Notes under the pieces: generated by a model
What the model saw: the letters and a program-made list of their open reading frames with translations, nothing else
Databases searched by the model: none
Told to the model about the DNA's origin: nothing
Virus record (IMG/VR): IMGVR_UViG_3300036806_000195
Span: 1 to 59,712 of that record
Strand: one strand, 5' to 3'
Source: a virus
Length of the DNA stretch: 59,712 bases
Program-made: the position numbers and the translations under genes
In this document: positions 1-59,712 of the stretch, one piece after another
Position numbering within the stretch: the stretch's first letter is position 1
Layout of the letters: the number at the start of each line of letters is the position of its first letter

Positions 1-127
1 AATTTTTATGTCTCTTATGCCCAGTCCTCTTTCAACTGAGGTCGATTTCAACTCATTCACAGCAAAAAGGGAAGGTGACGTAAACAACTTTGATCTAGCG
101 CCACTTAAACCCAGTCGCTTGATTTTT
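1..127. repeat. Terminal direct overlap, left copy
   Basis: Bases 1-127 are identical to 59586-59712 when compared base by base. An exact overlap of 127 bases at both ends is what a de Bruijn assembler leaves when it closes a circle with k=127. It therefore most likely marks a circular or circularly permuted molecule rather than a biological terminal repeat. The primase-helicase reading frame is continuous across it. Confidence 0.95.
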
Positions 128-781
128 GCCAGTGAAAGCCTAAAAAGCCAGTCGCTGAATCCTGCCAAGATCAAACAACTGACGGGAGGCGACAGGATAC
201 GAGCTTGTTTTAAGCACAAGAACTTTTTTGAGTACAGACCTCAGTTTAAGGTCTGGATGCTTTCAAACTGGCCTGTGAATGGAGACCCTGAGGATGATGC
301 TTTGTGGGGCCGTGTTCGGGTGATTGAGTTTCCCAATAGTTTTCTAGGCAAGGAAGACAAATCTAAGAAAGAGAGGCTTAGGGACCCAGAAGCTCTAGAA
401 GGTATTCTAGCCTGGGTTATAGAAGGGGCTATAGCGTGGTATGCATTAGGATCATCAGGATTGACTACTCCTGACGTTATAGCAACAACTACTAAGAAAC
501 AGCGTGAAGAGCTAGACTATGTACAGCAGTGGCTAGACGAATGTTGTGAAGAGAACGAAGGGTACTGGACATCGAATGAGGACGTTAGCAAAAGCTATGC
601 TGCATGGTGTAAGGGAAATAACGTGCAATTCCCCAAGGGTCCGAAAGCTCTAGCTCAGAGTCTGCAAGCCAAAGGTTTTATCACCGGTGTGCAAAAAAAA
701 GTTGAGGGTAAAAACAAAAAGGGTGTAAACGGGCTCTACATCTACCCTGAGAGTCATGAAGAATTTGGAGGTAACGGGTAA
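1..781 (+). CDS. Primase-helicase, C-terminal part (continues from 58012)
   Basis: This is the 3' part of the gene that starts at 58012. The frame is preserved through the 127-base overlap: position 2 begins a codon, in phase with the ATG at 58012. The joined protein is about 784 residues. This segment carries the end of the SF3/P4-type helicase domain, just after the Walker A loop, with the segments QLTGGDRIRA and FKVWMLSNWPV typical of D5/P4-family helicases (sensor-like strands), then the C-terminal part. Role by family: primes and unwinds phage DNA at the origin. The stop is directly beside the iteron cluster at 770-873. An ATG at position 8 is internal and is not the start. Confidence 0.93.
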   Translation, partial: IFMSLMPSPLSTEVDFNSFTAKREGDVNNFDLAPLKPSRLIFASESLKSQSLNPAKIKQLTGGDRIRACFKHKNFFEYRPQFKVWMLSNWPVNGDPEDDALWGRVRVIEFPNSFLGKEDKSKKERLRDPEALEGILAWVIEGAIAWYALGSSGLTTPDVIATTTKKQREELDYVQQWLDECCEENEGYWTSNEDVSKSYAAWCKGNNVQFPKGPKALAQSLQAKGFITGVQKKVEGKNKKGVNGLYIYPESHEEFGGNG

Positions 782-873
782 CGATCCGTAACGTGAGTCC
801 AGGGTTTTTCGCTTTATATATTTTATACGCGAGATCTTATAGGAATGAAACGTTACAAACGTTACCCGTTACC
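770..873. repeat. Iteron-like inverted cluster, candidate replication origin
   Basis: GGTAACGGGTAACG (770-783) is the exact reverse complement of CGTTACCCGTTACC (860-873). Each arm has a further copy nearby: CGTAACG at 787-793 and CGTTACA at 851-857. That makes three 7-base units facing three inverted units around a 56-base core containing TATATATTTTATA-like AT-rich DNA. Lying just after the primase-helicase stop, it resembles an origin with iterons. A large hairpin or an operator for the next operon is the alternative. Confidence 0.5.
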
Positions 874-892
874 ATGAAAAAAGGATAATAAG

Positions 893-1168
893 ATGGCATT
901 CATTTGTGGACTGGTAGACCCAAGGACTGATGAAGTTAGGTATATTGGACAGACAAAATATCAGTACAGACGCTATGAGCAACACATTAAGAACTTGGAC
1001 AAGAAAAATGTAGAAAAACAAGAATGGATAGCAGAACTCAAAGGTGTTGGACTGCTTCCGACGCGCGTCATTCTAGAGAGTGATGTTGAGTGGGAGAAAA
1101 GGTTTGAACGTGAGAAGTACTGGATACGTCATTATCGGGAACAAGGTTTATCGCTAACAAATTTGTAG
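893..1168 (+). CDS. Small GIY-YIG nuclease-like protein
   Basis: The protein has 91 residues, the length of a bare GIY-YIG domain. The YIG half is clear (VRYIGQT near residue 20), followed by a conserved Arg/His helix (YRRYEQHI) and the C-terminal EREKYWI segment that carries the metal-binding Glu in this family. The first strand reads CGLVDP instead of GIY, so activity is uncertain. No DNA-binding domain is attached, unlike the larger GIY-YIG protein at 37723. An RBS-like AAGGATAA precedes the ATG. Likely a free-standing nuclease of the early region. Confidence 0.7.
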   Translation: MAFICGLVDPRTDEVRYIGQTKYQYRRYEQHIKNLDKKNVEKQEWIAELKGVGLLPTRVILESDVEWEKRFEREKYWIRHYREQGLSLTNL

Positions 1169-1218
1169 CAAATCATATAGTCAATGACTATAGTAAAACA
1201 GGATAGGAGCAAGATTAG

Positions 1219-1515
1219 ATGAAACCAACACAAGTACACTGTAAAAGTGCTCATTATGTAGTAGATGGGAAAGATATCTATATCCCGATTATATGCCTGG
1301 GATGTCAGAAAAAAGGGCTGGTCTTGGTGTATAACCCTGTGGAAGCGAGAATGGAGGCTATGTGCAGCGCAAGAGAGGACCAGATAGGCAGATTTATCAA
1401 AGGGTGCGATAAAGTCTCTTTTGCTGTACCAATGACAGAACACGAGTTCAATACCATTGTAGATGACCCTCACACGACTGACTACTTCTTCTATCTCAAG
1501 ACACTATCGATGTAG
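1219..1515 (+). CDS. Hypothetical early protein
   Basis: The protein has 98 residues, preceded by an AGGAGC ribosome site. It has two close cysteines (CLGCQKK, about residues 27-32) and a third, in MCSARED, that could form a small zinc or structural site. No family is recognised. It lies in the run of tightly packed early genes between the small GIY-YIG protein and RusA, and it ends at a TAG that lies inside the AGGAGG ribosome site of the next gene. Confidence 0.6.
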   Translation: MKPTQVHCKSAHYVVDGKDIYIPIICLGCQKKGLVLVYNPVEARMEAMCSAREDQIGRFIKGCDKVSFAVPMTEHEFNTIVDDPHTTDYFFYLKTLSM

Positions 1516-1528
1516 GAGGGACCCAGCA

Positions 1529-1804
1529 ATGCCAACACTCAGCCAAGCACTCTACAGCCTATCCCAGCACTATGACCTGTCGTTGGTCTACGAGCTAGAG
1601 CCTATACAGACAGAACGCCTCGTAGAGCTTGCATTAACTTGCAATAATCCATCGTGGCGGCGTGCTGACATTGCACTACTAGACCTGTTCATAGCTCCAA
1701 TTGCAGGGAGTGAGGCAAACCATCCACTCTTGCGCAAGAGCAGGTATGAAGACGAATTGAAGGCATTTATAGACTGGCTGGTACCAGAAAGTGAGGCATC
1801 ATAA
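1529..1804 (+). CDS. Hypothetical small helical protein
   Basis: The protein has 91 residues. The ATG at 1529 is chosen because AGGAGG lies 10 bases upstream; an in-frame start at 1463 would overlap the previous gene and lacks an RBS. The sequence is helical and leucine-rich with a WRRADIALLDLF segment, and no family is recognised. It overlaps the next gene by one base (TAATG), which indicates translational coupling. Confidence 0.6.
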   Translation: MPTLSQALYSLSQHYDLSLVYELEPIQTERLVELALTCNNPSWRRADIALLDLFIAPIAGSEANHPLLRKSRYEDELKAFIDWLVPESEAS

Positions 1805-2037
1805 TGGTAAGTCGATTAGAGATGTGGACAAGTTATCCACACTGTGCACAAAAGCGAGACCTGCTGATCAACTACAGCGAAGTCGAGTCCTTCATCACGC
1901 TAGGACGTTCAGCACTTGCACCTGATGAGTTTGTGCGACTGTCGAAGAGATACGCGCTGAGTAGAGAGCAACGCGAAGTAGTGGATAAAGTGAGATTGCA
2001 GGGATGGAATGCACTAGCGAAGGAGAGAGCAGGATGA
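1804..2037 (+). CDS. Hypothetical small protein
   Basis: The protein has 77 residues, coupled upstream by TAATG and downstream by ATGA. It contains SRLEMWTSYPHCAQKRDLLINY and a basic C-terminal half (RLSKRYALSREQREVVDKV). No recognised domain. The strict end-to-start overlaps support it as a real member of the early operon despite its size. Confidence 0.55.
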   Translation: MVSRLEMWTSYPHCAQKRDLLINYSEVESFITLGRSALAPDEFVRLSKRYALSREQREVVDKVRLQGWNALAKERAG

Positions 2038-2471
2038 GCTACGACATTTACATTGGCAATGCAGAACCTTACGAGGAAGAAGAGGACTATCGCGATCAAT
2101 TTACTGTCAATCGGGTAACACTACCTGAAGCACCAACGTTCCCAGGCGATGGGATGACAGGCAATAGCAACAGTCGTCACCCTGGATATATCGGCTGGGG
2201 AAACTTCTGTAACAAAACAAGATTAGGCAATCTTTTCTTTGACGCAAAAACTGGCCTTATGCGTGAACATCCAGGCATTGTTGAGTTGCAAGAAGAGCAT
2301 GCGCAAGCCATAGAAAAAGTTCTTGCTAAGTGGCGAGAGAACCATTCTGATGCTGTGCCTGGATTTGGCAGCGATTTGTATGATCCTATTCTTGCTCGGC
2401 TTATCTGGCTTGACTTCTGGGTGAAATGGGCACTCAAGAATTGTGAACGTCCAGCTATCCATAATCACTAA
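2034..2471 (+). CDS. Hypothetical protein (MSYDIYIG type)
   Basis: The protein has 145 residues from the ATG at 2034, which overlaps the previous stop (ATGA) and has GGAGAG upstream. It begins MSYDIYIGNAE, an opening common among small uncharacterised phage proteins. It contains aromatic motifs (HPGYIGWGNFCNKTRLGNLFFD) and a C-terminal helical stretch ending in a Trp-rich segment. Function is unknown; it probably acts in the cytoplasm during early infection. Confidence 0.6.
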   Translation: MSYDIYIGNAEPYEEEEDYRDQFTVNRVTLPEAPTFPGDGMTGNSNSRHPGYIGWGNFCNKTRLGNLFFDAKTGLMREHPGIVELQEEHAQAIEKVLAKWRENHSDAVPGFGSDLYDPILARLIWLDFWVKWALKNCERPAIHNH

Positions 2472-2483
2472 GGAGCAAGTTTC

Positions 2484-2786
2484 ATGATTACACAAGAGCA
2501 ACTCTTCGAGACAGCAGTAGCGCCACCAAAGCCACCAGTACCGCCAAAGTCTGCAATACTCGCAGAGCCACTCGGCACATGCTGCAAGTGTGAGGAGCCA
2601 GCAACGAGACGCTCTCCAAGCGGAAAGTACATTTACTGCGAGACACATGGTAAATGTGGTGGTAGAACGGCTAAGACAACGGCATTAGGTGTAAGTATGG
2701 ATGTATGCGGTAGAAGTGTTGAAGAGTTTGTGAAGCATCCAACGATAGGTATATGGGTATGTCCGTGTATGTTGGAGGTGAGATAG
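2484..2786 (+). CDS. Cys-rich putative zinc-binding protein
   Basis: The protein has 100 residues with AAGGAGC before the ATG. After a Pro/Ala-rich N-terminus (residues 12-25) it has CCKCEEP, then C-x2-H-x2-C (CETHGKCGG), a later C, and CPC near the end. This spacing resembles a small treble-clef or zinc-ribbon fold. It ends one base before the RusA start. Many zinc-ribbon proteins of this size occur in phage replication regions, but no specific role can be assigned. Confidence 0.6.
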   Translation: MITQEQLFETAVAPPKPPVPPKSAILAEPLGTCCKCEEPATRRSPSGKYIYCETHGKCGGRTAKTTALGVSMDVCGRSVEEFVKHPTIGIWVCPCMLEVR

Positions 2787-3230
2787 ATGAGTGAGCCATT
2801 CCTGCAAGCGACCTTGCCTCTGCCGACTTCAACCAATGCGTCGAGAGTGCCTGTGAATGGCCGTCTCATCTCAAGTAGAGAGCTCAAGCAATTCAAGAGT
2901 GATGCTCACATGCTCCTCATTAAGACAGTCCTTGATATGCCAGATGAGGATAAAAGCGAGTATCTACGAATAAAGAACATGGTACTCGCTGCAAGTAAAA
3001 CGAGGAACAAGAAGATACCCATAGCTCTAGATATCACCGCCTATCTAGAGACGTTGTGGAGGCGCGATACGAGCAATTTTATCAAAGCTCTAGAAGATGT
3101 GGTATTCGAGCATATGGGTATCAACGACAATCTTGTGGTGGATATTCACATCAGGAAAGAAGTTGATAGAGCGCATCCAAGAGTTGAGATAGCTATTCGT
3201 ATTTTTGAGGAGGTAGGTGTAACAGCATGA
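2787..3230 (+). CDS. rusA: RusA-family Holliday junction resolvase
   Basis: The protein has 147 residues. The C-terminal half matches the RusA pattern: RRDTSNFIKALEDVVFEHMG, then INDNLVVDI, then a Lys-Glu segment and PRVEIAIRI. The acidic residues in RRD, LED and ND correspond to the metal-binding Asp cluster of RusA. The N-terminal strand LPLPTSTNASR matches the usual P-PSxN strand. The family cuts four-way junctions symmetrically, resolving recombination or replication intermediates before packaging. It abuts the previous gene and overlaps the next by four bases. Confidence 0.88.
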   Translation: MSEPFLQATLPLPTSTNASRVPVNGRLISSRELKQFKSDAHMLLIKTVLDMPDEDKSEYLRIKNMVLAASKTRNKKIPIALDITAYLETLWRRDTSNFIKALEDVVFEHMGINDNLVVDIHIRKEVDRAHPRVEIAIRIFEEVGVTA

Positions 3231-3562
3231 AAGCAACTGAAGAGATCAAGCCAAACTATGCAGCCGTCTACGCTGCGGCGCTCTATCCTCAGCTCTGTAC
3301 GATTTTTCAGCAACACGGGTATGCTCTCGCTGTACATGGAAGCTTAGCGAGAGACTTTGATGTGATAGCTGTACCGTGGTCCGAGAAGGTAAGCAGACCA
3401 GAGGCTGTGATCAAAGAGATAACGGACGGCTTTGTCATTCATGTGATTGGTGAGCCAACAACAAAGCATCATGGCAGAGTTGCTTATCTCATCTCGGTAG
3501 GATTTGGAGAGTGCGCTATTGATCTGTCATTCTTTCCCAACGTCGAGAATGCGGGTTTTTGA
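3227..3562 (+). CDS. Phage nucleotidyltransferase-like protein
   Basis: The protein has 111 residues and overlaps RusA by ATGA. It contains YALAVHGSLARDFDVIAVPW (about residues 32-51), a Gly-Ser followed by an Asp strand that resembles the GS...DxD core of minimal nucleotidyltransferase folds. It ends with an AIDLSFFP strand. Proteins with this VHGSLARDxDxIAVPW signature are widespread in phage replication regions and remain uncharacterised. The catalytic claim is inference from fold resemblance. Confidence 0.6.
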   Translation: MKATEEIKPNYAAVYAAALYPQLCTIFQQHGYALAVHGSLARDFDVIAVPWSEKVSRPEAVIKEITDGFVIHVIGEPTTKHHGRVAYLISVGFGECAIDLSFFPNVENAGF

Positions 3563-3667
3563 TGGACGTAGAGAGAAAGAGGCAGCATTGGTAGAGTTAG
3601 ATGACTCAATGGCAGTGCAATTTTTGCTCTCTCAGATTTGGCTGTCAATGCGAAATAGGAGGTATGT

Positions 3668-3883
3668 ATGTCAGGTGGTATTCCTGCCAAATATCCAGGG
3701 ACATGTACGGCGTGTGGACTTCGTTTCAAAGCAGGTACATACATCACGTGGGACCCAGCAACAAAGAAGGCTCAGCACTTCCAGAAATGTCCTAAGCCGT
3801 CGTATGATGGCACTGAGCAGAAGAATACGTTTGATGTGTGGATTGATGCGTTTCAGAAGATGGAAGGAAAGAAAGAATGGTAG
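3668..3883 (+). CDS. Small zinc-finger protein
   Basis: The protein has 71 residues with AGGAGG immediately upstream of the ATG. It reads PGTCTACGLRFKAGTYITWDP followed by H and C (HFQKCP). The CxxC...HxxxC pattern within 40 residues is a compact zinc finger seen in phage proteins annotated as DNA-binding or PARP-like zinc fingers. Function is unknown. Overlapping longer reading frames in this stretch have no ribosome site and an unnatural composition. Confidence 0.65.
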   Translation: MSGGIPAKYPGTCTACGLRFKAGTYITWDPATKKAQHFQKCPKPSYDGTEQKNTFDVWIDAFQKMEGKKEW

Positions 3884-4146
3884 CTACAAACAGAGAAGAT
3901 GGTGGAAAGCTTGCTAAGAATGCGCAAATAAGATGGCTGCGCACTCAAGAGGGCTTTCAGCATTCTCAGATAACAACGTGGGAAGAATTGCCTGAAGAGT
4001 GCAAGGAAGAATATAGATGTATATGGGAAGCAATAGCAGTTCCATATTTAGATGTTATTAAAGGAATAAGAGAAGGATTTTCTGAATTGCATGAAGCTAT
4101 TGACATGCTTTCTTTGTTAGAGATAAAAGAAGAAAAGAGTGAGTGA
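3877..4146 (+). CDS. Hypothetical protein with WEELPEECKE motif
   Basis: The protein has 89 residues; its ATG overlaps the stop of the zinc-finger gene. The central TTWEELPEECKEEYRCIWEAIAVPYLD segment is a recurring helical motif in small phage proteins, with W-x-x-L-P and K-x-x-Y. The rest is amphipathic helix with an acidic tail. It is the last gene before the integrase and is probably cytoplasmic. Confidence 0.6.
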   Translation: MVATNREDGGKLAKNAQIRWLRTQEGFQHSQITTWEELPEECKEEYRCIWEAIAVPYLDVIKGIREGFSELHEAIDMLSLLEIKEEKSE

Positions 4147-4255
4147 GATGCAAGAGGATGAGAACGGGTATCGATTGAGGTTGACGAGTAGGCTATAATG
4201 ACTTCAAGATAATTATCCTTATTCTGAACTGACGACTTCCAGAGAAGAGATTGTT

Positions 4256-5284
4256 ATGCAAGAACTGACTCCACAGGCCTCTACCGAAATATTCACCAAT
4301 TATAGCTACATGCTTGAAAATGGTGAGAATATTGACATATCTTTACCTGCTATCGTTGTAGAACACGATAGCCGTCTTGTAGGTTTGTGGCTCAGCAGCA
4401 AGTCCCTGAAGTCTCAACAGGCTTACGCTCATGAAATCGCTCGTTTCTATCGAATTGCACAAAAGCCTGTACAGCAGGTTATTATCGACGACTTGTATGC
4501 TTTCATGAAACATCCAGAAGTACAGAAATTAAAAGCATCTTCGCAATCACGCGCTCTTGCTGCCGTTAAAAGCCTGCTTACTTATGCCTCTAATGCTGCT
4601 GTTGGCGTTTTGCCCGTCAATGTAGGTGTGGCTATAAAACTTCCCAAAGTTGAGGATACGCTAGCTGAGCGCATTATGAGTGAGCAGAGCATTGATGACA
4701 TGATACGCAAAGAGTCCAATCCAAAGTATCAAGCAATGCTCGAATTGCTTTATTTTGGAGCTTTGCGCGTAGAGGAACTGTGTAACCTCAAATGGAGGCA
4801 TCTGCAAGAACGTGACCAGACAGGCCAAATTGCTGTCTACGGCAAGGGAAAACACACGCGCTATGTCCTGCTCGACAGCGACACATGGGCAAAGATTTGG
4901 GCTTTACGTGCTACCTCGACCAGGACTGGAGCTGAGGACTACGTGTTTAGCTCTCGACAGGCGAAAAAGCGGGCAGGGGAAGATGGAACCGAGATCAGGG
5001 ATTACAGGTTGGATGAGTCGCGAGTTCACCAGATCGTGAGAGCTGCAGCAGACAGAGCAGGCATAGCAATAGGAAAAGTATCACCTCACTGGATGAGACA
5101 TGCTCATGCGACTCATGCTCTAGACAATGGAGAGCCGATTAGTTTAGTGCAGCAGACGCTGGGACACAAGAGTGTCGCGACTACTGGCAGATATTTGCAT
5201 GTAAGGCCAAACGCGAGTACTGCTCTAGGATTAAGGTCAGCGCAAAAGAGAAGGAATGAGGGAAAGAATGCCGAGAGAGAGTAA
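4256..5284 (+). CDS. int: Tyrosine recombinase / integrase
   Basis: The protein has 342 residues. An N-terminal SAM-like DNA-binding domain (about 40-130) precedes the catalytic domain. The catalytic set is complete: Arg171 (GALRVEEL), Lys around 197 (GKGKHTRYVLL), His278-x-x-Arg281 (SPHWMRHAH), His304 (LGHKS) and nucleophile Tyr313 (GRYLHV). It lacks the arm-binding domain of lambda Int and is closer to XerC/D in layout. It would integrate and excise the phage, or resolve multimers of the circular form. The large inverted repeats at 5851-5966 are candidate target sites. Its 3' end overlaps the next start by 17 bases. Confidence 0.93.
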   Translation: MQELTPQASTEIFTNYSYMLENGENIDISLPAIVVEHDSRLVGLWLSSKSLKSQQAYAHEIARFYRIAQKPVQQVIIDDLYAFMKHPEVQKLKASSQSRALAAVKSLLTYASNAAVGVLPVNVGVAIKLPKVEDTLAERIMSEQSIDDMIRKESNPKYQAMLELLYFGALRVEELCNLKWRHLQERDQTGQIAVYGKGKHTRYVLLDSDTWAKIWALRATSTRTGAEDYVFSSRQAKKRAGEDGTEIRDYRLDESRVHQIVRAAADRAGIAIGKVSPHWMRHAHATHALDNGEPISLVQQTLGHKSVATTGRYLHVRPNASTALGLRSAQKRRNEGKNAERE

Positions 5285-5666
5285 GTATAAATTCTGGGAC
5301 AAGCACAACAAAGTATGGGTAGGGCCATACACTTTGAAGCAATTAGCAGATGAGGATGCATTCAGCTCTGACAGGGAATGGAAAGCTATTTGCAGTAAGT
5401 GGGAGTGCTATGAGTCAGTTGAGTATACAGGGCTCAAAGACTGCAAAGGACAGGAGATATACGAGTCTGATATTGTGCGCATTAATCATCCTCACGATAT
5501 GACGGGAGACTTTACCAACGCGATTGGAGAAGTATTCTGGTGGAATGAGGAAGGCGGATGGTACCACGGGAATGGGAACGGCAGGCCACCTAAACGCATG
5601 CGGAAGTATGCAGAGGTGATAGGCAACATCTACGAGAACAGCGAGCTCTTGCAGAAGCAAGATTGA
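5268..5666 (+). CDS. YopX-family protein
   Basis: The protein has 132 residues from the ATG at 5268, preceded by GAGGGAAAG. The body matches the YopX pattern: SVEYTGLKDCKGQEIYESDIV, then a GEVFWW strand, then YAEVIGNIYENSELL at the end. YopX proteins are small beta-rich proteins of unknown role, common in phages of Firmicutes and related groups. The extra N-terminal segment (KYKFWDKHNKVWVGPYTLKQLADE) looks like a second small domain. Confidence 0.82.
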   Translation: MPRESKYKFWDKHNKVWVGPYTLKQLADEDAFSSDREWKAICSKWECYESVEYTGLKDCKGQEIYESDIVRINHPHDMTGDFTNAIGEVFWWNEEGGWYHGNGNGRPPKRMRKYAEVIGNIYENSELLQKQD

Positions 5667-5757
5667 CGCAAGTGCTACACTGAGGATGCCATCGTAGTGT
5701 GAGTCCGCCGCCTGACTCGAGCAGGTTACAACGAGGGTGTGCAGTGAAAGCGCGGAC

Positions 5758-5793
5758 AAGAGCCTCTCTTTGGGCAACTGAAGAGAGGCTCTT
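5758..5793 (+). terminator. 13-bp stem-loop
   Basis: AAGAGCCTCTCTT (5758-5770) pairs perfectly with AAGAGAGGCTCTT (5781-5793) around a 10-base loop. It is followed by ATTATG rather than a clear T-run, so it may be a transcript-end or RNA-stabilising hairpin for the short unit starting near TACACT (5686). Confidence 0.5.
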
Positions 5794-5910
5794 ATTATGC
5801 CCAAATTCATCCTCACCAGAAGCTTCCTAGACCCTCTTACCTCGACACATTGGTACAAAGTACCACCTCTCGCATATGCCTCTCAATCGCACTCAGAGCT
5901 ATGTCAGTGT

Positions 5911-5966
5911 AAAATCTATAGAAATCTACAAGCTTTCACAGAAATATGTAGATTTCTATAGATTTT
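5911..5966. repeat. 20-bp perfect inverted repeat, candidate attP/recombinase sites
   Basis: AAAATCTATAGAAATCTACA (5911-5930) is exactly inverted at 5947-5966, separated by 16 bases. Each arm itself contains two copies of AAATCTAYA, giving four related boxes. The AT-rich composition and position between the integrase gene and tRNA-like genes fit an attachment site with recombinase or excisionase arm sites. No host junction is available to prove the core. Confidence 0.5.
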
Positions 5967-6061
5967 TCTGTTATGCTTGAGATGAATTCAGATCTTTTGA
6001 TCATAGGTCAGTGTAGCGCATGGGGGAGAGCGTTATGCTGACCTACCATACGAGTAGTTAT

Positions 6062-6146
6062 GTGCATGCCGCTGACGGTAAAGTGGATTACTCATCATGA
6101 AATAAGGGTGAGTACAGTCCTGTAGGTTCGACTCCTGCCATGCACA
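6062..6146 (+). tRNA. tRNA-like element with 14-base anticodon-region loop
   Basis: The acceptor GTGCATG/CATGCAC is perfect (8 bp if the flanking T-A is counted). The T arm is GTAGG-TTCGACT-CCTGC. A stem TACTCA/TGAGTA sits where the anticodon stem should be but encloses 14 bases (TCATGAAATAAGGG) instead of 7. The D arm is irregular (CCGCT/AGTGG) and bases 8-9 seem absent. It could be a degenerate tRNA, a type II tRNA with a variable arm AGGG/TCCT, or a tRNA with an inserted segment. Amino-acid identity cannot be assigned. Confidence 0.45.
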
Positions 6147-6148
6147 CC

Positions 6149-6210
6149 GTCGCCTATCATGGTGACTCATTGGACGCAATGATGACAGGATCGTGACCTG
6201 CTAGGCGACC
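6149..6210 (+). tRNA. tRNA-like hairpin, degenerate
   Basis: GTCGCCTA (6149-6156) pairs with TAGGCGAC (6203-6210) like an acceptor stem. It encloses a TCATTG-GACG-CAATGA hairpin and a CAGG-ATCGTGA-CCTG hairpin in the positions of anticodon and T arms. The total is about 62 bases with no normal D arm and a non-canonical T loop. It may be a decayed tRNA or a tRNA-mimicking RNA. Confidence 0.3.
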
Positions 6211-6222
6211 GAACTAGATCAA

Positions 6223-6297
6223 GCATGAGTAGCTTAGTTGGTGAAAGCGCTGTCTTCATAAGACAGAGATGCGCGAGTTCAAATCTCGCCTCATGCA
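6223..6297 (+). tRNA. tRNA with CAT anticodon (Met or Ile2)
   Basis: A complete cloverleaf: acceptor GCATGAG/CTCATGC, D arm GCTTAGTTGGTGAAAGC, anticodon stem CTGTC/GACAG with loop TTCATAA (anticodon CAT at 6257-6259), T arm GCGAG-TTCAAAT-CTCGC, discriminator A. CCA is not encoded. Elongator Met is the simple reading; an Ile tRNA with modified C34 is the alternative. Confidence 0.92.
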
Positions 6298-6302
6298 CGT
6301 AT

Positions 6303-6374
6303 TCTCCCTTAGCTCAGTGGCAGAGCGCGAGCGTGAAGACCTCGGCGTCGGTGGTTCAATTCCATCAGGGAGAG
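6303..6374 (+). tRNA. tRNA-Phe (GAA)
   Basis: Acceptor TCTCCCT/AGGGAGA, D arm GCTCAGTGGCAGAGC, anticodon stem CGAGC/CCTCG with one mismatched closing pair, loop GTGAAGA with anticodon GAA (6335-6337), T arm GGTGG-TTCAATT-CCATC with one imperfect pair. The weak anticodon stem is slightly unusual but the fold is complete. CCA is not encoded. Confidence 0.8.
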
Positions 6375-6377
6375 CTT

Positions 6378-6577
6378 GGAGAGTGGCGGAAAGTGTGTAG
6401 ACGCTAAGAAAAGAATCCGGCTCAAGAAGTTCTCTGTTAGCCCGCTGTCAGGAGCATAGGCGTGGTTCCGAAAGGGTAAGGCCTGACGACAGAGAAGATC
6501 GCGAGTATCTGCGTAAGGAAAAATCAAGCTGCCGACGCCGGGTAGCAGCATGCAACGTTCAAATCGTTGCCTCTCCA
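6378..6577 (+). tRNA. Leu-type tRNA halves separated by ~110-base insertion
   Basis: The 5' part reads GGAGAGTGGCGGAA...GTAGACGC, the diagnostic start and D arm of bacterial Leu tRNAs. The 3' part is a perfect T arm CAACG-TTCAAAT-CGTTG followed by CCTCTCC-A, pairing with GGAGAG. The whole is 200 bases, about 115 more than a normal Leu tRNA. CTCAAGA (6421-6427) would fit a CAA anticodon loop. The intervening RNA is structured: TTCTCTGT (6430-6437) pairs with ACAGAGAA (6489-6496), and GTCAGG with CCTGAC inside it. It is shorter than known group I tRNA introns and their core motifs are not evident. It could be an intron, a disrupted tRNA or a novel RNA. Confidence 0.5.
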
Positions 6578-6603
6578 CTAAGACAGGAAGTAAGGATAGT
6601 TAA

Positions 6604-7098
6604 ATGTCATCAGGATATAATCAGAATTTATCATCAAATGCATTAGATGTTTGGAGAAAACAGTTATTGGGAAGTCGCAAGAAAAGAATATTCATGACTG
6701 TAGGACTGCCGGCATCAGGTAAGACCACATGGGCTAGAGAATATGTGACAAGCAATCTGAGTACCATCAGAGTGAATAAGGATGAAATAAGGCAAATGCT
6801 TCACAATGGTATCTACTCAGAGGGTCGCGAGGAATTCGTTATAGCGATTCGCAACTCTATCATTAGAACGGCTCTAGATGCTGGCTGTGATGTTATCGTT
6901 GATGATACGAACTTTAATCCTAAGCATCAAATGAGCATATCTGCAATAGCCCATGAATACGATGCTCTCGTAGAGATTAAAAACTTCACTGATGTTCCTT
7001 TGGAGGTATGTTTAGAGCGTAATCATGAGAGAGGATATCCTGTCCCCCAAGAGGCTATTGAACGAATGCATGAGCAGTATGTGAAGGTGGAAGACTGA
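6604..7098 (+). CDS. Polynucleotide kinase-like P-loop kinase
   Basis: The protein has 164 residues. Walker A is GLPASGKTTWA (G34-K40), followed by VNKDEIRQML, the strand VDDTNFNPKH and a lid-like RNHERGYPVPQEAIERMHEQY. These match in order the kinase domain of T4 polynucleotide kinase (P-loop, catalytic Asp segment, DTN motif, Arg lid). The phosphatase domain of T4 Pnkp is absent. The family phosphorylates 5'-OH ends of RNA or DNA and repairs tRNAs cut in the anticodon loop. It starts 27 bases after the tRNA array. No ligase was recognised. A more general AAA_33 kinase is the alternative. Confidence 0.8.
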   Translation: MSSGYNQNLSSNALDVWRKQLLGSRKKRIFMTVGLPASGKTTWAREYVTSNLSTIRVNKDEIRQMLHNGIYSEGREEFVIAIRNSIIRTALDAGCDVIVDDTNFNPKHQMSISAIAHEYDALVEIKNFTDVPLEVCLERNHERGYPVPQEAIERMHEQYVKVED

Positions 7099-7268
7099 TG
7101 ATATCAACTTTAGTAGCAACACGTGAGGGCCATTGGGGTGCCTATGCGCTCTCTGATGAGCAATTGCAGAAGAAAGAGCAGCCAACGTATCTATCGCCAT
7201 ATCTCTATCCTTCTGATGTGTGGCAGGCGATAAAGCCTCTGCTCAGTGAAGGTGAGAGTGATGGATAG
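7098..7268 (+). CDS. Small hypothetical protein (56 aa)
   Basis: The ATG overlaps the kinase stop (TGATG) and the frame runs 56 codons: MISTLVATREGHWGAYALSD at the start, ending in SEGESDG. No domain is recognised. The overlap at both ends (the next ATG at 7261 lies inside it) argues for a genuine coupled gene. Confidence 0.5.
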   Translation: MISTLVATREGHWGAYALSDEQLQKKEQPTYLSPYLYPSDVWQAIKPLLSEGESDG

Positions 7269-7389
7269 GTTGCCAACGCGGTCGCATGGTGTGCAGAGAG
7301 ATAGCGTTGATGCGAGTATCGCCGGATTGCTGGTGTTCTTGGCTGGACTGGCCATCGGAATGATCTTTGAGAAAAGGTGGCAGAGGTGA
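7261..7389 (+). CDS. Small membrane protein (42 aa)
   Basis: A basic N-terminus (MDRLPTRSHGVQRD) is followed by one hydrophobic segment, IAGLLVFLAGLAIGMIF, and a short basic tail, so it is probably a single-pass membrane peptide. The ATG lies within the end of the previous gene and GGTGAG is upstream. Function unknown. Confidence 0.5.
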   Translation: MDRLPTRSHGVQRDSVDASIAGLLVFLAGLAIGMIFEKRWQR

Positions 7390-7643
7390 GTGAACGTTGT
7401 CAAAATGAGCTAACAAAGATAGCAGAAAATGACAAACCTGAAAAAGAGTGTGACCATCAAGGCCATTATCGACTTGTGAATGGATTGCATGTAGCTATTC
7501 GCATGTGTGTGCAGTGTGGGAAGTCGTGGCGAATGCCAACACAAGGCGATTACATCTTTGGAGATCATCCAGTAGCAGAGTGGGAGCCAATCAAAGAGGG
7601 CTTAGAAGTTGAAGAGCGCATCTTGCCAGATTATGAAGAGTGA
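7377..7643 (+). CDS. Small zinc-finger-like protein
   Basis: The protein has 88 residues with a GTG start (another GTG nine bases later is possible). It contains C-x-H (ECDHQGHY) and then CVQCGKSW, a CxxC knuckle followed by Trp, typical of small zinc-binding phage proteins. The C-terminus is acidic. It overlaps the preceding membrane peptide gene. Confidence 0.55.
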   Translation: MAEVSERCQNELTKIAENDKPEKECDHQGHYRLVNGLHVAIRMCVQCGKSWRMPTQGDYIFGDHPVAEWEPIKEGLEVEERILPDYEE

Positions 7644-7646
7644 ACT

Positions 7647-7742
7647 ATGCAACTTCTGATAGGGCTCGTTGCGGGGATTGTATTGACGGTTGTGTGTGGT
7701 GTTCTACATAGAGCTGAGGGGGAATCCACCGTGGTAGGGTAA
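7647..7742 (+). CDS. Tiny membrane peptide (31 aa)
   Basis: The peptide begins MQLLIGLVAGIVLTVVCGVLH, a single hydrophobic helix with a short polar tail. Start and stop fit exactly between the zinc protein and the small terminase gene. Real translation is plausible but unproven. Confidence 0.35.
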   Translation: MQLLIGLVAGIVLTVVCGVLHRAEGESTVVG

Positions 7743-7745
7743 CTG

Positions 7746-8405
7746 ATGGATGAGGAACGCAAAGTATGGGAACAGAATATAGAGCAAGGGGAGCCTGATC
7801 TCTGGTATGGTCGGTTCGTCAAATTCATGCGCTTGGGAACTAGACGCTCCGTGAACGCTATATTTCAAAAAGAAGCCAAGAAAAGCCAAGAGAAAACAAG
7901 AACGAATGCGGGCCCAGAATGGTACGAAGCTGCAAAACAATGGAATTGGGCTCAAAGAGCAAAAGAGTATGATACATATCAAAGATCGGAAGAAGACAGG
8001 ATTATAGAAGAGGAACGAGAGAAAGTGCTTAGATCTGGCTTTGCTTTGCAGCATAAGCGTATCGAGTTACTTGATAAGCTCTCTCGCAAGTTGATCAGAT
8101 ATGCCAACGATGAGGAAAAGGTATGGATTCCGGAGACGAAAACAACCTCATTTGGAGAGGATAAGTCGCAAGTCGTCGAGAAAGTCACGTTCAATGCTCC
8201 ACTCTTTCAGCAGATTAGGAGTTACCAGGCGGACATAGCCGCTGAAATGGGAGAGCGAGTCAAGAAAACTGAAATCACCGGCAAGAATGGCGGCCCTATT
8301 CAGATGGAACGTGATCCAAACCTACAACTTCTCACAGATGAAGAATTAGCGCAAGCCCAACGTCTTGCAACACAGCTTTCAAGCAGGCAGGAAGGTATTG
8401 AATGA
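7746..8405 (+). CDS. terS: Terminase small subunit
   Basis: The protein has 219 residues. The N-terminal part has LWYGRFVKFMRLGTRRSVNAIFQ and then PEWYEAAKQWNWAQRAKEYD, the paired helix-turn-helix signature of one class of phage small terminase subunits found directly before TerL. A coiled-coil middle and an acidic, Gln-rich tail follow. It would recognise the packaging site and load DNA onto TerL. It overlaps terL by four bases (ATGA). Confidence 0.8.
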   Translation: MDEERKVWEQNIEQGEPDLWYGRFVKFMRLGTRRSVNAIFQKEAKKSQEKTRTNAGPEWYEAAKQWNWAQRAKEYDTYQRSEEDRIIEEEREKVLRSGFALQHKRIELLDKLSRKLIRYANDEEKVWIPETKTTSFGEDKSQVVEKVTFNAPLFQQIRSYQADIAAEMGERVKKTEITGKNGGPIQMERDPNLQLLTDEELAQAQRLATQLSSRQEGIE

Positions 8406-9973
8406 CATCAGTGTTGCAAGACCTAGTAGATAGCCGCAAAATAGCGAATGAAGTGCGTGAACGAGCTCGGGAGTCATTCAATGCTTTTATTCGTCTTGCA
8501 TGGGATGTTGTTGAGCCTGGTGTGCCTCTGCTATGGAATTGGCATATTGATGCAATTGCAGAGCATCTAGAGGCAGTATATAGCGGTGAGATTAATCGAT
8601 TTATCTGTAATATAGCACCTGGCCATGCAAAGTCAACGATCTTCAGTGTGATGTTTCCCTGCTGGATGTGGATCAAGAATCCTACCACGAGATGGCTTTG
8701 TGCCTCTCACAGCCTAGATTTAGCTATTCGGGATAGTCGCAATTGTCGTAATCTTATTGAGTCGGAATGGTTTCAAATGTGCTTTGGAGATATCTTTCAG
8801 CTCTCTGGAGACCAGAATGTAAAAAGCTTCTTTGAAAATAATCACCGTGGCTATCGAATGGCTCTCTCAGTTGGATCAAAGAGCGGAACAGGGAAGCGGG
8901 GCACACATCTGCTTATAGATGATCCAAATAACGCGGAAGCAGGTGAATCCGACATTGAAAAAACCATCAGGTGGTTTGGCAATACATGGATGAGTCGCAT
9001 CAATTCGTACGAAACAGGGGCCATGATAGTTGTTGGGCAGAGGGTAGGTGAAAAAGATCTTACAGGTCATATTCTTGAGCTTGGCGGTTGGGAACATCTT
9101 TGTTTGCCTGAAGAATTTGAGCCTGACCGTAAAAGTTTTACCTGTATCGTGTCCAACTCAAATAGTCCATATGCATGGAAAGGGTGTGACCCTCGCAAGG
9201 AAGAGGGTGAAGTGCTCTGGACTAATAAGTTCCCTAAAGAAATTCTCGATAACCTTAAGAAGTCAGTTGGAAGTTTCACGTATGCATCTCAGTTCCAGCA
9301 ACGCCCTGCACCCGCTGGAGGAGGACATTTCAAACAAGGCTGGTTTAGGTATTTCACCGAAGAGCGTGAGTACTATCAGCTAGAAACGTCTGAAGGCCTG
9401 AAGCGGATACTCAAGACATCCTGCTGGCTCTTTATGACTGAAGACCTAGCAATCTCGCAAAAAACCACAGCAGATTACACGGTCTTTTGCATTTGGGCCG
9501 TGACTCCTGAGAAAGACCTGTTACTCATAGCTCGACTGCGTGCACGCCTAGATAACCCCGAACAACAAAAGCAGACAGAACTATTCTATTATCGGTACCT
9601 CCCTGAATACATAAAAATAGAGTCAATAGCCTATCAATTGGCATTAGTGCAGCAATTGCGTTCACGTGGACTTCCAATCAAGCGATACAATCCAATCAAG
9701 GACAAAGTATCACGTGCTACCACAGCAGCCGTCTATTATGAGGCAGGTAAGGTATTCCATCCTAAACGTGCGAGTTGGCTTGTTGAGTGGGAAGATGAGC
9801 TTCTAGCTTTCCCGTTCGGAGCGCACGACGATCAAGTAGATAATGCGTCAATGGCATGTGATGAGATGGCTAGACCAAGAGGGGGTGGTATAGTTATCGA
9901 TACTGAGCCGGCAAAACAACACCAACAAGAACAACAGCAGTATGAAGAGGAGGATGAATTAGCATGGCGATAA
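8402..9973 (+). CDS. terL: Terminase large subunit
   Basis: The protein has 523 residues. The ATPase domain has a Walker A-like loop APGHAKST (72-79) and Walker B LLIDDP with Asp173. The C-terminal RNase H-like nuclease has EDLA (Asp348) and HDDQVDNA (Asp476/477), the expected metal-binding acids. It drives DNA packaging through the portal and cuts concatemers. The Gln-rich C-terminus overlaps the portal start by 10 bases. It heads the late operon together with terS. Confidence 0.95.
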   Translation: MTSVLQDLVDSRKIANEVRERARESFNAFIRLAWDVVEPGVPLLWNWHIDAIAEHLEAVYSGEINRFICNIAPGHAKSTIFSVMFPCWMWIKNPTTRWLCASHSLDLAIRDSRNCRNLIESEWFQMCFGDIFQLSGDQNVKSFFENNHRGYRMALSVGSKSGTGKRGTHLLIDDPNNAEAGESDIEKTIRWFGNTWMSRINSYETGAMIVVGQRVGEKDLTGHILELGGWEHLCLPEEFEPDRKSFTCIVSNSNSPYAWKGCDPRKEEGEVLWTNKFPKEILDNLKKSVGSFTYASQFQQRPAPAGGGHFKQGWFRYFTEEREYYQLETSEGLKRILKTSCWLFMTEDLAISQKTTADYTVFCIWAVTPEKDLLLIARLRARLDNPEQQKQTELFYYRYLPEYIKIESIAYQLALVQQLRSRGLPIKRYNPIKDKVSRATTAAVYYEAGKVFHPKRASWLVEWEDELLAFPFGAHDDQVDNASMACDEMARPRGGGIVIDTEPAKQHQQEQQQYEEEDELAWR

Positions 9974-12042
9974 GCTTCCCCAACTGGCTACGCATCCCTA
10001 AACGCCGTTCCCGTATAACAGAACGCCCATTCCAAGCACCTGCCTATCCCCCTAACTCTCATACCTCAGAGATGTATGAGCGTAATGTGGGACTCATCAA
10101 CTTTGAAGAGGCAACCAAGAGGAGTGCAAAAGCCCCTGTTTCCAGAGGGCCTAAAAACCTCTCTATGGCATGGGATGATACTTCTTTCGGGCTTGTGCGT
10201 GAGGGCTCTCAGGATGATAGGCAGAAGAAAGAGACCTGCTACTTGGTCTATTGCGGCAACCAGTGGGTTTCAGGGTGCGTAGATACGACTGCTGAGCGCA
10301 TGATATCTGGTGGCTGGGAGACTGTTGAGGTAGAACGAGGCAAGGGTAGTTCTAAAAATCAAGCAAGAGTAAAACAGCTATTTGACTTTGAGGATATAGA
10401 AGAGGATTTCTTACAGTTTTTCAACTCAATTGCAACGGATTTGCTTATATTTGGCGAAGCCTTTGCTGAGATGACATACGGCCCTGACGGCTTGGTAGCG
10501 AACCTCTACACAGTAGACTCTATAACTATGACGACACACTTTGATATGCATGGTGTCATCACAGGGTATACGCAACGCTTAGAGAAGAGTACTGAGGTTG
10601 TAAGATTTGAGCCGCGTGAGATTATCAGATGGTGGCTGCCAGATCCTAAATCGAAAAAGAAAGCGCTCTCTCCCATTGAAAAGCTGAAAGACCCAGTATT
10701 TTTAGATCGATCAATGGTGACGTGGGGTGAAAAGTTCTTTCGCCAAGGCGGGAAACCAAGTTACTGGGTAGGCATGGGGCCAGACTCCAATGAGGTTGAC
10801 GCAAGTAGATATATCAAGTGGTACAAAGAGAATTATACTGGCATGGAGAATGCACATATCCCTCCTGTGATGTATGGTGGGAGTGAGATACACGAATATG
10901 GTAAAGGTTCTATTGAGCTTGATTTTGATAAGAGCCAGGATAACCAGCGTGATAGAGCTTTGGTTGTTTATGGTGTTCCTCCAGCTATGTTGGGTATTAT
11001 CGAGAGTGGGAACATTGGAGGTGGAACGGGAGAATCTCAAAACAAGTCATTTATCTATAATAAGGTCATCCCATTAGAAAACCGTATTCTTGAGAAGCTG
11101 AATTATAGAGCAGTGAAACAAGGACTATTTATTGAGGACTGGAAAGTAAAGACGCGTCATGCGGATTATCGCGATGATAAGGATATTGCGGAAATTGAGA
11201 ACAAAGAGATCGGCAATGGGACGCTCACAAGAAATGAGGCACGCCAAGAACGAGGCCGTACAGAGGTACCAGGTGGCGACGTGCCAACTATCACTACTGG
11301 CAATGCCATCACTCCTGTAGCTCGCTTACAGACAATGGAGCAAGAGCAGACGCAGCATGCTCAACTCTCATTGCAAGGCGCTCAGCAGGCTATGCAGAAG
11401 CTTGCTCAGGGTGACCAGGATAACTCAGACAATCAAGACCAGCCTCCGGAGGATAAGCAACCTCAGCAGAAGGACAAGAATGCCAAGGCAAAAGAGGCTC
11501 TCTATCGCCAATGGCTAAGAGAAGATCTGATCGAAGCGAATAATACTGGGGTCATGGTAGCCTTCTTTTTGAAGCCTAGCGAGGCTCAAGCGCTGGTCTT
11601 AGACACTGGTGAGCCTATAGACGAGCTGCATTGCACGTTGGCATTCCTGGGGGACAAGAGTCAGCTAGGGGATACTGAGGCGCTCAAGAGAGCAGTGCAA
11701 ACCTATGCTGAGAATGCTTTTACTCTGCAAGGGTGCGTATCTGGCATAGGCCGCTTTACGTCAGTACCCGATGGTGAGCCTACTCCTGTCTATGCTTCGG
11801 TAGATGCTCCCGGGCTGCCTGAGTGGCGTCAAGATCTAGTGAAGACCTTGCAAGATGCTGGTTTCCCTCCTGATACCGCACACGGCTATACACCTCATAT
11901 AACCCTCTCGTATATCCCTGTTAGTGATCCTATGCCAATAGAGAGTGTTCCTGCTATTGATCTGAGCTTTGATCTGCTCTGGCTGGCAATTGGTGATGAG
12001 CGATATGCATATGCATTAGAGAGGGAAGAAGATAATGGCTAG
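9964..12042 (+). CDS. Portal protein fused to a 2H phosphoesterase domain
   Basis: The protein has 692 residues. Residues about 60-450 resemble siphovirus portal proteins (position after TerL, FGEAFAEM, PPAMLGI, NQRDRALVVYGVP). After a Gln-rich linker (about 455-515), residues about 525-690 form a 2H phosphoesterase (LigT/2'-5' RNA ligase-like) domain with both catalytic tetrapeptides, His556-Cys-Thr and His645-Ile-Thr, spaced as in the family. 2H enzymes open 2',3'-cyclic phosphates or 2'-5' linkages, and the phage anti-CBASS enzyme Acb1 shares the fold. Twelve fused copies per virion would be expected. Whether the domain is released or stays attached is unknown. Confidence 0.87.
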   Translation: MAISFPNWLRIPKRRSRITERPFQAPAYPPNSHTSEMYERNVGLINFEEATKRSAKAPVSRGPKNLSMAWDDTSFGLVREGSQDDRQKKETCYLVYCGNQWVSGCVDTTAERMISGGWETVEVERGKGSSKNQARVKQLFDFEDIEEDFLQFFNSIATDLLIFGEAFAEMTYGPDGLVANLYTVDSITMTTHFDMHGVITGYTQRLEKSTEVVRFEPREIIRWWLPDPKSKKKALSPIEKLKDPVFLDRSMVTWGEKFFRQGGKPSYWVGMGPDSNEVDASRYIKWYKENYTGMENAHIPPVMYGGSEIHEYGKGSIELDFDKSQDNQRDRALVVYGVPPAMLGIIESGNIGGGTGESQNKSFIYNKVIPLENRILEKLNYRAVKQGLFIEDWKVKTRHADYRDDKDIAEIENKEIGNGTLTRNEARQERGRTEVPGGDVPTITTGNAITPVARLQTMEQEQTQHAQLSLQGAQQAMQKLAQGDQDNSDNQDQPPEDKQPQQKDKNAKAKEALYRQWLREDLIEANNTGVMVAFFLKPSEAQALVLDTGEPIDELHCTLAFLGDKSQLGDTEALKRAVQTYAENAFTLQGCVSGIGRFTSVPDGEPTPVYASVDAPGLPEWRQDLVKTLQDAGFPPDTAHGYTPHITLSYIPVSDPMPIESVPAIDLSFDLLWLAIGDERYAYALEREEDNG

Positions 12043-12379
12043 AATAACTGAACTGAAGAGGATTTATAGACATCGAACTGAGGAAGAGATGCACAATGCA
12101 TTGCAGCAGTTTATCGATGGTAAGCATGAGTTGCGCATTCCTCCCTACGAAGAAGACGCTGATATGGTATTAGGGGATGTGATCAATGAGCTTCTAGAGG
12201 CAAGGAAGAAGCTTGCCGTGCTTAATGCTCTGGTAGAACGGCTGCTTCCTGATAGTCAGGCACGTGAAGATGCGCTAGAACGGGCAAGTTCCGAAAAGGT
12301 GATAGAGCCATGTATAGAACTGCTACAACCTGTGAAGACTCCTTTGTATGACCTAATGCGGGAAGGAAAGAAGGAATGA
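12035..12379 (+). CDS. Hypothetical helical protein
   Basis: The protein has 114 residues and overlaps the portal gene by eight bases. It is almost entirely predicted helix, with ELLEARKKLAVLNALVERLLPD as a likely coiled coil. No family is recognised. Small helical proteins at this place sometimes act as portal or scaffold accessory factors, but that is only positional inference. Confidence 0.55.
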   Translation: MARITELKRIYRHRTEEEMHNALQQFIDGKHELRIPPYEEDADMVLGDVINELLEARKKLAVLNALVERLLPDSQAREDALERASSEKVIEPCIELLQPVKTPLYDLMREGKKE

Positions 12380-12573
12380 AACGCGCTATCACATGTGATA
12401 AGATGCATCGTAAGCTTGCTATGATCGATCAAACTTCTATACACTTATATTGCAAGGGATGCAAAGAAGACCATAGCATAGCGCGTGAGGAGATCAATAG
12501 GATGTGGTCCCAATTCGATGAACAACAATCTAAGCAAGAGACTAGTACATCAGAACAACGCGTGCTATACTAG
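12376..12573 (+). CDS. Small zinc-knuckle protein
   Basis: The protein has 65 residues, coupled by ATGA. It contains CDKMHRK and then LYCKGCKEDHSIAREEI. The C-x-x-C followed by H resembles Com-like zinc knuckles that bind RNA, but the full Com pattern is not present. The stop lies 9 bases before a tRNA-like gene. Confidence 0.5.
   Translation: MKRAITCDKMHRKLAMIDQTSIHLYCKGCKEDHSIAREEINRMWSQFDEQQSKQETSTSEQRVLY
12566..12571 (+). promoter_or_regulatory. Possible -10 element for the 12.6-kb tRNA
   Basis: TATACT preceded by TGC lies 10-15 bases before the tRNA-like gene. The same TGCTATACT string precedes other short non-coding units at 34106 and 35578. No good -35 box is seen, so an extended -10 promoter is assumed. 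Confidence 0.4.
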
Positions 12574-12582
12574 TGCTAATGG

Positions 12583-12665
12583 TTGCCTGTAGCTCAGTTG
12601 GTAGAGCGGCGTCGATATGCTTGACAGAGGACGCTCTGTCGTGGGTTCGAGTCCCACCAGGCAAC
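12583..12665 (+). tRNA. tRNA with 16-base anticodon loop
   Basis: Acceptor TTGCCTG/CAGGCAA is perfect and extends by GG/CC to 9 bp. The D arm GCTC-AGTTGGTA-GAGC is perfect, as is the T arm GTGGG-TTCGAGT-CCCAC. The anticodon stem GCGTC/GACGC is perfect but encloses 16 bases (12614-12629) where 7 are expected. A competing hairpin GACAGAG-GACG-CTCTGTC (12623-12640) could form instead, like a long variable arm. Identity cannot be assigned. The gene has its own candidate -10 and a strong terminator at 12709. Confidence 0.7.
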
Positions 12666-12683
12666 CCCAACTGAATACGCAAC

Positions 12684-12713
12684 CATAGAGCCAAGAGCCA
12701 TAGAGCCAAGAGC
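12684..12713. repeat. Tandem 15-bp repeat
   Basis: CATAGAGCCAAGAGC occurs twice head-to-tail (12684-12698 and 12699-12713). The AGAGCC part is reused as the left arm of the following terminator, suggesting slippage duplication beside the hairpin. Confidence 0.8.
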
Positions 12714-12741
12714 CAACCTTTCGGGGTTAGGCTCTTTTTTT
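12709..12741 (+). terminator. Rho-independent terminator
   Basis: AGAGCCAACC pairs with GGTT-A-GGCTCT and is followed by a run of seven or more T. It ends the tRNA transcript and probably also early-late readthrough before the protease gene. Confidence 0.85.
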
Positions 12742-12758
12742 ATTGTCGAGAGGTACCA

Positions 12759-13916
12759 ATGGAAGACCGCATAGCTAGCATTAAATCCTATTTCTTACAG
12801 GACGATGCCATATCTCTGAATGGCCGTAAATATCCCAAGGAGACTGTTGACCGTCTTTTGCTCCATGCTCAAGAGCAACTTGCAGATCCGAATGCCCTCC
12901 CACTTACCTGCTACCTCTCACATGATGATGCTTGGCTTGACGCAACGCGTAATATCGTTGGCAAGATTGTGGGTATAGGCCGCGAACGAGACTGGCTTTA
13001 CGCTATGATCGATGTACCAGACACTCAGGCAGGCCATGATGCTGCCGAGCTTACCAAGGGTGGCTATATCCGATCACAGAGCTTGCGTGCTATCAATGCT
13101 GAGATGTTCATAGACAAGAACGAGCCTCTTCCTTTGGTCGGTGGTCAAAACATTTGTCTCACTGGCATTGATTTCACTTCATCGCCTGGCATTCCTAATG
13201 CACGCGTAGAATACGTTTCAGAATCATCTGAATCTAAAGAACCTCAAAATATCCGAGAAATCTTTCACACTTCTAAAGACACTCTACTCATTGAAGAATT
13301 CACACGTCAGGAGAGCAAGGATATTCCTGCATCTCCTAAAGAAAAGGAGCAATCTATGACACCAGAGGAAAAAGCTCAGCTCCTGAAGGAGTTCAGGGAA
13401 TCTCTCCTAGCTGAACAGCAACAGCAGAAGGAAGCTGAGAAGCACCCACCGCAAGGGGGCGACGCTACTATTCCTGTTCAGACCAAGCCGACCGCTGAGG
13501 ATGCATTGAAGGTCCTGCAAGAGGCTGGCTACACAGTCGCAGCCCCCAAGACGCAAGAGGAGATCATGCAAGAGAAAGCTGATCAGATGCTTGCGAAGAT
13601 GAGAGAGGAATTCGATCAGAAGCTTGCAGAGGAGATGAAAAAGTTTCAGCCTCGCTTCCCTGCCCAAAGAAAAAGCATGGTTGAAGGCTCAAATGCAGAG
13701 GAGAAGCCAGCGAAGAAGCCCTACTACCGCAATGGGGACTACTTAAAAGAGCAGATGCGGGATGTAAATGTGCGTCTTGATTTACTTGACCGCTCAAAGC
13801 CAAGGCCAGAGTGGTACAACGCCGAACGGATGCTCAAGGAGCTTGAAGTCGAGCTGATGGGTATCATGGATGCTCAGCATAGCTTTGATAATAGCTTACA
13901 GATGGGAGAAGTATAA
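12759..13916 (+). CDS. Capsid maturation protease with scaffold-like C-terminus
   Basis: The protein has 385 residues, with GAGAGG upstream. The N-terminal 160 residues look like a phage prohead protease: LSHDDAW (His about 54), NIVGKIVGIGRE, LYAMIDV and GYIRSQSLRAI with a candidate Ser nucleophile, then LTGIDFTSSPGIPNARV. Residues about 190-300 are Glu/Gln/Lys-rich coiled coil, like a scaffold. An internal ATG at 13357 with an AAGGAG site could yield a separate scaffold product, as in other fused protease-scaffold genes. It is two bases upstream of the capsid gene. Confidence 0.75.
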   Translation: MEDRIASIKSYFLQDDAISLNGRKYPKETVDRLLLHAQEQLADPNALPLTCYLSHDDAWLDATRNIVGKIVGIGRERDWLYAMIDVPDTQAGHDAAELTKGGYIRSQSLRAINAEMFIDKNEPLPLVGGQNICLTGIDFTSSPGIPNARVEYVSESSESKEPQNIREIFHTSKDTLLIEEFTRQESKDIPASPKEKEQSMTPEEKAQLLKEFRESLLAEQQQQKEAEKHPPQGGDATIPVQTKPTAEDALKVLQEAGYTVAAPKTQEEIMQEKADQMLAKMREEFDQKLAEEMKKFQPRFPAQRKSMVEGSNAEEKPAKKPYYRNGDYLKEQMRDVNVRLDLLDRSKPRPEWYNAERMLKELEVELMGIMDAQHSFDNSLQMGEV

Positions 13917-13917
13917 T

Positions 13918-15369
13918 ATGCCAGCATCGCTTCAAGAAATCAGAGAGGCCTTTAGTCTGGCTTCATCTGGAGGTGCTCTCAATCTTGTTCTGAAACAAAT
14001 TGACAGCGTGCTTACTGATCTACAGAGAAAATGGGGTCCATTGGGGAGAGCTATCCCGCGTCGCACATGGGAAACAGATATCTTTTTCTTCAACAAAAGA
14101 ACAGCACTTCCCCAGCCTCAACATACAACAGAAGCCCCTCCTACCAGTGGCGTGGGCTCAGTAGCAGCAAGCAATTCTGTTTATACTCAGGGGCAATTCC
14201 CGATTAAGCATACAGAATCGATTGGGGATCTCAGTAAATTCACTGTGCAAGTTGCACGTGCCAACGGTAACCTGTTCGATCTCGAATTAGGCGCTCATGC
14301 TAAGGCTATGGAGTGGCTAGAGGAAACGACGCACATTTATGGGTCGTCTCAGGCCACGCTCAACACGAAGAGACCTCAGTGGGACGGGATCGATTTGATG
14401 GTTGCCAATGCTAATAAAATCGATGCCAATACAGCAGTGCTCGCATTGGGCATGATGGACAATGCTATTGATGCAGTGCGTGGTCGCTATGCGCAAGAGC
14501 TTGGCACGGACTACTTTTGGATGATGAGCCCAAAGATGCAATCAGCCGTGAATACTCTTCATGTTCAGAATGCGCATTATGTTCAGCAAATGACTCGCAT
14601 GTTCTTGAGAGACGACTATGGTGATCCAAATGCGCCTGTCGCTGACAATGCTATAGACGGAGGCGTAGAAGTCCAGACTTACCGTAACATTCCGATTGTG
14701 GTTTCTTCGTTTATGGGCAACCAAGGAAGCATGGGTACTGTCTCAACGACTGGCAATACTGGCTCTGGCTCCAGTCTCTTGGCTGCGACCACCTACTACT
14801 ACCGGGTGGAAGCGGTCACGCGCTACGGTTTGACTACTGCTTCTGCGGAGGCTTCACAAGCCCCTTCTGCTGACGGAAAGAACGTCGCGCTTTCCTGGAC
14901 AACCCCACAGACTACCGATGCTGACGGCAATATCATTGATATTATTGGCTATCGCGTATTCCGTGGCACCTCTAGCGGTCAAACCAGCCTTTATGCACTT
15001 GTTGCTGCCTATGACATCACCAGTGATGCAGCTGTTACCTCGTTCACAGATACTGGATTGATTCAAAATCCTGCCTCGTCTACTGGCTCTGCTCTCTACT
15101 GGGCTACCGTCGCTAGTTCTGGCGGAAATGCAGTCTCTGACGAGGTGACCTTCCCACGCGTGCAGACTGGTACTCAGATCGTTGAGGACATCTTCCTCAT
15201 CCCACGTGATCCTGACATCTTGCTCTGCCCAGAAGTGAATCCCATCCAGACAGAGCTCCTTGCCGTTGTGAACGCGAGGTCTCGCCAATTTGCGCTAACT
15301 GCTGACAAGACGCTTGCGTTACGTGCACCGGCCTATGCTGCCAAGATCTCGAGAGTGAGGGCTGCATAA
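13918..15369 (+). CDS. Major capsid protein with Fn3-like insertion
   Basis: The protein has 483 residues from the ATG at 13918 (GGAGAAG upstream). The N-terminal two thirds and the C-terminus fit an HK97-type capsid protein of this class (amphipathic N-arm, DYFWMMSPKMQ, final SRQFALTADKTLALRAPAYAAKI). Between about residues 270 and 400 lies a fibronectin III-like module (TTYYYRVEAVTRYGLTTAS, NVALSWTTP, GYRVFRGTSSGQTSLYALVA, SFTDTG). Such Ig/Fn3 modules usually decorate the capsid surface and may bind host glycans. Confidence 0.85.
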   Translation: MPASLQEIREAFSLASSGGALNLVLKQIDSVLTDLQRKWGPLGRAIPRRTWETDIFFFNKRTALPQPQHTTEAPPTSGVGSVAASNSVYTQGQFPIKHTESIGDLSKFTVQVARANGNLFDLELGAHAKAMEWLEETTHIYGSSQATLNTKRPQWDGIDLMVANANKIDANTAVLALGMMDNAIDAVRGRYAQELGTDYFWMMSPKMQSAVNTLHVQNAHYVQQMTRMFLRDDYGDPNAPVADNAIDGGVEVQTYRNIPIVVSSFMGNQGSMGTVSTTGNTGSGSSLLAATTYYYRVEAVTRYGLTTASAEASQAPSADGKNVALSWTTPQTTDADGNIIDIIGYRVFRGTSSGQTSLYALVAAYDITSDAAVTSFTDTGLIQNPASSTGSALYWATVASSGGNAVSDEVTFPRVQTGTQIVEDIFLIPRDPDILLCPEVNPIQTELLAVVNARSRQFALTADKTLALRAPAYAAKISRVRAA

Positions 15370-15627
15370 GTGGCGAAATATCAGAAGAAAACGGTCATTG
15401 TAGACGCTGTCCAGTTTGATCCTGGTCAAAATCCATGGCCTGAAGGAGTAAAACCCTGGAGAGATAATCAACCTCGTCCAAGGGATATGAGCCATGGGTA
15501 CATAGACACGTCTAAGGGTAGAACATCAGTTGTGGCAGGCGATTGGATTGTTGTGGAACAAGGCAAGAAGTCTGTCTGTAAGCCAGAAGTTTTTGAGGCT
15601 ACTTATGTGCCTGCGGAGGTGATTTGA
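15370..15627 (+). CDS. Small conserved phage protein (PGDYG-like)
   Basis: The protein has 85 residues and a GTG start directly after the capsid stop. It follows the pattern YQKKTVIVDAVQF...VVAGDWIVVEQGKKSVCKPEVFEATYVPAE, a small beta-rich domain found near head or replication genes of very many phages. Its biochemical role is unknown. Confidence 0.75.
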   Translation: MAKYQKKTVIVDAVQFDPGQNPWPEGVKPWRDNQPRPRDMSHGYIDTSKGRTSVVAGDWIVVEQGKKSVCKPEVFEATYVPAEVI

Positions 15628-16034
15628 TGTCGATACTTTTCTGTCACCCAGAGAAAGATGATGGATCTGTTGTCATGTCTGAAGAGCGAATCGGAGGACA
15701 GCTTACTCCTGAAAGACGCTATCAGCACATTGGCCATTTCTTAGAAGTTGATGCTCCTCCTAATGCCAGGGAGCATGACATCGAACAGCTTCAGCAGCTT
15801 GGTTATCGATTAGCTACTGCTGAAGAGCAAAACAAGTTCACGAAGCAGAAAAAGAAAAGCCAGACGGTTGATGAAACCCTGCCTCCCAAAAGCGAGGAGA
15901 CTCCTCAAGTTGGAACTGGCGATCAAGGAGAGGATATTCCACCTGTAGTTCCGCCTGAGAATGAGTCTACCAATCCCACGCAGCAAGAAACGCCCACTGT
16001 GGATTCTCTGCCAAAAGATCACAAGAAGAAATAG
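15624..16034 (+). CDS. Hypothetical protein with disordered tail
   Basis: The protein has 136 residues; the ATGA overlap is followed by a second in-frame ATG one codon later. The first 75 residues look folded (HPEKDDGSVVMSEERIGG, IEQLQQLGYRLATAEEQ). The rest is a Glu/Pro/Thr-rich, disordered tail ending in KDHKKK. It may be a head accessory or neck protein by position only. Confidence 0.55.
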   Translation: MMSILFCHPEKDDGSVVMSEERIGGQLTPERRYQHIGHFLEVDAPPNAREHDIEQLQQLGYRLATAEEQNKFTKQKKKSQTVDETLPPKSEETPQVGTGDQGEDIPPVVPPENESTNPTQQETPTVDSLPKDHKKK

Positions 16035-16054
16035 CTATCAAAAAGAGGGAAGAC

Positions 16055-16981
16055 ATGCCTAGACTCTATCTCACTCCAAGTGAAATACTCGAAATGCCAA
16101 TCGGTTTGGGGCTGTCTTCTTCTCTCTCCGCTCTCTCTTCTGAACAAATAGGCAAACTTTTAGCACGTGCTAGTCAGAGCTGTGACAGCGAGTGCAGAAG
16201 GAGACTGCAAGCCCCGGGGAGTACCACTCTTGCTCAATCATGTAGTGCTGGAGCAACACAAATTTCTGTTAGCTCAACAAACACCCTTGATGAGTTGGAT
16301 GAGCAAGCTGTGCAGATTGGCACTGGAGGCAACCAAGAGACGATCCTCATAGAGCCAGGCGGGGTAACTGTCACAACCTGGACGGGTTCTTATCCAGGCT
16401 CTATTAATCTCGCAAGTGGATTGCAGTTCTCTCATAGTTCATCCGAGCCTGTAGTCTTTCTCTATAAAGAGACGACAGAAGCTGGGGGATCATCTAGCTC
16501 AGATCCATATGCACAGGCAGCCCTTACACAAGAGACTCAGATTGCAGAGTCTCACATGGGTGGCATGTGGCAAGGTGGTGGACTAACCCGTGTCGTGTTC
16601 CTAAAAGCATATCCAATTATAAATATATCAGCCATAGAACATGCATTCTCGTTTGCAAGTCAATTTAATACAGTTGATGTTAGTGCTCAGGTTCCATTGC
16701 CAAGTGAGGGCTGGTATAGATTTGAGCCCGGAACCATGATCCTGCGCGAAGGTATCATGCGTACAACATACACTGGAGGGTTTCAGACTGTACCGGACGA
16801 CATCAAAGAAGCAACATCGCTCTTCTTTGCGGTTCAGATGAGGCAGATGATCAATCCGTATGGAACGATTGAACTGCATTTGGGGAAACGTAGACAGAAG
16901 TGGGCTGCAACTGGAAATGATAAAGATCCTTTAATAGAGCAGGCTTGTAGCATACTCAAGAAGTACAAGAGAACAGTATGA
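16055..16981 (+). CDS. Head-tail connector (adaptor)
   Basis: The protein has 308 residues. The N-terminal LTPSEILEMPIG...ASQSCDSECRR and the C-terminal IKEATSLFFAVQMRQMINPYGTIELHLGKRR helices fit the helical ad1/gp6-type adaptor of siphophages. A beta-rich segment (about residues 55-150) looks like an insertion. It lies between capsid and tail genes, as expected for a protein docking beneath the portal. Confidence 0.65.
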   Translation: MPRLYLTPSEILEMPIGLGLSSSLSALSSEQIGKLLARASQSCDSECRRRLQAPGSTTLAQSCSAGATQISVSSTNTLDELDEQAVQIGTGGNQETILIEPGGVTVTTWTGSYPGSINLASGLQFSHSSSEPVVFLYKETTEAGGSSSSDPYAQAALTQETQIAESHMGGMWQGGGLTRVVFLKAYPIINISAIEHAFSFASQFNTVDVSAQVPLPSEGWYRFEPGTMILREGIMRTTYTGGFQTVPDDIKEATSLFFAVQMRQMINPYGTIELHLGKRRQKWAATGNDKDPLIEQACSILKKYKRTV

Positions 16982-17280
16982 GTACCTTAACGCATGTCAC
17001 TCAAAAACGCTCTAATATTGTCATCAAAGATAATATTTATGTCCAAATAGATGAAAATGAGGACATGCGCATCAAAAGCAATATGGGAGGTGCTGAACCT
17101 TCCTTCTCGCATTGGATCTATACCATTGGTGGGACGGTTGACATACGGATTGGAGACTTGCTCATAGACCAGAGTGCGGATATTGCAGGTCAAATCAACT
17201 CTTATAGAGTAGCAGGTAGACCTGAGCACTTTGACTTCGACCACTCAGAGATACCTGCAGATCTCATAGGGGGTACGTGA
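16978..17280 (+). CDS. Probable head closure protein
   Basis: The protein has 100 residues, coupled by ATGA to the adaptor. It is beta-rich (NIVIKDNIYVQIDENEDMRI; GGTVDIRIGDLLIDQ; NSYRVAGRPEHFDFDH). The pattern of a short beta-barrel with IRIGDLL fits head-closure or stopper proteins of the gp16/FII type. The assignment rests on size, order and fold impression. Confidence 0.55.
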   Translation: MSTLTHVTQKRSNIVIKDNIYVQIDENEDMRIKSNMGGAEPSFSHWIYTIGGTVDIRIGDLLIDQSADIAGQINSYRVAGRPEHFDFDHSEIPADLIGGT

Positions 17281-17281
17281 T

Positions 17282-17707
17282 ATGTCGGATCTGCTCTCAT
17301 TTAGCTATACAATCGATCCTACAGCACTTACCAAGATCAAGCAATTTGCAGGATGGCAATTGGTTCTTGAGGATGAGCTGTTAAAGGCTCACAAGAAGGG
17401 CACCGAGAGCTTACAAAACGCCGCGAGAGCTAACATGCATTGGAAGAATCCGACGCATAAGCTTGAGGGGAGCCTCAAACCAAAGGTTGAGAATCCATAT
17501 GCGAGCTGGATGGGAACAGATTTGCCATATGCAAAAAGGAGAAACTACGGGTTTTCGGGTAAAAGTGACTCTCTTGGCCGCTATTTTGCCCACGACCCAG
17601 GCCAGTTTTATATGGATAACGCAGTGAAGCAAAAGAAATCTGAAATTGGGTCTATATTCGGTGAAGCTTTAGATGCTGCTCTTGCTCGTTTGAGTGCAGG
17701 AAGTTAA
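17282..17707 (+). CDS. Tail completion / HK97 gp10-like protein
   Basis: The protein has 141 residues. The sequence KGTESLQNAARANMHWKNPTHKLEGSLKPKVEN, then YAKRRNYGFSG, FMDN-like VKQKKSEIGSIFGEAL fits the HK97 gp10 family (helix, 'sG.L..si' strand, 'Y....e.G' and C-terminal helix). It would join tail to head. The next late gene is displaced by an HNH homing gene on the other strand. Confidence 0.75.
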   Translation: MSDLLSFSYTIDPTALTKIKQFAGWQLVLEDELLKAHKKGTESLQNAARANMHWKNPTHKLEGSLKPKVENPYASWMGTDLPYAKRRNYGFSGKSDSLGRYFAHDPGQFYMDNAVKQKKSEIGSIFGEALDAALARLSAGS

Positions 17708-17749
17708 CAGGAGGCATACTATGATGCATACCTCCTCCTGGTTTATTAG

Positions 17750-18736
17750 TTAAAGGAGACGTCCGCCTTGAGGCCATTCATGAGGGAGCTTACTACCTTT
17801 GCTGGTATTGCAAGTTGGACAGGTAATAACCAGATTCCAGGGACCGTTAGATGTCCCCTCCCGTGCCAGCGGAATAATATGATCAACATGATAGGCGTGC
17901 TTGCCTTTTGCAAACTTGGTGCCACAATAGTAGCACTTGTGTTTTTGCCTTTTGAGCTGATCATGAGTATCCTGAGTGGTGTGAGATCCGGGTGCCGACT
18001 TCTTGCGAGCGATGCGGTTGAGTGTCCTCGTACGGGCTTTAATTTTCCAGTCTTCTGTTCGTCTCTTGGCATGCCAGTATGCTTGAATTTCTTCCCGATG
18101 AGATGCGTTGTACATCTTCTTGTATATTCGGTCGCGTTCTCTGTGCAATGCTCTGTAAAGTTTGTGGTACGCTTTATCGCGTTCACTGTTTGCTTTGCGA
18201 TATGCTTTTCTGGCTTCTTTGCCTCCCTTCCTTGCATGATATGCTTTAATAGACTTTTTACTGCATTCTTTGCAGTAATAGGCAAGCCTGTCTTTAGTGG
18301 CTCTTCTGTAACTAAAGTACTCCAATGTTGCAGGAAGCTTCTTGTCGCAGCGAGGACACAACTTGTATTCCTCTTTGGGGTTTATTGTCTTGTCATTAGA
18401 CTTGTTATGTCCTCTGCGATAATCTTTGCGGCATTCTCTACATTGCCTGTTCAGGCAATCAGGGGAAATGTAAGAGGGTACAGCATTAAAGAATTCCTTG
18501 GTGGCAAGCTTGACCTCTTTGCATTCCCTGCAACGCTTATGTCCTTCTGGTGCAGGTGGGAGTTCAGGCGGCTTCTCAGCTTCGCGTTTCGCTTTTGCTT
18601 TGTCGTTTCTGCATTTTTTGCAGTGAGAAGCCAAACGGTCGCTATTCTTCTTGTCAGAGGTAAAGGAATCCTTGGACTTAATCTGCTTGCAGCTAGAGCA
18701 TTGCTTCTGAGAGGTATCTTGAGGTATAGTAGTCAC
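17750..18736 (-). CDS. HNH homing endonuclease with zinc-ribbon repeats
   Basis: The protein has 328 residues, with a GTG start preceded by AGGAGG on the minus strand. Three repeated CxxC...CxxC units (about residues 12-42, 68-104 and 127-160, each with a Phe/Tyr-rich spacer) are followed by a highly basic helix (KAYRKANSERDKAYHKLYR). The C-terminal HNH domain reads KCYYCG...HVDHIIPL...NLVITCPTCNTSKG, with all metal and catalytic positions. It is the only minus-strand gene in the late operon, typical of a homing intruder between two virion genes. Confidence 0.88.
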   Translation of the reverse strand: MTTIPQDTSQKQCSSCKQIKSKDSFTSDKKNSDRLASHCKKCRNDKAKAKREAEKPPELPPAPEGHKRCRECKEVKLATKEFFNAVPSYISPDCLNRQCRECRKDYRRGHNKSNDKTINPKEEYKLCPRCDKKLPATLEYFSYRRATKDRLAYYCKECSKKSIKAYHARKGGKEARKAYRKANSERDKAYHKLYRALHRERDRIYKKMYNASHREEIQAYWHAKRRTEDWKIKARTRTLNRIARKKSAPGSHTTQDTHDQLKRQKHKCYYCGTKFAKGKHAYHVDHIIPLAREGTSNGPWNLVITCPTCNTSKGSKLPHEWPQGGRLL

Positions 18737-18764
18737 GCGGTAGACCTCCTATGTCTATCGTCAC

Positions 18765-18814
18765 GCCAGCGGTTGTTTCAGCAACGCGCTGGCAAACCCA
18801 TATTTAGATGGGTT
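18765..18814 (+). terminator. Two stem-loops upstream of the tail gene
   Basis: GCCAGCG-GTTG pairs with CAAC-G-CGCTGGC (18765-18793), and AACCCAT (18795-18801) pairs with ATGGGTT (18808-18814) followed by AATTTT. They lie between the HNH start and the next tail gene. They may attenuate late transcription or mark the boundary of the inserted element. Confidence 0.5.
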
Positions 18815-18850
18815 AATTTTACCACAAACCCGCTCCAAAGGCCAGCTTAT

Positions 18851-18877
18851 ACCTCCTTTAGCTTTGCGAAAGGAGGT
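18851..18877 (+). promoter_or_regulatory. Hairpin sequestering a ribosome binding site
   Basis: ACCTCCTTT (18851-18859) is an exact complement of AAAGGAGGT (18869-18877), with a nine-base loop. The second arm is the Shine-Dalgarno sequence of the gene starting at 18885. The fold would hide it, so translation may need opening by an upstream ribosome or a factor. Confidence 0.7.
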
Positions 18878-18884
18878 GTTTGCC

Positions 18885-19385
18885 ATGCCATTTGACTCAC
18901 CTAACACCACTGCTGTCCTGCAACAGATCAAGACTATGGCTCAAGGTGTCCAGGTTGGGGGCTCGAACTTCTTCCAAGCTGCGAACGTCAAGGCTGGACG
19001 CTTTAAGGATATCAGGGACAACCTCCCAGCATTTGAGGTTGTGCTTGGCCCTAGGGATGAGACCAAACGCCAGACCAGTGGTGGGGCTCCTGTCGTTGGG
19101 GGAAGGATTGATGACAGCCAGGACTACACCTTTGAGGTCACTCTGCCTTATAGCGATGCTGATTCTGAGGAGGTAGAGAGCACAACGTTACCCGGTATCA
19201 GGGATGCTCTCACGAAGATGTTTCACGCATCGGCCAATCTTGGACTGCCTGGCCAGGTTCAAAGTAGCAGGATCACCGGTGATGATGGTGAATACCTCTA
19301 TGTTGTGAGGAATGGTGAGATGTACCGCGTGTATAGAAATGTACTACGCGTGCAATATCAATATAACGTCGTGATGATACCTTAA
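18885..19385 (+). CDS. Probable tail terminator / neck protein
   Basis: The protein has 166 residues from the ATG at 18885, 8 bases after AAGGAGGT. It contains FEVVLGPRDETKRQTSGGAPVVGGRIDDSQDYTFEVTLPYSDAD and ends with YRNVLRVQYQYNVVMIP, a beta-alpha fold like tail terminators that cap the tail tube. Position between the gp10-like and tail tube genes supports it. Its ribosome site is inside a perfect 9-bp hairpin. Confidence 0.6.
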   Translation: MPFDSPNTTAVLQQIKTMAQGVQVGGSNFFQAANVKAGRFKDIRDNLPAFEVVLGPRDETKRQTSGGAPVVGGRIDDSQDYTFEVTLPYSDADSEEVESTTLPGIRDALTKMFHASANLGLPGQVQSSRITGDDGEYLYVVRNGEMYRVYRNVLRVQYQYNVVMIP

Positions 19386-19393
19386 GGAGAAAT

Positions 19394-19684
19394 ATGAGTA
19401 ACGAAATTCAGCAAGTACCTAGCGTGGGGAGTATGGTCTATTTTGTACTTCCTGAGAGCAGTCGCTATCCAGGAGAGCACAGACCGGCAATCATAGTCAA
19501 GATTTGGGATGAAGAACCGAAACCCGATTCGATGGTGCAGCTTCAGGTCTTTACCGATGGCTCAAATGATGGTGATTTGTACAAGAGTGGCCTGTTCTGG
19601 GCTACATCAGTTCATTATGCAGATCCATCAGAGAACAAGCCTTATTCATGGCACTGGCCTGAATTTGTGCCACAAAGGGGCTGA
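19394..19684 (+). CDS. Hypothetical beta-rich protein
   Basis: The protein has 96 residues, 8 bases after the previous stop, with TAAGGAG upstream. GSMVYFVLPESSRYPGEHRPAIIVKIW and MVQLQVFTDGSNDG look like a small SH3-like barrel with a final aromatic segment (YSWHWPEFVPQRG). Similar small barrels are scattered in phage and host genomes. Function unknown. Confidence 0.6.
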   Translation: MSNEIQQVPSVGSMVYFVLPESSRYPGEHRPAIIVKIWDEEPKPDSMVQLQVFTDGSNDGDLYKSGLFWATSVHYADPSENKPYSWHWPEFVPQRG

Positions 19685-19688
19685 AACC

Positions 19689-19889
19689 ATGGATGAAAAG
19701 ATAGCCGACGAGAATGGCAAGGTGGACCAACCAGGACATGAGGCGACGTATCCGCCAGGTACAAAAGTCTACTTCCAGAACGGGGTATATGCGGGCCATG
19801 AGACGCCAGAGGAAAAGCCTCAAGAGGAAGAAAAGCCAGCTAAAGTGCAAAAAAAGCAAATAGAGACTCCAATAGAGTCGAAAGAATGA
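19689..19889 (+). CDS. Small Lys/Glu-rich protein
   Basis: The protein has 66 residues from the ATG at 19689. It is mainly charged and Pro-rich: HEATYPPGTKVYFQNGVYAGHETPEEKP followed by alternating Glu, Lys and Pro. It is probably disordered. It lies just before the tail tube gene, where small chaperone-like proteins are often found. Confidence 0.5.
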   Translation: MDEKIADENGKVDQPGHEATYPPGTKVYFQNGVYAGHETPEEKPQEEEKPAKVQKKQIETPIESKE

Positions 19890-19906
19890 ATGAAAGAAGG
19901 TAAGTT

Positions 19907-21631
19907 ATGAGCGGGAACTCGGCATTAGGACGCGTAGGCATTGCGTTCGAGTCAGTTACCAATCCTGGTCTAGTGTTGTTGCTGGGGCCGACGCCCGTAT
20001 CATCTTTACCTGCGTCCCTCACAACACAACCAAACGCTGTGCCAGGTCGATCTATCTTCAGCGGCATGCGTCTCTTGATCGATGTGAGAGGCAACTTCGC
20101 CACGGGAACGATCACGGTCACCGGAAAGGATTTCACCCAGGCTATAGGTGCGCTGGTAAACAGCACGCCTACTATACCCATTGCTGGTACAGCGGCTAAC
20201 CAGCAACCGTATGAATATGTGACTCCCGGTGTCTATTCCACAATAGATGCCTCAGGTGTGGCTGTTACTGGCTTAACAGGCGGTGTTGTGCGCATATGGG
20301 GAATTGTTGCTGCAAGTACGCATGTGCCTGCGATGCTAGAGACTCCTGAGGAAAAGATAGAGAAGCATAGTCCTGAGGAGCAAAGAGGCACGCTTTCCAG
20401 GCACACGAACTTTAAGAACCTCAACAAAGTGGTAGACCTTGGCAAGTTCGACCAGGACCTCTATCTCGACAACTGTGCTGAATGGTTTGGTCGGTCGGTT
20501 ATCGGTAATAGCCCTACTCAGGTCACGATACCGGCCTCGCCTACGGTCTTGAAGACTACCACAGCCGTTGCTACCTTCCCTGTATCTCTCACTACACAGC
20601 CCAATACCATAGGCCCTGGTTCAATCCTAGAGCTTGTGGTCACCGCATCATCGGCAGTTGGCACGGTGACGATCACAGGTACCAACATACTCGGTCAGAC
20701 CATAAGTGAAACCGTGATATGTGGTCTGCCTGCAGCCGCTAACGGAAATGGAACATTCTACACGCAGCAGGTCTTTGCTTCAGTCAATGCTTCTGGTGTA
20801 GCACTCGGCAGCGGTCTTACAGGTGGCTCGGTCGCTATCAATGGCATAATCGGCATCCAGGAGACCTACCAAGTTGGCTTGGCTGGTGTTGGTGCTGGTG
20901 ATGTGCTCAGACCTCTAGTGGTAGAGCAGTATACGGGTGTTGATGCACTTACACACCCTCTCTCATTCTTTGAAGAGGTCACGATCGAGGGTGCATCTGA
21001 GGGGAAAGAGAACAAAATCTCTTGCAAAGGTGGATGCCAGGATCAACTAGCCATAGGGGACCGCACTGTTGCCAATATGGAGAACATCACAGGTAATGTT
21101 CCATTTGGCTCTGTTGGAGGCTTATCTCAGATCTGGCAACCATTTGATGTAGGGCTTGGTGGCTGGCAAACCACGTGGTTTATCGATCCTTTGAGCGGTA
21201 CGGCTGGTACAACCGCATATAGTCAGGTGCTTGACTGGAAGATCTCCTTTAAGAATCCACGTACCAGAAACTACCCAGCAGTCAATAGCCAGCGGCTTCA
21301 ATCTATCACCAGGAAGCAGCGCGAGGTTGAAATCGAATTGACTATCCTCTTTGAGGACCTTGTGCAGTACGAGAAGTATCGCCAGAACGTTAAGCAGCTT
21401 CTACGTGCTCAGTTTGTAAGTCATGTGTATATGGGTACCACAGGGAGTGTTATCTACTTCAAGAACTGGACGTTCGACTTTCCTGCAAAGCTTGTCGAAG
21501 CGAAACGAGACTCAACAAAGCTTGAAAGGGTAGAAGCTAAAGTAAAATTCATGACAGAGTATACCGACTCCCTAGGCTATGAGATCAAGCTTGTCAAGCA
21601 AGTGCAGCTTCCGCCTAACTACGCCGCATAA
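19907..21631 (+). CDS. Tail tube protein with duplicated beta modules
   Basis: The protein has 574 residues, with GAAGGTAAG upstream. It contains two copies of an Ig-like module: about residues 30-140 and 215-330, sharing (V/L)SLTTQPN, GTxTxTGxxxxxQ, and (S/A)S(I/V)(D/N)ASGVA...LTGG. The C-terminal 230 residues (DWKISFKNPRTRNYPAVNSQ, IELTILFEDLVQYEKYRQNV, IYFKNWTFDFPAKLVEAKRDSTKLERVEAKVKF) fit a major tail tube protein. The duplicated modules would project from the tail surface. Confidence 0.75.
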   Translation: MSGNSALGRVGIAFESVTNPGLVLLLGPTPVSSLPASLTTQPNAVPGRSIFSGMRLLIDVRGNFATGTITVTGKDFTQAIGALVNSTPTIPIAGTAANQQPYEYVTPGVYSTIDASGVAVTGLTGGVVRIWGIVAASTHVPAMLETPEEKIEKHSPEEQRGTLSRHTNFKNLNKVVDLGKFDQDLYLDNCAEWFGRSVIGNSPTQVTIPASPTVLKTTTAVATFPVSLTTQPNTIGPGSILELVVTASSAVGTVTITGTNILGQTISETVICGLPAAANGNGTFYTQQVFASVNASGVALGSGLTGGSVAINGIIGIQETYQVGLAGVGAGDVLRPLVVEQYTGVDALTHPLSFFEEVTIEGASEGKENKISCKGGCQDQLAIGDRTVANMENITGNVPFGSVGGLSQIWQPFDVGLGGWQTTWFIDPLSGTAGTTAYSQVLDWKISFKNPRTRNYPAVNSQRLQSITRKQREVEIELTILFEDLVQYEKYRQNVKQLLRAQFVSHVYMGTTGSVIYFKNWTFDFPAKLVEAKRDSTKLERVEAKVKFMTEYTDSLGYEIKLVKQVQLPPNYAA

Positions 21632-21666
21632 TGGGCATTTTACGAAAGATATTCAAGAGGAGAAAC

Positions 21667-22107
21667 ATGAACAATGGATTTAATCCGAACGAAGTAGAGA
21701 GTATACGAGCACCATGGTTCAAACCAGGTGAGTATGTCATTATCAAAACTGTGATGAAAGCAGGTGACGACGCCTGGATACAAGACCAATTGGTTCGAAC
21801 TGAGATAGGGCAGAAGCTCAAAAAGGAGGGGATGAACCTCAAAATCCAAGTTGGGACAACCAAGCTGGCCTCGGTAAAACGCATGGTTAAGGGTTGGAAC
21901 ATTCTCCAGACCGTGAGGCAATCCGATGGATCTGCTATTGAAGTTCCACTCATCTATTCTCCTGAAAATGTAGAAGAACTTCCAAAGACCTACTATGACT
22001 TTATTGCTAAGGAAATCAGTGACCGCAATCCTGACATGGATGAGCAGGAGGAGCAAGATTTTTTGCCTCCTGCCTCGGGTGTTATCGAGGCGAATCCGCA
22101 GAGCTAA
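21667..22107 (+). CDS. Tail assembly chaperone (G-like)
   Basis: The protein has 146 residues from the ATG at 21667 (AGAGGAGAAAC upstream), preferred over 21631, which abuts the previous stop. The helical, acidic C-terminus (NPDMDEQEEQDF) and its position right before the tape measure gene fit gpG-type chaperones. A slippery TTTTTTG at 22059-22065 would shift ribosomes to the -1 frame to make a longer G-T product. Confidence 0.75.
   Translation: MNNGFNPNEVESIRAPWFKPGEYVIIKTVMKAGDDAWIQDQLVRTEIGQKLKKEGMNLKIQVGTTKLASVKRMVKGWNILQTVRQSDGSAIEVPLIYSPENVEELPKTYYDFIAKEISDRNPDMDEQEEQDFLPPASGVIEANPQS
22059..22065 (+). promoter_or_regulatory. Programmed -1 frameshift site
   Basis: TTTTTTG is in the correct phase (T TTT TTG, codon GAT then TTT TTG). 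After slipping, the -1 frame is open to 22289 and passes through the downstream reading frame. This is the classic arrangement for tail chaperones before a tape measure gene. Confidence 0.8.
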
Positions 22108-22289
22108 TACCTGAGATCAAGGATGCGATTATGTGGCGCATCTATGGTAGCAAAAGCGACTACTTAAACGCACCACGATTAGAAACACAAAGGCAGTGGA
22201 TACGTTACCAAGCTGAACAACAGTATGAGCAAGAGAAGCAAGAGCAGATAGAAAAGAAGCAAAGAGAGGAGTTTGAAAGAAACAAATGA
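22066..22289 (+). CDS. Tail chaperone -1 frameshift extension (T part)
   Basis: This is the -1 frame reached by slippage at 22059-22065. It continues ASCLGCYRGESAELIPEIKD and then MWRIYGSKSDYLNAPRLETQ, ending in a Gln/Glu/Lys-rich helix. An internal ATG at 22131 could also be used but has no good ribosome site. The stop overlaps the tape measure start (ATGA). The fusion product recruits tape measure protein during tail assembly in other siphophages. Confidence 0.75.
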
Positions 22290-25096
22290 CCGACCTCTTT
22301 TTGCGCATCCAACTCCAAGCCAAAGATGCTGCTTCTGCTGCGGTAAAAGCGATAGGTGACAACCTCTCCTCTCTAGGCAATGTTGCAAAGGTTGGTCTAG
22401 GCAACGTCAGCAAAGCAGCATCTTTGGCTGGCACTGATATCTCTAAGCTCTCTAAGAGCCAGATAGATGCGTCCATAGCCGGTAAGCGTCTGGAGGTTGC
22501 TCAAGCAGGTGCTGCCATGGCTCTCAAGAAAGCTGAGGATATAGCGGCTGGGGGAAAGGCTTCCACTGAGCAGCTTACATTAGCTCAGTCCAGAGCCGCT
22601 TTAGCCGCTGAGAAGGTCAAGTCTGCTGAGCACGCGCTTGCTGGTGCTGTGCAGAAAGCATCCTCTGAGATGCAAGGCGGCGCTACCAAGACTATGACGC
22701 TCAAAGAGCACCTTGCATCACTGGAAACCACAGTAAGAAATACAAGCGGCGGATTCCTCAATTTTGCCTCAAAAGCCTCAATGGTCGGCATGGGCGTGGT
22801 CGGCCTGGCGCGAGGCGCTATAGATCTTGGCTCGTCTCTCCTTGAGCCATTGATGTCGTCCGAGCAGCTAGGCATAGCCTTTACTACTCTCATGGGCTCC
22901 GCTGAGGGAGCTGCAAAAGAGATTAAATCACTGAACACGTTCGCTGATATCACTCCATTTGAGCCAGGTCCAGTCCAGGAGTACGCTGCTCAACTCATTG
23001 GAATGGGTATCAGTGCGGATCAAACTATCCCTATTATGACGAGCCTGGGGGATGCTCTCTTTGGTATAGGGCACGGTACTGAAGCTGAGATGTCTTCAGT
23101 TGTCGATCAGATAGGCAAGATACGAGTAGCAGGTGTAGCTACGTGGGGTGATATTTCTCAATTGCAGACGCATGGTATTGATGCTTTAGGCGCTATGAGC
23201 CTGGCAACTGGCAAGACAAAAGAGTCGCTAAGAGACTTGGCTGGTAGTGGTGGCATACCAGCTAAAGATGCGATAGATGCGCTGACTAAAGGAATAGAGA
23301 TGAATCCGCTCTATAAGGGCGGTATGGCTAAGCAGGCTAGCTCGCTAAGTGGGGTTATGTCGACTTTGGCGGGCTATGTAAAGAAAGCAACAAATTCTTT
23401 CCTTGGGCTTAATGAAGGAGGGCAAGTTGTTGCAGGCTCGTTGCTAGACAAGTTAAAAGGTGGCATTTCAGCAGTAGGGGCGGCTGTCCAAAATCCAGCA
23501 TTCCAGAGCTTTGCATCAGGGGCTGGCAAACTGCTAGGTGATATCATCAAGCAAATAGGGGATGTTATCAAGTCCATTGATTGGGGCGCGTTTGCGGGTG
23601 ATTTTGCTTATCTAGGTCAGCAAATTGGTATTGCGGCCCCAAGTGCTAATCAGATGAAAACAGCTATCAGTGACATAGGAGCAGTTTTGAAGACGGTTGT
23701 GACAGATGTGGGTAATTTTGCAAGAGGGTTAGGAGATGTCATCAAGTTCTTCAAAGAGAATGAAATAGCTGGTGATGCACTAAAAGCAGTACTTATTGCA
23801 CTTGGTGTCATCATAGCGCCTATAGCTCTTATCATCGGAGGTCTGTTCGTTGCAAGCATGGTCAGTGCCACGATTTCAGCTATAGGGTTCGTCATATCGC
23901 TTTGGCCTATCTTTTTGGTTGTTGGCATCCTGGCTGCCGTCATCTTCGGAGTTATCCTGGCTATTCAGCATTGGGGACAGATCGTTGCATGGCTCCAAGG
24001 CGTCTGGGGTGCGTTCTCTAGCTGGTTTATGGGTGCATTAGGAGCAGTAGGAAACTTTTTCCACAATATATGGAATGGCATTGTAACAGGATTGACAGCA
24101 GCTTGGAACTTTATCGTCAATATTGTAAAAATTGGAGCGATGCTTGTTCTTGGCGCTATTTTTGCTCCATTTATTGCAATAGGCGCTTTGTTTGTTTGGC
24201 TGTATAACCATAACTACTATTTTAAGGCGCTAGTTGATGCAATAGTTGGGTTCTTCCAATGGTGCTTTATGTGGTTACAAGTTGCCTGGAGTGCCACAAT
24301 TGCTTGGCTGTTTGGTGTTTGGCAAGGTGTAGTGGGAATTGCAGGTGCTGTTTGGGGTGCTGTAAGTGGCGCTATTCGTACTGGCTTTTTTGCCGCTATT
24401 GGTTTCGTTACATGGATCTGGGGAATAATATCATCAACTTTTTCCAGTGCTTGGGGTACATATATTGCCGGTCCTTTAGGGGCTTTGTGGCGCAATGTTT
24501 CAAGTGTTTTTTCTTCCGCGTGGGGAACCTATATAGCAGGGCCTATATCATCTCTGTGGAATAATCTGAGCTCAACGGTTGGAGGATGGGCAACACAAGC
24601 AATTCAGTGGGGAAAAAATTTGATTAATGGCATTATCCAAGGAATAAAAGATGCAGCAGCGGGAGTAGGTAACGCTGTAGCTGGAGCTGCCACCACTATC
24701 AAAAACTTCCTTGGTTTTCACTCGCCAACAAAAGAAGGTCCAGGACGTGAGTCAGGCACGTGGGCACCCAACTTTGTGAAGATGTATGCCAAGGGGCTTA
24801 CTGACAATCTTCCTCTTATTGAGAGTGCTGTAAATAAGCTCTCAACTCCTATCGGTATTAGTGCCCTAAGCTCAAATAACGTCAGTGTTTCAAACAGTCT
24901 TGTTGGCAAGAGCCCAGCGTCTGGGGGAAGCTCGGTCACGGTAGTGAACAATCATTTTAGCGTGACCATCAGCGCCCCCGGGCGCTCTCGCAATGAAGCG
25001 CAAGAGATAGCGGACAAGGTAAAAGACGAACTGACAAAAGAGCTGAATAGAAGTGGTGTCTTAGTGTCCTGGGCATCGGGAGGGAAGTCATCATGA
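22286..25096 (+). CDS. Tape measure protein
   Basis: The protein has 936 residues. It is Ala/Lys-rich helical at the N-terminus, then a TP901-type tape-measure core (SSEQLGIAFTTLMGSAEGAAKEIKSLNTFADITPFEPGPVQEYAAQLIGMG...ISQLQTHGIDALGAMS). Several hydrophobic segments lie between about 500 and 680, with Trp-rich repeats, and a C-terminal GFHSPTKEGPGR segment typical of tape measures. At about 1.5 angstrom per residue this implies a tail near 140 nm. Repeats SSTFSSAWGTYIAGPLG and SSVFSSAWGTYIAGPIS (about 725-755) are near-identical tandem units. Confidence 0.93.
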   Translation: MTDLFLRIQLQAKDAASAAVKAIGDNLSSLGNVAKVGLGNVSKAASLAGTDISKLSKSQIDASIAGKRLEVAQAGAAMALKKAEDIAAGGKASTEQLTLAQSRAALAAEKVKSAEHALAGAVQKASSEMQGGATKTMTLKEHLASLETTVRNTSGGFLNFASKASMVGMGVVGLARGAIDLGSSLLEPLMSSEQLGIAFTTLMGSAEGAAKEIKSLNTFADITPFEPGPVQEYAAQLIGMGISADQTIPIMTSLGDALFGIGHGTEAEMSSVVDQIGKIRVAGVATWGDISQLQTHGIDALGAMSLATGKTKESLRDLAGSGGIPAKDAIDALTKGIEMNPLYKGGMAKQASSLSGVMSTLAGYVKKATNSFLGLNEGGQVVAGSLLDKLKGGISAVGAAVQNPAFQSFASGAGKLLGDIIKQIGDVIKSIDWGAFAGDFAYLGQQIGIAAPSANQMKTAISDIGAVLKTVVTDVGNFARGLGDVIKFFKENEIAGDALKAVLIALGVIIAPIALIIGGLFVASMVSATISAIGFVISLWPIFLVVGILAAVIFGVILAIQHWGQIVAWLQGVWGAFSSWFMGALGAVGNFFHNIWNGIVTGLTAAWNFIVNIVKIGAMLVLGAIFAPFIAIGALFVWLYNHNYYFKALVDAIVGFFQWCFMWLQVAWSATIAWLFGVWQGVVGIAGAVWGAVSGAIRTGFFAAIGFVTWIWGIISSTFSSAWGTYIAGPLGALWRNVSSVFSSAWGTYIAGPISSLWNNLSSTVGGWATQAIQWGKNLINGIIQGIKDAAAGVGNAVAGAATTIKNFLGFHSPTKEGPGRESGTWAPNFVKMYAKGLTDNLPLIESAVNKLSTPIGISALSSNNVSVSNSLVGKSPASGGSSVTVVNNHFSVTISAPGRSRNEAQEIADKVKDELTKELNRSGVLVSWASGGKSS

Positions 25097-27186
25097 CTCT
25101 AACCTGTGTCAATGGCTACGATATATCAAAGTACGTAGAAAATACTATAAACTTTGATCAAGCAATAAATGACCAGATCCCTAAAGCGGATTTTGATGTA
25201 GTTGACGATGGGTGTCTGCTCACGTTTGATTGGGCTATGGAGGTCATTCTCTGGGATGAGAACACATCATCTATCCCTGCTCACAACCTCGTTCCCATGC
25301 CGAATGTGACCCCAACCTGGTCGCTCAACAGTTCTCCGCTCAGTGGATTGTTTTCAGGCTTTCCAGGACTCACGCCAGTTATGACCTTCAGCAACACAAC
25401 GTATAGCGGCGGAAACAATTGGGGACTAGCAACGGCATCCTCACCTACAGGATATATCCATCCTGGCCAGAGCTATATGCTGTCCATGTACCTCACTATC
25501 CCCACGCCGTTAGTGAACGCCCAGGCAATGCTCAAACTGGACTTCTTCGACCTGAATAACAACATCATAGGCGCGGGAAGTGTTCAGATAACGCTAAACA
25601 GTACTACGGCCAATGCTCGACAACGTGTGTCTGTGCAGGGCGTTGCTCCTGCTGGCGCTGCTCTTGTCAAAGGGAGCTTTGGGGGTACTGCAAGCGTAAG
25701 TGGAACCAACTCAGGCTCTATCACGTTTGATACGCCACAGCTTGAGCCGATGTACTTTAGCGACACTTCAGTTGATTGGAACATCAGTTACCCCACACCA
25801 AACTGCAACTATTATCAAGTAGATTGTGCTCAGATGCCGGACGGGACAACAAGCCGTGCATGTCGGATGTTTTCAGGATATATTGATGACTTCGAAGTGG
25901 ATTATGACGGGCCGAATAGGAAGTGGCATATCTCTTGCGCAGGCCCTGGGGCTCAGCTTGAAAATGGGAATATCAACGCGGTCTTCACCGGACAGACCGA
26001 CAGCACGATCCTCACCACACTGGTCAACTCCTATTTCAGTGGCCAGCTCTCGGTTGTCGCACCGAATAGCAGTAGCGCGGCCCCGATTCAGACAGGCATC
26101 GTCGAGGACAACATCACTTATAATGACAATTCTTTAAGAGAAGTTCTCAACGGCTTTACAGATAAATCCGGTTTCGTGGCCTTTATCGACATGTACTATG
26201 CCCTCAGGTATCAGCCTGAGTTCTACAACGTAGCCTCTTTTACTTTATCAGAAACACCAGATGAATCATCTTCTTTCCCGTATTCCGTCTATAACTACAA
26301 AAAAGATGGTACGCAGGTAAAGCGCCGTATCAAGATCACAGGCGGGAAAGGCATTGCTACAGCTTTTAAGCAATTTAGCGGGAATGGCTCTACCAAGATA
26401 TTCACACTAGACTATACACCATATTCTATGAATTCTCTTGTTTCTGCGGGTGTTACTCAGCGTGTCGGCATAAAAGGTAGGGATGGATTTACGGGTCAAT
26501 ATGATGTATTGATGGACAAGATCGCCAAGACGATAGAATTCAATGTAGCGCCGCCAAGTGGCACTAACAACATAACGGCTGTTCATGGCTACGAGGCTCC
26601 CATGAGCACACAGGCTATCATGCAAGGCTCTGGGCTGCCCTCGCTGCCTGCGTATGCCATACCTCTCTTTGATGCGAAAGTCAACGACACGAACATCAAT
26701 TCTCTTGTTAGTGCGACCCAGCGGGGTCTTGCTGAGATAGCCAAGAGTGGGAATCCGCGCGAGATCCTCAAAGCAACCTCTGAGCAGTTCGCACCGGCTG
26801 GTGTGGCTGTCTATATTACGCACACCCGTAGCGGCATCATCAACAAGCCATACGTCATTCAAAGCGTAAAAGGTAGATGCCTTGGCAATGGAATAAACGA
26901 GTATGATTATGTTCTTGGATCTTTTAATCCAAGTATCATTGATCACTTACGGAATGCTAACAAGGCCATGAACCGCTCTACAACGGTAAGCGGCGTAACA
27001 GCACCACAACAGATAGATGTAGTGGCAATTGAGATTATAGCTTATCGAGACTCTATTAGTGCCACACCAGTGGCAAGCTATAGCACAAGTGTTTACGGAA
27101 CTGCGCACTACGGCACGTCGGCTTACGGCGGATCTACAGGTGTTTACGGCACAGCTCGATACGGGCAATCGACAGTTTACGGGTGA
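25093..27186 (+). CDS. Tail-tip / distal tail protein with carbohydrate-binding-like insert
   Basis: The protein has 697 residues, coupled to the tape measure gene. The start (TCVNGYDISKYVENTINFDQAI) is like distal or tail-associated baseplate proteins. Residues about 70-235 form a jelly-roll-like insert (NWGLATASSPTGYIHPGQSYMLSMYL...SITFDTPQLEP) resembling carbohydrate-binding modules. The middle resembles phage tail hub domains. The C-terminus has five short YGT/YG repeats (VYGTAHYGTSAYGG), a motif seen at the end of some tail proteins. Confidence 0.7.
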   Translation: MTLTCVNGYDISKYVENTINFDQAINDQIPKADFDVVDDGCLLTFDWAMEVILWDENTSSIPAHNLVPMPNVTPTWSLNSSPLSGLFSGFPGLTPVMTFSNTTYSGGNNWGLATASSPTGYIHPGQSYMLSMYLTIPTPLVNAQAMLKLDFFDLNNNIIGAGSVQITLNSTTANARQRVSVQGVAPAGAALVKGSFGGTASVSGTNSGSITFDTPQLEPMYFSDTSVDWNISYPTPNCNYYQVDCAQMPDGTTSRACRMFSGYIDDFEVDYDGPNRKWHISCAGPGAQLENGNINAVFTGQTDSTILTTLVNSYFSGQLSVVAPNSSSAAPIQTGIVEDNITYNDNSLREVLNGFTDKSGFVAFIDMYYALRYQPEFYNVASFTLSETPDESSSFPYSVYNYKKDGTQVKRRIKITGGKGIATAFKQFSGNGSTKIFTLDYTPYSMNSLVSAGVTQRVGIKGRDGFTGQYDVLMDKIAKTIEFNVAPPSGTNNITAVHGYEAPMSTQAIMQGSGLPSLPAYAIPLFDAKVNDTNINSLVSATQRGLAEIAKSGNPREILKATSEQFAPAGVAVYITHTRSGIINKPYVIQSVKGRCLGNGINEYDYVLGSFNPSIIDHLRNANKAMNRSTTVSGVTAPQQIDVVAIEIIAYRDSISATPVASYSTSVYGTAHYGTSAYGGSTGVYGTARYGQSTVYG

Positions 27187-27188
27187 TT

Positions 27189-27725
27189 ATGTTTAAGAGA
27201 AGAAAAAACACAATAGAAGAAAATATCAAGGTTGTCGGTATCGTCAAGGTACGTGAGTTGCCTGCTGGGTGCTCACGTGAAGATTTTATGGAATGGTGGC
27301 CGCGTCTCACTGAAAAAGAGAGAGAACGCCACACCGTCTATGAGCATAAAAATATCTTGACGACGGTAGGGCGTAACCAGTTACTCAATTTCATAGCATC
27401 AAATAATGCAGTTATCGGTGCTTTTGCTCAGTTTTTCAGCGTGGGGACCTTGCCTATCACATCAGTTAGTCCTGGGGATACTCAGGTGCAGACGGAAATC
27501 TTCAGGGCCGTGCCGACATTGATCACGCTTACAGGACAGCAAGTGAATATCAGCACGTATTTCGGTCCCAGCCAAGCGAACGGGAATTATTCCAATGGAG
27601 GGTTATACGGCATTAACGCAACCTCTACGCTTGGAACTGGCACACTCATGACACACGCATTATACGTATATAGTAAGCAAAATGGTCAGGCTATAACAAA
27701 TGATTATTTGAATATAGTTCAGTGA
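27189..27725 (+). CDS. Virion-associated hypothetical protein
   Basis: The protein has 178 residues from the ATG at 27189. It begins with a basic, charged segment including SREDFMEWWPRLTEKERERH, then becomes Ser/Thr/Gly-rich with beta character (NGNYSNGGLYGINATSTLGTGTLMTHALYVYS). The segment NILTTVGRNQLLNFIA is found in phage tail-region proteins. Probably a tail-tip or fibre attachment protein. Confidence 0.55.
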   Translation: MFKRRKNTIEENIKVVGIVKVRELPAGCSREDFMEWWPRLTEKERERHTVYEHKNILTTVGRNQLLNFIASNNAVIGAFAQFFSVGTLPITSVSPGDTQVQTEIFRAVPTLITLTGQQVNISTYFGPSQANGNYSNGGLYGINATSTLGTGTLMTHALYVYSKQNGQAITNDYLNIVQ

Positions 27726-27737
27726 GGTTAGACAAAA

Positions 27738-28085
27738 ATGGCTCTTAATACGGTCACAACTGGCAACACAGTTTTGGCAGCCGATATTAACCAATTGGTG
27801 CAGGTTTTACAACGTAGTGCAGGGCAAACAGAAACAGGGAAATACGTCCTTTCCGGTGGCGTTTATGGAAATAATGCAAGTGTTGCAGAGTATTGTGACT
27901 CGCTAAACCGCACTTCGACGCCTTCAAGTATAAGTGTCGACACGGCAGACCAAGCTGCAGGCGGTGGATGTACAGGAGTCGGTACGTCCTTCTTAACCGC
28001 CAATGGGTTCCAAGTATTTGAAACATCCACAACTGGACCAAATACCAATGGGCATGCGGCGGGAAACTATACGATTCAATTTTAG
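27738..28085 (+). CDS. Short tail-fibre-like protein
   Basis: The protein has 115 residues. NTVTTGNTVLAADINQLVQVLQRSAGQTETGKYVL is a recurring N-terminal segment of small phage tail fibre proteins. The rest is Gly/Thr/Ser-rich beta sequence ending in HAAGNYTIQF. Likely a trimeric fibre or fibre-tip protein. Confidence 0.55.
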   Translation: MALNTVTTGNTVLAADINQLVQVLQRSAGQTETGKYVLSGGVYGNNASVAEYCDSLNRTSTPSSISVDTADQAAGGGCTGVGTSFLTANGFQVFETSTTGPNTNGHAAGNYTIQF

Positions 28086-28181
28086 TAGAACTGAAAGTAG
28101 AAATAGAGGGTGACAATAAGAAAAAGACAAAATACGATCACAGCAATATGATCAGCAACTTTCATGTATGACATGCTCCTC

Positions 28182-28199
28182 CCCTAAATGTTCTTAGGG
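28182..28199 (+). terminator. Stem-loop terminator
   Basis: CCCTAA (28182-28187) pairs with TTAGGG (28194-28199), followed by CATTTTATC. It is a weak to moderate terminator between the fibre-like gene and the 28229 gene, perhaps reducing downstream expression. Confidence 0.5.
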
Positions 28200-28228
28200 C
28201 ATTTTATCATATTAAGTGGAGAATAACA

Positions 28229-28780
28229 ATGTTAGAACAAATAACACAAGAAGGCATGATTCACTGGAAATGTGTGGGGGATGAGGGAGATTGCCAGACC
28301 ATGCTTTCCGCTCATATATCAACCCTTGAATACGTTTTGCCATCTGGATTTGATGGACCCAACGGCGCGACCGTCTCCCTTCCACCTTGCAAGGAGTGCG
28401 ATACACGGTGCTTCTTGAAGGCCGACTATAGCTTGAAAGAACTATTCAAGCTGACATACACGGTTGTGGACCCGATGGGCAATATTAAGGGGTATGCTTT
28501 GCCGTTGTCTCATGTTCGCAATCTCTTAGCGCATCATGCTCTCTATCAACTGGGCAAAGCTGAGCATCCGCCTATACTGCCTATGCCTAATGAGGGCTTT
28601 CTTGAGCAGATGGCACCATTAGGAAACACGGATCTAGCCTACTCGCTCTGGTTTTCTTGGGCACTACTCAAAGAACGTGGGCAGATGATTGCAAGCTTTG
28701 ATCAATTTTATCTGGGAATGGTTGCACCAGTAGTAATTCCTGAGAAAGGGGACTCTCATGCCAATCAAATCCATTCATGA
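28229..28780 (+). CDS. Hypothetical Cys-containing protein
   Basis: The protein has 183 residues. A zinc-site-like N-terminal part (WKCVGDEGDCQ ... LPPCKECDTRCFLKADYSLKELFKL) resembles that of the next gene (KCVKCGK ... LPPCVCGSITSLRTEFTDEEL), so the two are likely paralogous at their N-termini. The remainder is helical. Role in the tail region unknown. Confidence 0.6.
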   Translation: MLEQITQEGMIHWKCVGDEGDCQTMLSAHISTLEYVLPSGFDGPNGATVSLPPCKECDTRCFLKADYSLKELFKLTYTVVDPMGNIKGYALPLSHVRNLLAHHALYQLGKAEHPPILPMPNEGFLEQMAPLGNTDLAYSLWFSWALLKERGQMIASFDQFYLGMVAPVVIPEKGDSHANQIHS

Positions 28781-29150
28781 TGATGGGAATATCTACAATA
28801 AATGCGTGAAATGCGGCAAAGAAGTCACATTGCATGTGTCAGATCCGCAGCTCCAATATGTGGAGAACTCGGATATGGTCCAGCTTCCACCATGTGTGTG
28901 TGGCTCAATCACCTCGCTCAGGACAGAATTTACTGATGAGGAGCTGCAAGCTGATAACCTAATCACTTATGGCATGGTCCCAGAGGAAACGACTCTCCCA
29001 CATGCTATCACTGGTGAGCCGGTCCCTGTGCTCATACCAGCCTACAAGCCGATTGGTGCCAACCCTTTTGCAGAACAAGCCAGGGAGTTGAAGAAGCAAT
29101 TAGAGAAGGTGAATAAGAAGCCAAAGAAAGATAAGGACAAGGAGAAGTAG
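28758..29150 (+). CDS. Zinc-site protein, paralogous to its neighbour
   Basis: The protein has 130 residues, overlapping the previous gene by 23 bases, with GAAAGGGG upstream. It has YNKCVKCGKEVTLHVSD and VQLPPCVCGS, four cysteines forming a ribbon-like site, and a strongly Lys-rich C-terminal helix (NKKPKKDKDKEK). Function unknown. Confidence 0.6.
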   Translation: MPIKSIHDDGNIYNKCVKCGKEVTLHVSDPQLQYVENSDMVQLPPCVCGSITSLRTEFTDEELQADNLITYGMVPEETTLPHAITGEPVPVLIPAYKPIGANPFAEQARELKKQLEKVNKKPKKDKDKEK

Positions 29151-29169
29151 CTTATACAGGATTGGAGTG

Positions 29170-29334
29170 ATGATGAAGAGATACATATTGAGAGCATTTG
29201 GAGGAATCTTAATAATTGGTGCACCGTCTCCTCCTGTAACTATTCCGCCTACAAATGTGACACTTTACGTTCGGAAGGGCAATATCACACTACGGGTTCG
29301 CGAGGGTGACAATGAGAACAGTAGTCCCAATTGA
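29170..29334 (+). CDS. Small protein with signal-like N-terminus (54 aa)
   Basis: The ATG pair at 29170/29173 is preceded by GGAGTG. The 54-codon frame starts MMKRYILRAFGGILIIGAPS, a possible short membrane segment, followed by PPVTIPPTNVTLYVRKGNITLRV, and overlaps the next gene. It resembles small beta proteins located just before BppU-like genes. Confidence 0.45.
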   Translation: MMKRYILRAFGGILIIGAPSPPVTIPPTNVTLYVRKGNITLRVREGDNENSSPN

Positions 29335-29677
29335 TGATTTTTCACCTATTATGCAGGGTGATACGAAAAATCCATTTTCTGTTCAAATACGCAATACCTA
29401 TGATGGAGAGCCTGTTGATGTGTCAGATGCAACTATATCTATGACTATGCAGAATGTGGCCGATCCTTCAGATATTAAGACTTGCCATGGCACTTGGACT
29501 AAAGATCCTGATGATGGCAGTAAGTTTTTTTATAAATACCAACCAGGAGATGTAAACGAGCCCGGATCTTGGAAGATGCGAGTGAAAGCTTCGTTTGGCA
29601 GTGACCCTGTCCATCCCGACGACGGAAAAGGCAATTTTAAGATCTTGGTAATTTTACCCTTATCAGAAGGAGCATAG
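29312..29677 (+). CDS. BppU-like baseplate upper domain protein
   Basis: The protein has 121 residues from the ATG at 29312 (a GTG at 29306 is also possible). The pattern QGDTKNPFSVQIRNTYDGEPVDVSDATISMTMQNVAD...FFYKYQPGDVNEPGSWKMRVKASF matches the N-terminal domain of BppU-like baseplate proteins (DVSGATV..., GxxxYxWxxxDxxxPG). Such domains anchor receptor-binding modules to the tail tip. Confidence 0.7.
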   Translation: MRTVVPIDDFSPIMQGDTKNPFSVQIRNTYDGEPVDVSDATISMTMQNVADPSDIKTCHGTWTKDPDDGSKFFYKYQPGDVNEPGSWKMRVKASFGSDPVHPDDGKGNFKILVILPLSEGA

Positions 29678-29680
29678 CAC

Positions 29681-30304
29681 ATGGCCTTCGGATCTAACCC
29701 AACGACAACAACACAATCAACGTTGCCAGATGATCAAATTTATACGAGTAGCGTTGCTGTACCAAATACTGCTAATGGAGATCTGACAGCACTAGAAGGC
29801 GGTCCTTCCAGCACAGACACCAATGGTAACAAAACCGCGCCCGCTTCGATGTACATCAAAGATGGCGGAGACGTTACGCAGGGTGCAAAAGCAGATACAG
29901 CTATCACAGATGCCACAACAGCAAATACAAAGATGTCCTTTCTTAAGGGCTTAGTCAAGATATTTGCTGATATCTGGGATAGTGTCAACCATCGCTTGGG
30001 GGTAGCAGACATCGAAGCTTCAGGCTATGTCAGTGCTACTAGTCCTCCTGCCACAACAAATGCAGGCAGTGATACTATCTATACCTTCAGCTCACAAGTC
30101 AATCGTGTTATCATCCAGAACAACACTTCAGCTAATCTGAACTTCGATTTTGATCAAGCGGCAAGTGCTGGATCTTTCTTAGCTCTACCAGGAACAATGA
30201 TCATCTACCCAAAGCAATGTACTGTGCTACATCTCTATACAACAGGAGCACAAAACATCAATGGGAGCACAGCAGTGAATATTGTCGTGAGAGGGGCATT
30301 ATGA
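29681..30304 (+). CDS. Tail-associated hypothetical protein
   Basis: The protein has 207 residues. The N-terminal half is Thr/Asp/Gly-rich (TTTTQSTLPDD, SSTDTNGNKTAPASMYIKDGGDVTQGAKADTAI). The C-terminal half is a beta sandwich (VNRVIIQNNTSANLNFDFDQAASAGSFLALPGTMIIYPKQCTVLHLYT) common to phage tail proteins that precede enzymatic tail spikes. Likely structural. Confidence 0.55.
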   Translation: MAFGSNPTTTTQSTLPDDQIYTSSVAVPNTANGDLTALEGGPSSTDTNGNKTAPASMYIKDGGDVTQGAKADTAITDATTANTKMSFLKGLVKIFADIWDSVNHRLGVADIEASGYVSATSPPATTNAGSDTIYTFSSQVNRVIIQNNTSANLNFDFDQAASAGSFLALPGTMIIYPKQCTVLHLYTTGAQNINGSTAVNIVVRGAL

Positions 30305-30305
30305 C

Positions 30306-31541
30306 ATGGGTGTAACATTCTTCGTTCCAACTATTCCTTCTCCGCAGTACTGCTACTTACCGTCACAATGGGACACCGCGTGGAAGAACGCCAAAGCAAC
30401 GATTGCAAACCAAAAGGTAAGCGTTGTTGGCATTGGGGACTCAATTACGGCAGGGCAGGGATCAACAAATATCTTGTCTGCGTCGTGGTGGGCACTTCTC
30501 AGGTCCGCTATTCTTGCAGCCAATAGCAATTTGCTAGGCGGGGACCATTACGGCATGATCTACGGACCTGCCTCTATCGGCTATAATCCGGCAGGATCAC
30601 CCTTGACCGTTAATGGCGTGAAGGGGACGAATTACGACTGGAATTACAACGCTTTTAATTCGTCTGTGTCCAACACAACGGCGCAGACGCCTTTTATCTC
30701 AGTAACGCCATCGTATGCCGTCATAGGCTTTGATGTCCTCTATCTGGATCTCTCACCTGGCTCACCGGCTTGGACTTACAATATTGACGGCGGATCAAAC
30801 ACCAATGTTGTATGTAGTGGGGATGGAACAGCCGCGAACTCACAAATCAAAAAAGTCTCTATCACTGGTCTCGCGGCTGGCACGCATACACTCAATATTA
30901 ATGCATTTTCTAGCGGCTATCGATGCAATATTGTTGGCGTCACTGCCTATGCTGCAACGTCTGGCTTGTGCTTTGCCAATATGGGCAGCTCGGGTATGGG
31001 TCTGGTCAATGGCTATACCAGCTCGCAGAATAATCTGACCGACACAACGGGGTATCCGCCTGATAGGCTAGCGCTCTACCAAGGCTACACAGGGACAACA
31101 GCAAGCCCATCTGCATTATCAGGTCTCGGATTTCCAACGCAACCCGATTTAGCAATCATAGCATTTGGTGTAAATGATGCTTATAACGGTACAACGCTTA
31201 CACAGATGAGAGATAGTATTGCTCGGCTTGTGTGGTCTCTTCGCTACGGTAAATCCGACGCATGTAGCATCGTCATCGTGGCGATGTTTGCCCCTGATGG
31301 TACTGCCAGTACTTCGACGTCGGTCGCAAATAATGACTATGGCAGCGGAGCCACCGCCTATCGCGACTTGCGTGCAGCCATGCTCCAGGTCGCACAGGCC
31401 GAGATGTGCGCTTTCGTTGACGTACATGGACTTTTTGGACGTTTTGTGGTGACCAACGGATGGATCACAAGTACAAGTGATCTCCACCCAGCGCCAGCGG
31501 GGCATCTAAAAATAGCAAATTTGCTTGGAACGATTGTTTAA
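30306..31541 (+). CDS. SGNH/GDSL hydrolase, tail-associated esterase
   Basis: The protein has 411 residues. Block I is VGIGDSITAGQG with nucleophile Ser46, followed by a central jelly-roll-like insertion, the Gly-Asn block IAFGVNDAYN, and the catalytic SSDLHPAPAGHL (Asp392, His394). Family members remove acetyl or other acyl groups from polysaccharides. At this position it probably acts on the host cell-surface glycan during adsorption. The gene order (tail protein, esterase, amidase) supports a virion protein. Confidence 0.85.
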   Translation: MGVTFFVPTIPSPQYCYLPSQWDTAWKNAKATIANQKVSVVGIGDSITAGQGSTNILSASWWALLRSAILAANSNLLGGDHYGMIYGPASIGYNPAGSPLTVNGVKGTNYDWNYNAFNSSVSNTTAQTPFISVTPSYAVIGFDVLYLDLSPGSPAWTYNIDGGSNTNVVCSGDGTAANSQIKKVSITGLAAGTHTLNINAFSSGYRCNIVGVTAYAATSGLCFANMGSSGMGLVNGYTSSQNNLTDTTGYPPDRLALYQGYTGTTASPSALSGLGFPTQPDLAIIAFGVNDAYNGTTLTQMRDSIARLVWSLRYGKSDACSIVIVAMFAPDGTASTSTSVANNDYGSGATAYRDLRAAMLQVAQAEMCAFVDVHGLFGRFVVTNGWITSTSDLHPAPAGHLKIANLLGTIV

Positions 31542-31611
31542 AGAGGTGTCCACGGTGCAATGGGACAGGAAAGTGGTTGTTTAGGGAATAGCGTTAGTAG
31601 GAGGTCTTCAC

Positions 31612-32448
31612 ATGAAATTCGATACCAATGGCTGGCTAGATGGGGCCATAGAGATTGACTATCTCAACAAGTCAATGGATAGACAGGGACACAAAATTAC
31701 CCATCTGGTGATCCATGGCACTGCTGGAGGTTCGTCAGCCCAAGGCATTGCGAATTACTTTGCAACGAGCGATGTCGATGCTTCTGCTCATATTGAGGTA
31801 GATCAAGCCGGCATTATTGCTCAAGGAATTCCACTCTCTCTGGCTGCATGGGCAAACGGAGTTATCACCCCAGGACATGCATCCTACATTCGAGAGGATG
31901 TCAATCCGAATCTCTATACGGCATCAATTGAGTTTGTAAAGTCCTCAACAGACAATTCAAACGCGTTGACACCTATTCAGCAAAAAGTGGGATTTGAGCT
32001 TATCAAGTGCATTTGTGACACCTATAACATTCCTAAACGTGCAGGTGACGCAAAAGGAGGAGTCATAAAGCACGCTGATATTGATCCAGTGAACAGGGCT
32101 CGGTGCCCGGGGAACTTTGATTTTCCTGCTCTATGGACATATCTACAAGGAGGAAATAAACCTATGCCTACACAGCCAACCACAAATCAAGACACTGAAG
32201 CACGATTGTGCTGGGCCAGCTTCTTTACGGCCATAGGGCAAACACCACCACCAACGGGATCGGGTATATTCCAGGCATGGCTCTCGGATTGGGTGAATTC
32301 GGGGAAGCAGTACGGGCCACCGATCACACACGAGTACGATAGCAACGATTGGTCTGGCAACCATATTGTGGCACAAGAGTTCGCACATGCAAGATGCGAG
32401 TGGAATGGTGCTGCGATGTGGTACGGGCCGAACGGGAAGATACAGTAG
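31612..32448 (+). CDS. N-acetylmuramoyl-L-alanine amidase (endolysin)
   Basis: The protein has 278 residues. The N-terminal Amidase_2 domain has zinc ligands His35 (LVIHGTAGG), His154 (IKHADID) and Cys165 (RARCPG), plus SAHIEVDQAG. After a Pro/Thr/Gln-rich linker at about 182 comes a compact C-terminal domain with Trp and Tyr residues (ITHEYDSNDWSGNHIVAQEFAHARCEWNGAAMWY), possibly wall-binding. It lacks a signal peptide and would use the downstream holin. An internal start near 32164 (after AGGAGG) could produce the C-terminal domain alone. Confidence 0.9.
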   Translation: MKFDTNGWLDGAIEIDYLNKSMDRQGHKITHLVIHGTAGGSSAQGIANYFATSDVDASAHIEVDQAGIIAQGIPLSLAAWANGVITPGHASYIREDVNPNLYTASIEFVKSSTDNSNALTPIQQKVGFELIKCICDTYNIPKRAGDAKGGVIKHADIDPVNRARCPGNFDFPALWTYLQGGNKPMPTQPTTNQDTEARLCWASFFTAIGQTPPPTGSGIFQAWLSDWVNSGKQYGPPITHEYDSNDWSGNHIVAQEFAHARCEWNGAAMWYGPNGKIQ

Positions 32449-32457
32449 TGAGGCTCC

Positions 32458-32730
32458 ATGCCGGAAAACGGAAGTGACCCACGCGTGGAAAGACATGAAC
32501 AAATCTTAGAAAAGCTGGTAGAACAGCAAATAAGGACAGAGGAACTTTTAAAAGCAACAATCCAGAGGACAACGGATCATGCTCAGGAAATTAAAGATAT
32601 CAAGAAGGAAGGCGTTGATATCGGCAAAATTCTAGAGAAAATGAACTTAAAGTTCAACATCATTCAATGGGTTGTTGTTGCTATTCTTGCCGCTATCATA
32701 TCGTCTATCGTCCCACATGTACTTAAGTGA
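32458..32730 (+). CDS. XhlA-like membrane protein
   Basis: The protein has 90 residues. A charged coiled coil (HEQILEKLVEQQIRTEELLKATIQ) precedes one C-terminal membrane segment, IIQWVVVAILAAIISSIVPHVL. This is the XhlA/hemolysin-like layout found with holins and endolysins. It probably assists lysis. Confidence 0.7.
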   Translation: MPENGSDPRVERHEQILEKLVEQQIRTEELLKATIQRTTDHAQEIKDIKKEGVDIGKILEKMNLKFNIIQWVVVAILAAIISSIVPHVLK

Positions 32731-32738
32731 GGTAAAGC

Positions 32739-33065
32739 ATGTACAGCGTGTCTGATGCAGCTTTGCTCGTAGCAAGCATTATCGGCATCATCCTTCCACA
32801 CCTTTTTTCAAAGACAAAGATTGTTGTGTACTTCGGTGTCGTAACAGTAACTTGTATGTTCCTGTCCTCAATTATAGGAGCTTACATCATACACATGTTT
32901 TCGGACATCGAAGCAAACACACTTTTTACGCGCCTCTTCATCGTGATAGGCATATCGAACGTCGTGTACACCTTTGGCCAATTTGAAATGATGCGACGTA
33001 TGGGTATCACGCGCGAATCGTTTGACGAGGCAAAGAAGAAGTACAAGGAGGAGCATAAATCATGA
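32739..33065 (+). CDS. Three-segment membrane protein of lysis module
   Basis: The protein has 108 residues with three hydrophobic stretches (about 8-25, 29-55 and 65-85) and a basic cytoplasmic tail (KKKYKEEHKS). It lies between the XhlA-like and holin genes and overlaps the holin by ATGA. It could be a second holin or an accessory protein. Confidence 0.55.
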   Translation: MYSVSDAALLVASIIGIILPHLFSKTKIVVYFGVVTVTCMFLSSIIGAYIIHMFSDIEANTLFTRLFIVIGISNVVYTFGQFEMMRRMGITRESFDEAKKKYKEEHKS

Positions 33066-33445
33066 CAACTCAACAAATCGTGCAAATCATTCAAGCTCTT
33101 ATCCAGAACGTTATCTGGCCTCTTGCGCTGTTTCTCTTGCCTTGGCTCTTCGGGAAGGTCATCAGTCATCTCCCGATAGTCCGGCAAATCATTATCACCG
33201 GCATCGTCAAGCATGGTGTACAGATGGTCATGCAGAAATTTGGCAACCTTACACCAGAGGAGAAGAAGAAGAAAGCTGAGGACGCTATCTACACGCTTGC
33301 AAGCTTCTTTGGTATCACGCTCGACCCTGCCGTGGTCAATACCATTCTAGAATCGATCGTCTGGGAGACCAAGCAATCTCAGGTAGTCGAGACGACACTC
33401 ACAACCTCTCCTCTACCTGCAGTTGAGAAACCGAAGCTCGCTTGA
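33062..33445 (+). CDS. LLH-family phage holin
   Basis: The protein has 127 residues. The N-terminal membrane segment VIWPLALFLLPWLFGKV is followed by VRQIIITGIVKHGVQMVMQKFGNLTPEEKKKKAEDAIYTLASFFGI, the amphipathic pattern of LLH-type holins. It would permeabilise the membrane for the amidase. Its stop lies inside a -35-like TTGACC of the short unit that follows. Confidence 0.8.
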   Translation: MTTQQIVQIIQALIQNVIWPLALFLLPWLFGKVISHLPIVRQIIITGIVKHGVQMVMQKFGNLTPEEKKKKAEDAIYTLASFFGITLDPAVVNTILESIVWETKQSQVVETTLTTSPLPAVEKPKLA

Positions 33446-33545
33446 CCAGACCTGTGCTTGTCCTATAGAATGTGTGTACCAATCCGTTGCCTCCAACGCA
33501 GAAGTTTAAGATTGCTCAGTTTGCACGGATTGGTACCTTCTTTTC
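33442..33545 (+). ncRNA. Promoter plus long-stem hairpin; late-operon end
   Basis: TTGACC (33442-33447), a 16-base spacer and TATAGA (33464-33469) form a plausible promoter. It is followed by GTACCAATCCGT (33476-33487), which pairs exactly with ACGGATTGGTAC (33525-33536), then CTTCTTTTC. Either this is a short non-coding transcript of about 70 bases or only a large terminator for the lysis operon. Confidence 0.4.
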
Positions 33546-33554
33546 GAGAAATTC

Positions 33555-33785
33555 ATGCAAGAACCACCACCATTCTACAGTCTTGAAACAATGCATTCTG
33601 CACCTGTTGTACTTCCTATGCCTTCTACACAGGATGTGCGAATTCAGCCTGCAATGCAGGGACAACACACGTGTCAGTGTCAGCACACTTGTAAATTCAA
33701 ATGGTTTCCTTTTGTGCTTATCCTGCTTGTTGTATTGGCATATATCATGATCATCACAACAATACTCTTTCTGAAGCTGGTTTGA
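33555..33785 (+). CDS. Small Cys-rich membrane protein
   Basis: The protein has 76 residues. The N-terminal half is Pro/Gln-rich with QHTCQCQHTCKFKW; the C-terminal half is one membrane helix, FPFVLILLVVLAYIMIITTILFL. The cysteine doublet could bind metal or form disulphides. Ribosome site is weak. It follows the lysis module and may be a late accessory (moron). Confidence 0.5.
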   Translation: MQEPPPFYSLETMHSAPVVLPMPSTQDVRIQPAMQGQHTCQCQHTCKFKWFPFVLILLVVLAYIMIITTILFLKLV

Positions 33786-33790
33786 GCAAC

Positions 33791-33815
33791 AAAAAAGAGC
33801 ACCTTTCGATGCTCT
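33791..33815 (-). terminator. Terminator for the 33837 gene
   Basis: On the minus strand, AGAGC-ATCGAAAGGT-GCTCT is followed by TTTTTTG. It lies 22 bases after the stop of the minus-strand HTH gene and faces the lysis operon. Confidence 0.75.
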
Positions 33816-33836
33816 CCCATCTCTTCGTCTCGCTGC

Positions 33837-34019
33837 TTAAGCGGCTTGTGCCTCTAGCAGCTTGTTTAACGTCTCGCGTCTAATTCTGTACACTTGACGC
33901 TTGAACTGATGAGGCAAACCAATAGCCTCTAGCACGCCGTATTTAATCCAACGTCGCACAGTTGTCGCGTCAACACGTAAAATTTGAGCTACCTCACTCA
34001 CGGTTAATAAATCGTTCAT
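33837..34019 (-). CDS. Excisionase-like MerR-type HTH protein
   Basis: The protein has 60 residues and AAGGAGAG before the ATG on the minus strand. It reads LLTVSEVAQILRVDATTVRRWIKYGVLEAIGLPHQFKRQVYRIRRETLNKLLE, a complete winged-helix excisionase/MerR DNA-binding domain and nothing else. It may act as excisionase for the integrase or as a small regulator. GCTATAC repeats lie upstream (34050-34111). Confidence 0.8.
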   Translation of the reverse strand: MNDLLTVSEVAQILRVDATTVRRWIKYGVLEAIGLPHQFKRQVYRIRRETLNKLLEAQAA

Positions 34020-34047
34020 GATATTCTCTCCTTCTAAGGTTTCTATC

Positions 34048-34111
34048 TGCTATACAATCTATGCCGTTAGTATAGCAATACTTGTCAACTTATGCATACT
34101 TCTGCTATACT
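34048..34111. promoter_or_regulatory. Promoter and GCTATAC repeats
   Basis: Three copies of GCTATAC occur (about 34050 and 34105 forward, about 34070 reversed). A + strand promoter TTGTCA (34082-34087), an 18-base spacer and TATACT (34106-34111) overlaps the last copy. On the minus strand the same region lies just upstream of the small HTH gene, so it may be an autoregulatory operator. Confidence 0.5.
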
Positions 34112-34198
34112 AGCCATGAGGCAATTCCGCCTCGACACAACGAGGAAATAGATATTGCTGCAAAAGAGCTGAGCGCGACTTTCTGCTTGGCTCTTTTG
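34112..34198 (+). ncRNA. Short transcript candidate ending in bidirectional terminator
   Basis: Downstream of TATACT (34106-34111) no reading frame with a ribosome site appears. A CCTCG/CGAGG hairpin follows, then CAAAAGAGC (34161-34169) pairs with GCTCTTTTG (34190-34198). The latter also terminates the minus-strand gene ending at 34201. A ~85-base RNA is predicted. Confidence 0.4.
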
Positions 34199-34200
34199 TA

Positions 34201-34857
34201 TTACAGCACAAAATTGACACTGTGCCGTCTCCAGAACGCTATCGCCTCCTCTTGTTGCTCCAAACTCAACCATCTCTCAACATCTCCAGTCCTACCACCA
34301 GGCTTAGGTCGCTCTATCGTCTCAATCCTGTCTCCCTGTATGCCTGACGTACAGTGTCGCCACATTGTTGCTCTATTTACCCCATGCAGAGCTGCAAATT
34401 CAGCCATGAGCAGCGAACCTTCTGGTATTTCATCTGGTATAGCTCTATTTGCAATTGTAGACCTATTCTGAGTCTGTATCTTCTGAGTGTCCTGTGTATC
34501 GTTATCAAAACGATAGAGGCCCTGTTGTGTCTGTGGTGAGTACATAGACTGGCTGTGACTGTCTCTATCAGACTGTGTCTGTTCTAGTTCTGCTACACGT
34601 TTTTCAAGCGCATCGAGCTTAGCTAGTATGTCTCTCTCTGCCTGAGACTGTCTGTCATCTGGTGTCTGAGACTGTCCAAATTGTGCTTTCTCCCGCTCTA
34701 TCTCCAGACGGAAGTGCTCAACTTGCTCTTCAGAGATGAGCAGGCGTCCTGACTCTGAATGCTCAGCTTTGAGCTTACCCTTCTCTACCCATCTCAGCAA
34801 TGTTTTATAACTAATACCTATACGTTTAGCTGCACTGAGGCCATTATGGTACTGCAT
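34201..34857 (-). CDS. Two-HTH regulator with central coiled coil
   Basis: The protein has 218 residues. The N-terminal MerR/excisionase-type HTH (GLSAAKRIGISYKTLLRWVEKGKLKAEHSESGRLLISEEQVEHF) is followed by a coiled coil (about 75-100) and a Gln/Ser/Asp-rich linker, then a second HTH-like domain (MAEFAALHGVNRATMWRHCTSGIQGDRIETIERPKPGGRTGDVERWL). Such a protein could bridge two DNA sites, for example at partition or regulatory loci. Function is inferred only from domain layout. Confidence 0.65.
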   Translation of the reverse strand: MQYHNGLSAAKRIGISYKTLLRWVEKGKLKAEHSESGRLLISEEQVEHFRLEIEREKAQFGQSQTPDDRQSQAERDILAKLDALEKRVAELEQTQSDRDSHSQSMYSPQTQQGLYRFDNDTQDTQKIQTQNRSTIANRAIPDEIPEGSLLMAEFAALHGVNRATMWRHCTSGIQGDRIETIERPKPGGRTGDVERWLSLEQQEEAIAFWRRHSVNFVL

Positions 34858-35027
34858 GTGTCTCTCCCTGTCTCAGTAGTATCGAGTCAGAGATTGCCAT
34901 TACCTCAGCTACGAGTCAAGCCTATTCTTGTGTAATTCTCCATCGTTACGGCATCTGCTCACACTCGTTTTGATTCGCGTACCGTATTTGCATCTATCTA
35001 TCGTATTATTGAAAGGATGTTCTATTC

Positions 35028-35552
35028 ATGAAACGTTACACAGCATTCTTTGCTATCTTGCCGTTACTGCTCATTCTTGCAGCTTGTGGCAAATCGCAGT
35101 CAACAACAACGAATTCAACACGAGCAGGGCAAGCAACGCCTACGGTAGCACCACCACATTTCTACAAGGTTGGTGAGACAGTTACTATGCAACCGTGGGA
35201 GATTACTCTCAAGTCGGCGAAGCCTGCCGATATAGCAACATACTTGCCACCTGACGAGTCCCTGCCAAACACAAAGCCCGATGATCGGCTGCTTGTCCTT
35301 GGGGAACACGTGAAGAACATCTCATCGCAGGTGCAGCCGTGGTCTAACACGCAGATCCATCTGCAAAATGACACTGGAAGTGATGATTATGGCTACATCA
35401 TGGAAGGAAAGGATATTAGAGGGTCGATCTCTCCAACAATGCAGGGAGATGGGCTGGAAGCATATATTATCCCTGGCGATGTCCATCTTTTCTATTGGAC
35501 ATACACAAGCAACGACGGGCTACAACAAGCTCTCTGGCAGATTAACATCTAG
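35028..35552 (+). CDS. DUF4352-like lipoprotein
   Basis: The protein has 174 residues. The signal peptide has a lipobox LILAAC (Cys about 24), followed by a Ser/Thr-rich stretch. The mature domain YKVGETVTMQPWEITLKSAK...DDRLLVLGEHVKNISSQVQPWSNTQIHLQND resembles the DUF4352/telokin-like Ig fold of bacterial lipoproteins. It stands alone on + between minus-strand genes, the usual setting of a lysogenic-conversion gene. A role in cell-surface change or superinfection exclusion is conjecture. Confidence 0.75.
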   Translation: MKRYTAFFAILPLLLILAACGKSQSTTTNSTRAGQATPTVAPPHFYKVGETVTMQPWEITLKSAKPADIATYLPPDESLPNTKPDDRLLVLGEHVKNISSQVQPWSNTQIHLQNDTGSDDYGYIMEGKDIRGSISPTMQGDGLEAYIIPGDVHLFYWTYTSNDGLQQALWQINI

Positions 35553-35577
35553 CTGTCAGGACGCATTGTCCATATGC

Positions 35578-35662
35578 TATACTGAAGCTACCACTTACGC
35601 TAGCAATTCTATCCAATGGGCTACGAAGCCAGAGCAGTCTCTTTAGTTAGGGGCTGCTTTTT
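35578..35662 (+). ncRNA. Short transcript candidate
   Basis: TATACT (35578-35583), preceded by TGC, is followed by about 50 bases without a gene, then AGCAG (35633-35637) pairing with CTGCT (35654-35658) and a T-run. Its end overlaps the 3' end of the minus-strand gene at 35647, so it could also be antisense to that gene. Confidence 0.35.
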
Positions 35663-36513
35663 ACTGTCCTCGCGAGGCACTTGAAGAAATACGGCATCCT
35701 ATTCGGTCTCCCCTGGCTGTTCTGCTTCTTGATGCTCGCCTTTTGTGCTAGTTCTCTCGCTGTTCTCATGGCCTCTATGAAGCTACTTGGGTCGATACCA
35801 GAGTCTCTATAAATCCTATTGGCTTGACTCACGTTCTGTCCTATGTGCTCATTATCTCCTAAGTCACGTGAGAAGTCCTCTATTCGTCCTCTGATGAACT
35901 CTGGAGTGCGTTCGTTTTCCTCTTCAAGAAAATTTTCAGATGGATGGCTAGTTCGAATTACATTCTCATAGGTTATTTCTTCAGGTTGATTCTCGAGTTC
36001 GTTCTTCGATCGATCTGTATAGCTTTCAGGTCTGGACTGAATACTATTCACCTCCATCTGCATAGTATTCAGGTCCCCCTGTATAGTATTCAGATCATCA
36101 TTGACTGATAGCATCTTGAGTTTGTAAGACCTTTTCTTGCGTCCAGGGTCGCTATTATCCTCATCGCACACAAGCAACCCGTGCTCAACTGCTAGTTTTA
36201 GTCCAGCGATAACAGCTTTCTCAGTGAGCCGAATTCCACAATCCATACGAGTTCCATCACGCCGCTTGCGTCCATTCATAAATTCATCGAGAGTGATATG
36301 TTTGAATTGATCGTACTCCTGAAACCCCCACGTGTGTCTCATCACATACATCACTGCTTTCAACTCGGAGAGGTTTTCTATGCTGGCTACTATGTCGATC
36401 CATACGTTAGGGAGGCTTGAATACCCATCGCTTAATATCTCCCAAGGAAAGCCTTCAAATACAGGTCGCTCTCTATTGCGCTTGTCTTGCCTTTTACGTT
36501 TTTCTTCTTCCAT
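35647..36513 (-). CDS. Replication initiator-like wHTH protein
   Basis: The protein has 288 residues. FEGFPWEILSDGYSSLPNVWIDIVASIENLSELKAVMYVMRHTWGF followed by ITLDEFMNG, RTDxG-like RMDCGIRLTEKAVIAGLKLAVEHGLL is the winged-helix pattern of phage O-type replication initiators and plasmid replication proteins. The middle contains three LNTxQ-like repeats (about 137-153) and an acidic linker. The C-terminus is helical. It may be a second replication route beside the primase-helicase, for example in a plasmid-like lysogenic state. Confidence 0.65.
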   Translation of the reverse strand: MEEEKRKRQDKRNRERPVFEGFPWEILSDGYSSLPNVWIDIVASIENLSELKAVMYVMRHTWGFQEYDQFKHITLDEFMNGRKRRDGTRMDCGIRLTEKAVIAGLKLAVEHGLLVCDEDNSDPGRKKRSYKLKMLSVNDDLNTIQGDLNTMQMEVNSIQSRPESYTDRSKNELENQPEEITYENVIRTSHPSENFLEEENERTPEFIRGRIEDFSRDLGDNEHIGQNVSQANRIYRDSGIDPSSFIEAMRTARELAQKASIKKQNSQGRPNRMPYFFKCLARTVKSSP

Positions 36514-36552
36514 GATGCTGTCTTCAATCTAGCTATGAGGAGGTTAAAAAGA

Positions 36553-36578
36553 GGCCAAGGCATTGTTCTACCTTGGCC
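36553..36578 (-). terminator. Rho-independent terminator
   Basis: On the minus strand, GGCCAAGG-TAGAACAATG-CCTTGGCC is followed by TCTTTTT. It lies after the stop of the 36596 gene and before the initiator-like gene, so those genes are at least partly separate transcripts. Confidence 0.8.
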
Positions 36579-36595
36579 CTAAATCATCGCGAGGT

Positions 36596-36895
36596 CTATT
36601 TGCTCTGTTTGGCTCGTGCCCATCGCTCAAAATAGCTGGGCACATTCTGAAACTCTATAATTGCGCGTGCGATGTGGCTATCTCCGTCCATTGTCGAGAT
36701 GATGAACTCTACAGCATGCTCATCAATGGCTTTCAGCTCTTCGTAGGCCTGTCCCATGCGCTCCATGTGGAGTGAGATGACGTCATGTTGTGCTGAGCCC
36801 TGTGAGAGGCCGTACAGTCCCGCGTAGGCTGCATCTCGTTCAGCTTGGATCTGCGTTCGAAGGCGGGCAACTTCAGATTTCTGTTGATCTTCCAT
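36596..36895 (-). CDS. Hypothetical helical protein
   Basis: The protein has 99 residues. The N-terminal coiled coil (SEVARLRTQIQAERDAAYAGLYGLSQG) is followed by a helical domain rich in Glu and Ala (HAVEFIISTMDGDSHIARAIIEFQ). It has no recognised family. It follows the 36911 gene by 15 bases. Confidence 0.55.
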   Translation of the reverse strand: MEDQQKSEVARLRTQIQAERDAAYAGLYGLSQGSAQHDVISLHMERMGQAYEELKAIDEHAVEFIISTMDGDSHIARAIIEFQNVPSYFERWARAKQSK

Positions 36896-36910
36896 GATGT
36901 TCCACTCTCC

Positions 36911-37105
36911 CTACGCATAAATACCGAATGTTTGGATGTATTCATTTCGCTTTTGAGCTGCAAGATGACTTTGCTGTTCGAGTGGGGTCAATTCATACCA
37001 AGACCAGACACCAAAGCGTCCATTGTGCCAAGTTGAAAGGATGCTCTTCTGCTCTTGCTGAGCTTCACGACGTTCGCGGCGGGTTGATAATGAGGCGGAA
37101 TTCAT
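36911..37105 (-). CDS. Small basic hypothetical protein
   Basis: The protein has 64 residues: an Arg/Glu/Gln-rich start (STRRERREAQQEQKS) and an aromatic middle (WHNGRFGVWSWYELTPLEQQSHLAAQKRNEY). It is the first gene of the minus-strand transcript from the promoter at 37215-37243. It could be a small regulator; function unknown. Confidence 0.5.
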   Translation of the reverse strand: MNSASLSTRRERREAQQEQKSILSTWHNGRFGVWSWYELTPLEQQSHLAAQKRNEYIQTFGIYA

Positions 37106-37214
37106 GTAATCTTTCCTTAGTGTTAACTAGAAGTCTTTTAGGCTTCAAACTTAGGCTCGTTCTCTGTTCGTAGCAGAGGCGAGCTTTCTTTTTGTCCTCA
37201 ATTAGGACTCTTCT

Positions 37215-37307
37215 ATAATATATGATAACTTGCATTTTGTCAAGATATTTGTTACGATAATTTTGCTAGAATTATGTCTTGACAAATATTCAAAGCTGTG
37301 GTAAGAT
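37215..37307. promoter_or_regulatory. Divergent promoters
   Basis: Minus strand: TTGACA (37238-37243), 17 bases, TATTAT (37215-37220). Plus strand: TTGACA (37279-37284), 17 bases, TAAGAT (37302-37307). ATCTTGACAA-like and TCTTGACAAATAT sequences at the two -35 regions are inverted relative to one another, a likely operator for the HTH protein at 37336. Confidence 0.75.
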
Positions 37308-37335
37308 ATGACCATCCTAAAGAAAGGAGGCGGCT

Positions 37336-37605
37336 ATGCCAACTCTAAGAGAACTAAGAGAGCAAAACTACATCAGCAGAAAGGTGTTGGCTAAAGCGGC
37401 TGGTGTCTCTGAATCCACCATCGTGCGGATGGAAGAGGGAGTAAAGCACACAACTGAAGAAGTTGCCGAGAAGGTCTTAGATGCTCTTGGTAAGAAGATT
37501 GGGCGTCAGCTCACGATTAGTGATATTGAGGGACTGAATTTCTACAATGTCATGAGAGATCGGAAGCAAAGGACAAAATCGAAGGGTGACGACGAGGCGG
37601 CATAG
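37336..37605 (+). CDS. XRE-family repressor
   Basis: The protein has 89 residues, with AAAGGAGG upstream. It is a compact HTH_3 domain: LRELREQNYISRKVLAKAAGVSESTIVRMEEGVKHTTEEVAEKVLDALGKKI, followed by a short basic tail. It probably controls the divergent promoters just upstream (Cro/CI-like). It is one of four XRE or MerR-type regulators flanking divergent promoters in this genome. Confidence 0.85.
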   Translation: MPTLRELREQNYISRKVLAKAAGVSESTIVRMEEGVKHTTEEVAEKVLDALGKKIGRQLTISDIEGLNFYNVMRDRKQRTKSKGDDEAA

Positions 37606-37722
37606 CCCCCGGCCCGTGGCATCAGTTAGGCCGATAACCCACGAGCCAGCAACTACTTAGTGAAAGTATAATCGTATTGCAGATATGCTGCAATGGACAG
37701 GTGTTCTAGAAGGATCTATAGC

Positions 37723-38229
37723 GTGAAATGCCTAGTGTACAAGATTTGCAATAGTGTCAATGATAAGCTCTATATCGGGATTACAAATAACAGTCTCGAC
37801 TACAGATGGGAGCAACATAGGCATACAGCAGGTAGCAGACGTTCTCATACTTCACTTTATGTGGCAATGAAAGAATATGGTAGAGATCAATTCTGGATTG
37901 AGCAGATTGAGGAGAGAGATGGGACCAATGCAGAGATGTTTGGGAGAGAGCAGTACTGGATAAGGCTCTTAAACACAGCAGTCCCGTATGGCTACAATGA
38001 GCATGTACACAAGCTTTCAGACACAGATATCGCTATTATTCGCTACAATTCTTATAGAATGAAGTGTAGGGAGTACGCTGAGTTATTCGGTGTGCAGCTA
38101 TCTATGGTACTTGTGATCAGATCTAAGAAGGAGTATTTGAGGTCACATAAACATGTAACAGAAAAAGATCTCCCTTCAGATCTAGAAGCATATGCAAAAG
38201 CTATGGGCCATGCGCAGACAAGCGGGTGA
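37723..38229 (+). CDS. GIY-YIG endonuclease with C-terminal DNA-binding part
   Basis: The protein has 168 residues from the GTG at 37723; an ATG at 37693 would add ten unconserved residues. LVYKICNSVNDKLYIGITNNSLDYRWEQHRH carries the GIY-YIG core with its Arg and His. YGRDQFWIEQIEERDGTNAEMFGREQYWIRLL carries the catalytic Glu segment. The C-terminal 60 residues (LSDTDIAIIRYNSYRMKCREYAELFGV) look like a homing-nuclease DNA-binding HTH. Near-identical TGTTCTAGA elements flank the gene (37701 and 38430). Confidence 0.82.
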   Translation: MKCLVYKICNSVNDKLYIGITNNSLDYRWEQHRHTAGSRRSHTSLYVAMKEYGRDQFWIEQIEERDGTNAEMFGREQYWIRLLNTAVPYGYNEHVHKLSDTDIAIIRYNSYRMKCREYAELFGVQLSMVLVIRSKKEYLRSHKHVTEKDLPSDLEAYAKAMGHAQTSG

Positions 38230-38321
38230 CTCTCTACAACAAAAAAGATGTGGATAGTTATAAAGTCGGAGGTAGGGGGAGAAAACCTGCCAAGGATGAA
38301 AAGCAAGCTAACGCGGCCTAG
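38226..38321 (+). pseudogene. Fragment of HTH-type protein C-terminus
   Basis: A 31-codon frame beginning GTG inside the previous stop reads VTLYNKKDVDSYKVGGRGRKPAKDE. LYxKxDVDxYKV..RGRKP is a common ending of small MerR/excisionase-type proteins, but the preceding HTH is absent. It may be a remnant displaced by the GIY-YIG gene, or a frameshifted tail of it. Confidence 0.4.
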
Positions 38322-38452
38322 CCCTCTGGCCTGAGCTCTAGTCCGAGCGAAGGATACAAAGCGCAGGCCAAACAGACTATCGTTATAGAGTATAACTATG
38401 ATTGTAGTATTTATGCAACAAACTAGTGTTCTAGAGAAGGAAGGAGGTGAGA

Positions 38453-38734
38453 ATGCAAGATCCCAAAATGGAGCTCTTAGAGAGCCAAATAGCTGGACAC
38501 ATCGAGCATTTGACACAAGAGATGCGAGACTCGTTTCGCCAAGTGAATAGTCGACTTGAGAAGCTTGAGACGGCGGTGACAACTGTTACCAATACGCTCA
38601 CAGATCATCGAGAGACGCTCTTGAGTCATGGACAATTGATCAGGGAACAGAGTCGACGGATGGATGCAATAGATGGGAAGCTCGATCAAATCTTGCAATT
38701 CATGAAGAAACAGCAGGAAGGAGGTGAGCAATAG
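38453..38734 (+). CDS. Coiled-coil protein
   Basis: The protein has 93 residues from the ATG at 38453, preceded by AAGGAGGTG. Almost all is heptad coiled coil (HIEHLTQEMRDSFRQVNSRLEKLETAVTTVTNTLTDHRETLLSHGQLI). Similar proteins often bear or partner membrane anchors; the next gene encodes a membrane protein, ending this one in GGAGGTGAGCAATAG. Confidence 0.55.
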   Translation: MQDPKMELLESQIAGHIEHLTQEMRDSFRQVNSRLEKLETAVTTVTNTLTDHRETLLSHGQLIREQSRRMDAIDGKLDQILQFMKKQQEGGEQ

Positions 38735-38959
38735 ATGCAAGGAGCATTCAGCAAGTGCACAATTCGCTTGGTAACGCTGCTGACAGGTATTATAGTGACT
38801 GTGCTAGGCGTGATGCATATAGCGTATCCGAGTATGAGTGCTGTATGGACGCAATGGCAGTTGATGGTAGAGTCGATCTATCTTGGGTATATAGGCGTGT
38901 ATGTTGGCTCCGATTGGTTCGCTGACTCTCTCAAGTCGAGAGAGCAGGAAGCGAGGTGA
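38735..38959 (+). CDS. Small membrane protein
   Basis: The protein has 74 residues with two membrane segments (CTIRLVTLLTGIIVTVLGVMHIAY and ESIYLGYIGVYVGSDWF). It directly follows the coiled-coil gene with GGAGGTGAGC as ribosome site. Function unknown. Confidence 0.55.
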   Translation: MQGAFSKCTIRLVTLLTGIIVTVLGVMHIAYPSMSAVWTQWQLMVESIYLGYIGVYVGSDWFADSLKSREQEAR

Positions 38960-38960
38960 G

Positions 38961-39167
38961 ATGAGCAGATGGCCGCGTATCGATGTAAAAGGCACGTTTG
39001 GCGCATTGACGCTTATGATTAGTGCTGAGACAGGATGGATGCATTTGTATGATCAGGATGACAATATCGTCCTGACTCAAGAAGACGCCAAGGTGCTCTT
39101 GCCGCACCTTCAGAGATTTGCGGAGACAGGCAAGATTGAGCAACAGGAGGGAAGCAAGGAGCTATGA
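38961..39167 (+). CDS. Hypothetical small protein
   Basis: The protein has 68 residues from the ATG at 38961, one base after the previous stop. It contains RIDVKGTFGALTLMISAETGWMHLYDQDDNIVLTQEDAKVLLPHLQRFAETG, a small alpha-beta fold. Coupled to the next gene by ATGA. No family recognised. Confidence 0.5.
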   Translation: MSRWPRIDVKGTFGALTLMISAETGWMHLYDQDDNIVLTQEDAKVLLPHLQRFAETGKIEQQEGSKEL

Positions 39168-39454
39168 ACAAAGTGCAAGCAGCCATAGCTCGTGAGACGG
39201 CCAAGAAGATCCGGCCTTGGTTCTTCAAGATGGCAAACATGGTACAGTTTCTTGTCGATTTGCCTGACGAGCAGTATGAGCAAATGGATGCTTTTACTGC
39301 TGAAGAGCTCCTCACGGGGAAGTTAGACAACTGCTATGACGAGGTAAAAGCTCTTGTGTCGAATATGCTGCTTGAGATAGCAAAAGGAGGTGAGAGAGAG
39401 TGGGTATACCTCAGAGATATAGGCGCATCAGAAGTGCCTTTGCCGAGAAGTTGA
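39164..39454 (+). CDS. Hypothetical small helical protein
   Basis: The protein has 96 residues, coupled at its start and overlapping the next start by 55 bases. It is helical (KKIRPWFFKMANMVQFLVDLPDEQYEQMDAFTAEELLTGKLDNCYDEV) and has no recognised domain. The repeated GGAGGTGAG ribosome sites in this run suggest a family of short genes. Confidence 0.5.
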   Translation: MNKVQAAIARETAKKIRPWFFKMANMVQFLVDLPDEQYEQMDAFTAEELLTGKLDNCYDEVKALVSNMLLEIAKGGEREWVYLRDIGASEVPLPRS

Positions 39455-39642
39455 TCCCCACGTCATATCTCTTGGAAGAGAAGGCAGAATGGGAACGGCA
39501 ACTTGAGTGCGCACGCAATGGCGAATACGAGAACAACGAAGAGGTTATCGCAGACGCCACTGAAGAGATAGCGAAGTATAACGAGGCATTGGCGCGTCGT
39601 CAGGAGCAAGCGAAGCAGAAGCAGGAAAGGGGTGAGTCGTGA
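39400..39642 (+). CDS. Hypothetical charged helical protein
   Basis: The protein has 80 residues with a GTG start after AAAGGAGGTGAG. It is mainly helical and Glu/Arg/Gln-rich (EEKAEWERQLECARNGEYENNEEVIADATEEIAKYNEALARRQEQ). Coupled to the next gene by GTGA. No family recognised. Confidence 0.5.
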   Translation: MGIPQRYRRIRSAFAEKLIPTSYLLEEKAEWERQLECARNGEYENNEEVIADATEEIAKYNEALARRQEQAKQKQERGES

Positions 39643-39905
39643 AAAGTTTTAGTGAAATTGAAGAGCTGAAATCTCAATGGGAGTCAGATCCTTGTTGGGA
39701 CATTGAGGATACTGAAGGGTTTGAGGACCATGAAGAGGAACTGAAGTTTCATCGCAAGCAGAAAGAGGTTGAATGGCACCTGCAGGCAATGCAAGAAGTA
39801 AAGGACAAGGCTGCTGAGCTTGGTTGTCCTGATAATTTGGAGCTTGCAAGATATGTCATGGCTCTTGAGGCTCGTATTGAGAAGTTGGAAGGAAAGAGCG
39901 AGTGA
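39639..39905 (+). CDS. Hypothetical acidic helical protein
   Basis: The protein has 88 residues with a GTG start overlapping the previous stop. It is acidic and helical with EVEWHLQAMQEVKDKAAELGCPDNLELARYVMALEARIEKLEGK, ending in a coiled coil like its neighbours. Coupled to the next gene. No family recognised. Confidence 0.5.
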   Translation: MKSFSEIEELKSQWESDPCWDIEDTEGFEDHEEELKFHRKQKEVEWHLQAMQEVKDKAAELGCPDNLELARYVMALEARIEKLEGKSE

Positions 39906-40408
39906 ATGACGCCCTGGGCCGAATCGAGAAGCTCGAAGAAGAGGTACGTAAGCTCAAAGAGCAGCACACTGAGCCCGTCAAGACAGTTCAGAGGCCTGGG
40001 ATTGAGAGCACGCTTGAGAACCATACAGAGCTGCTGAAAGAGATCTCTACCAAGCAGGATGAGCAAGAGCAGCAACTCACGCTTATCTATACTGACGTGG
40101 GTCATATGAAAGCTGATGGAGGAGTGCTCAAACAGCAGGGGCTAGAGACAAGAGCTGACATCACTGCGATAAAGGCTACTCAGAGTGATCATGGTGAATT
40201 GTTGCAAGAGATGCAAAAGACAATCTCTGAGAGCGCTGCAAAGGTGAAAGAGACGCTTGAGGCGTATGATACTCGGCTCGACATTCGAGATGAGAAGTTC
40301 GATAAAGTCGAGCGCAGTCAGAGACAGCAGTCAGAGCAACTCAACAAGCAAGGTGAGATGTTGCAAGAGCTTCTCGACTGGGTGCGAAAGCAGAAAGGAG
40401 AGGAATGA
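39902..40408 (+). CDS. Long coiled-coil protein
   Basis: The protein has 168 residues with a GTG start. It is heptad coiled coil along most of its length (LGRIEKLEEEVRKLKEQ, then LLKEISTKQDEQEQQLTLIYTDV, then RLDIRDEKFDKVERSQRQQSEQLNKQGEMLQELLDWV). The related coiled-coil proteins at 38453 and 39639 suggest local duplication. Function unknown. Confidence 0.55.
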   Translation: MNDALGRIEKLEEEVRKLKEQHTEPVKTVQRPGIESTLENHTELLKEISTKQDEQEQQLTLIYTDVGHMKADGGVLKQQGLETRADITAIKATQSDHGELLQEMQKTISESAAKVKETLEAYDTRLDIRDEKFDKVERSQRQQSEQLNKQGEMLQELLDWVRKQKGEE

Positions 40409-40593
40409 GCAGATTTCACAAACTTATAGTAGAAGACACGATAGAGGCTGAAACTGCACAAGAGTTATCTGACAAAATGGATGACCGCGTTCGGGCTGAG
40501 GGACTTAACCCTGATGATTTTGATTGCAAAAGTTACTGGTGTGATAGATGCAATTGTTATCATCACGTTAGTATCTATCCGTGTAGTGAGTAA
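40405..40593 (+). CDS. Small Cys-rich protein
   Basis: The protein has 62 residues, coupled by ATGA. The C-terminal CKSYWCDRCNCYHHVSIYPC has five Cys and two His within 20 residues, a likely zinc site. The N-terminus is an alpha-beta segment (RFHKLIVEDTIEAETAQELSDKM). Confidence 0.5.
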   Translation: MSRFHKLIVEDTIEAETAQELSDKMDDRVRAEGLNPDDFDCKSYWCDRCNCYHHVSIYPCSE

Positions 40594-40600
40594 CTGAAGC

Positions 40601-40730
40601 GCCCTCTCCTGAAGGCCGGGCAAGCTGATCAGGAGAGGGCTAATCCCATAAGCAAGCTATGGGCCTGGTTTTATAGTAGCAGATACCTGCAACTGATATC
40701 CGGCCCGTCGAACATCGAGAAAGGCCGGAT
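40601..40730 (+). ncRNA. Three consecutive stem-loops
   Basis: GCCCTCTCCTGA (40601-40612) pairs with 40629-40640; CCCATA (40645-40650) pairs with TATGGG (40658-40663); ATCCGGCC (40698-40705) pairs with GGCCGGAT (40723-40730) and is followed by TTTATT. No gene fits. It is a structured RNA, leader or terminator array between the coiled-coil cluster and the membrane/FtsK module. Confidence 0.5.
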
Positions 40731-40736
40731 TTTATT

Positions 40737-40940
40737 ATGTCTAGAGATGAATTGAGCTTAGAGGAGAAGGTAGTCATGAAACCAATAAAGGTTATGCAGA
40801 TTGCTCTTACAGTACTGATGGCTTTTATGACTGTTCTGCTCTTAATAGAGCATCAATCATATGGTTATGCAATGGCCGCACTTACGCTTATAGGTTTTAT
40901 GTCAATTTTTGCCAGATATCCAAGTAGAGGGGGGAGATAG
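40737..40940 (+). CDS. Small membrane protein
   Basis: The protein has 67 residues. Two hydrophobic helices (MQIALTVLMAFMTVLLLIEH and YAMAALTLIGFMSIFA) are flanked by acidic N- and basic C-termini. An internal ATG at 40776 after GGAGAAGG is an alternative start. It opens the FtsK module. Confidence 0.5.
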   Translation: MSRDELSLEEKVVMKPIKVMQIALTVLMAFMTVLLLIEHQSYGYAMAALTLIGFMSIFARYPSRGGR

Positions 40941-40946
40941 TCAGAC

Positions 40947-41447
40947 ATGGGAAAAGAATCGCCACTTGTGCATTTTTGGCATACATTCTGGGCCGGGGTA
41001 TTCTTCCTACTCATATCCTCATACAGCATTGGAAGCACTGAGAGTTGGATAAACGGTGGGGATGCGCAGAACGTGCGACCGTCTTTTAGCGTATTCTGGC
41101 AGCCATATGATTTGTGGAATGGCGTTTATGCAGGACGGGCTGCTATAGCGGTACTTATCGCCTTTTTCTCCTGGTTCTGCTGGACGGGAATCGCCTTTTA
41201 CTTTGAGGCGTACAAGATGCATTTGAACGCAATGCACAAAGGAGCAGGCGGCACATTCATCACTATCACTTGGATATTGGTTGCAGTTGACTCCTATGCC
41301 AATTGGGTAAGTGTTTCGACATGGAATATCGCATGGTACTGGCAAATTGTCATTTCTGTGGCTCTGGGCATGGGACTCATGTACTTGGGTCATTTTGCAA
41401 TTACTCATTTTCTTAAAGGCTTGAACGGAATGAAAGGAGGGAATTAA
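40947..41447 (+). CDS. Four-segment membrane protein
   Basis: The protein has 166 residues with four predicted membrane helices (about 12-28, 62-82, 100-115 and 132-152) and many Trp/Tyr. It lies one base from the translocase gene's ribosome site (GGAGGGAATTAATC). It may anchor the FtsK-like ATPase at the membrane, but no known family is recognised. Confidence 0.55.
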   Translation: MGKESPLVHFWHTFWAGVFFLLISSYSIGSTESWINGGDAQNVRPSFSVFWQPYDLWNGVYAGRAAIAVLIAFFSWFCWTGIAFYFEAYKMHLNAMHKGAGGTFITITWILVAVDSYANWVSVSTWNIAWYWQIVISVALGMGLMYLGHFAITHFLKGLNGMKGGN

Positions 41448-41449
41448 TC

Positions 41450-42880
41450 ATGGAAGATAACGGAGAGAAGCTGAAACCGAAAGTCGAGTTGACACCCAAT
41501 GCAAAGGGGGCGCTAGCAACGGGTGGCGGAATTGTTGCGTTCGATGTCTTGACCCATGCCGGTCCAACTGGTCTTCTTCTGGCTGGTATTGGCACATGGA
41601 TCATGGCCCGCCACACGTCAGATTTTATCTATCAGAAGGATAGATTGCTTGCGCATTTTGTGCGGTCACATGCTACAGAAAACGAGCATGTGACACTTGA
41701 GCAAGACCATAGCTTTGCTGATCGTTTGCTTGGTCGTCACCAGAATGTGGATCGTGGCAATGAGAGCCATGCATCTGATGAGCGCAGCCTTGGGGATCGC
41801 CTACTTGGAAGATCTCCTAATCTCAAGAAGAATGTCACCCAGCCGAGAGCACAAGAACAAGTCCCGAATGGAACTATTCTCATTGGCACCGACACAAGGG
41901 AGAGAAGTGTCTATCGGTCATGGGCACAACTTAAAAGCGTGCTTATTCTAGGGCTGGCTGGTCTTGGAAAGTCGAGTACAGCATCCTGGTTGGTAGCGCA
42001 AGCGATCAGGGACGGCGCATCTATTGTCCTCATTGACAAGCATGGCCGCTCTGATGAGTCTCTCACTGCAATGCTTGCTCCATTCGAGAGCTTCTTTGTG
42101 CGTCCGCCTGCATACCGGCCTGATGATGCTTTCAAGAACGCTCAATTCGTGAGCCAAGAGCTTGAAAGCAGGATAGAAGGCGATACATCGTGTGATGCAC
42201 CTCTCGTATTGGTGATTGACGAGTTTTCGGACATTATGCGACAAATCAAGCAAGGGGGCCAGTGGAAAGAGACAGGTCAGGAACTGGCATCACTCATTGA
42301 GGAGATTAATACCCAGGGTCGCAAGTACAACGTCTTTGTGATCGCAATTGGTCAAATCACGAATGCGTCGCGCAGCGGAGGGACTGAGATTAGGGACTTG
42401 TTTAACACGCGGATGCTGCATGCAATGCGAGAAACTCAGGCACAGATGGTACTACCTGAGTATAAACAGCAGGTGGCACGGCTTGAAAAAGGCCAGATCT
42501 TTCTCGACATGGAAGGCAGGGACGAGCCATTCATGGTCCAGGTTCCGCTTCTCTCGGCCAAAGAGATGAAAGCTATCGCCTCACAGTGCCAAACTCGACT
42601 GAAGGAGCAATTGGATGAGGACGATTTTGAGGAGGGCAGAGGCTATGACGATGAAGGTATGGACCCATTGCCGATGAAGCCACCAGTAGTGAAATATGAG
42701 CCTGCTAAGAGGCCAGCTATCGTACTTGCTAGCAAGTACGATAGAGCAATACAGGCATGGAACGATGGAAGCAAGTCAATTAGAAGACTTGCCGAGACGA
42801 TGGAATTAAACTTTAATCAGGCAAGAGATCTGATTAACGATATGCACAACAAAGGATTTATTAACAAGTATGAAAGGTGA
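41450..42880 (+). CDS. FtsK/HerA-type DNA translocase with C-terminal HTH
   Basis: The protein has 476 residues. A membrane-like N-terminus (ATGGGIVAFDVLTHAGPTGLLLAGIGTWI) is followed by the ATPase: Walker A GLAGLGKSS (168-176), Walker B PLVLVIDEFSD (Asp257) and later RTG-like NAS/NTR segments (FNTRMLHAM, then a conserved Gln-rich helix). The C-terminus (about 415-476, KYDRAIQAWNDGSKSIRRLAETMELNFNQARDLINDMHNKGFI) is a wHTH. This resembles conjugative or plasmid FtsK/SpoIIIE translocases, not the packaging terminase. A role in DNA partition, mobilisation or membrane attachment is likely. Confidence 0.8.
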   Translation: MEDNGEKLKPKVELTPNAKGALATGGGIVAFDVLTHAGPTGLLLAGIGTWIMARHTSDFIYQKDRLLAHFVRSHATENEHVTLEQDHSFADRLLGRHQNVDRGNESHASDERSLGDRLLGRSPNLKKNVTQPRAQEQVPNGTILIGTDTRERSVYRSWAQLKSVLILGLAGLGKSSTASWLVAQAIRDGASIVLIDKHGRSDESLTAMLAPFESFFVRPPAYRPDDAFKNAQFVSQELESRIEGDTSCDAPLVLVIDEFSDIMRQIKQGGQWKETGQELASLIEEINTQGRKYNVFVIAIGQITNASRSGGTEIRDLFNTRMLHAMRETQAQMVLPEYKQQVARLEKGQIFLDMEGRDEPFMVQVPLLSAKEMKAIASQCQTRLKEQLDEDDFEEGRGYDDEGMDPLPMKPPVVKYEPAKRPAIVLASKYDRAIQAWNDGSKSIRRLAETMELNFNQARDLINDMHNKGFINKYER

Positions 42881-42886
42881 TTATCG

Positions 42887-42967
42887 GTCTGTGTGACTGT
42901 GTGTGTGAAGGATAATTAAGCTCAAAAATCCGAGTTTGCGTCCGCACACACACACAGTCACACAGAC
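42887..42967. repeat. 21-bp perfect inverted repeat
   Basis: The sequence at 42887-42907 (starting GTCTGTGTGACTG) is the exact reverse complement of 42947-42967 (ending CAGTCACACAGAC), with a 39-base loop. It lies between the translocase and the membrane coiled-coil gene. It could be a terminator without a T-run, an RNA hairpin controlling the ratio of the two genes, or a protein-binding centromere-like site. Confidence 0.85.
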
Positions 42968-42987
42968 GCCCGTAGGAGGAAAAGAGT

Positions 42988-44205
42988 ATGAACTATACCG
43001 GATGGCATAGACTTAGGGACTCAAGCTGGGTAACAATCGCGTGGGAATGGCTGCAAAGTCTGTTAGGTCGAGCAGTCGACTTCGTGCTATGGGTCACAAT
43101 GATATTTGCGTGCTACCAGTTGATACCGGGCGCTCCGGTCCCCGCAACTAGTATCAGCGTCTTTATGTTTGTGCTGCAATTCGTAGCACTCGACATAGGC
43201 GGCATGGGGCTCAGGCAACTAGCACAAAGGCATGGGTTGGAAAAGGGTGCCTATACTTATAAAATAGCGAATGCGTGTATTGCTGTTACCTTTGCTACTC
43301 TCATCTTTGCAGGTTTGCAGCACGCCACAACTATTAATCCTGAGCTTACCACGTGGGTTGAGGTTATCCTGGTCATTGCCAGGTCTGGGCTAACGGTTCT
43401 CTATGGCCAAGCAATTCGGGCTCTCAAATTCGTTGAACAGACGGAAGATAACGAGATAGCAGCGCTGCAAGAAGAGATGTCCAATCTTCGTCTTCACGTG
43501 TCCAATGAACAGCAAAGGGTGTCCAGTTTGCAGACGCAATTGGACAGTGAGAAGAAAAAAGTGTCCAGTGTCCAATCAGAACTCGAGAGACGGGTATCCG
43601 ATTTGGTGTCCAGTGGACAGGCAGGGGTGTCCAGTGTCCAACTAGAATTGGACAGAGCAACGACAGAGGTGTCCAGTCTACGCATTCAACTGGACGGGAA
43701 AGAGCAGCAAATTACCAGCCTTCAAGAGGCACTCGGAAGCGGTATGAAACTGCATGAGAATAGCACTCAGCAGATTGTCTCCAGTGTTCAGAGACAGCTA
43801 GATAAAGCTCTTACTGATGTATCGAGCCTTCAAGAGCAGGTGTCCAGTGGACAGCAAGAAATAGTGAATTTGCGCGGCCAATTGGACAGCGAGCGCATGA
43901 AGGTGTCCAGTCTGCAAGATCAACTGGACAGTCAGAGGGTGTCCACTACTCCTCAAAAAGTGTCCAGTTTCGTGTCCAGTGGACAGTCAGAGGGTGTCCA
44001 ATTGGACACTGAGGAAAAGGAGCAAGATATCTCAGAAAGCACCATTGAAGAGCAGATACGCGCTATTCTTGTAGAAGAGCCTGGACTATCGGGTAGAGCT
44101 ATAGCTGCAAGGGTTGGATGTTCACCAACAACAGCGTCTACTTGGAAGAAGGCTATTGAGCAAGAGCTATCCATAGTACCGCATTTACATGTCGTTAATG
44201 AATGA
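42988..44205 (+). CDS. Membrane coiled-coil HTH protein
   Basis: The protein has 405 residues. Residues 1-150 carry three to four membrane helices (VDFVLWVTMIFACYQLI; VFMFVLQFVALDIGG; ACIAVTFATLIFAGL; VILVIARSGLTVLYG). Residues about 155-325 form a coiled coil built from VSSxQxQLDS-like repeats. Residues about 355-400 are an HTH (IRAILVEEPGLSGRAIAARVGCSPTTASTWKKAI). The layout would tether DNA to the membrane. The DNA under the coiled coil is loaded with TGTCCA/TGGACA (see findings). Similar proteins are unknown to me outside such accessory elements. Confidence 0.7.
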   Translation: MNYTGWHRLRDSSWVTIAWEWLQSLLGRAVDFVLWVTMIFACYQLIPGAPVPATSISVFMFVLQFVALDIGGMGLRQLAQRHGLEKGAYTYKIANACIAVTFATLIFAGLQHATTINPELTTWVEVILVIARSGLTVLYGQAIRALKFVEQTEDNEIAALQEEMSNLRLHVSNEQQRVSSLQTQLDSEKKKVSSVQSELERRVSDLVSSGQAGVSSVQLELDRATTEVSSLRIQLDGKEQQITSLQEALGSGMKLHENSTQQIVSSVQRQLDKALTDVSSLQEQVSSGQQEIVNLRGQLDSERMKVSSLQDQLDSQRVSTTPQKVSSFVSSGQSEGVQLDTEEKEQDISESTIEEQIRAILVEEPGLSGRAIAARVGCSPTTASTWKKAIEQELSIVPHLHVVNE

Positions 44206-44208
44206 TAT

Positions 44209-44354
44209 AATTTAGCAAGCACACGGTCCGATTCGCACTCGGGCCTCTCACCAGTAACACCTCTCGTCAGCCTGACTTCCTCTCGTGAGGTGCGCAGTGA
44301 GAATAGCAATAGAGATAAGAGGTAGTAGAACATATGTACTGAAAGGAGAGTTTG
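44209..44354 (+). promoter_or_regulatory. Promoter and structured leader
   Basis: TATAAT (44209-44214) immediately follows the previous stop. The leader contains CTCAC...GTGAG enclosing CACCTC...GAGGTG, a two-level hairpin (about 44248-44301), and ends in GAAAGGAG before the gene at 44355. No -35 of quality is seen. Confidence 0.5.
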
Positions 44355-44606
44355 ATGGAAGACTTAGGACTAAAAGAGTATGAGGCATGCTTAAGTTGCC
44401 AGTCACCATCAGATCTGAAGTGCCGATTATGCCAATGCTGGTTCTGTTGGCAGTGTGTTGAACACTATCAGTTTATGAGCATATTTGGAGCATTGCATGA
44501 ATATACGCGGTACCCAAGAATAGGGTACATATGCAAGGACTGCAAGAGGAATGTAGAAATGCACAGGAATATGCTAGCGGGTGTGATGAGTGAAGAGGAG
44601 GTATGA
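44355..44606 (+). CDS. RING/FYVE-like small zinc protein
   Basis: The protein has 83 residues from the ATG at 44355 (GAAAGGAG upstream). CLSCQSPSDLKCRLCQCWFCWQCVEHYQF followed by YICKDCKRN gives eight Cys/His in the cross-brace order of FYVE or RING fingers. In prokaryotes such small proteins are mostly uncharacterised. Coupled to the DUF488 gene by ATGA. Confidence 0.6.
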   Translation: MEDLGLKEYEACLSCQSPSDLKCRLCQCWFCWQCVEHYQFMSIFGALHEYTRYPRIGYICKDCKRNVEMHRNMLAGVMSEEEV

Positions 44607-45040
44607 GCTGGATGAAAATCTACCCTATCGGCTATAGCACACCAGGGGCTCGCGAGCGCGTTGCCGAACTACTACAAGACCCTAAAATCTTGCTCATCGA
44701 CACGAGAATTAGCCCCTGGTCTTGGGATGATCAATGGAAAGGTGAGGCACTCAAGGCTCGCTATGGCAAGAAATATCGCTATGCTGGCAAGTATTTGGGT
44801 AACCTCGGCTACAAGAGCGGGTACATCCGGATAGCGGATATTGAGACAGGCATAGACGGGATCATGATGTATCTGTATGAGGGATATGAGCTTATCTTGC
44901 TCTGTCAATGCAAAAAATTCGATAAGTGCCATGTAAGCAGCATTGTAGATGAGTTGCTGTGTAGGTATATAGTTGAGGTGGAACATTTTGGGGAAGATAT
45001 CCAGTGGACGCAACTCTATAACAAGAAAGAGGAAGCCTAG
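44603..45040 (+). CDS. DUF488-family protein
   Basis: The protein has 145 residues (another ATG at 44612 is possible). It follows the DUF488 pattern: YPIGYSTPG, ILLIDTRISPWSWDDQWKGEALKARYGKKYRYAGKYLGNLGYKSG, and the conserved LILLCQCKKFDKCHVSSIVDELL with a Cys-His signature. DUF488 proteins occur widely and often beside defence or phage genes; no activity is established. Its stop codon lies inside the terminator stem. Confidence 0.82.
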   Translation: MSWMKIYPIGYSTPGARERVAELLQDPKILLIDTRISPWSWDDQWKGEALKARYGKKYRYAGKYLGNLGYKSGYIRIADIETGIDGIMMYLYEGYELILLCQCKKFDKCHVSSIVDELLCRYIVEVEHFGEDIQWTQLYNKKEEA

Positions 45041-45058
45041 GCAATTCTAGGCTTCCTC
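45029..45058. terminator. Bidirectional terminator
   Basis: GAGGAAGCCTAG (45029-45040) pairs exactly with CTAGGCTTCCTC (45047-45058), followed by TTCTTTCT on + and preceded by purines giving a T-rich tail on the minus strand. It separates the converging DUF488 gene and the minus-strand gene at 45069. Confidence 0.8.
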
Positions 45059-45068
45059 TTCTTTCTCC

Positions 45069-45260
45069 TCAAGCATACCACTTATCTAAATCTTCATACT
45101 CTTTCAGCACCTCTTGCACGCCTTGTTGTACTTCGCTGTCCATTTGAGATGCGAGCAATGTAACCAGATCACAGAGGATCTTATCTGCATTGCAATGACC
45201 TAATTCTTCGTCTGCATTCTTACAACTTTTCATCTGCTCTAGAAAGTATTGGATGTTCAT
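45069..45260 (-). CDS. Hypothetical small acidic protein
   Basis: The protein has 63 residues, helical, with three cysteines (MKSCKNADEELGHCNADKILCDLVTLL). Coupled to the upstream minus-strand gene by a four-base overlap. No family recognised. Confidence 0.5.
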   Translation of the reverse strand: MNIQYFLEQMKSCKNADEELGHCNADKILCDLVTLLASQMDSEVQQGVQEVLKEYEDLDKWYA

Positions 45261-45541
45261 AGTCCGTCTCCTTCCTGCTCTTGCGCTTTGAAATAGTTGC
45301 GCAGTGCCTCTATTTCCTTCTTGTCAAATCCTAGCCATGATGTGATGAGCTTGCCAGTGGTGATGCTGGCTCTCACGATAATCTGAATTGCAGTGCCTCC
45401 AGTTAATATTTGTGCAGTCCATGTACATGTCTGTTCATCGTCATACTCATCGAGAATACAAAACGTATTCTCTTGTATGGTAACACCTCTCTCATAAATG
45501 AACTTGTCTCTTGAAGCTTGTACAATTTTTGAGTAGGGCAT
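45257..45541 (-). CDS. Hypothetical protein
   Basis: The protein has 94 residues from the ATG at 45541 (minus strand), preceded by AAGGAGAG. Beta strands (KFIYERGVTIQENTFCILDEYDDEQTCTWTAQIL, IQIIVRASI) precede a C-terminal helix (KKEIEALRNYFKAQEQEG). No family recognised. Confidence 0.5.
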   Translation of the reverse strand: MPYSKIVQASRDKFIYERGVTIQENTFCILDEYDDEQTCTWTAQILTGGTAIQIIVRASITTGKLITSWLGFDKKEIEALRNYFKAQEQEGDGL

Positions 45542-45588
45542 GGTGTTATCTCTCCTTCTTGTGTAATTATTCCAGTTCACGACTATGC

Positions 45589-45654
45589 TACAATAATAGA
45601 CGGTTTTGGACACGAGATGCTGCGGTCTTTTGTCGGAATGCTCATCTCGTGTCC
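45589..45654 (+). ncRNA. Promoter-like box and 12-bp stem-loop
   Basis: TACAAT (45589-45594), preceded by TGC, is followed by GGACACGAGATG (45608-45619), which pairs exactly with CATCTCGTGTCC (45643-45654) around 23 bases. There is no T-run on either strand, so it is not a simple terminator. It sits between two minus-strand genes and may be a short RNA or a control site. Confidence 0.4.
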
Positions 45655-45658
45655 TTGG

Positions 45659-45871
45659 CTAAGCCACACTTTCACCTTTCTCAGGTGCCGTCCAAGGCTT
45701 CTCAAAAACTCTCCTAACCTGCTCAACTTCTTGAGCTGACAAGTAAGTCTTTCTATCTCCTTGGAACTTATGTCCCTTGACTCCAATAATATTCATCCTG
45801 CTATATACAGTTACTCGATTACGTCCAAGCATCTTTGTAACCTCGTCTATCGTGTAGTACTCTTTCTCCAT
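45659..45871 (-). CDS. Excisionase-like HTH protein
   Basis: The protein has 70 residues from the ATG at 45871, preceded by AAAGGAGGAG on the minus strand. YYTIDEVTKMLGRNRVTVYSRMNIIGVKGHKFQGDRKTYLSAQEVEQV is a MerR/excisionase-type winged HTH. It faces the 46057 gene across a pair of strong divergent promoters and probably regulates them. Confidence 0.8.
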   Translation of the reverse strand: MEKEYYTIDEVTKMLGRNRVTVYSRMNIIGVKGHKFQGDRKTYLSAQEVEQVRRVFEKPWTAPEKGESVA

Positions 45872-45921
45872 ATCTCCTCCTTTCACGATCTGTTTAAGAA
45901 ATGTTCACTTTCCTTAGCTTT

Positions 45922-46018
45922 AAGATACCATCAAAGTAACGAATTGTCAACCAATTATACAGCAATTGAAATATTCATGATAGAAACTGTTGACAAAGTG
46001 TACAGTTTGGGTTATACT
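45922..46018. promoter_or_regulatory. Divergent promoters with TGTACA operator
   Basis: Minus strand: TTGACA (45945-45950), 17 bases, TATCTT (45922-45927). Plus strand: TTGACA (45990-45995), 17 bases, TATACT (46013-46018). GTGTACA and TGTACAT flank the plus-strand spacer and -10, forming an imperfect inverted pair that could be the operator for the small HTH protein. Confidence 0.8.
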
Positions 46019-46056
46019 GTGTACATAAGAGATTGAGGAAACGAAGGAGCAAGGAC

Positions 46057-46452
46057 ATGAAAGCAGCCAAAGAAGTTAAAATCATCGCAAGGTACACAAA
46101 CAAAAAGACCGGAGTCGTAAGTTATCTAGTACGCTCCAATGATGGAGAAAGCACGTATTGTACTACTATCATCGATGGTGTAGCTTCTGGATGCTCATGT
46201 CCAAGTCGCAAAGGATGCTACCATAAAACTCAGCTCGTCAAGAGAGAGCAAGAGCGCAAAGAGATTGCTCAGCAGTTCGCAGCCAAGAATGCGCCTAGCT
46301 GGCTGGTAAACTTGGTAACAAGCGGTCAAGTAGCAACTCCTAGGGTTGTCAGCAAGCCTGCTCAACAAGTCAGCTCTCCTAAAATAGTGGACATCTCGAC
46401 AAAAGGAGCTCTTACGAAGAGTAAAGGCTTTTCGGTATTGAGAACAGCATAG
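46057..46452 (+). CDS. SWIM-like zinc protein
   Basis: The protein has 131 residues from the ATG at 46057 (GAAGGAGCAAGG upstream). The segment GVVSYLVRSNDGESTYCTTIIDGVASGCSCPSRKGCYHKTQL has the C-x-C-x(n)-C-x-H arrangement of SWIM zinc domains, used in DNA or protein binding. The C-terminus is basic and disordered. First gene of a recombination-related operon ending in the Sak4-like ATPase. Confidence 0.7.
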   Translation: MKAAKEVKIIARYTNKKTGVVSYLVRSNDGESTYCTTIIDGVASGCSCPSRKGCYHKTQLVKREQERKEIAQQFAAKNAPSWLVNLVTSGQVATPRVVSKPAQQVSSPKIVDISTKGALTKSKGFSVLRTA

Positions 46453-46470
46453 TTAAGAAAGGATATTCTA

Positions 46471-46977
46471 ATGGCACAAGATAAATTAGCACGCTACAAC
46501 GAATTAGCAGCTATGGATACTGACAATCAGACAGATGAGGAGATTACCGAGCAAGTCAGTCTCTACTACGAACTCTTCCATGCTGAGCAAGATATACAAG
46601 ACCTCGACAATGCTGTCAATCCGCTAGAACTGCATGATGATGAGTACGAGGCTTGGATAGAGAAGGTAGCTCACGAGATGGTCGAGAACGGACCAGTGGT
46701 CGTGAGCGAGTGGTGGGAAGGTGAAATGCAAGCCTTGGAAGCGACGCTCACTGATGAGGATAAGGCAGCATATGCAAGATATCTCAAAAGCAGCATTGAC
46801 CCACGAGAGATTGAAGACGAAAAGTTCTACACCTTTGAGATCAAGGGCAAGGAAACAAAGGAGCTCATAGCTGTCGTGATCTATAACTGCACATCTGAGC
46901 AAAAGGCATATGGTCGAGCTGAGAAAGACGCTGCAGGTGATGCCTACGAACTGGTAGAGGTACAACCTGCTATCTAG
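46471..46977 (+). CDS. Hypothetical acidic protein
   Basis: The protein has 168 residues and is strongly acidic (TDNQTDEEITEQVSLYYELFHAEQDIQDLDN). The C-terminal part (KFYTFEIKGKETKELIAVVIYN, EKDAAGDAYELVEV) looks alpha-beta. It lies between the SWIM-like and Sak4-like genes, so it may work in recombination or replication, but no homology is recognised. Stem-loop GGAGAG...CTCTCC follows at about 46989-47018. Confidence 0.55.
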   Translation: MAQDKLARYNELAAMDTDNQTDEEITEQVSLYYELFHAEQDIQDLDNAVNPLELHDDEYEAWIEKVAHEMVENGPVVVSEWWEGEMQALEATLTDEDKAAYARYLKSSIDPREIEDEKFYTFEIKGKETKELIAVVIYNCTSEQKAYGRAEKDAAGDAYELVEVQPAI

Positions 46978-47073
46978 GCAGGTGTAAGGGAGAGACCAGG
47001 GTGGAAGCTGGCTCTCCTGAGCAGAAAAGTTAGATCGGTATTGCAGCACAATTTTTAGAAAGAGGTAATTATC

Positions 47074-47976
47074 ATGGCACTTCAAATCAAGAAAGCTGTA
47101 AAGTACGGCGCAAAAATGAGACTAGCTCTTTACGGGCCTGCGGGCAGTGGAAAAACCTACACCTCGCTATCCATTGCTCGTGAGATAGCTGGTGATAAGC
47201 GTGTTCTGGTTATCGACACGGAGCGCGGCTCGGCTAGCAAGTACGCTGACACCTTTGACTTCGATGTCATAGAGTTACCAAATTTCCACCCACATACATA
47301 CATCGAAGCTATCAAGATGGCAGTAGCAGCCAAGGAATACAGCGTGCTTATCATCGACTCTGCTACTCATGAATGGGATGGGACGAAAGGCGCTCTTGAG
47401 CTAGCTGGAGAAAAGTTCCAAAATTGGGCTAAAGTTACCCCGATGCATAATGCATTTATTGATGCAATGCTCGATGCTGATATCCACCTGATCTGTACCA
47501 TGCGCGCAAAAGAAGAGCATGTGATGGAGAACGTTGTGGGAAAGGAAAAGCCTCAAGTTCGCTCAATAGGCATTGAGCCCATTCAACGCAAATACATGCA
47601 GTATGAGTTCGATGTGGTTGGATCGTTGGATGTAGATAATAATCTCAGTGTGGTAAAGACCAGGTGCTCAGAGTTGCACGGGTCAAACTTTTACCGGGCT
47701 GGCAAACAAATTGCTGATACTATGCTGAGATGGCTTGACGGTATTCCTGCTCCGCAGCCACAGATTAAGCATGCGGGAGCATTGGAGACTACCCCTATAT
47801 CAGCGGGATCCACTAATGACGGTCCTGCTACAGAGCAGCAAATGCAAACCATTGCGCGGCTTCAGAGCCAACTAGGACTAGAGCCTGCACCACTAGACGG
47901 GCTATCCTTTGCTGATTGCGCTCAGCTCATCAAGGATTACAGCCATCAGATAAACGCGAGAAGGAAAAGTGCATAA
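47074..47976 (+). CDS. Sak4-like RecA-type recombinase ATPase
   Basis: The protein has 300 residues. Walker A GPAGSGKTY (21-29), Walker B SVLIIDSATHEW, LICTMRAKEEH and a long C-terminal extension fit the AAA_24/Sak4 family of phage single-strand annealing and recombination ATPases. The C-terminal 70 residues (TEQQMQTIARLQSQLGLEPAPLDGLSFADCAQLIKDY) form a helical appendage seen in several relatives. It would support recombination-dependent replication together with RusA. Confidence 0.82.
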   Translation: MALQIKKAVKYGAKMRLALYGPAGSGKTYTSLSIAREIAGDKRVLVIDTERGSASKYADTFDFDVIELPNFHPHTYIEAIKMAVAAKEYSVLIIDSATHEWDGTKGALELAGEKFQNWAKVTPMHNAFIDAMLDADIHLICTMRAKEEHVMENVVGKEKPQVRSIGIEPIQRKYMQYEFDVVGSLDVDNNLSVVKTRCSELHGSNFYRAGKQIADTMLRWLDGIPAPQPQIKHAGALETTPISAGSTNDGPATEQQMQTIARLQSQLGLEPAPLDGLSFADCAQLIKDYSHQINARRKSA

Positions 47977-48024
47977 CAGCAGTACGGGCCTTGCGAGAGT
48001 GAGGCCCTAGGAGGGATTTTCGAT

Positions 48025-48210
48025 ATGTCTAGACACCTTGTCCTGGCGGCCTGTCACATCTGTCATGTTCATGATAGACCGATCAATCTCTACATATGCA
48101 GGTATTGTAGCAAGCCCGTTTGTCGGAAGGACTCGGAGCCTGTAGTGGGTAGCCAATTGAAAACGAGAGTTTGTGCAGAGTGTGTCAAGAAAATTACAAA
48201 AGCGCAATAG
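48025..48210 (+). CDS. Small zinc-ribbon protein
   Basis: The protein has 61 residues: ACHICHVHDRPINLYICRYCSKPVCRKDSE...VCAECVKKI. Three CxxC-type pairs and another Cys give a FYVE/ZZ-like cross-brace. Similar in style to the 44355 protein. Function unknown. Confidence 0.6.
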   Translation: MSRHLVLAACHICHVHDRPINLYICRYCSKPVCRKDSEPVVGSQLKTRVCAECVKKITKAQ

Positions 48211-48248
48211 TACCAGGCTGCTCAGGTAGCCTAGAAAGTGGGTTCGAG

Positions 48249-48467
48249 ATGGAATGGCATGAAGTATTGGAGCTGATTGATGAGCTGATAGGCTTCTATG
48301 ATGAGAAGATAGAAGATAGCCCTGAATGGCCTGTTGATCACCGAGATATCTATATAGCAGCCAAGGAAAAAGTTCTCAAAAAGAGAGAAGCCGTTGTCGC
48401 AAAATTGCAAGAGCAAGACAAGGCTTACGAGCTTATGATGTTTAGGATGGCTCGCAAGAAAAGGTAG
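48249..48467 (+). CDS. Hypothetical helical protein
   Basis: The protein has 72 residues from the ATG at 48249. It begins MEWHEVLELIDELIGFYDEKIEDSPEWPVDHRDIYIAAKEKVLKKREAVVAKL and ends very basic (RMARKKR). All helical. An upstream in-frame start overlaps the previous gene without a ribosome site. Confidence 0.5.
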   Translation: MEWHEVLELIDELIGFYDEKIEDSPEWPVDHRDIYIAAKEKVLKKREAVVAKLQEQDKAYELMMFRMARKKR

Positions 48468-48487
48468 AACAGATCATCCAACTCTGC

Positions 48488-48578
48488 TACAATATCAGCT
48501 CGGAATAACGAGAGGAGGTGCTATCATGCGGAGCCCCTAAGAAGGGCACGCAGCCAGCTTGCACAGAGCTGGCTTTTT
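48488..48578 (+). ncRNA. Leader-like unit with MRSP mini-ORF and terminator
   Basis: TACAAT (48488-48493) is followed by a strong ribosome site GAGGAGGTG (48512-48520), ATG-CGG-AGC-CCC-TAA (48526-48540), and GCCAGCT/AGCTGGC (48553-48559, 48567-48573) with a T-run. A strongly translated four-codon peptide just before a terminator resembles an attenuator. It stands upstream of the protease gene at 48737. Confidence 0.5.
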
Positions 48579-48736
48579 GTTATCTCTACCGAACATATAG
48601 CCTCGAATCGCAATCCTTATTATCACAAATGGCCACCTAAAGTACATATGGCTTTTTGTTGGTGGCAACATGAGCATTTTCTCATACTTTGGCTGTGGTA
48701 AGATGAGAGAAAATTCATACATCGAAAGGACGAAAC

Positions 48737-49486
48737 ATGCCACACTCATATGGTTGCTTGCCGGATCAGCCAGACCAGCGAGACCACAAGTACTCCGCGT
48801 CCTGGGAGCACCTAAACAACCTTCCACAAAGCGTTGACTTGCGCTCAGGATTGCCACCAGTAGAAGACCAGCTCGAACTTGGGAGCTGCACGAGCTTTGC
48901 AGCAGGCGCGGCTATCAGGTACGCACGCAAGAAACAAGGGCTGGCGGACTTCGTGACCTCTCACTTGTTTCTGTACTTCTGCTCGCGATTAAGGACTCAG
49001 AAGTACCTTGACACTGGTGCGACGCTCAGGGATACCATCAAAGCGGCTGCGCGGATGGGAGATTGCCCTGAGGCGGATTGGCCTTACGATATCTCAAAAT
49101 TTGCAAGCAAGCCACCCCAAGGCGCATACTTAAACGCCCTGCATGATCGAGCCATTAGCTACCAGAGAGTCACACGGTCCATCGCAGAGATGAAAGGCTG
49201 CTTAGCTTCTGGTTTACCGTTCCTGGCTGGTATAAGCGTCTACGAGTCATTTGAGAGCGATGAGGCGGCAAAGACAGGGATGATACCAATGCCTGGGAGA
49301 GATGAGCAGCTTCTAGGCGGACATGCGATTTTGATATGTGGATACCACGATGAAGATCAAAAGTGGCTTTTTCGCAATAGCTGGAGTTCTAGTTGGGCAG
49401 AAGAAGGATACGGGTTCCTGGATTACTCATATTTGCTCAATAAGGGGCTGGCGTCTGATTTTTGGGTTGTCAAAACTGTAGGCTAA
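48737..49486 (+). CDS. Papain-like (C1A) cysteine protease
   Basis: The protein has 249 residues with no signal peptide. The four catalytic residues are in family order: Gln45 (EDQLELGSCTSF), nucleophile Cys51 six residues later, as in papain, His196 (LGGHAILICGY) and Asn214 (FRNSWSSSWAEEGYGF). The N-terminus (PHSYGCLPDQPDQRDHKY, VDLRSGLPPVEDQ) is the bacterial C1A form with a short propeptide-like start. It is not in the virion operon and has its own promoter (-10 TAAGAT near 48701) and terminator at 49510. Its target is unknown. Confidence 0.9.
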   Translation: MPHSYGCLPDQPDQRDHKYSASWEHLNNLPQSVDLRSGLPPVEDQLELGSCTSFAAGAAIRYARKKQGLADFVTSHLFLYFCSRLRTQKYLDTGATLRDTIKAAARMGDCPEADWPYDISKFASKPPQGAYLNALHDRAISYQRVTRSIAEMKGCLASGLPFLAGISVYESFESDEAAKTGMIPMPGRDEQLLGGHAILICGYHDEDQKWLFRNSWSSSWAEEGYGFLDYSYLLNKGLASDFWVVKTVG

Positions 49487-49509
49487 GCAACTCACACGAT
49501 ACCATAGCA

Positions 49510-49536
49510 AGCACTGGTAGTTGCCAGTGCTTTTTT
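49510..49536 (+). terminator. Rho-independent terminator
   Basis: AGCACTGG (49510-49517) pairs with CCAGTGCT (49524-49531), followed by TTTTT. It ends the protease transcript. Confidence 0.85.
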
Positions 49537-49565
49537 ATTTGCTTAAAAATTGGTCTCTAAAAGAC

Positions 49566-49620
49566 TTGACAACAAAATGATGTCATAGTATACTTCTCAC
49601 ATGACAACAAAATGATGTCA
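49566..49620 (+). promoter_or_regulatory. Strong promoter with duplicated 19-bp operator
   Basis: TTGACA (49566-49571), 17 bases, TATACT (49589-49594). TGACAACAAAATGATGTCA occurs twice exactly (49567-49585 and 49602-49620), once over the -35/spacer and once just after the start site. Each copy has inverted ends TGACA/TGTCA. This is a classic repressor-operator arrangement for the 49643 operon. Confidence 0.85.
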
Positions 49621-49642
49621 GTTGATTTAGAGGAGAAAAGAA

Positions 49643-49888
49643 ATGGCAACCCTTCAGATTGTTGGACCTTATAGAGTCAAGAATATTGGAGCCAATGGGG
49701 ATGTGTACAAGGTAGTTGAAATGATCGATCTTGAGAAGAATTCCTATTGTGAGCTAAACCCTGACAGGACTTATCTCAATCGTCAATCCGCATATGGCCG
49801 CTGTCGGAGGCTGAATAAGCGATGGCAAGATGATCATATGTTAGATGACAATTATGATGACATGGTTGCTTATTTTGGAAGTAAATAA
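49643..49888 (+). CDS. Hypothetical small protein
   Basis: The protein has 81 residues with AGAGGAG upstream. It contains QIVGPYRVKNIGANGDVYKVVEMIDLEKNSYCELNPDRTYLNRQSAYGRCRRLNKRW, an alpha-beta fold with a basic helix. It is the first gene under the doubly operated promoter. No family recognised. Confidence 0.55.
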   Translation: MATLQIVGPYRVKNIGANGDVYKVVEMIDLEKNSYCELNPDRTYLNRQSAYGRCRRLNKRWQDDHMLDDNYDDMVAYFGSK

Positions 49889-49910
49889 TAAGAGAGAAAG
49901 GCAAAGAAAA

Positions 49911-50159
49911 ATGAAAATTCGATCTGATAGACGCAATCATATTATTCGAGGTGCAGATCTTCACGCAGTCGAAGCGATCGTGGGGCATGAGATAAGCAGT
50001 CAGTCTGCTAGAGCAGTGATGTGGCAGACCGAGAAACCTTATTCTGAAGAAGTCGTGAATAGCCTCAAGGAAAAGTTCTGGAGAAGCAAAATTGCACTGA
50101 ACGTGCAATGTGACTATGAGTTTGAGGGAGACAGCTACCTCGATTTGGCTGTCTGGTAA
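49911..50159 (+). CDS. Hypothetical small protein
   Basis: The protein has 82 residues from the ATG at 49911 (AGAGAAAGG upstream). It contains NHIIRGADLHAVEAIVGHEISSQSARAVMWQTEKPYSEEVVNSLKEKFW and an acidic C-terminal strand. Cotranscribed with 49643 and ended by the terminator at 50169. Confidence 0.5.
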   Translation: MKIRSDRRNHIIRGADLHAVEAIVGHEISSQSARAVMWQTEKPYSEEVVNSLKEKFWRSKIALNVQCDYEFEGDSYLDLAVW

Positions 50160-50168
50160 AATTGCCAT

Positions 50169-50194
50169 AAGCCTCTAGAACCTCCTAGAGGCTT
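50169..50194. terminator. Bidirectional terminator
   Basis: AAGCCTCTAG (50169-50178) pairs exactly with CTAGAGGCTT (50185-50194) between the converging 49911 and 50198 genes. Confidence 0.75.
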
Positions 50195-50197
50195 TCC

Positions 50198-50995
50198 TCA
50201 CACTCTCCAATACTTTCTCGTCTCTAGCGACGGCTCTTCACTACTCCTCACAAGTCCGGCGTGCTGTAGCTGCGAGATAGCCGTGTAGGCCTTATTGAGG
50301 CGTGCTTGCCCTTGTGGCACTGAATGGTGCGCATGGAGCAATGACTCGACCTCTGCAAGCGTGTAGCCCTCTCTCTGCGATAGCATCGTGAGCACAGTAT
50401 CCGCCAGCTCATTCGACTTATTCAGCACAGCCACCACGTTCAGATCCAAGCCCTCAGTATTCCTCTCGAACTTGATATCCATCAGGCAAGACGGCGCTCC
50501 ATGTGTCATGCACTCGCGCTCAGCTATCACGGCATGCTCTCCAAAGTGCGTAGCTGCTCCTTCGACCATGCCGCGCATCAGAGGACAGAGCAGCCGGTGA
50601 TGGTCATATCTCAGTAAGAGCCTGCTATAGTCATCTGAGTAGGCACCAAATGGAAAGAGCGGCGTCTGGGCACGTGAGCCATTCATCTGCATGAGAAGAT
50701 CTCGGGCGGATTTTGCCCTCTCCAGGAGATATGCGCAATGCTGATCTATCCATTTGTTGTTGAGGAAATATTGACCGTACTCGCGCAGTAGCACAGGTGC
50801 AAAGATACCCGTGGCCACAGACACGCCTCGAACACCCTGGATGAAGAGCTCATCATTGTAGATGCGCGATGCTACGACCCACTTCGCCTCTATTCCCTCT
50901 AGCTCCTCTATCTTCTGCCTGTAAATGTCCCTCACACTACTTCCATACTTCTCTTCAAGATATTTCTCCCACATCGCTAAAATCAAACCATGCAT
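50198..50995 (-). CDS. V4R/H-NOX-like sensor fused to a winged helix
   Basis: The protein has 265 residues, with AAGGAGG before the ATG. The start MHGLILAMWEKYLEEKYGSS and the later segment YDHHRLLCPLMRGMVE-GAATHFGEHA...ECMTHGAPSCLMDIKF follow the H-NOX/V4R fold. The heme-distal YxSxR motif is changed to YDHHR (130-134), and the proximal His expected near residue 97 is Ala in my alignment, so heme binding is doubtful. Cys137, Cys162 and Cys170 match V4R-type positions. Residues about 190-265 (LADTVLTMLSQREGYTLAEVESLLHAHH...AYTAISQLQHAGLVRSSEE) look like a wHTH. Likely a small-molecule-responsive regulator. Confidence 0.65.
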   Translation of the reverse strand: MHGLILAMWEKYLEEKYGSSVRDIYRQKIEELEGIEAKWVVASRIYNDELFIQGVRGVSVATGIFAPVLLREYGQYFLNNKWIDQHCAYLLERAKSARDLLMQMNGSRAQTPLFPFGAYSDDYSRLLLRYDHHRLLCPLMRGMVEGAATHFGEHAVIAERECMTHGAPSCLMDIKFERNTEGLDLNVVAVLNKSNELADTVLTMLSQREGYTLAEVESLLHAHHSVPQGQARLNKAYTAISQLQHAGLVRSSEEPSLETRKYWRV

Positions 50996-51082
50996 GCTAT
51001 ACCTCCTTGTACGTTTGTTCTAATGCATTACAGCATATTACACAAGAAATGCTGTTTTACCAACAAAGATTGGAATGCATCA

Positions 51083-51126
51083 ATTATAGCACAGAAGAAA
51101 AGGGAGGGTATCCAAGTTGGATACCC
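51083..51126. promoter_or_regulatory. Minus-strand -10 box and 21-bp palindrome
   Basis: GGGTATCCAA (51106-51115), one base, then TTGGATACCC (51117-51126) is a near-perfect 21-bp palindrome. It covers the expected -35 of a minus-strand promoter whose TATAAT is at 51083-51088, driving the V4R/H-NOX-like gene. The divergent XRE protein at 51178 is the obvious candidate to bind it. Confidence 0.65.
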
Positions 51127-51177
51127 TGTGAGTGCTTTGCCTCTGCTATAGTTATCGGAAACCAGACAAGGCCTATT

Positions 51178-51399
51178 GTGCTTCAAGACCTGTTTCCGCT
51201 TCGCTTGAGACAACTCCGCAAAGAAAAGAAACTCACACAACTACAGCTCTCTATAGCCGTTGGTGTGGTGGTGAACTCAGTCAAGCGATGGGAGAAAGGG
51301 AAGAGATTTCCAGATCCCACAGAGATACAGGCAATAGCACAGGCTTTAGGGGTGCCAATCAGAGAACTCTTCTTCTTTCCTGAGCACCCAGATATCTAA
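51178..51399 (+). CDS. XRE-family regulator
   Basis: The protein has 73 residues from a GTG at 51178; a longer frame back to 51049 would read through the palindrome and has an unnatural composition. FPLRLRQLRKEKKLTQLQLSIAVGVVVNSVKRWEKGKRFPDPTEIQAIAQALGVPIREL is a complete HTH_3 domain. It faces the V4R/H-NOX-like gene and ends before a GCTTCTCC...GGCTGAGCTTTTTT stem. Confidence 0.75.
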   Translation: MLQDLFPLRLRQLRKEKKLTQLQLSIAVGVVVNSVKRWEKGKRFPDPTEIQAIAQALGVPIRELFFFPEHPDI

Positions 51400-51502
51400 C
51401 AACTCAGCTTCTCCGTATGGCTGAGCTTTTTTCGTGTCAAGAAATCTCTACCGCCACGTCTCAATTTTTACCAAATCTCTACAAAGGCCATAACCTCATT
51501 CT

Positions 51503-51570
51503 TTGACATGTTGTGCGACTATGAAAGACTAACTACTGTGCAATAGACTTATTTCTATCTAGACATGTTG
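51503..51570 (+). promoter_or_regulatory. Sigma-gene promoter region with ACATGTTG repeats
   Basis: TTGACATGTTGTGC (51503-51516) and TAGACATGTTGCAC (51561-51574) share ACATGTTG at a 57-base distance. Each could be a -35-like or activator box. The region precedes the ECF sigma gene at 51617 by about 50 bases; the -10 boxes are weak, as expected for regulated or alternative-sigma promoters. Confidence 0.45.
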
Positions 51571-51616
51571 CACAAGTATATATTTACACAAGTAGGCATA
51601 TAGGAGGAGGCAGATT

Positions 51617-52510
51617 ATGGCAACGAGGCCCTTTGATCTCGCGATTATCCTTGCCAAGCAGGGGGACAAGGAAGCGCTCGCAGAGATTTACACGACAATT
51701 AGGCCTCTTTTACTGAGCTATGTCCGCTCTTTGCTGTATTCTGATGACATATCAGAAGATATTGTTTCAGAAGTTCTCTACATTATGGTACGTGATATTC
51801 AAAAAATGCGTCTTTATAATGGGAAAGCGTTTTATGGGTGGCTCAAGACTATTGCCTACAACAAGGCAATGGATCATCTCCGGTCCAAAGTGCGCACAAC
51901 GGACCCGCTAGACCGGAGCAATCCCAGATCTTGGGACGATCCGGCTCTTACTATAGAGACAGCAGAGCGAAACATAATTGTCCATGAGGCAGTTAAGAGC
52001 CTACCAGGCAAAACACGCAACGTTATCATCGGAAGTTTTGTAGATGGACTTCCGACGTGCACCTTAGCTCGCATGGCTGGCAAAAGCGAATCGGCTATCC
52101 GTCAAATCAAATCACGCGGGCTCAAAGTGCTGAGACACATCCTCTCGCCTCGCATGATTGCTGCTATTTTGTCCTGCGGATTACTAACGTCTGGCGGTTT
52201 CCTTTTCTTCTACGAGAGAAGCCTAGCGACTCCACAAGCGACACTTAGCCGTGTGATAGAAATTATCTTTCCTGGTGACAGCCACGGGACAACGCCACGA
52301 CAGATGCCAATGGAAGCCCCTACACTTGCGCCGCGACCCACTGCCACACCGTCACCCAGTCCGTCGCCTACACCAACACCGTTGCCCAGTCCTACACCTG
52401 TAACAACCAGCACAAAATCAGGGAATAAGCAGCCAGTAAGCCAGCCTCCAACTCAATCGATAGTGCCCTTACCATCAGTTTGCGCGCAAGGGATATGCCC
52501 CCTGCGTTAG
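51617..52510 (+). CDS. ECF sigma factor with membrane anchor and Pro/Thr tail
   Basis: The protein has 297 residues, with GGAGGAGGCAG upstream. Sigma region 2 (EIYTTIRPLLLSYVRSLLYSDDISEDIVSEVLYIMVRDIQKMRLYNGKAFYGWLKTIAYNKAMDHLR) and region 4 (AVKSLPGKTRNVIIGSFVDGLPTCTLARMAGKSESAIRQIKSRGLKVL) are clear. After residue 175 there is one membrane helix (MIAAILSCGLLTSGGFLFFY) and an outer tail rich in Pro, Ser and Thr (about 225-285). A membrane-tethered sigma factor in a phage is unusual. It may be released by proteolysis or sense the envelope. Confidence 0.82.
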   Translation: MATRPFDLAIILAKQGDKEALAEIYTTIRPLLLSYVRSLLYSDDISEDIVSEVLYIMVRDIQKMRLYNGKAFYGWLKTIAYNKAMDHLRSKVRTTDPLDRSNPRSWDDPALTIETAERNIIVHEAVKSLPGKTRNVIIGSFVDGLPTCTLARMAGKSESAIRQIKSRGLKVLRHILSPRMIAAILSCGLLTSGGFLFFYERSLATPQATLSRVIEIIFPGDSHGTTPRQMPMEAPTLAPRPTATPSPSPSPTPTPLPSPTPVTTSTKSGNKQPVSQPPTQSIVPLPSVCAQGICPLR

Positions 52511-52872
52511 CTCTCTATTTGTTCAGAGTCGGCTTTTGTCGGCTCTTTTTTGATTCCTGCGATTTTTATGTCACACTTTTGCACTTTTCCCGTTCTTTAG
52601 AAAAGCAATTTTTCAGGAGGCTTATTGCACACATGAACATATGCAAATACGCACAGATTGATCACAGCATATCAATACGAGTTTACATGGCTTTACGGTT
52701 ATCGTGATGAGTGATTTTTGCCTAGATCGGCCTCTCCGTATGACTGAGGTATATCGATAGGATAAAATGAGTATTTTTACTCTAAAGACAAAATAACCGC
52801 ATCTGAGTATAATTGCTCATAGGCCACACCTACCTTTAGAGGTAGCATCGGATGCAAACGGAGGAAATTTTA
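52511..52872. other. Non-coding region after the sigma gene
   Basis: The first part holds a terminator-like AGAGTCGGC-TTTT-GTCGGCTCT followed by TTTTTT (about 52528-52555). The rest is AT-rich with no good gene. A -10-like TATAAT (52805-52810 region) and a CTACCT-TTAG-AGGTAG hairpin precede the LuxR-type gene. A 24-codon frame near 52634 lacks a proper ribosome site. Confidence 0.6.
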
Positions 52873-53100
52873 ATGAGAAGGAAACAGGAAGGAAATTTCC
52901 CTACACCTCGGGAAGAGGACATTCTTCATTTAGTAGCAAACTGCAATAGCTACGAGGATATCTATACTCAATTAGGGTTAAGTAAGAGGACTGTACAAAA
53001 CCAAGTGTACAGATTTATGAAAAAGGTAGGACTACATAAAAAGGAACATCTCATCAAATACGCACAAGACAACGGTTACGGAAAAGGGGTGCCAGCATGA
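52873..53100 (+). CDS. LuxR-type HTH protein
   Basis: The protein has 75 residues from the ATG at 52873 (GGAGG at the proper distance; 52852 is possible). FPTPREEDILHLVANCNSYEDIYTQLGLSKRTVQNQVYRFMKKVGLHKKEHLIKYA is the LuxR/GerE-type HTH without a sensor domain. It could activate the run of small genes to 57.4 kb. Coupled to the next gene by ATGA. Confidence 0.8.
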   Translation: MRRKQEGNFPTPREEDILHLVANCNSYEDIYTQLGLSKRTVQNQVYRFMKKVGLHKKEHLIKYAQDNGYGKGVPA

Positions 53101-53237
53101 CCACTATCCTCAGCTCAATCCTCACGCTTCTTGCATCATTGCCAAGAGGCGTCTACGAGCTCCTCTTTTTCTGCTATTGGATGGTTCCAGCTTGGCTACT
53201 AGCAGTGGCCTTATTTGGCGATTGGAGGTCCTCATAA
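53097..53237 (+). CDS. Small membrane protein (46 aa)
   Basis: The ATG overlaps the previous stop and the 46-codon frame reads SSILTLLASLPRGVYELLFFCYWMVPAWLLAVALFGDW, two short hydrophobic segments. It stops just before the DUF3307-like gene's start. Function unknown. Confidence 0.5.
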   Translation: MTTILSSILTLLASLPRGVYELLFFCYWMVPAWLLAVALFGDWRSS

Positions 53238-53238
53238 T

Positions 53239-53613
53239 ATGACCATAACTCTCATCAGTGACACAGCTACCAAACTACTGCTGTGGGGGATTGTCATCCA
53301 TCTATTTTGTGACTGGATTTTACAAAACGACTGGATGGCTCGCAATAAATCATCACTCTTGCACCCAGCCGCTTGGGTCCATTCAGGTATCCACTTCATT
53401 GGAATTTGGCTCATCTTTCCAACATGGGTGGCTATCCTCATCTTCATCACACATATCTTGATCGATACACGGGTCCCGCTCGTCTGGTGGCGCAAGTTCT
53501 ACCGACAAACAACCGAGGGTCCTGTTGCGCTTCACGTCGCATTCTGGTCGGATCAAGTTTCGCACATCACTGTACTGGCCATAGCTGCATTATTGACAGG
53601 AGGTATGAAATGA
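53239..53613 (+). CDS. DUF3307-like membrane protein
   Basis: The protein has 124 residues from the ATG at 53239. HLFCDWILQNDWMARNKSSLLHPAAWVHSGIHFIGIWLIFPTWVAILIFITHILIDTRVPLVWW matches the DUF3307 signature (H-xx-DW-Q..., H-x-H...HxxIDxRxPxxWW), with conserved His/Asp residues between membrane helices. Such proteins occur in bacteria and phages; activity unknown. Confidence 0.8.
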   Translation: MTITLISDTATKLLLWGIVIHLFCDWILQNDWMARNKSSLLHPAAWVHSGIHFIGIWLIFPTWVAILIFITHILIDTRVPLVWWRKFYRQTTEGPVALHVAFWSDQVSHITVLAIAALLTGGMK

Positions 53614-53801
53614 CCGCAATCTTCAGACTCATAGCAGCCATCCTCATCTCACTCTTCTATTTGCTTATTGTTATCTTGCTGCTCTTAGCCGTGCTGCCAT
53701 TTATCGCGCTCAAAACATCTCTGCAATGCATGCAAGAATATCAGGCAATACGTGCAGCCATAGACGACGAAGAGGAGTACTGGCAAATATACGGATGGTG
53801 A
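53610..53801 (+). CDS. Small membrane protein (63 aa)
   Basis: The ATG overlaps the previous stop. IAAILISLFYLLIVILLLLAVLPFIALKTSL is a long hydrophobic segment, followed by an acidic cytoplasmic tail (IDDEEEYWQIYGW). Function unknown. Confidence 0.55.
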   Translation: MTAIFRLIAAILISLFYLLIVILLLLAVLPFIALKTSLQCMQEYQAIRAAIDDEEEYWQIYGW

Positions 53802-53804
53802 TGC

Positions 53805-53903
53805 ATGAAAAGAGACGACATCGTGTGCATATGTGCATCAGTCATTATCATCGGCATTGCGCTTATATACGCATCAATGATACTAGCGGAAATGTGTAGG
53901 TAA
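53805..53903 (+). CDS. Tiny membrane peptide (32 aa)
   Basis: MKRDDIVCICASVIIIGIALIYASMI is a single membrane helix with a basic start. It fits between the neighbouring genes in the same direction. Translation is plausible but unproven. Confidence 0.35.
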   Translation: MKRDDIVCICASVIIIGIALIYASMILAEMCR

Positions 53904-53908
53904 AGATT

Positions 53909-54130
53909 ATGGACAATATCAAGAGTTTAGAACTACAAAACGAGGTAGAACTTCACACACTCAGACATGCTATCCAGAAGCGCATGGACGCATTGAAAGA
54001 AGAATGCAAAGGATACAAGAGAGAGGACGTTATTGAGTATACAACTCTCTATAACATCATGACTCGCATAAATCCACAACTAGACACTGAAGAGGTACCA
54101 TTCGCGAAGAAGAACGCTTGGATGCTCTAG
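53909..54130 (+). CDS. Hypothetical helical protein
   Basis: The protein has 73 residues, mainly one charged helix (IKSLELQNEVELHTLRHAIQKRMDALKEECKGYKREDVIEYTTLYNIMTRI). Likely a small regulator or accessory protein. No family recognised. Confidence 0.5.
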   Translation: MDNIKSLELQNEVELHTLRHAIQKRMDALKEECKGYKREDVIEYTTLYNIMTRINPQLDTEEVPFAKKNAWML

Positions 54131-54150
54131 CGAGAGGAAGGAAGATAAAG

Positions 54151-54351
54151 ATGAATGGATTAATTAACGAACAACGCATCATAACAGCACAAAACCTCGC
54201 AAACGGCTATGACATGTTCATAGGCCGACTACTCAGTGATATGTACACCAATCCACATGACGGGCCATTCCTGCTCAATGAGCTCAACATAGCTATTGAC
54301 AGGAAACAAGAGGCTGAACGACTTGCTGAGATAGAGAGGATACAAGGATGA
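54151..54351 (+). CDS. Hypothetical helical protein
   Basis: The protein has 66 residues from the ATG at 54151, preceded by GAGGAAGG. It is helical (NGLINEQRIITAQNLANGYDMFIGRLLSDMYTNPHDGPFLLNELNIAIDRKQEAERL). Coupled to the next gene by ATGA. No family recognised. Confidence 0.5.
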   Translation: MNGLINEQRIITAQNLANGYDMFIGRLLSDMYTNPHDGPFLLNELNIAIDRKQEAERLAEIERIQG

Positions 54352-54665
54352 GCATAGACGCAAAGATACGAGACGTAGAAGAAGTAGCAGAAGGCTACCT
54401 ACTACATCTAGAGCCGCGATGGGAGCCCAATTACAAGAGTTGGTCTTGCTGTGGACAGAAGCAACTTACTATCATCAATCCGACGTGGAAGCCAGAACCA
54501 GGACTGGCAATCTGGGGCGGAGGCATAGTGCTCATTGAGACAAAACCCAAGGCGCGGGAATACCACCAGTTAGGCTACACGAGGCTATTTGAAACGAGAG
54601 AACAGGCGGACAAAGCGGCTCTATCCTACGGCCAATCCACAAAGAAGCAGGAGACACAAGCATGA
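54348..54665 (+). CDS. Hypothetical protein
   Basis: The protein has 105 residues with Cys-Cys (WSCCGQKQLTIINPTWKPEPGLAIWGGGIVLIETKPKAREYHQLGYTRLF) in a beta-rich core and a polar tail. Coupled on both sides by ATGA. No family recognised. Confidence 0.5.
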   Translation: MSIDAKIRDVEEVAEGYLLHLEPRWEPNYKSWSCCGQKQLTIINPTWKPEPGLAIWGGGIVLIETKPKAREYHQLGYTRLFETREQADKAALSYGQSTKKQETQA

Positions 54666-54922
54666 CAATCAATCCAAACAAAGAACAGCAACTCTGGTAT
54701 AAAGGCAAGCTGCATATGGCGCATATTAGCGACCGTGTAGTAGCCAAAAACAAGGTTGAATATGGCACTACTGTCATTGACGGCAAATCTTACAAAGTGT
54801 ACAAAAACCCACTCATCGATGCATGGGAATTTATGAGACCTGAACGCAAGAGTTACTGGTGTGATGAAGGCGATGATAGCATGTTGCGTTTTACGCCCAA
54901 TCAAGGATATGCCGGAATATGA
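54662..54922 (+). CDS. Hypothetical protein
   Basis: The protein has 86 residues. It is alpha-beta with KLHMAHISDRVVAKNKVEYGTTVIDGKSYKVYKNPLIDAWEFMRPERKSYWCDEGDD, a single Cys near the C-terminus. Coupled upstream. The next gene appears frameshifted. Confidence 0.5.
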   Translation: MTINPNKEQQLWYKGKLHMAHISDRVVAKNKVEYGTTVIDGKSYKVYKNPLIDAWEFMRPERKSYWCDEGDDSMLRFTPNQGYAGI

Positions 54923-54942
54923 GCATCACAGGAGCAACAACC

Positions 54943-55024
54943 ATGAACAACACGATGCTTAGATCGTGCTGAGCTTGTAGCGTATGCAAAGCAGTATATG
55001 ACAGAGCAGGAGAAAGAGGCATAA
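54943..55024 (+). pseudogene. Frameshifted small gene
   Basis: From ATG 54943 the frame MNNTMLRSC stops after nine codons. Removing one base near 54961 gives MNNTMLDRAELVAYAKQYMTEQEKEA ending at 55024. The tail looks genuinely coding (helical, charged) and fits the gene spacing, so a one-base frameshift or assembly error is likely. Confidence 0.4.
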
Positions 55025-55036
55025 GGAGCTAGATAT

Positions 55037-55300
55037 ATGAGCAAAGGCACCTCAATTAGCACCGATCCATTCAGGCCACTTGAGATTGAGTGGACCTATC
55101 ACAAGTATCGTTTTGAGCGTCAAGCGGATGACAGCTTCAAACAAACACCACAGCATCACGTGACGCTCAAGTTACCTGCGCTCTCCAATCGTGAGGAGGT
55201 ACGGCTCGTGAATATGGCACCTGGCACAGCACTCAATCTGCTTAAATGGCTGCAAGAAAACGAAGAGCTGATCACTCAACTAGCACAAGAGGAGACATAA
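55037..55300 (+). CDS. Hypothetical protein
   Basis: The protein has 87 residues with AAGGAGCTAG upstream. Beta-rich core PLEIEWTYHKYRFERQADDSFKQTPQHHVTLKLPAL followed by a helical C-terminus (NMAPGTALNLLKWLQENEELITQLAQEE). No family recognised. Confidence 0.55.
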   Translation: MSKGTSISTDPFRPLEIEWTYHKYRFERQADDSFKQTPQHHVTLKLPALSNREEVRLVNMAPGTALNLLKWLQENEELITQLAQEET

Positions 55301-55302
55301 GC

Positions 55303-55536
55303 TTGAACAATGACAGCTTTGACGAACAGCGCTTCATCCTCGAATGGCACCTCGAATTCTGCTCAGCATGCGGGTGCTTCGTGCAGATGGCTGCACATAC
55401 AGAAGAGCGTTGTGAGCGTACACGAGGCATTATCGGCAATCTCATAGGTGAAGTGCAGAGAACAGAGGTTCCACAAGCGTTTTACAAGGCTTTTGAAGGT
55501 GAGCCACCATTTCAATGCGAGCAGCAATATGATTAG
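55303..55536 (+). CDS. Small zinc-binding protein (TTG start)
   Basis: The protein has 77 residues from a TTG preceded by GGAG; an ATG at 55246 would overlap the previous gene by 55 bases without a ribosome site. WHLEFCSACGCFVQMAAHTEERC gives CxxC and H...C zinc ligands, and the C-terminus has another Cys. Role unknown. Confidence 0.5.
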   Translation: MNNDSFDEQRFILEWHLEFCSACGCFVQMAAHTEERCERTRGIIGNLIGEVQRTEVPQAFYKAFEGEPPFQCEQQYD

Positions 55537-55557
55537 AGATGTGAAAGGAGAGAGTAA

Positions 55558-55737
55558 ATGGTAGAACAGCAAAAAGAGACAGTATCACGAGAAGAGTTCG
55601 AAGCGCTGAAAAAGAGAGTAGCAGGACTTGAAGAGATTGTGGAAGTTCTAGAGCAGTCTGAGCTATCTATGGCGCAAATTATACGTGAGATGGTTAAGTT
55701 TTTTAAAGGCGATAAAGTAGAAAGAAAGAGTAAGTAG
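55558..55737 (+). CDS. Small coiled-coil protein (59 aa)
   Basis: The 59-codon frame starts after AAAGGAGAG. It is helical throughout (SREEFEALKKRVAGLEEIVEVLEQSELSMAQIIREMVKFF) with a basic tail. It lies one base before the ParB-methyltransferase gene and may form a complex with it. Confidence 0.5.
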   Translation: MVEQQKETVSREEFEALKKRVAGLEEIVEVLEQSELSMAQIIREMVKFFKGDKVERKSK

Positions 55738-55738
55738 A

Positions 55739-56872
55739 ATGAAATACCGAATAAATGACATTGTTGTAGGAGAGAGAAAACGAGAGTCTAGCGACGTTGC
55801 AGCATTGGCTGAAAGCATTAAAGAAATCGGGTTAATCAATCCAATCACCATTAGACCGGATGGCACTCTTAATACTGGGCTGAATCGACTAGAAGCATGC
55901 AGGTCTTTAGGTTGGGATGAGATTGAAGTCAACATCACACAGCTTGAAGACTTGGATGCTGAGCTAGCAGAGATTGACGAGAACCTTATCCGTAACGAGC
56001 TGCACTGGGCAGATAGAGACAAGCAACTCAAGAGACGCAAAGAAATTTATGAGACAAAGCACCCTGAGACAAAACGAGGCAATAACATAGAAAAGACTCT
56101 TTTAAGATCAAAAGAGGAAGTGAATCCGAATAATTCGGATTCACTTCCCGGATTCTCTCAAGACACTGCAAATAAATCTGGACTATCTAGGGACACTATA
56201 GAACAGGGCATCAAACGAGCTACCGCTTTTACAGATGATCAGATGAAAACCTTGAAGCAAGCAGAAGTCACCCAGACAGAAGCAACAAAGATAGCGCGGT
56301 TGCCTCAACCGGAAAGAGAGGAAGTCGTCAAGCAGGTATCCAAGGGTGTCCCCACTGCTCTGCTAACCAGCGAGACCAACGAATGGTATACCCCCCCTGA
56401 GTATGTAGCGATGGCCCGTAAATTGATGAAAGGCATAGACCTAGATCCGGCTAGCAACGCCTACGCAAACGAGAGAGTAGTACAGGCTAAAGACTTTTAC
56501 GATATCCAGGCAAATGGATTAGACAAAGAGTGGCGCGGCCGTGTCTGGTTAAATCCCCCTTACGGACGTGATGAGGGCGGGAGCAATCAAGAGGCATGGT
56601 CACGTCGGCTTATTGAACAATATGAGGCGGGTATCACTAAAGAGGCTATCTTGCTCGTCAATGCCAACACTGAGGCAAAATGGTTTCAGCCGCTCTATAA
56701 CTACCTCATCTGCTTTACTAACCACAGAATACGCTTCTATAACACTGAGGGCACCTCTAGCCAGCCTACACAAGGGAATGCATTCATCTATTTTGGACAC
56801 CAGAAAGACCGTTTTACTGAGCTTTTCAGCACCTTTGGCGTCGTTATACGGAGGATTGATAATGGTTGCTAA
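55739..56872 (+). CDS. ParB-like domain fused to DNA adenine methyltransferase
   Basis: The protein has 377 residues. Residues 1-90 are a ParB/Srx-type domain (ALAESIKEIGLINPITIRPDGTLNTGLNRLEACRSLGWDEIEVNI). A linker with HTH-like repeats follows (SRDTIEQGIKRATAFTDDQMKTLKQAEVTQTEATKIARLPQ). Residues about 215-375 match phage N6-adenine methyltransferases: NEWYTPPEYV, IDLDPASN, the catalytic NPPYG (Asn272-Tyr275), and a C-terminal FGVVIRRI. It may protect phage DNA from host restriction or mark it for regulation. It overlaps the next gene by 11 bases. Confidence 0.88.
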   Translation: MKYRINDIVVGERKRESSDVAALAESIKEIGLINPITIRPDGTLNTGLNRLEACRSLGWDEIEVNITQLEDLDAELAEIDENLIRNELHWADRDKQLKRRKEIYETKHPETKRGNNIEKTLLRSKEEVNPNNSDSLPGFSQDTANKSGLSRDTIEQGIKRATAFTDDQMKTLKQAEVTQTEATKIARLPQPEREEVVKQVSKGVPTALLTSETNEWYTPPEYVAMARKLMKGIDLDPASNAYANERVVQAKDFYDIQANGLDKEWRGRVWLNPPYGRDEGGSNQEAWSRRLIEQYEAGITKEAILLVNANTEAKWFQPLYNYLICFTNHRIRFYNTEGTSSQPTQGNAFIYFGHQKDRFTELFSTFGVVIRRIDNGC

Positions 56873-57431
56873 TCTTGCAGACGACTTTAATGCTGCTCTT
56901 GACTACTCTCGCAGGATGCGTGATACCTTCCTGGTCCATTTTTACAAACGATACTCTTTTGATGGTAGATATGTCTTTGTTGACAAGAGCGCATGTTCCA
57001 CACTATTGCAAAAGGAATTAGCCGTCGACACGGTTGCTCAGTGGTCAAACAGAGGCTCTATCTGTATTGAAGAGAAGATAGAGCAGTGGCCTGGGCACCA
57101 ACGGTGGAACTTTGCTCTTGAGACTGAGAGCTGTACAACCCCTGGTAGAGAGCGTAAAGGATGGATGCACTATGCCAAGGCTGATTATCTACTTTATGCA
57201 TTTGCCTTTGATGGCGACATAGGGCTAAATGCTTACCTCATCGACTTCCCCAAACTACGGGAATGGTTTTGGAACCTACCAACACGCTACGAATCATACG
57301 TAATGCCTACGCTCAATCGCACCCGATTTGAGAAAGTCCCTATCCAAGATGTCGCAAAAGCTGTACCGACATGGCACTACATCATCAATAGTGAAGGATG
57401 CAAGTTCATCAAGAAGAGGGCCACAGCATGA
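56862..57431 (+). CDS. PD-(D/E)XK-like protein
   Basis: The protein has 189 residues from the ATG at 56862. FVDKSACSTLLQKELAVDTVAQWSNRGSICIEEKIEQWPGHQRWNFALETESC...GWMHYAKADYLLYAF has the order Asp...Glu-x-Lys followed by FALETES and KADYLLYAF, as in PD-(D/E)XK folds of phage nuclease-like proteins. The neighbouring methyltransferase invites a restriction-modification reading, but many such phage proteins are inactive or replication-linked. Activity is unproven. Confidence 0.55.
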   Translation: MVANLADDFNAALDYSRRMRDTFLVHFYKRYSFDGRYVFVDKSACSTLLQKELAVDTVAQWSNRGSICIEEKIEQWPGHQRWNFALETESCTTPGRERKGWMHYAKADYLLYAFAFDGDIGLNAYLIDFPKLREWFWNLPTRYESYVMPTLNRTRFEKVPIQDVAKAVPTWHYIINSEGCKFIKKRATA

Positions 57432-57547
57432 ACACTACACGCATGAACAAGCTTATGAATTATACGGGCATAACGCTCTCGAATAGATGTTATAGGGGAG
57501 TTACACAAGAAATGAGGCAAAGAGAAAGGGACGAGTATGCCCCGTCC

Positions 57548-57847
57548 CTACGATGCAACGATTATGTCCTGGGGGGACTCTTCTTCAAGCAGCTCTTCGG
57601 ACGTCGGCGCACGATAATCAGTCTCGGCAAAGATCCTTGCCGACTCCTCTGGAGTACATCTCAATGCCCGGCAAATTCTCAGCAAACTATCACGCGATGG
57701 ATTCGATCCGCCATGCATAATTCGGTAGATTTGGCTGTAATTCAGCCGAGCATCAACTGCCAGATGTCCCAATCCGCAACCTTTTTGAACACGAATAGTA
57801 TCAATCCGCATTCCAAGAAGACTCAATTGACTTGTTTTTCTCGGCAT
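57548..57847 (-). CDS. XRE-family repressor
   Basis: The protein has 99 residues, with GGGGGAAGGAA before the ATG on the minus strand. LLGMRIDTIRVQKGCGLGHLAVDARLNYSQIYRIMHGGSNPSRDSLLRICRALRCTPEESARIF is a full HTH_3 domain with a short acidic tail. It is divergent to the primase-helicase gene, with TGCAATAT palindromes in the shared promoter region, and is the strongest candidate for the lysogeny/replication repressor. Plus-strand frames over it are shadows. Confidence 0.88.
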   Translation of the reverse strand: MPRKTSQLSLLGMRIDTIRVQKGCGLGHLAVDARLNYSQIYRIMHGGSNPSRDSLLRICRALRCTPEESARIFAETDYRAPTSEELLEEESPQDIIVAS

Positions 57848-57868
57848 TTATTCCTTCCCCCGTTATGT

Positions 57869-57991
57869 CTTGACATGCAATATTGCATGGTGTACAATAT
57901 CAATATTGCGCTATATGCAATATATGGTACTTGCAAAGCGCTAAAAAGTCAAGTGGCCATTGGGCACAATTCTTAATAAAAACTGCAATAT
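57869..57991 (+). promoter_or_regulatory. Primase promoter with TGCAATAT operators
   Basis: TTGACA (57869-57874), 17 bases, TACAAT (57892-57897). ATGCAATATTGCAT (57874-57887) is a perfect 14-bp palindrome in the spacer. CAATATTG (57900-57907), TGCAATAT (57915-57922) and TGCAATAT (57984-57991) repeat the half-site. Binding would block the strong promoter and act on the divergent repressor gene. Confidence 0.85.
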
Positions 57992-58011
57992 TTTTAGTTG
58001 AGAGGCGACAC

Positions 58012-59712
58012 ATGGAAGATGTCATCGTAACTCGTCTCAGGGACCTGAAGCAGTTCCCTCAGTGGGTTTGCTATTCACACAAAAGCAAGGTCCCACTGGA
58101 CCCTCACACAGGGAAGGGTGCTGATTGCAACAACCCCGATGATTGGGGGTCCTACGATCTAGCACGCGCAACCTGGGCTGGCAATAGAGGATGGTACGCA
58201 GGACTCGGGTTTGAGTTTGTCAAAGATCAAGAAATTACAGGGATTGATCTAGACAAGTGCGTAACAGACGGTATTATATCAGACTATGCAAAAGGTATCC
58301 TAGAACGCATTAACTCCTATTCAGAATTCTCTCCGAGTGGCACTGGCATCCATATTCTGGTAAAAGGCAACATTCCTTCTAATCTCGACTCTGATCCGAC
58401 TGGAGTCACCAAGGTCGAGATGTACGATCATCAACGGTATTTTGCTGTTACAGGACGCCATGTCCCTGGAACTCCTGAAACCATTGAAGACCGTCAAGAG
58501 GAATTGACTGCTCTCCATGCTGAGATAGCTGCAATTCGAGCCGCTTCAAAAGCACCTAAGCAGAGGCCAAAGTACATAGAACTGCTTCCTAAGCCCGATA
58601 GTCCCTATGGCAGTCCTTACGGTATCAGCGCTCTACAAGCTGAGTGCGTCAATATGGCAATGGCTGTCAATGGCAGTCGCAACACTCAGCTCAATCGCTC
58701 AGCCTACGCACTTGGTCAACTTCTTACAGGTGGTGAGATACGAGATAGATCCTATATAGAGAGGGAGCTAGGCGCGGCTGCTCAGGGTGTAGGACTTGGA
58801 GACCGTGAAATTGAGCACACTATGAGGAGTGGCTTGGAAGATGGTATGCAAGAGCCTCGTTCAGCACCTCCTACTCTGAAGTCTACAACCTGGAAGGACT
58901 ACGAACCTGAGATGGACACACCCACTGGTAGCAACGGACAGCAGGAACCTCCTAGCAACGATCCACCTCCAAAAGAAATCACAGCAGAAGACCTCTGCAA
59001 ATTCACTGAGGATGATGCCGGCAATGGGGACGCTATGTATGCCTTGTATGGTAAAGACTTCCTCTTCTGCCCTTCTCGCGGATGGTTCCGGTATATAGAT
59101 ACCCACTGGGAGCTTGACGAGGACGGCGCTAGCGTAAAAAGGTATGCTGTAAAGACCTTGCGCAAGCGTAGACACGCTGCTGTGGAGCTAGGAGCTGAGG
59201 CAGTCGTTAAATGCACCAAGGGAGATGCTAATAAGGTAAGTGGCTGTATTGATCGGTTTAGAACTCTTGTCAATGTCAGCATCGATGAGTTCGACAGGCA
59301 TCCTGATATCATCAACTGCAAGAATGGAGTAGTTAATCTGCGCAATGGCAGTATCGAACCACATAGCCGTAGCCAGCGATTTACCTACTGCATGCCAGTT
59401 GCTTATAGGCCAGAGACTGTTTGTCTGGAATGGCTTGACTACCTAGATGGGGTAGTTGGCGGCGGACGGGAAGTTATTGACTACCTCCAAATGGCCCTAG
59501 GCTATTCGATGACTGGTCACACCAGGGAAGAAGTCCTCTTCTACCTCTACGGACCTACAAGAAGCGGGAAAGGTACGATATCAGAAATTTTTATGTCTCT
59601 TATGCCCAGTCCTCTTTCAACTGAGGTCGATTTCAACTCATTCACAGCAAAAAGGGAAGGTGACGTAAACAACTTTGATCTAGCGCCACTTAAACCCAGT
59701 CGCTTGATTTTT
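58012..59712 (+). CDS. Primase-helicase (AEP primase, D5-N, SF3 helicase), N-terminal part
   Basis: The gene starts with ATG at 58012 and runs off the window end; across the junction it continues to 781 for about 784 residues in all. The N-terminal primase domain has TGIDLDKC (76-83), the metal-binding Asp pair of archaeo-eukaryotic primases, and SPSGTGIHI (108-116). The middle has a Pro/Gln-rich hinge and a D5-N domain (DIINCKNGVVNLRNG, FTYCMPVAY). The SF3 helicase Walker A is GPTRSGKGT (514-522). Role: primer synthesis and unwinding at the origin, as in P4-like replication. Confidence 0.95.
   Translation, partial: MEDVIVTRLRDLKQFPQWVCYSHKSKVPLDPHTGKGADCNNPDDWGSYDLARATWAGNRGWYAGLGFEFVKDQEITGIDLDKCVTDGIISDYAKGILERINSYSEFSPSGTGIHILVKGNIPSNLDSDPTGVTKVEMYDHQRYFAVTGRHVPGTPETIEDRQEELTALHAEIAAIRAASKAPKQRPKYIELLPKPDSPYGSPYGISALQAECVNMAMAVNGSRNTQLNRSAYALGQLLTGGEIRDRSYIERELGAAAQGVGLGDREIEHTMRSGLEDGMQEPRSAPPTLKSTTWKDYEPEMDTPTGSNGQQEPPSNDPPPKEITAEDLCKFTEDDAGNGDAMYALYGKDFLFCPSRGWFRYIDTHWELDEDGASVKRYAVKTLRKRRHAAVELGAEAVVKCTKGDANKVSGCIDRFRTLVNVSIDEFDRHPDIINCKNGVVNLRNGSIEPHSRSQRFTYCMPVAYRPETVCLEWLDYLDGVVGGGREVIDYLQMALGYSMTGHTREEVLFYLYGPTRSGKGTISEIFMSLMPSPLSTEVDFNSFTAKREGDVNNFDLAPLKPSRLIF
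59586..59712. repeat. Terminal direct overlap, right copy
   Basis: This is an exact copy of bases 1-127. See the left copy. It marks the point where the circular assembly was opened, inside the helicase domain. Confidence 0.95.

Follow-up and report, generated by a model that had tools for sequence, protein, structure and literature searches.

The Portal-2H Gene and Its Surroundings

The window, that is, the whole stretch of 59,712 nucleotides of viral DNA that was analyzed, contains an open reading frame (ORF) of 692 aa at 9964-12042 on the plus strand, which encodes an HK97-type portal with a 2H phosphoesterase domain attached to its end through a flexible linker. The first-pass annotation had read this ORF as a portal protein carrying a 2H domain, and the ORF, the portal match, and the 2H match are all present. 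The features of the gene and of the head-gene block around it are the following.

8402-9973, plus strand: terminase large subunit, directly upstream of the portal (PF17289, 5.6e-10; PHROG 38, 2e-91)
9964-11370, plus strand: portal core, HK97-type, residues 1-469 (Pfam PF04860, PHROG 2662/12, Foldseek)
11317-11533, plus strand: predicted crown helix (452-482), Q/D/K-rich linker (482-508), and short helix (505-523), overlapping the end of the core (AlphaFold model; the portals of close relatives end here)
11536-12033, plus strand: 2H phosphoesterase domain, residues 525-690, with H556/T558 and H645/T647 (Pfam, PHROG, motifs, conservation, fold)
12035-12379, plus strand: small ORF overlapping the portal stop (similar ORF in the relative L021 only; absent from L003 and L004, which carry 2H)
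12759-13916, plus strand: head maturation protease (XkdF/S77-like), candidate processor of the linker (PHROG 207, 1.9e-8; PF03420 Peptidase_S77, 0.016, below cut-off)
13870-15369, plus strand: major head protein (PHROG 752, 4.5e-15)

Residues 102-430 match the Pfam family PF04860 (Phage_portal) with E=1.7e-35 and 123 bits against a cut-off of 39.1, PHROG portal families are matched with E=6e-48, and the full-length model resembles in Foldseek the portals of HK97, GTA, and phage 812. The score lies below the TIGR01537 equivalog cut-off. Profile, fold, and the terminase and head gene neighbors together identify an HK97-type portal, and the gene order terminase, portal, protease, major head protein is the expected one. 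A tRNA-His with the odd anticodon ATG is predicted within the head-gene block (12582-12669, plus strand) and is possibly a false call.

Elsewhere in the window, a GDSL lipase/acylhydrolase ORF lies downstream of the tape-measure gene (30306-31541, plus strand), and one ORF at 55739-56872 (plus strand) combines ParB_N (below cut-off) and Dam-type adenine methyltransferase domains. A protein of 265 aa (50198-50995, minus strand) matches Pfam HNOB (haem-NO-binding, 1.8e-12) and V4R; inspection by eye suggests that the proximal His of H-NOX and the YxSxR motif are absent and that the protein may end in a winged helix. It is perhaps a sensor-type regulator.

Fold and Active Site of the 2H Domain

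Both HxT motifs claimed for residues about 525-690 (His556-Cys-Thr and His645-Ile-Thr) are located there, HCT at 556 and HIT at 645, which is the two-motif signature of the 2H superfamily. Scanned by itself, the C-terminal part matches PF13563 (2_5_RNA_ligase2, 6e-7) and PF02834 (LigT_PEase, 1.3e-6), both above the curated cut-offs, and PHROG 14859 matches the domain with E=1e-27. The fold is also that of a real 2H domain. The domain model, built from an alignment of the window domain and 64 domains from viral contigs, has a mean pLDDT of 92.7, and its best Foldseek match among solved structures is the Deinococcus CPDase (drCPDase, 8e-9), followed by a Thermus 2H protein and E. coli LigT (1e-7). 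The RNase L antagonist, rotavirus VP3, and Usb1 are matched lower, and Acb1 at 2e-4; the matches to CPDase, LigT, the RNase L antagonist, Usb1, and Acb1 place the model within the superfamily fold. The proposal would have fallen with no match to 2H enzymes, and the match to LigT/CPDase structures is clear.

The first-pass annotation had called for comparison with both Acb1 and LigT. The likeness to LigT and drCPDase held, whereas Acb1 proved a remote match. In a profile search with the domain, PH0099 (6e-10) and drCPDase (4e-9) were found, Acb1 at 0.03-0.1. The Acb1 family PF23474 gives 0.07 and 13.3 bits against a cut-off of 27, and by these tests the domain is not an Acb1; LigT, ThpR, and CPDase match far better by profile and fold. 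The ThpR/LigT equivalog TIGR02258 is likewise matched below its cut-off (39.2 bits versus 65.7). By sequence, the window domain is a LigT-like 2H domain and not a proven ThpR equivalog. It shares with LigT/ThpR (PF13563, PF02834, TIGR02258) the fold and profile, the HxT/HxT motifs, and the GxGxF segment; it differs in its score below the TIGR02258 cut-off, in being fused to a portal, and in a nearly invariant Tyr650 after the second motif. Cellular LigT has Arg at this position. Acb1 (T4 57B), which was shown in 2022 to use its HxT tetrad against 3′3′-cGAMP (PMC9117128), shares the 2H fold and the HxT/HxT tetrad with the window domain. It is, in contrast, a stand-alone soluble enzyme with a weak sequence match and a lower fold score. 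PADLOC gave no match for the portal or the 2H domain.

Across 15 phage domains that diverge to as little as 22% identity, H556, T558, H645, and T647 are the sole invariant columns. This set is mostly derived from tblastn, and all its members except L003, L004, and the window were found without motif seeding. In the set of 65 domains from viral contigs, H556, T558, G594, F598, R622, H645, and T647 never vary, and 64 domains have Tyr650. That scan used two peptide patterns, however, and the one that included the second HxT motif is matched by 62 of the 65, so that the conservation of H645 and T647 there is partly built in. For this reason, the 15-domain set is the fair test of conservation; the tblastn-derived phage domains and the proteins of Deinococcus and Streptomyces are free of the motif-seed bias. 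Loss of either His in related phages, which would have spoken against the proposal, was seen in neither set. The active site thus looks intact, and the domain is most likely, in prediction, a metal-independent phosphodiesterase. Comparison of the window with its relatives gives a dN/dS of about 0.08-0.12 for the 2H domain at dS values of 0.8 to 1.7; the domain is under purifying selection.

The nearest solved relatives are RNA 2′,3′-cyclic phosphodiesterases, and TIGR02258 is matched even if below cut-off. The domain might therefore serve in RNA repair or processing, hydrolyzing 2′,3′-cyclic phosphates on cleaved tRNAs as LigT and CPDase do, together with a P-loop kinase of the PNK/L-seryl-tRNA kinase (PSTK) type, which is encoded at 6604-7098 (plus strand) directly after two tRNA genes (6223-6375). 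This role is rather unlikely. The window gives no match to RNA_ligase (PF09414) or RtcB. Iyer et al. (2017; PMC5512222) never saw a link between these 2H versions and RNA ligases, and a repair role would not account for the many fusions of 2H to head proteins.

Linker and Predicted Crown Helix

Between the portal core and the 2H domain, the first-pass annotation had seen a Gln-rich linker. It is recovered in part: in the AlphaFold model, pLDDT falls below 50 at residues 482-508 and again at 518-525, but a long helix (452-482) and a short one (505-523) are also predicted in this region. In known portal structures, the C-terminal crown sits in the head lumen. These structures, together with the predicted order of crown helix, disorder, and 2H domain, support a model in which the 2H domain would be a tethered enzyme facing the lumen. 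Of 38 portal fusions, 6 have the motif [LIM]xE[AGS] ahead of the 2H domain, against a mean of 2.3 after shuffling (p 0.016), and most of these belong to the clade of the window itself; as a putative cleavage motif of the LIE/A type, it is a weak and clade-bound signal.

Selection, Exchange, and Loss of the Module

The portal core and the 2H domain of the window do not share one history. Four-taxon site patterns group the window with L004 in the portal core (28 sites versus 4 and 1) and with L003 in the 2H domain (11 sites versus 1 and 2). As the two topologies conflict, the domain moves as a module. Moreover, four close portals, 52-78% identical to that of the window, lack the 2H domain. Those of L005/L138 and L139 stop at the linker (...KDEKPKG), as does that of L137, and that of L140 bears a different C-terminal tail. 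No 2H domain was found elsewhere on the contigs of these four relatives, which are possibly fragments (the L139 contig measures 67 kb). Exchange apart from the portal core and absence from four close relatives show that the 2H domain is a dispensable, exchangeable cargo module. In L003, L004, and L021, the joint reads “...NMR-FRxMPxEYDP” and looks like the start of a formerly separate gene. Directly behind the 2H-less portal of L139, the ORF at 5552-6169 appears by eye to be a DnaQ-type exonuclease, which suggests a variable slot.

A cargo module of this kind recalls toxins. MuF proteins are known to carry toxin domains (PMC5576092), and a prophage ART toxin with immunity proteins has been documented (PMC11699363). 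The 2H domain could be imagined as a toxin of the MuF kind, an RNase aimed at competitors and linked to an immunity gene. Such a role is very unlikely, since no downstream gene tracks the presence of 2H among the window, L003, L004, L021, and L005; the linked immunity gene of a MuF-type polymorphic toxin was not found. The small ORF at 12035-12379 was considered as an immunity gene and is unconvincing because it is uncoupled from 2H among the relatives.

Distribution and Carriers

By tblastn, the 2H domain was found in 320 phage records, nearly all with actinobacterial hosts. In most phages examined, the gene for a stand-alone 2H protein is at most a few genes away from the portal gene, and twice it adjoins an ADP-ribosyltransferase (ART) gene. 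In GMA6, Chidiebere, E3, Cantare, and Bixzunavirus, it lies one to a few genes behind the portal, and in RedWattleHog further downstream, behind the major capsid gene; Nike, TP1604, and GTE6 have 2H within MuF or head-maturation-protease proteins. One 2H protein of an Arthrobacter phage (MF140427.1 gene 18; L006 4857-5975) is labelled “aldolase class I”, apparently a misannotation.

The scan of viral contigs gave 249 relatives, of which 80 were kept. HMMs resolved 94 2H ORFs into portal-2H (30), portal-2H-MuF (5), 2H-protease (12), 2H-capsid (3), MuF with 2H (4), and ART-2H (1), with 39 of the 94 outside the HMM classes and part of these also unplaced after PHROGs. The PHROGs extended the carriers by the portal families 64, 146, 113, and 776. 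By Pfam, PHROGs, and HMMs, the carriers comprise portal, portal-2H-MuF, MuF, XkdF/S78 protease, Mu-like protease, Phage_capsid_4, and ART; none of the classified carriers was recognised as a tail or replication protein. Judged from these families, the recognised carriers share a location inside the head or in its shell during assembly. The window gene itself, an inner-head protein fusion within the head-gene block, has the gene arrangement of a virion-packaged, head-fused effector. Carriage inside the head, as first proposed, is supported by this recurrent fusion to head-interior proteins. Two further architectures were observed: an ART fused to 2H behind a portal-MuF ORF (L027 4660-7341) and a 1621-aa ORF joining intein/Hint, NUDIX, and 2H in one reading frame (L089 1762-6624).

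In a tree of 83 domains, the portal label must have been gained or lost at least 12 times and the carrier class changed at least 18 times (unassigned rows left out); many deep forks are unsupported, though, and the starred branches alone are compatible with a single origin of the portal label. Outside viral contigs, the same 2H domain forms the C-terminus of a DUF935 (Mu-like portal) protein on the plasmid pDAETH-4 of Deinococcus aetherius (a plasmid-prophage), encoded just before a phage protease. A 2H-domain scan of genome contigs gave hosts in Chloroflexota, Actinomycetota, Deinococcota, Bacillota, Myxococcota, and others; no relatives of the window portal were found in this collection. For the window phage, a Chloroflexota host is plausible through the contig L106, which carries in addition a relative of the window gene at 7746-8405.

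The breadth of carriers bears on two other roles. The presence of 2H on portals of several families could suggest a structural one, with the domain as a catalytically idle ornament of the lumen that aids packaging or assembly. This is highly improbable, given that all four catalytic residues are invariant, that close relatives do without 2H, and that the same domain occurs on protease, capsid, and MuF. The prohead protease and capsid fusions would place the enzyme at assembling heads, and the newly made portal-2H protein might do its work in the producing cell at a late stage, before heads are assembled or while they are, for instance on defense signals to which assembly intermediates give rise; neither injection nor cleavage would be needed. 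Action of this kind does not require fusion to inner-head proteins in particular, and the associations with ART recall injected enzymes like T4 Alt; it is an unlikely explanation.

Proposed Function as Packaged Cargo

The favored reading, to which a probability of roughly 0.55 is given, is that the portal subunit comes with pre-packaged enzymatic cargo, which would be freed and delivered at infection and would cut RNA ends or signalling nucleotides. With the standard portal stoichiometry of twelve subunits, as many as twelve 2H domains per head would project on flexible linkers from the inner side of the portal into the head lumen. The head protease would then cleave the linker and free the 2H domain, a step required for action in the new host because the portal ring stays in the head. 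The freed domain would enter the cell along with the DNA and cut 2′,3′-cyclic phosphate, 2′-5′, or cyclic-oligonucleotide linkages, in host RNA ends or defense signals. Lumen position, cleavage, ejection, substrate, and counter-defense role are the steps that we infer; portal identity, 2H fold, active-site residues, purifying selection, gain, loss, and exchange of the module, and recurrent fusion to head proteins were computed here. No virion proteomics for a clear relative was found in the papers searched; a virion-associated “phosphoesterase” is reported for Thermobifida phage P318, where it is encoded in the replication cluster. A more specific version is tentative: the 2H domain, entering the cell with the first DNA, would degrade cyclic or 2′-5′ oligonucleotide defense signals ahead of phage gene expression, the same module having been independently mounted on portal, MuF, protease, and capsid as interchangeable carriers.

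The counter-defense hypothesis for portal-2H proteins is already published and dates from 2017. Fusions of 2H with MuF or portal domains appear in Iyer et al. (2017; PMC5512222), where the domain is proposed to be a Usb1-like RNase or to destroy 2′-5′A or cyclic nucleotides; a 2022 survey (PMC9503650) reports 2H-MuF/portal fusions and repeats the packaged-and-injected idea with RNase or anti-nucleotide-signalling roles. The published fusions resemble the window in that a 2H domain sits on portal or MuF, and packaging and injection have been proposed for them. Recorded here in addition are the linker, the module exchange, the losses, and the prohead protease, capsid, and ART fusions; these three kinds of fusion may already have been reported in 2017. 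The window is thus another portal-2H member of a described kind, and the comparative detail is new. No experiments on portal-2H proteins of this kind were found in the papers searched. T4 Alt and the MuF-fused ADP-ribosyltransferases are likewise enzymes carried with head proteins, and ART is fused or adjacent in relatives of the window; their catalytic domain is unrelated, and the carrier in the window is the portal.

Clean test objects are offered by the close portals with and without 2H and by the plasmid-prophage of the isolate Deinococcus aetherius, which has the same architecture. If delivered and active, the portal-borne 2H domain would be a defense-signal or RNA-end enzyme present at infection, before phage translation, for which soluble anti-CBASS enzymes of the Acb1 type must wait.
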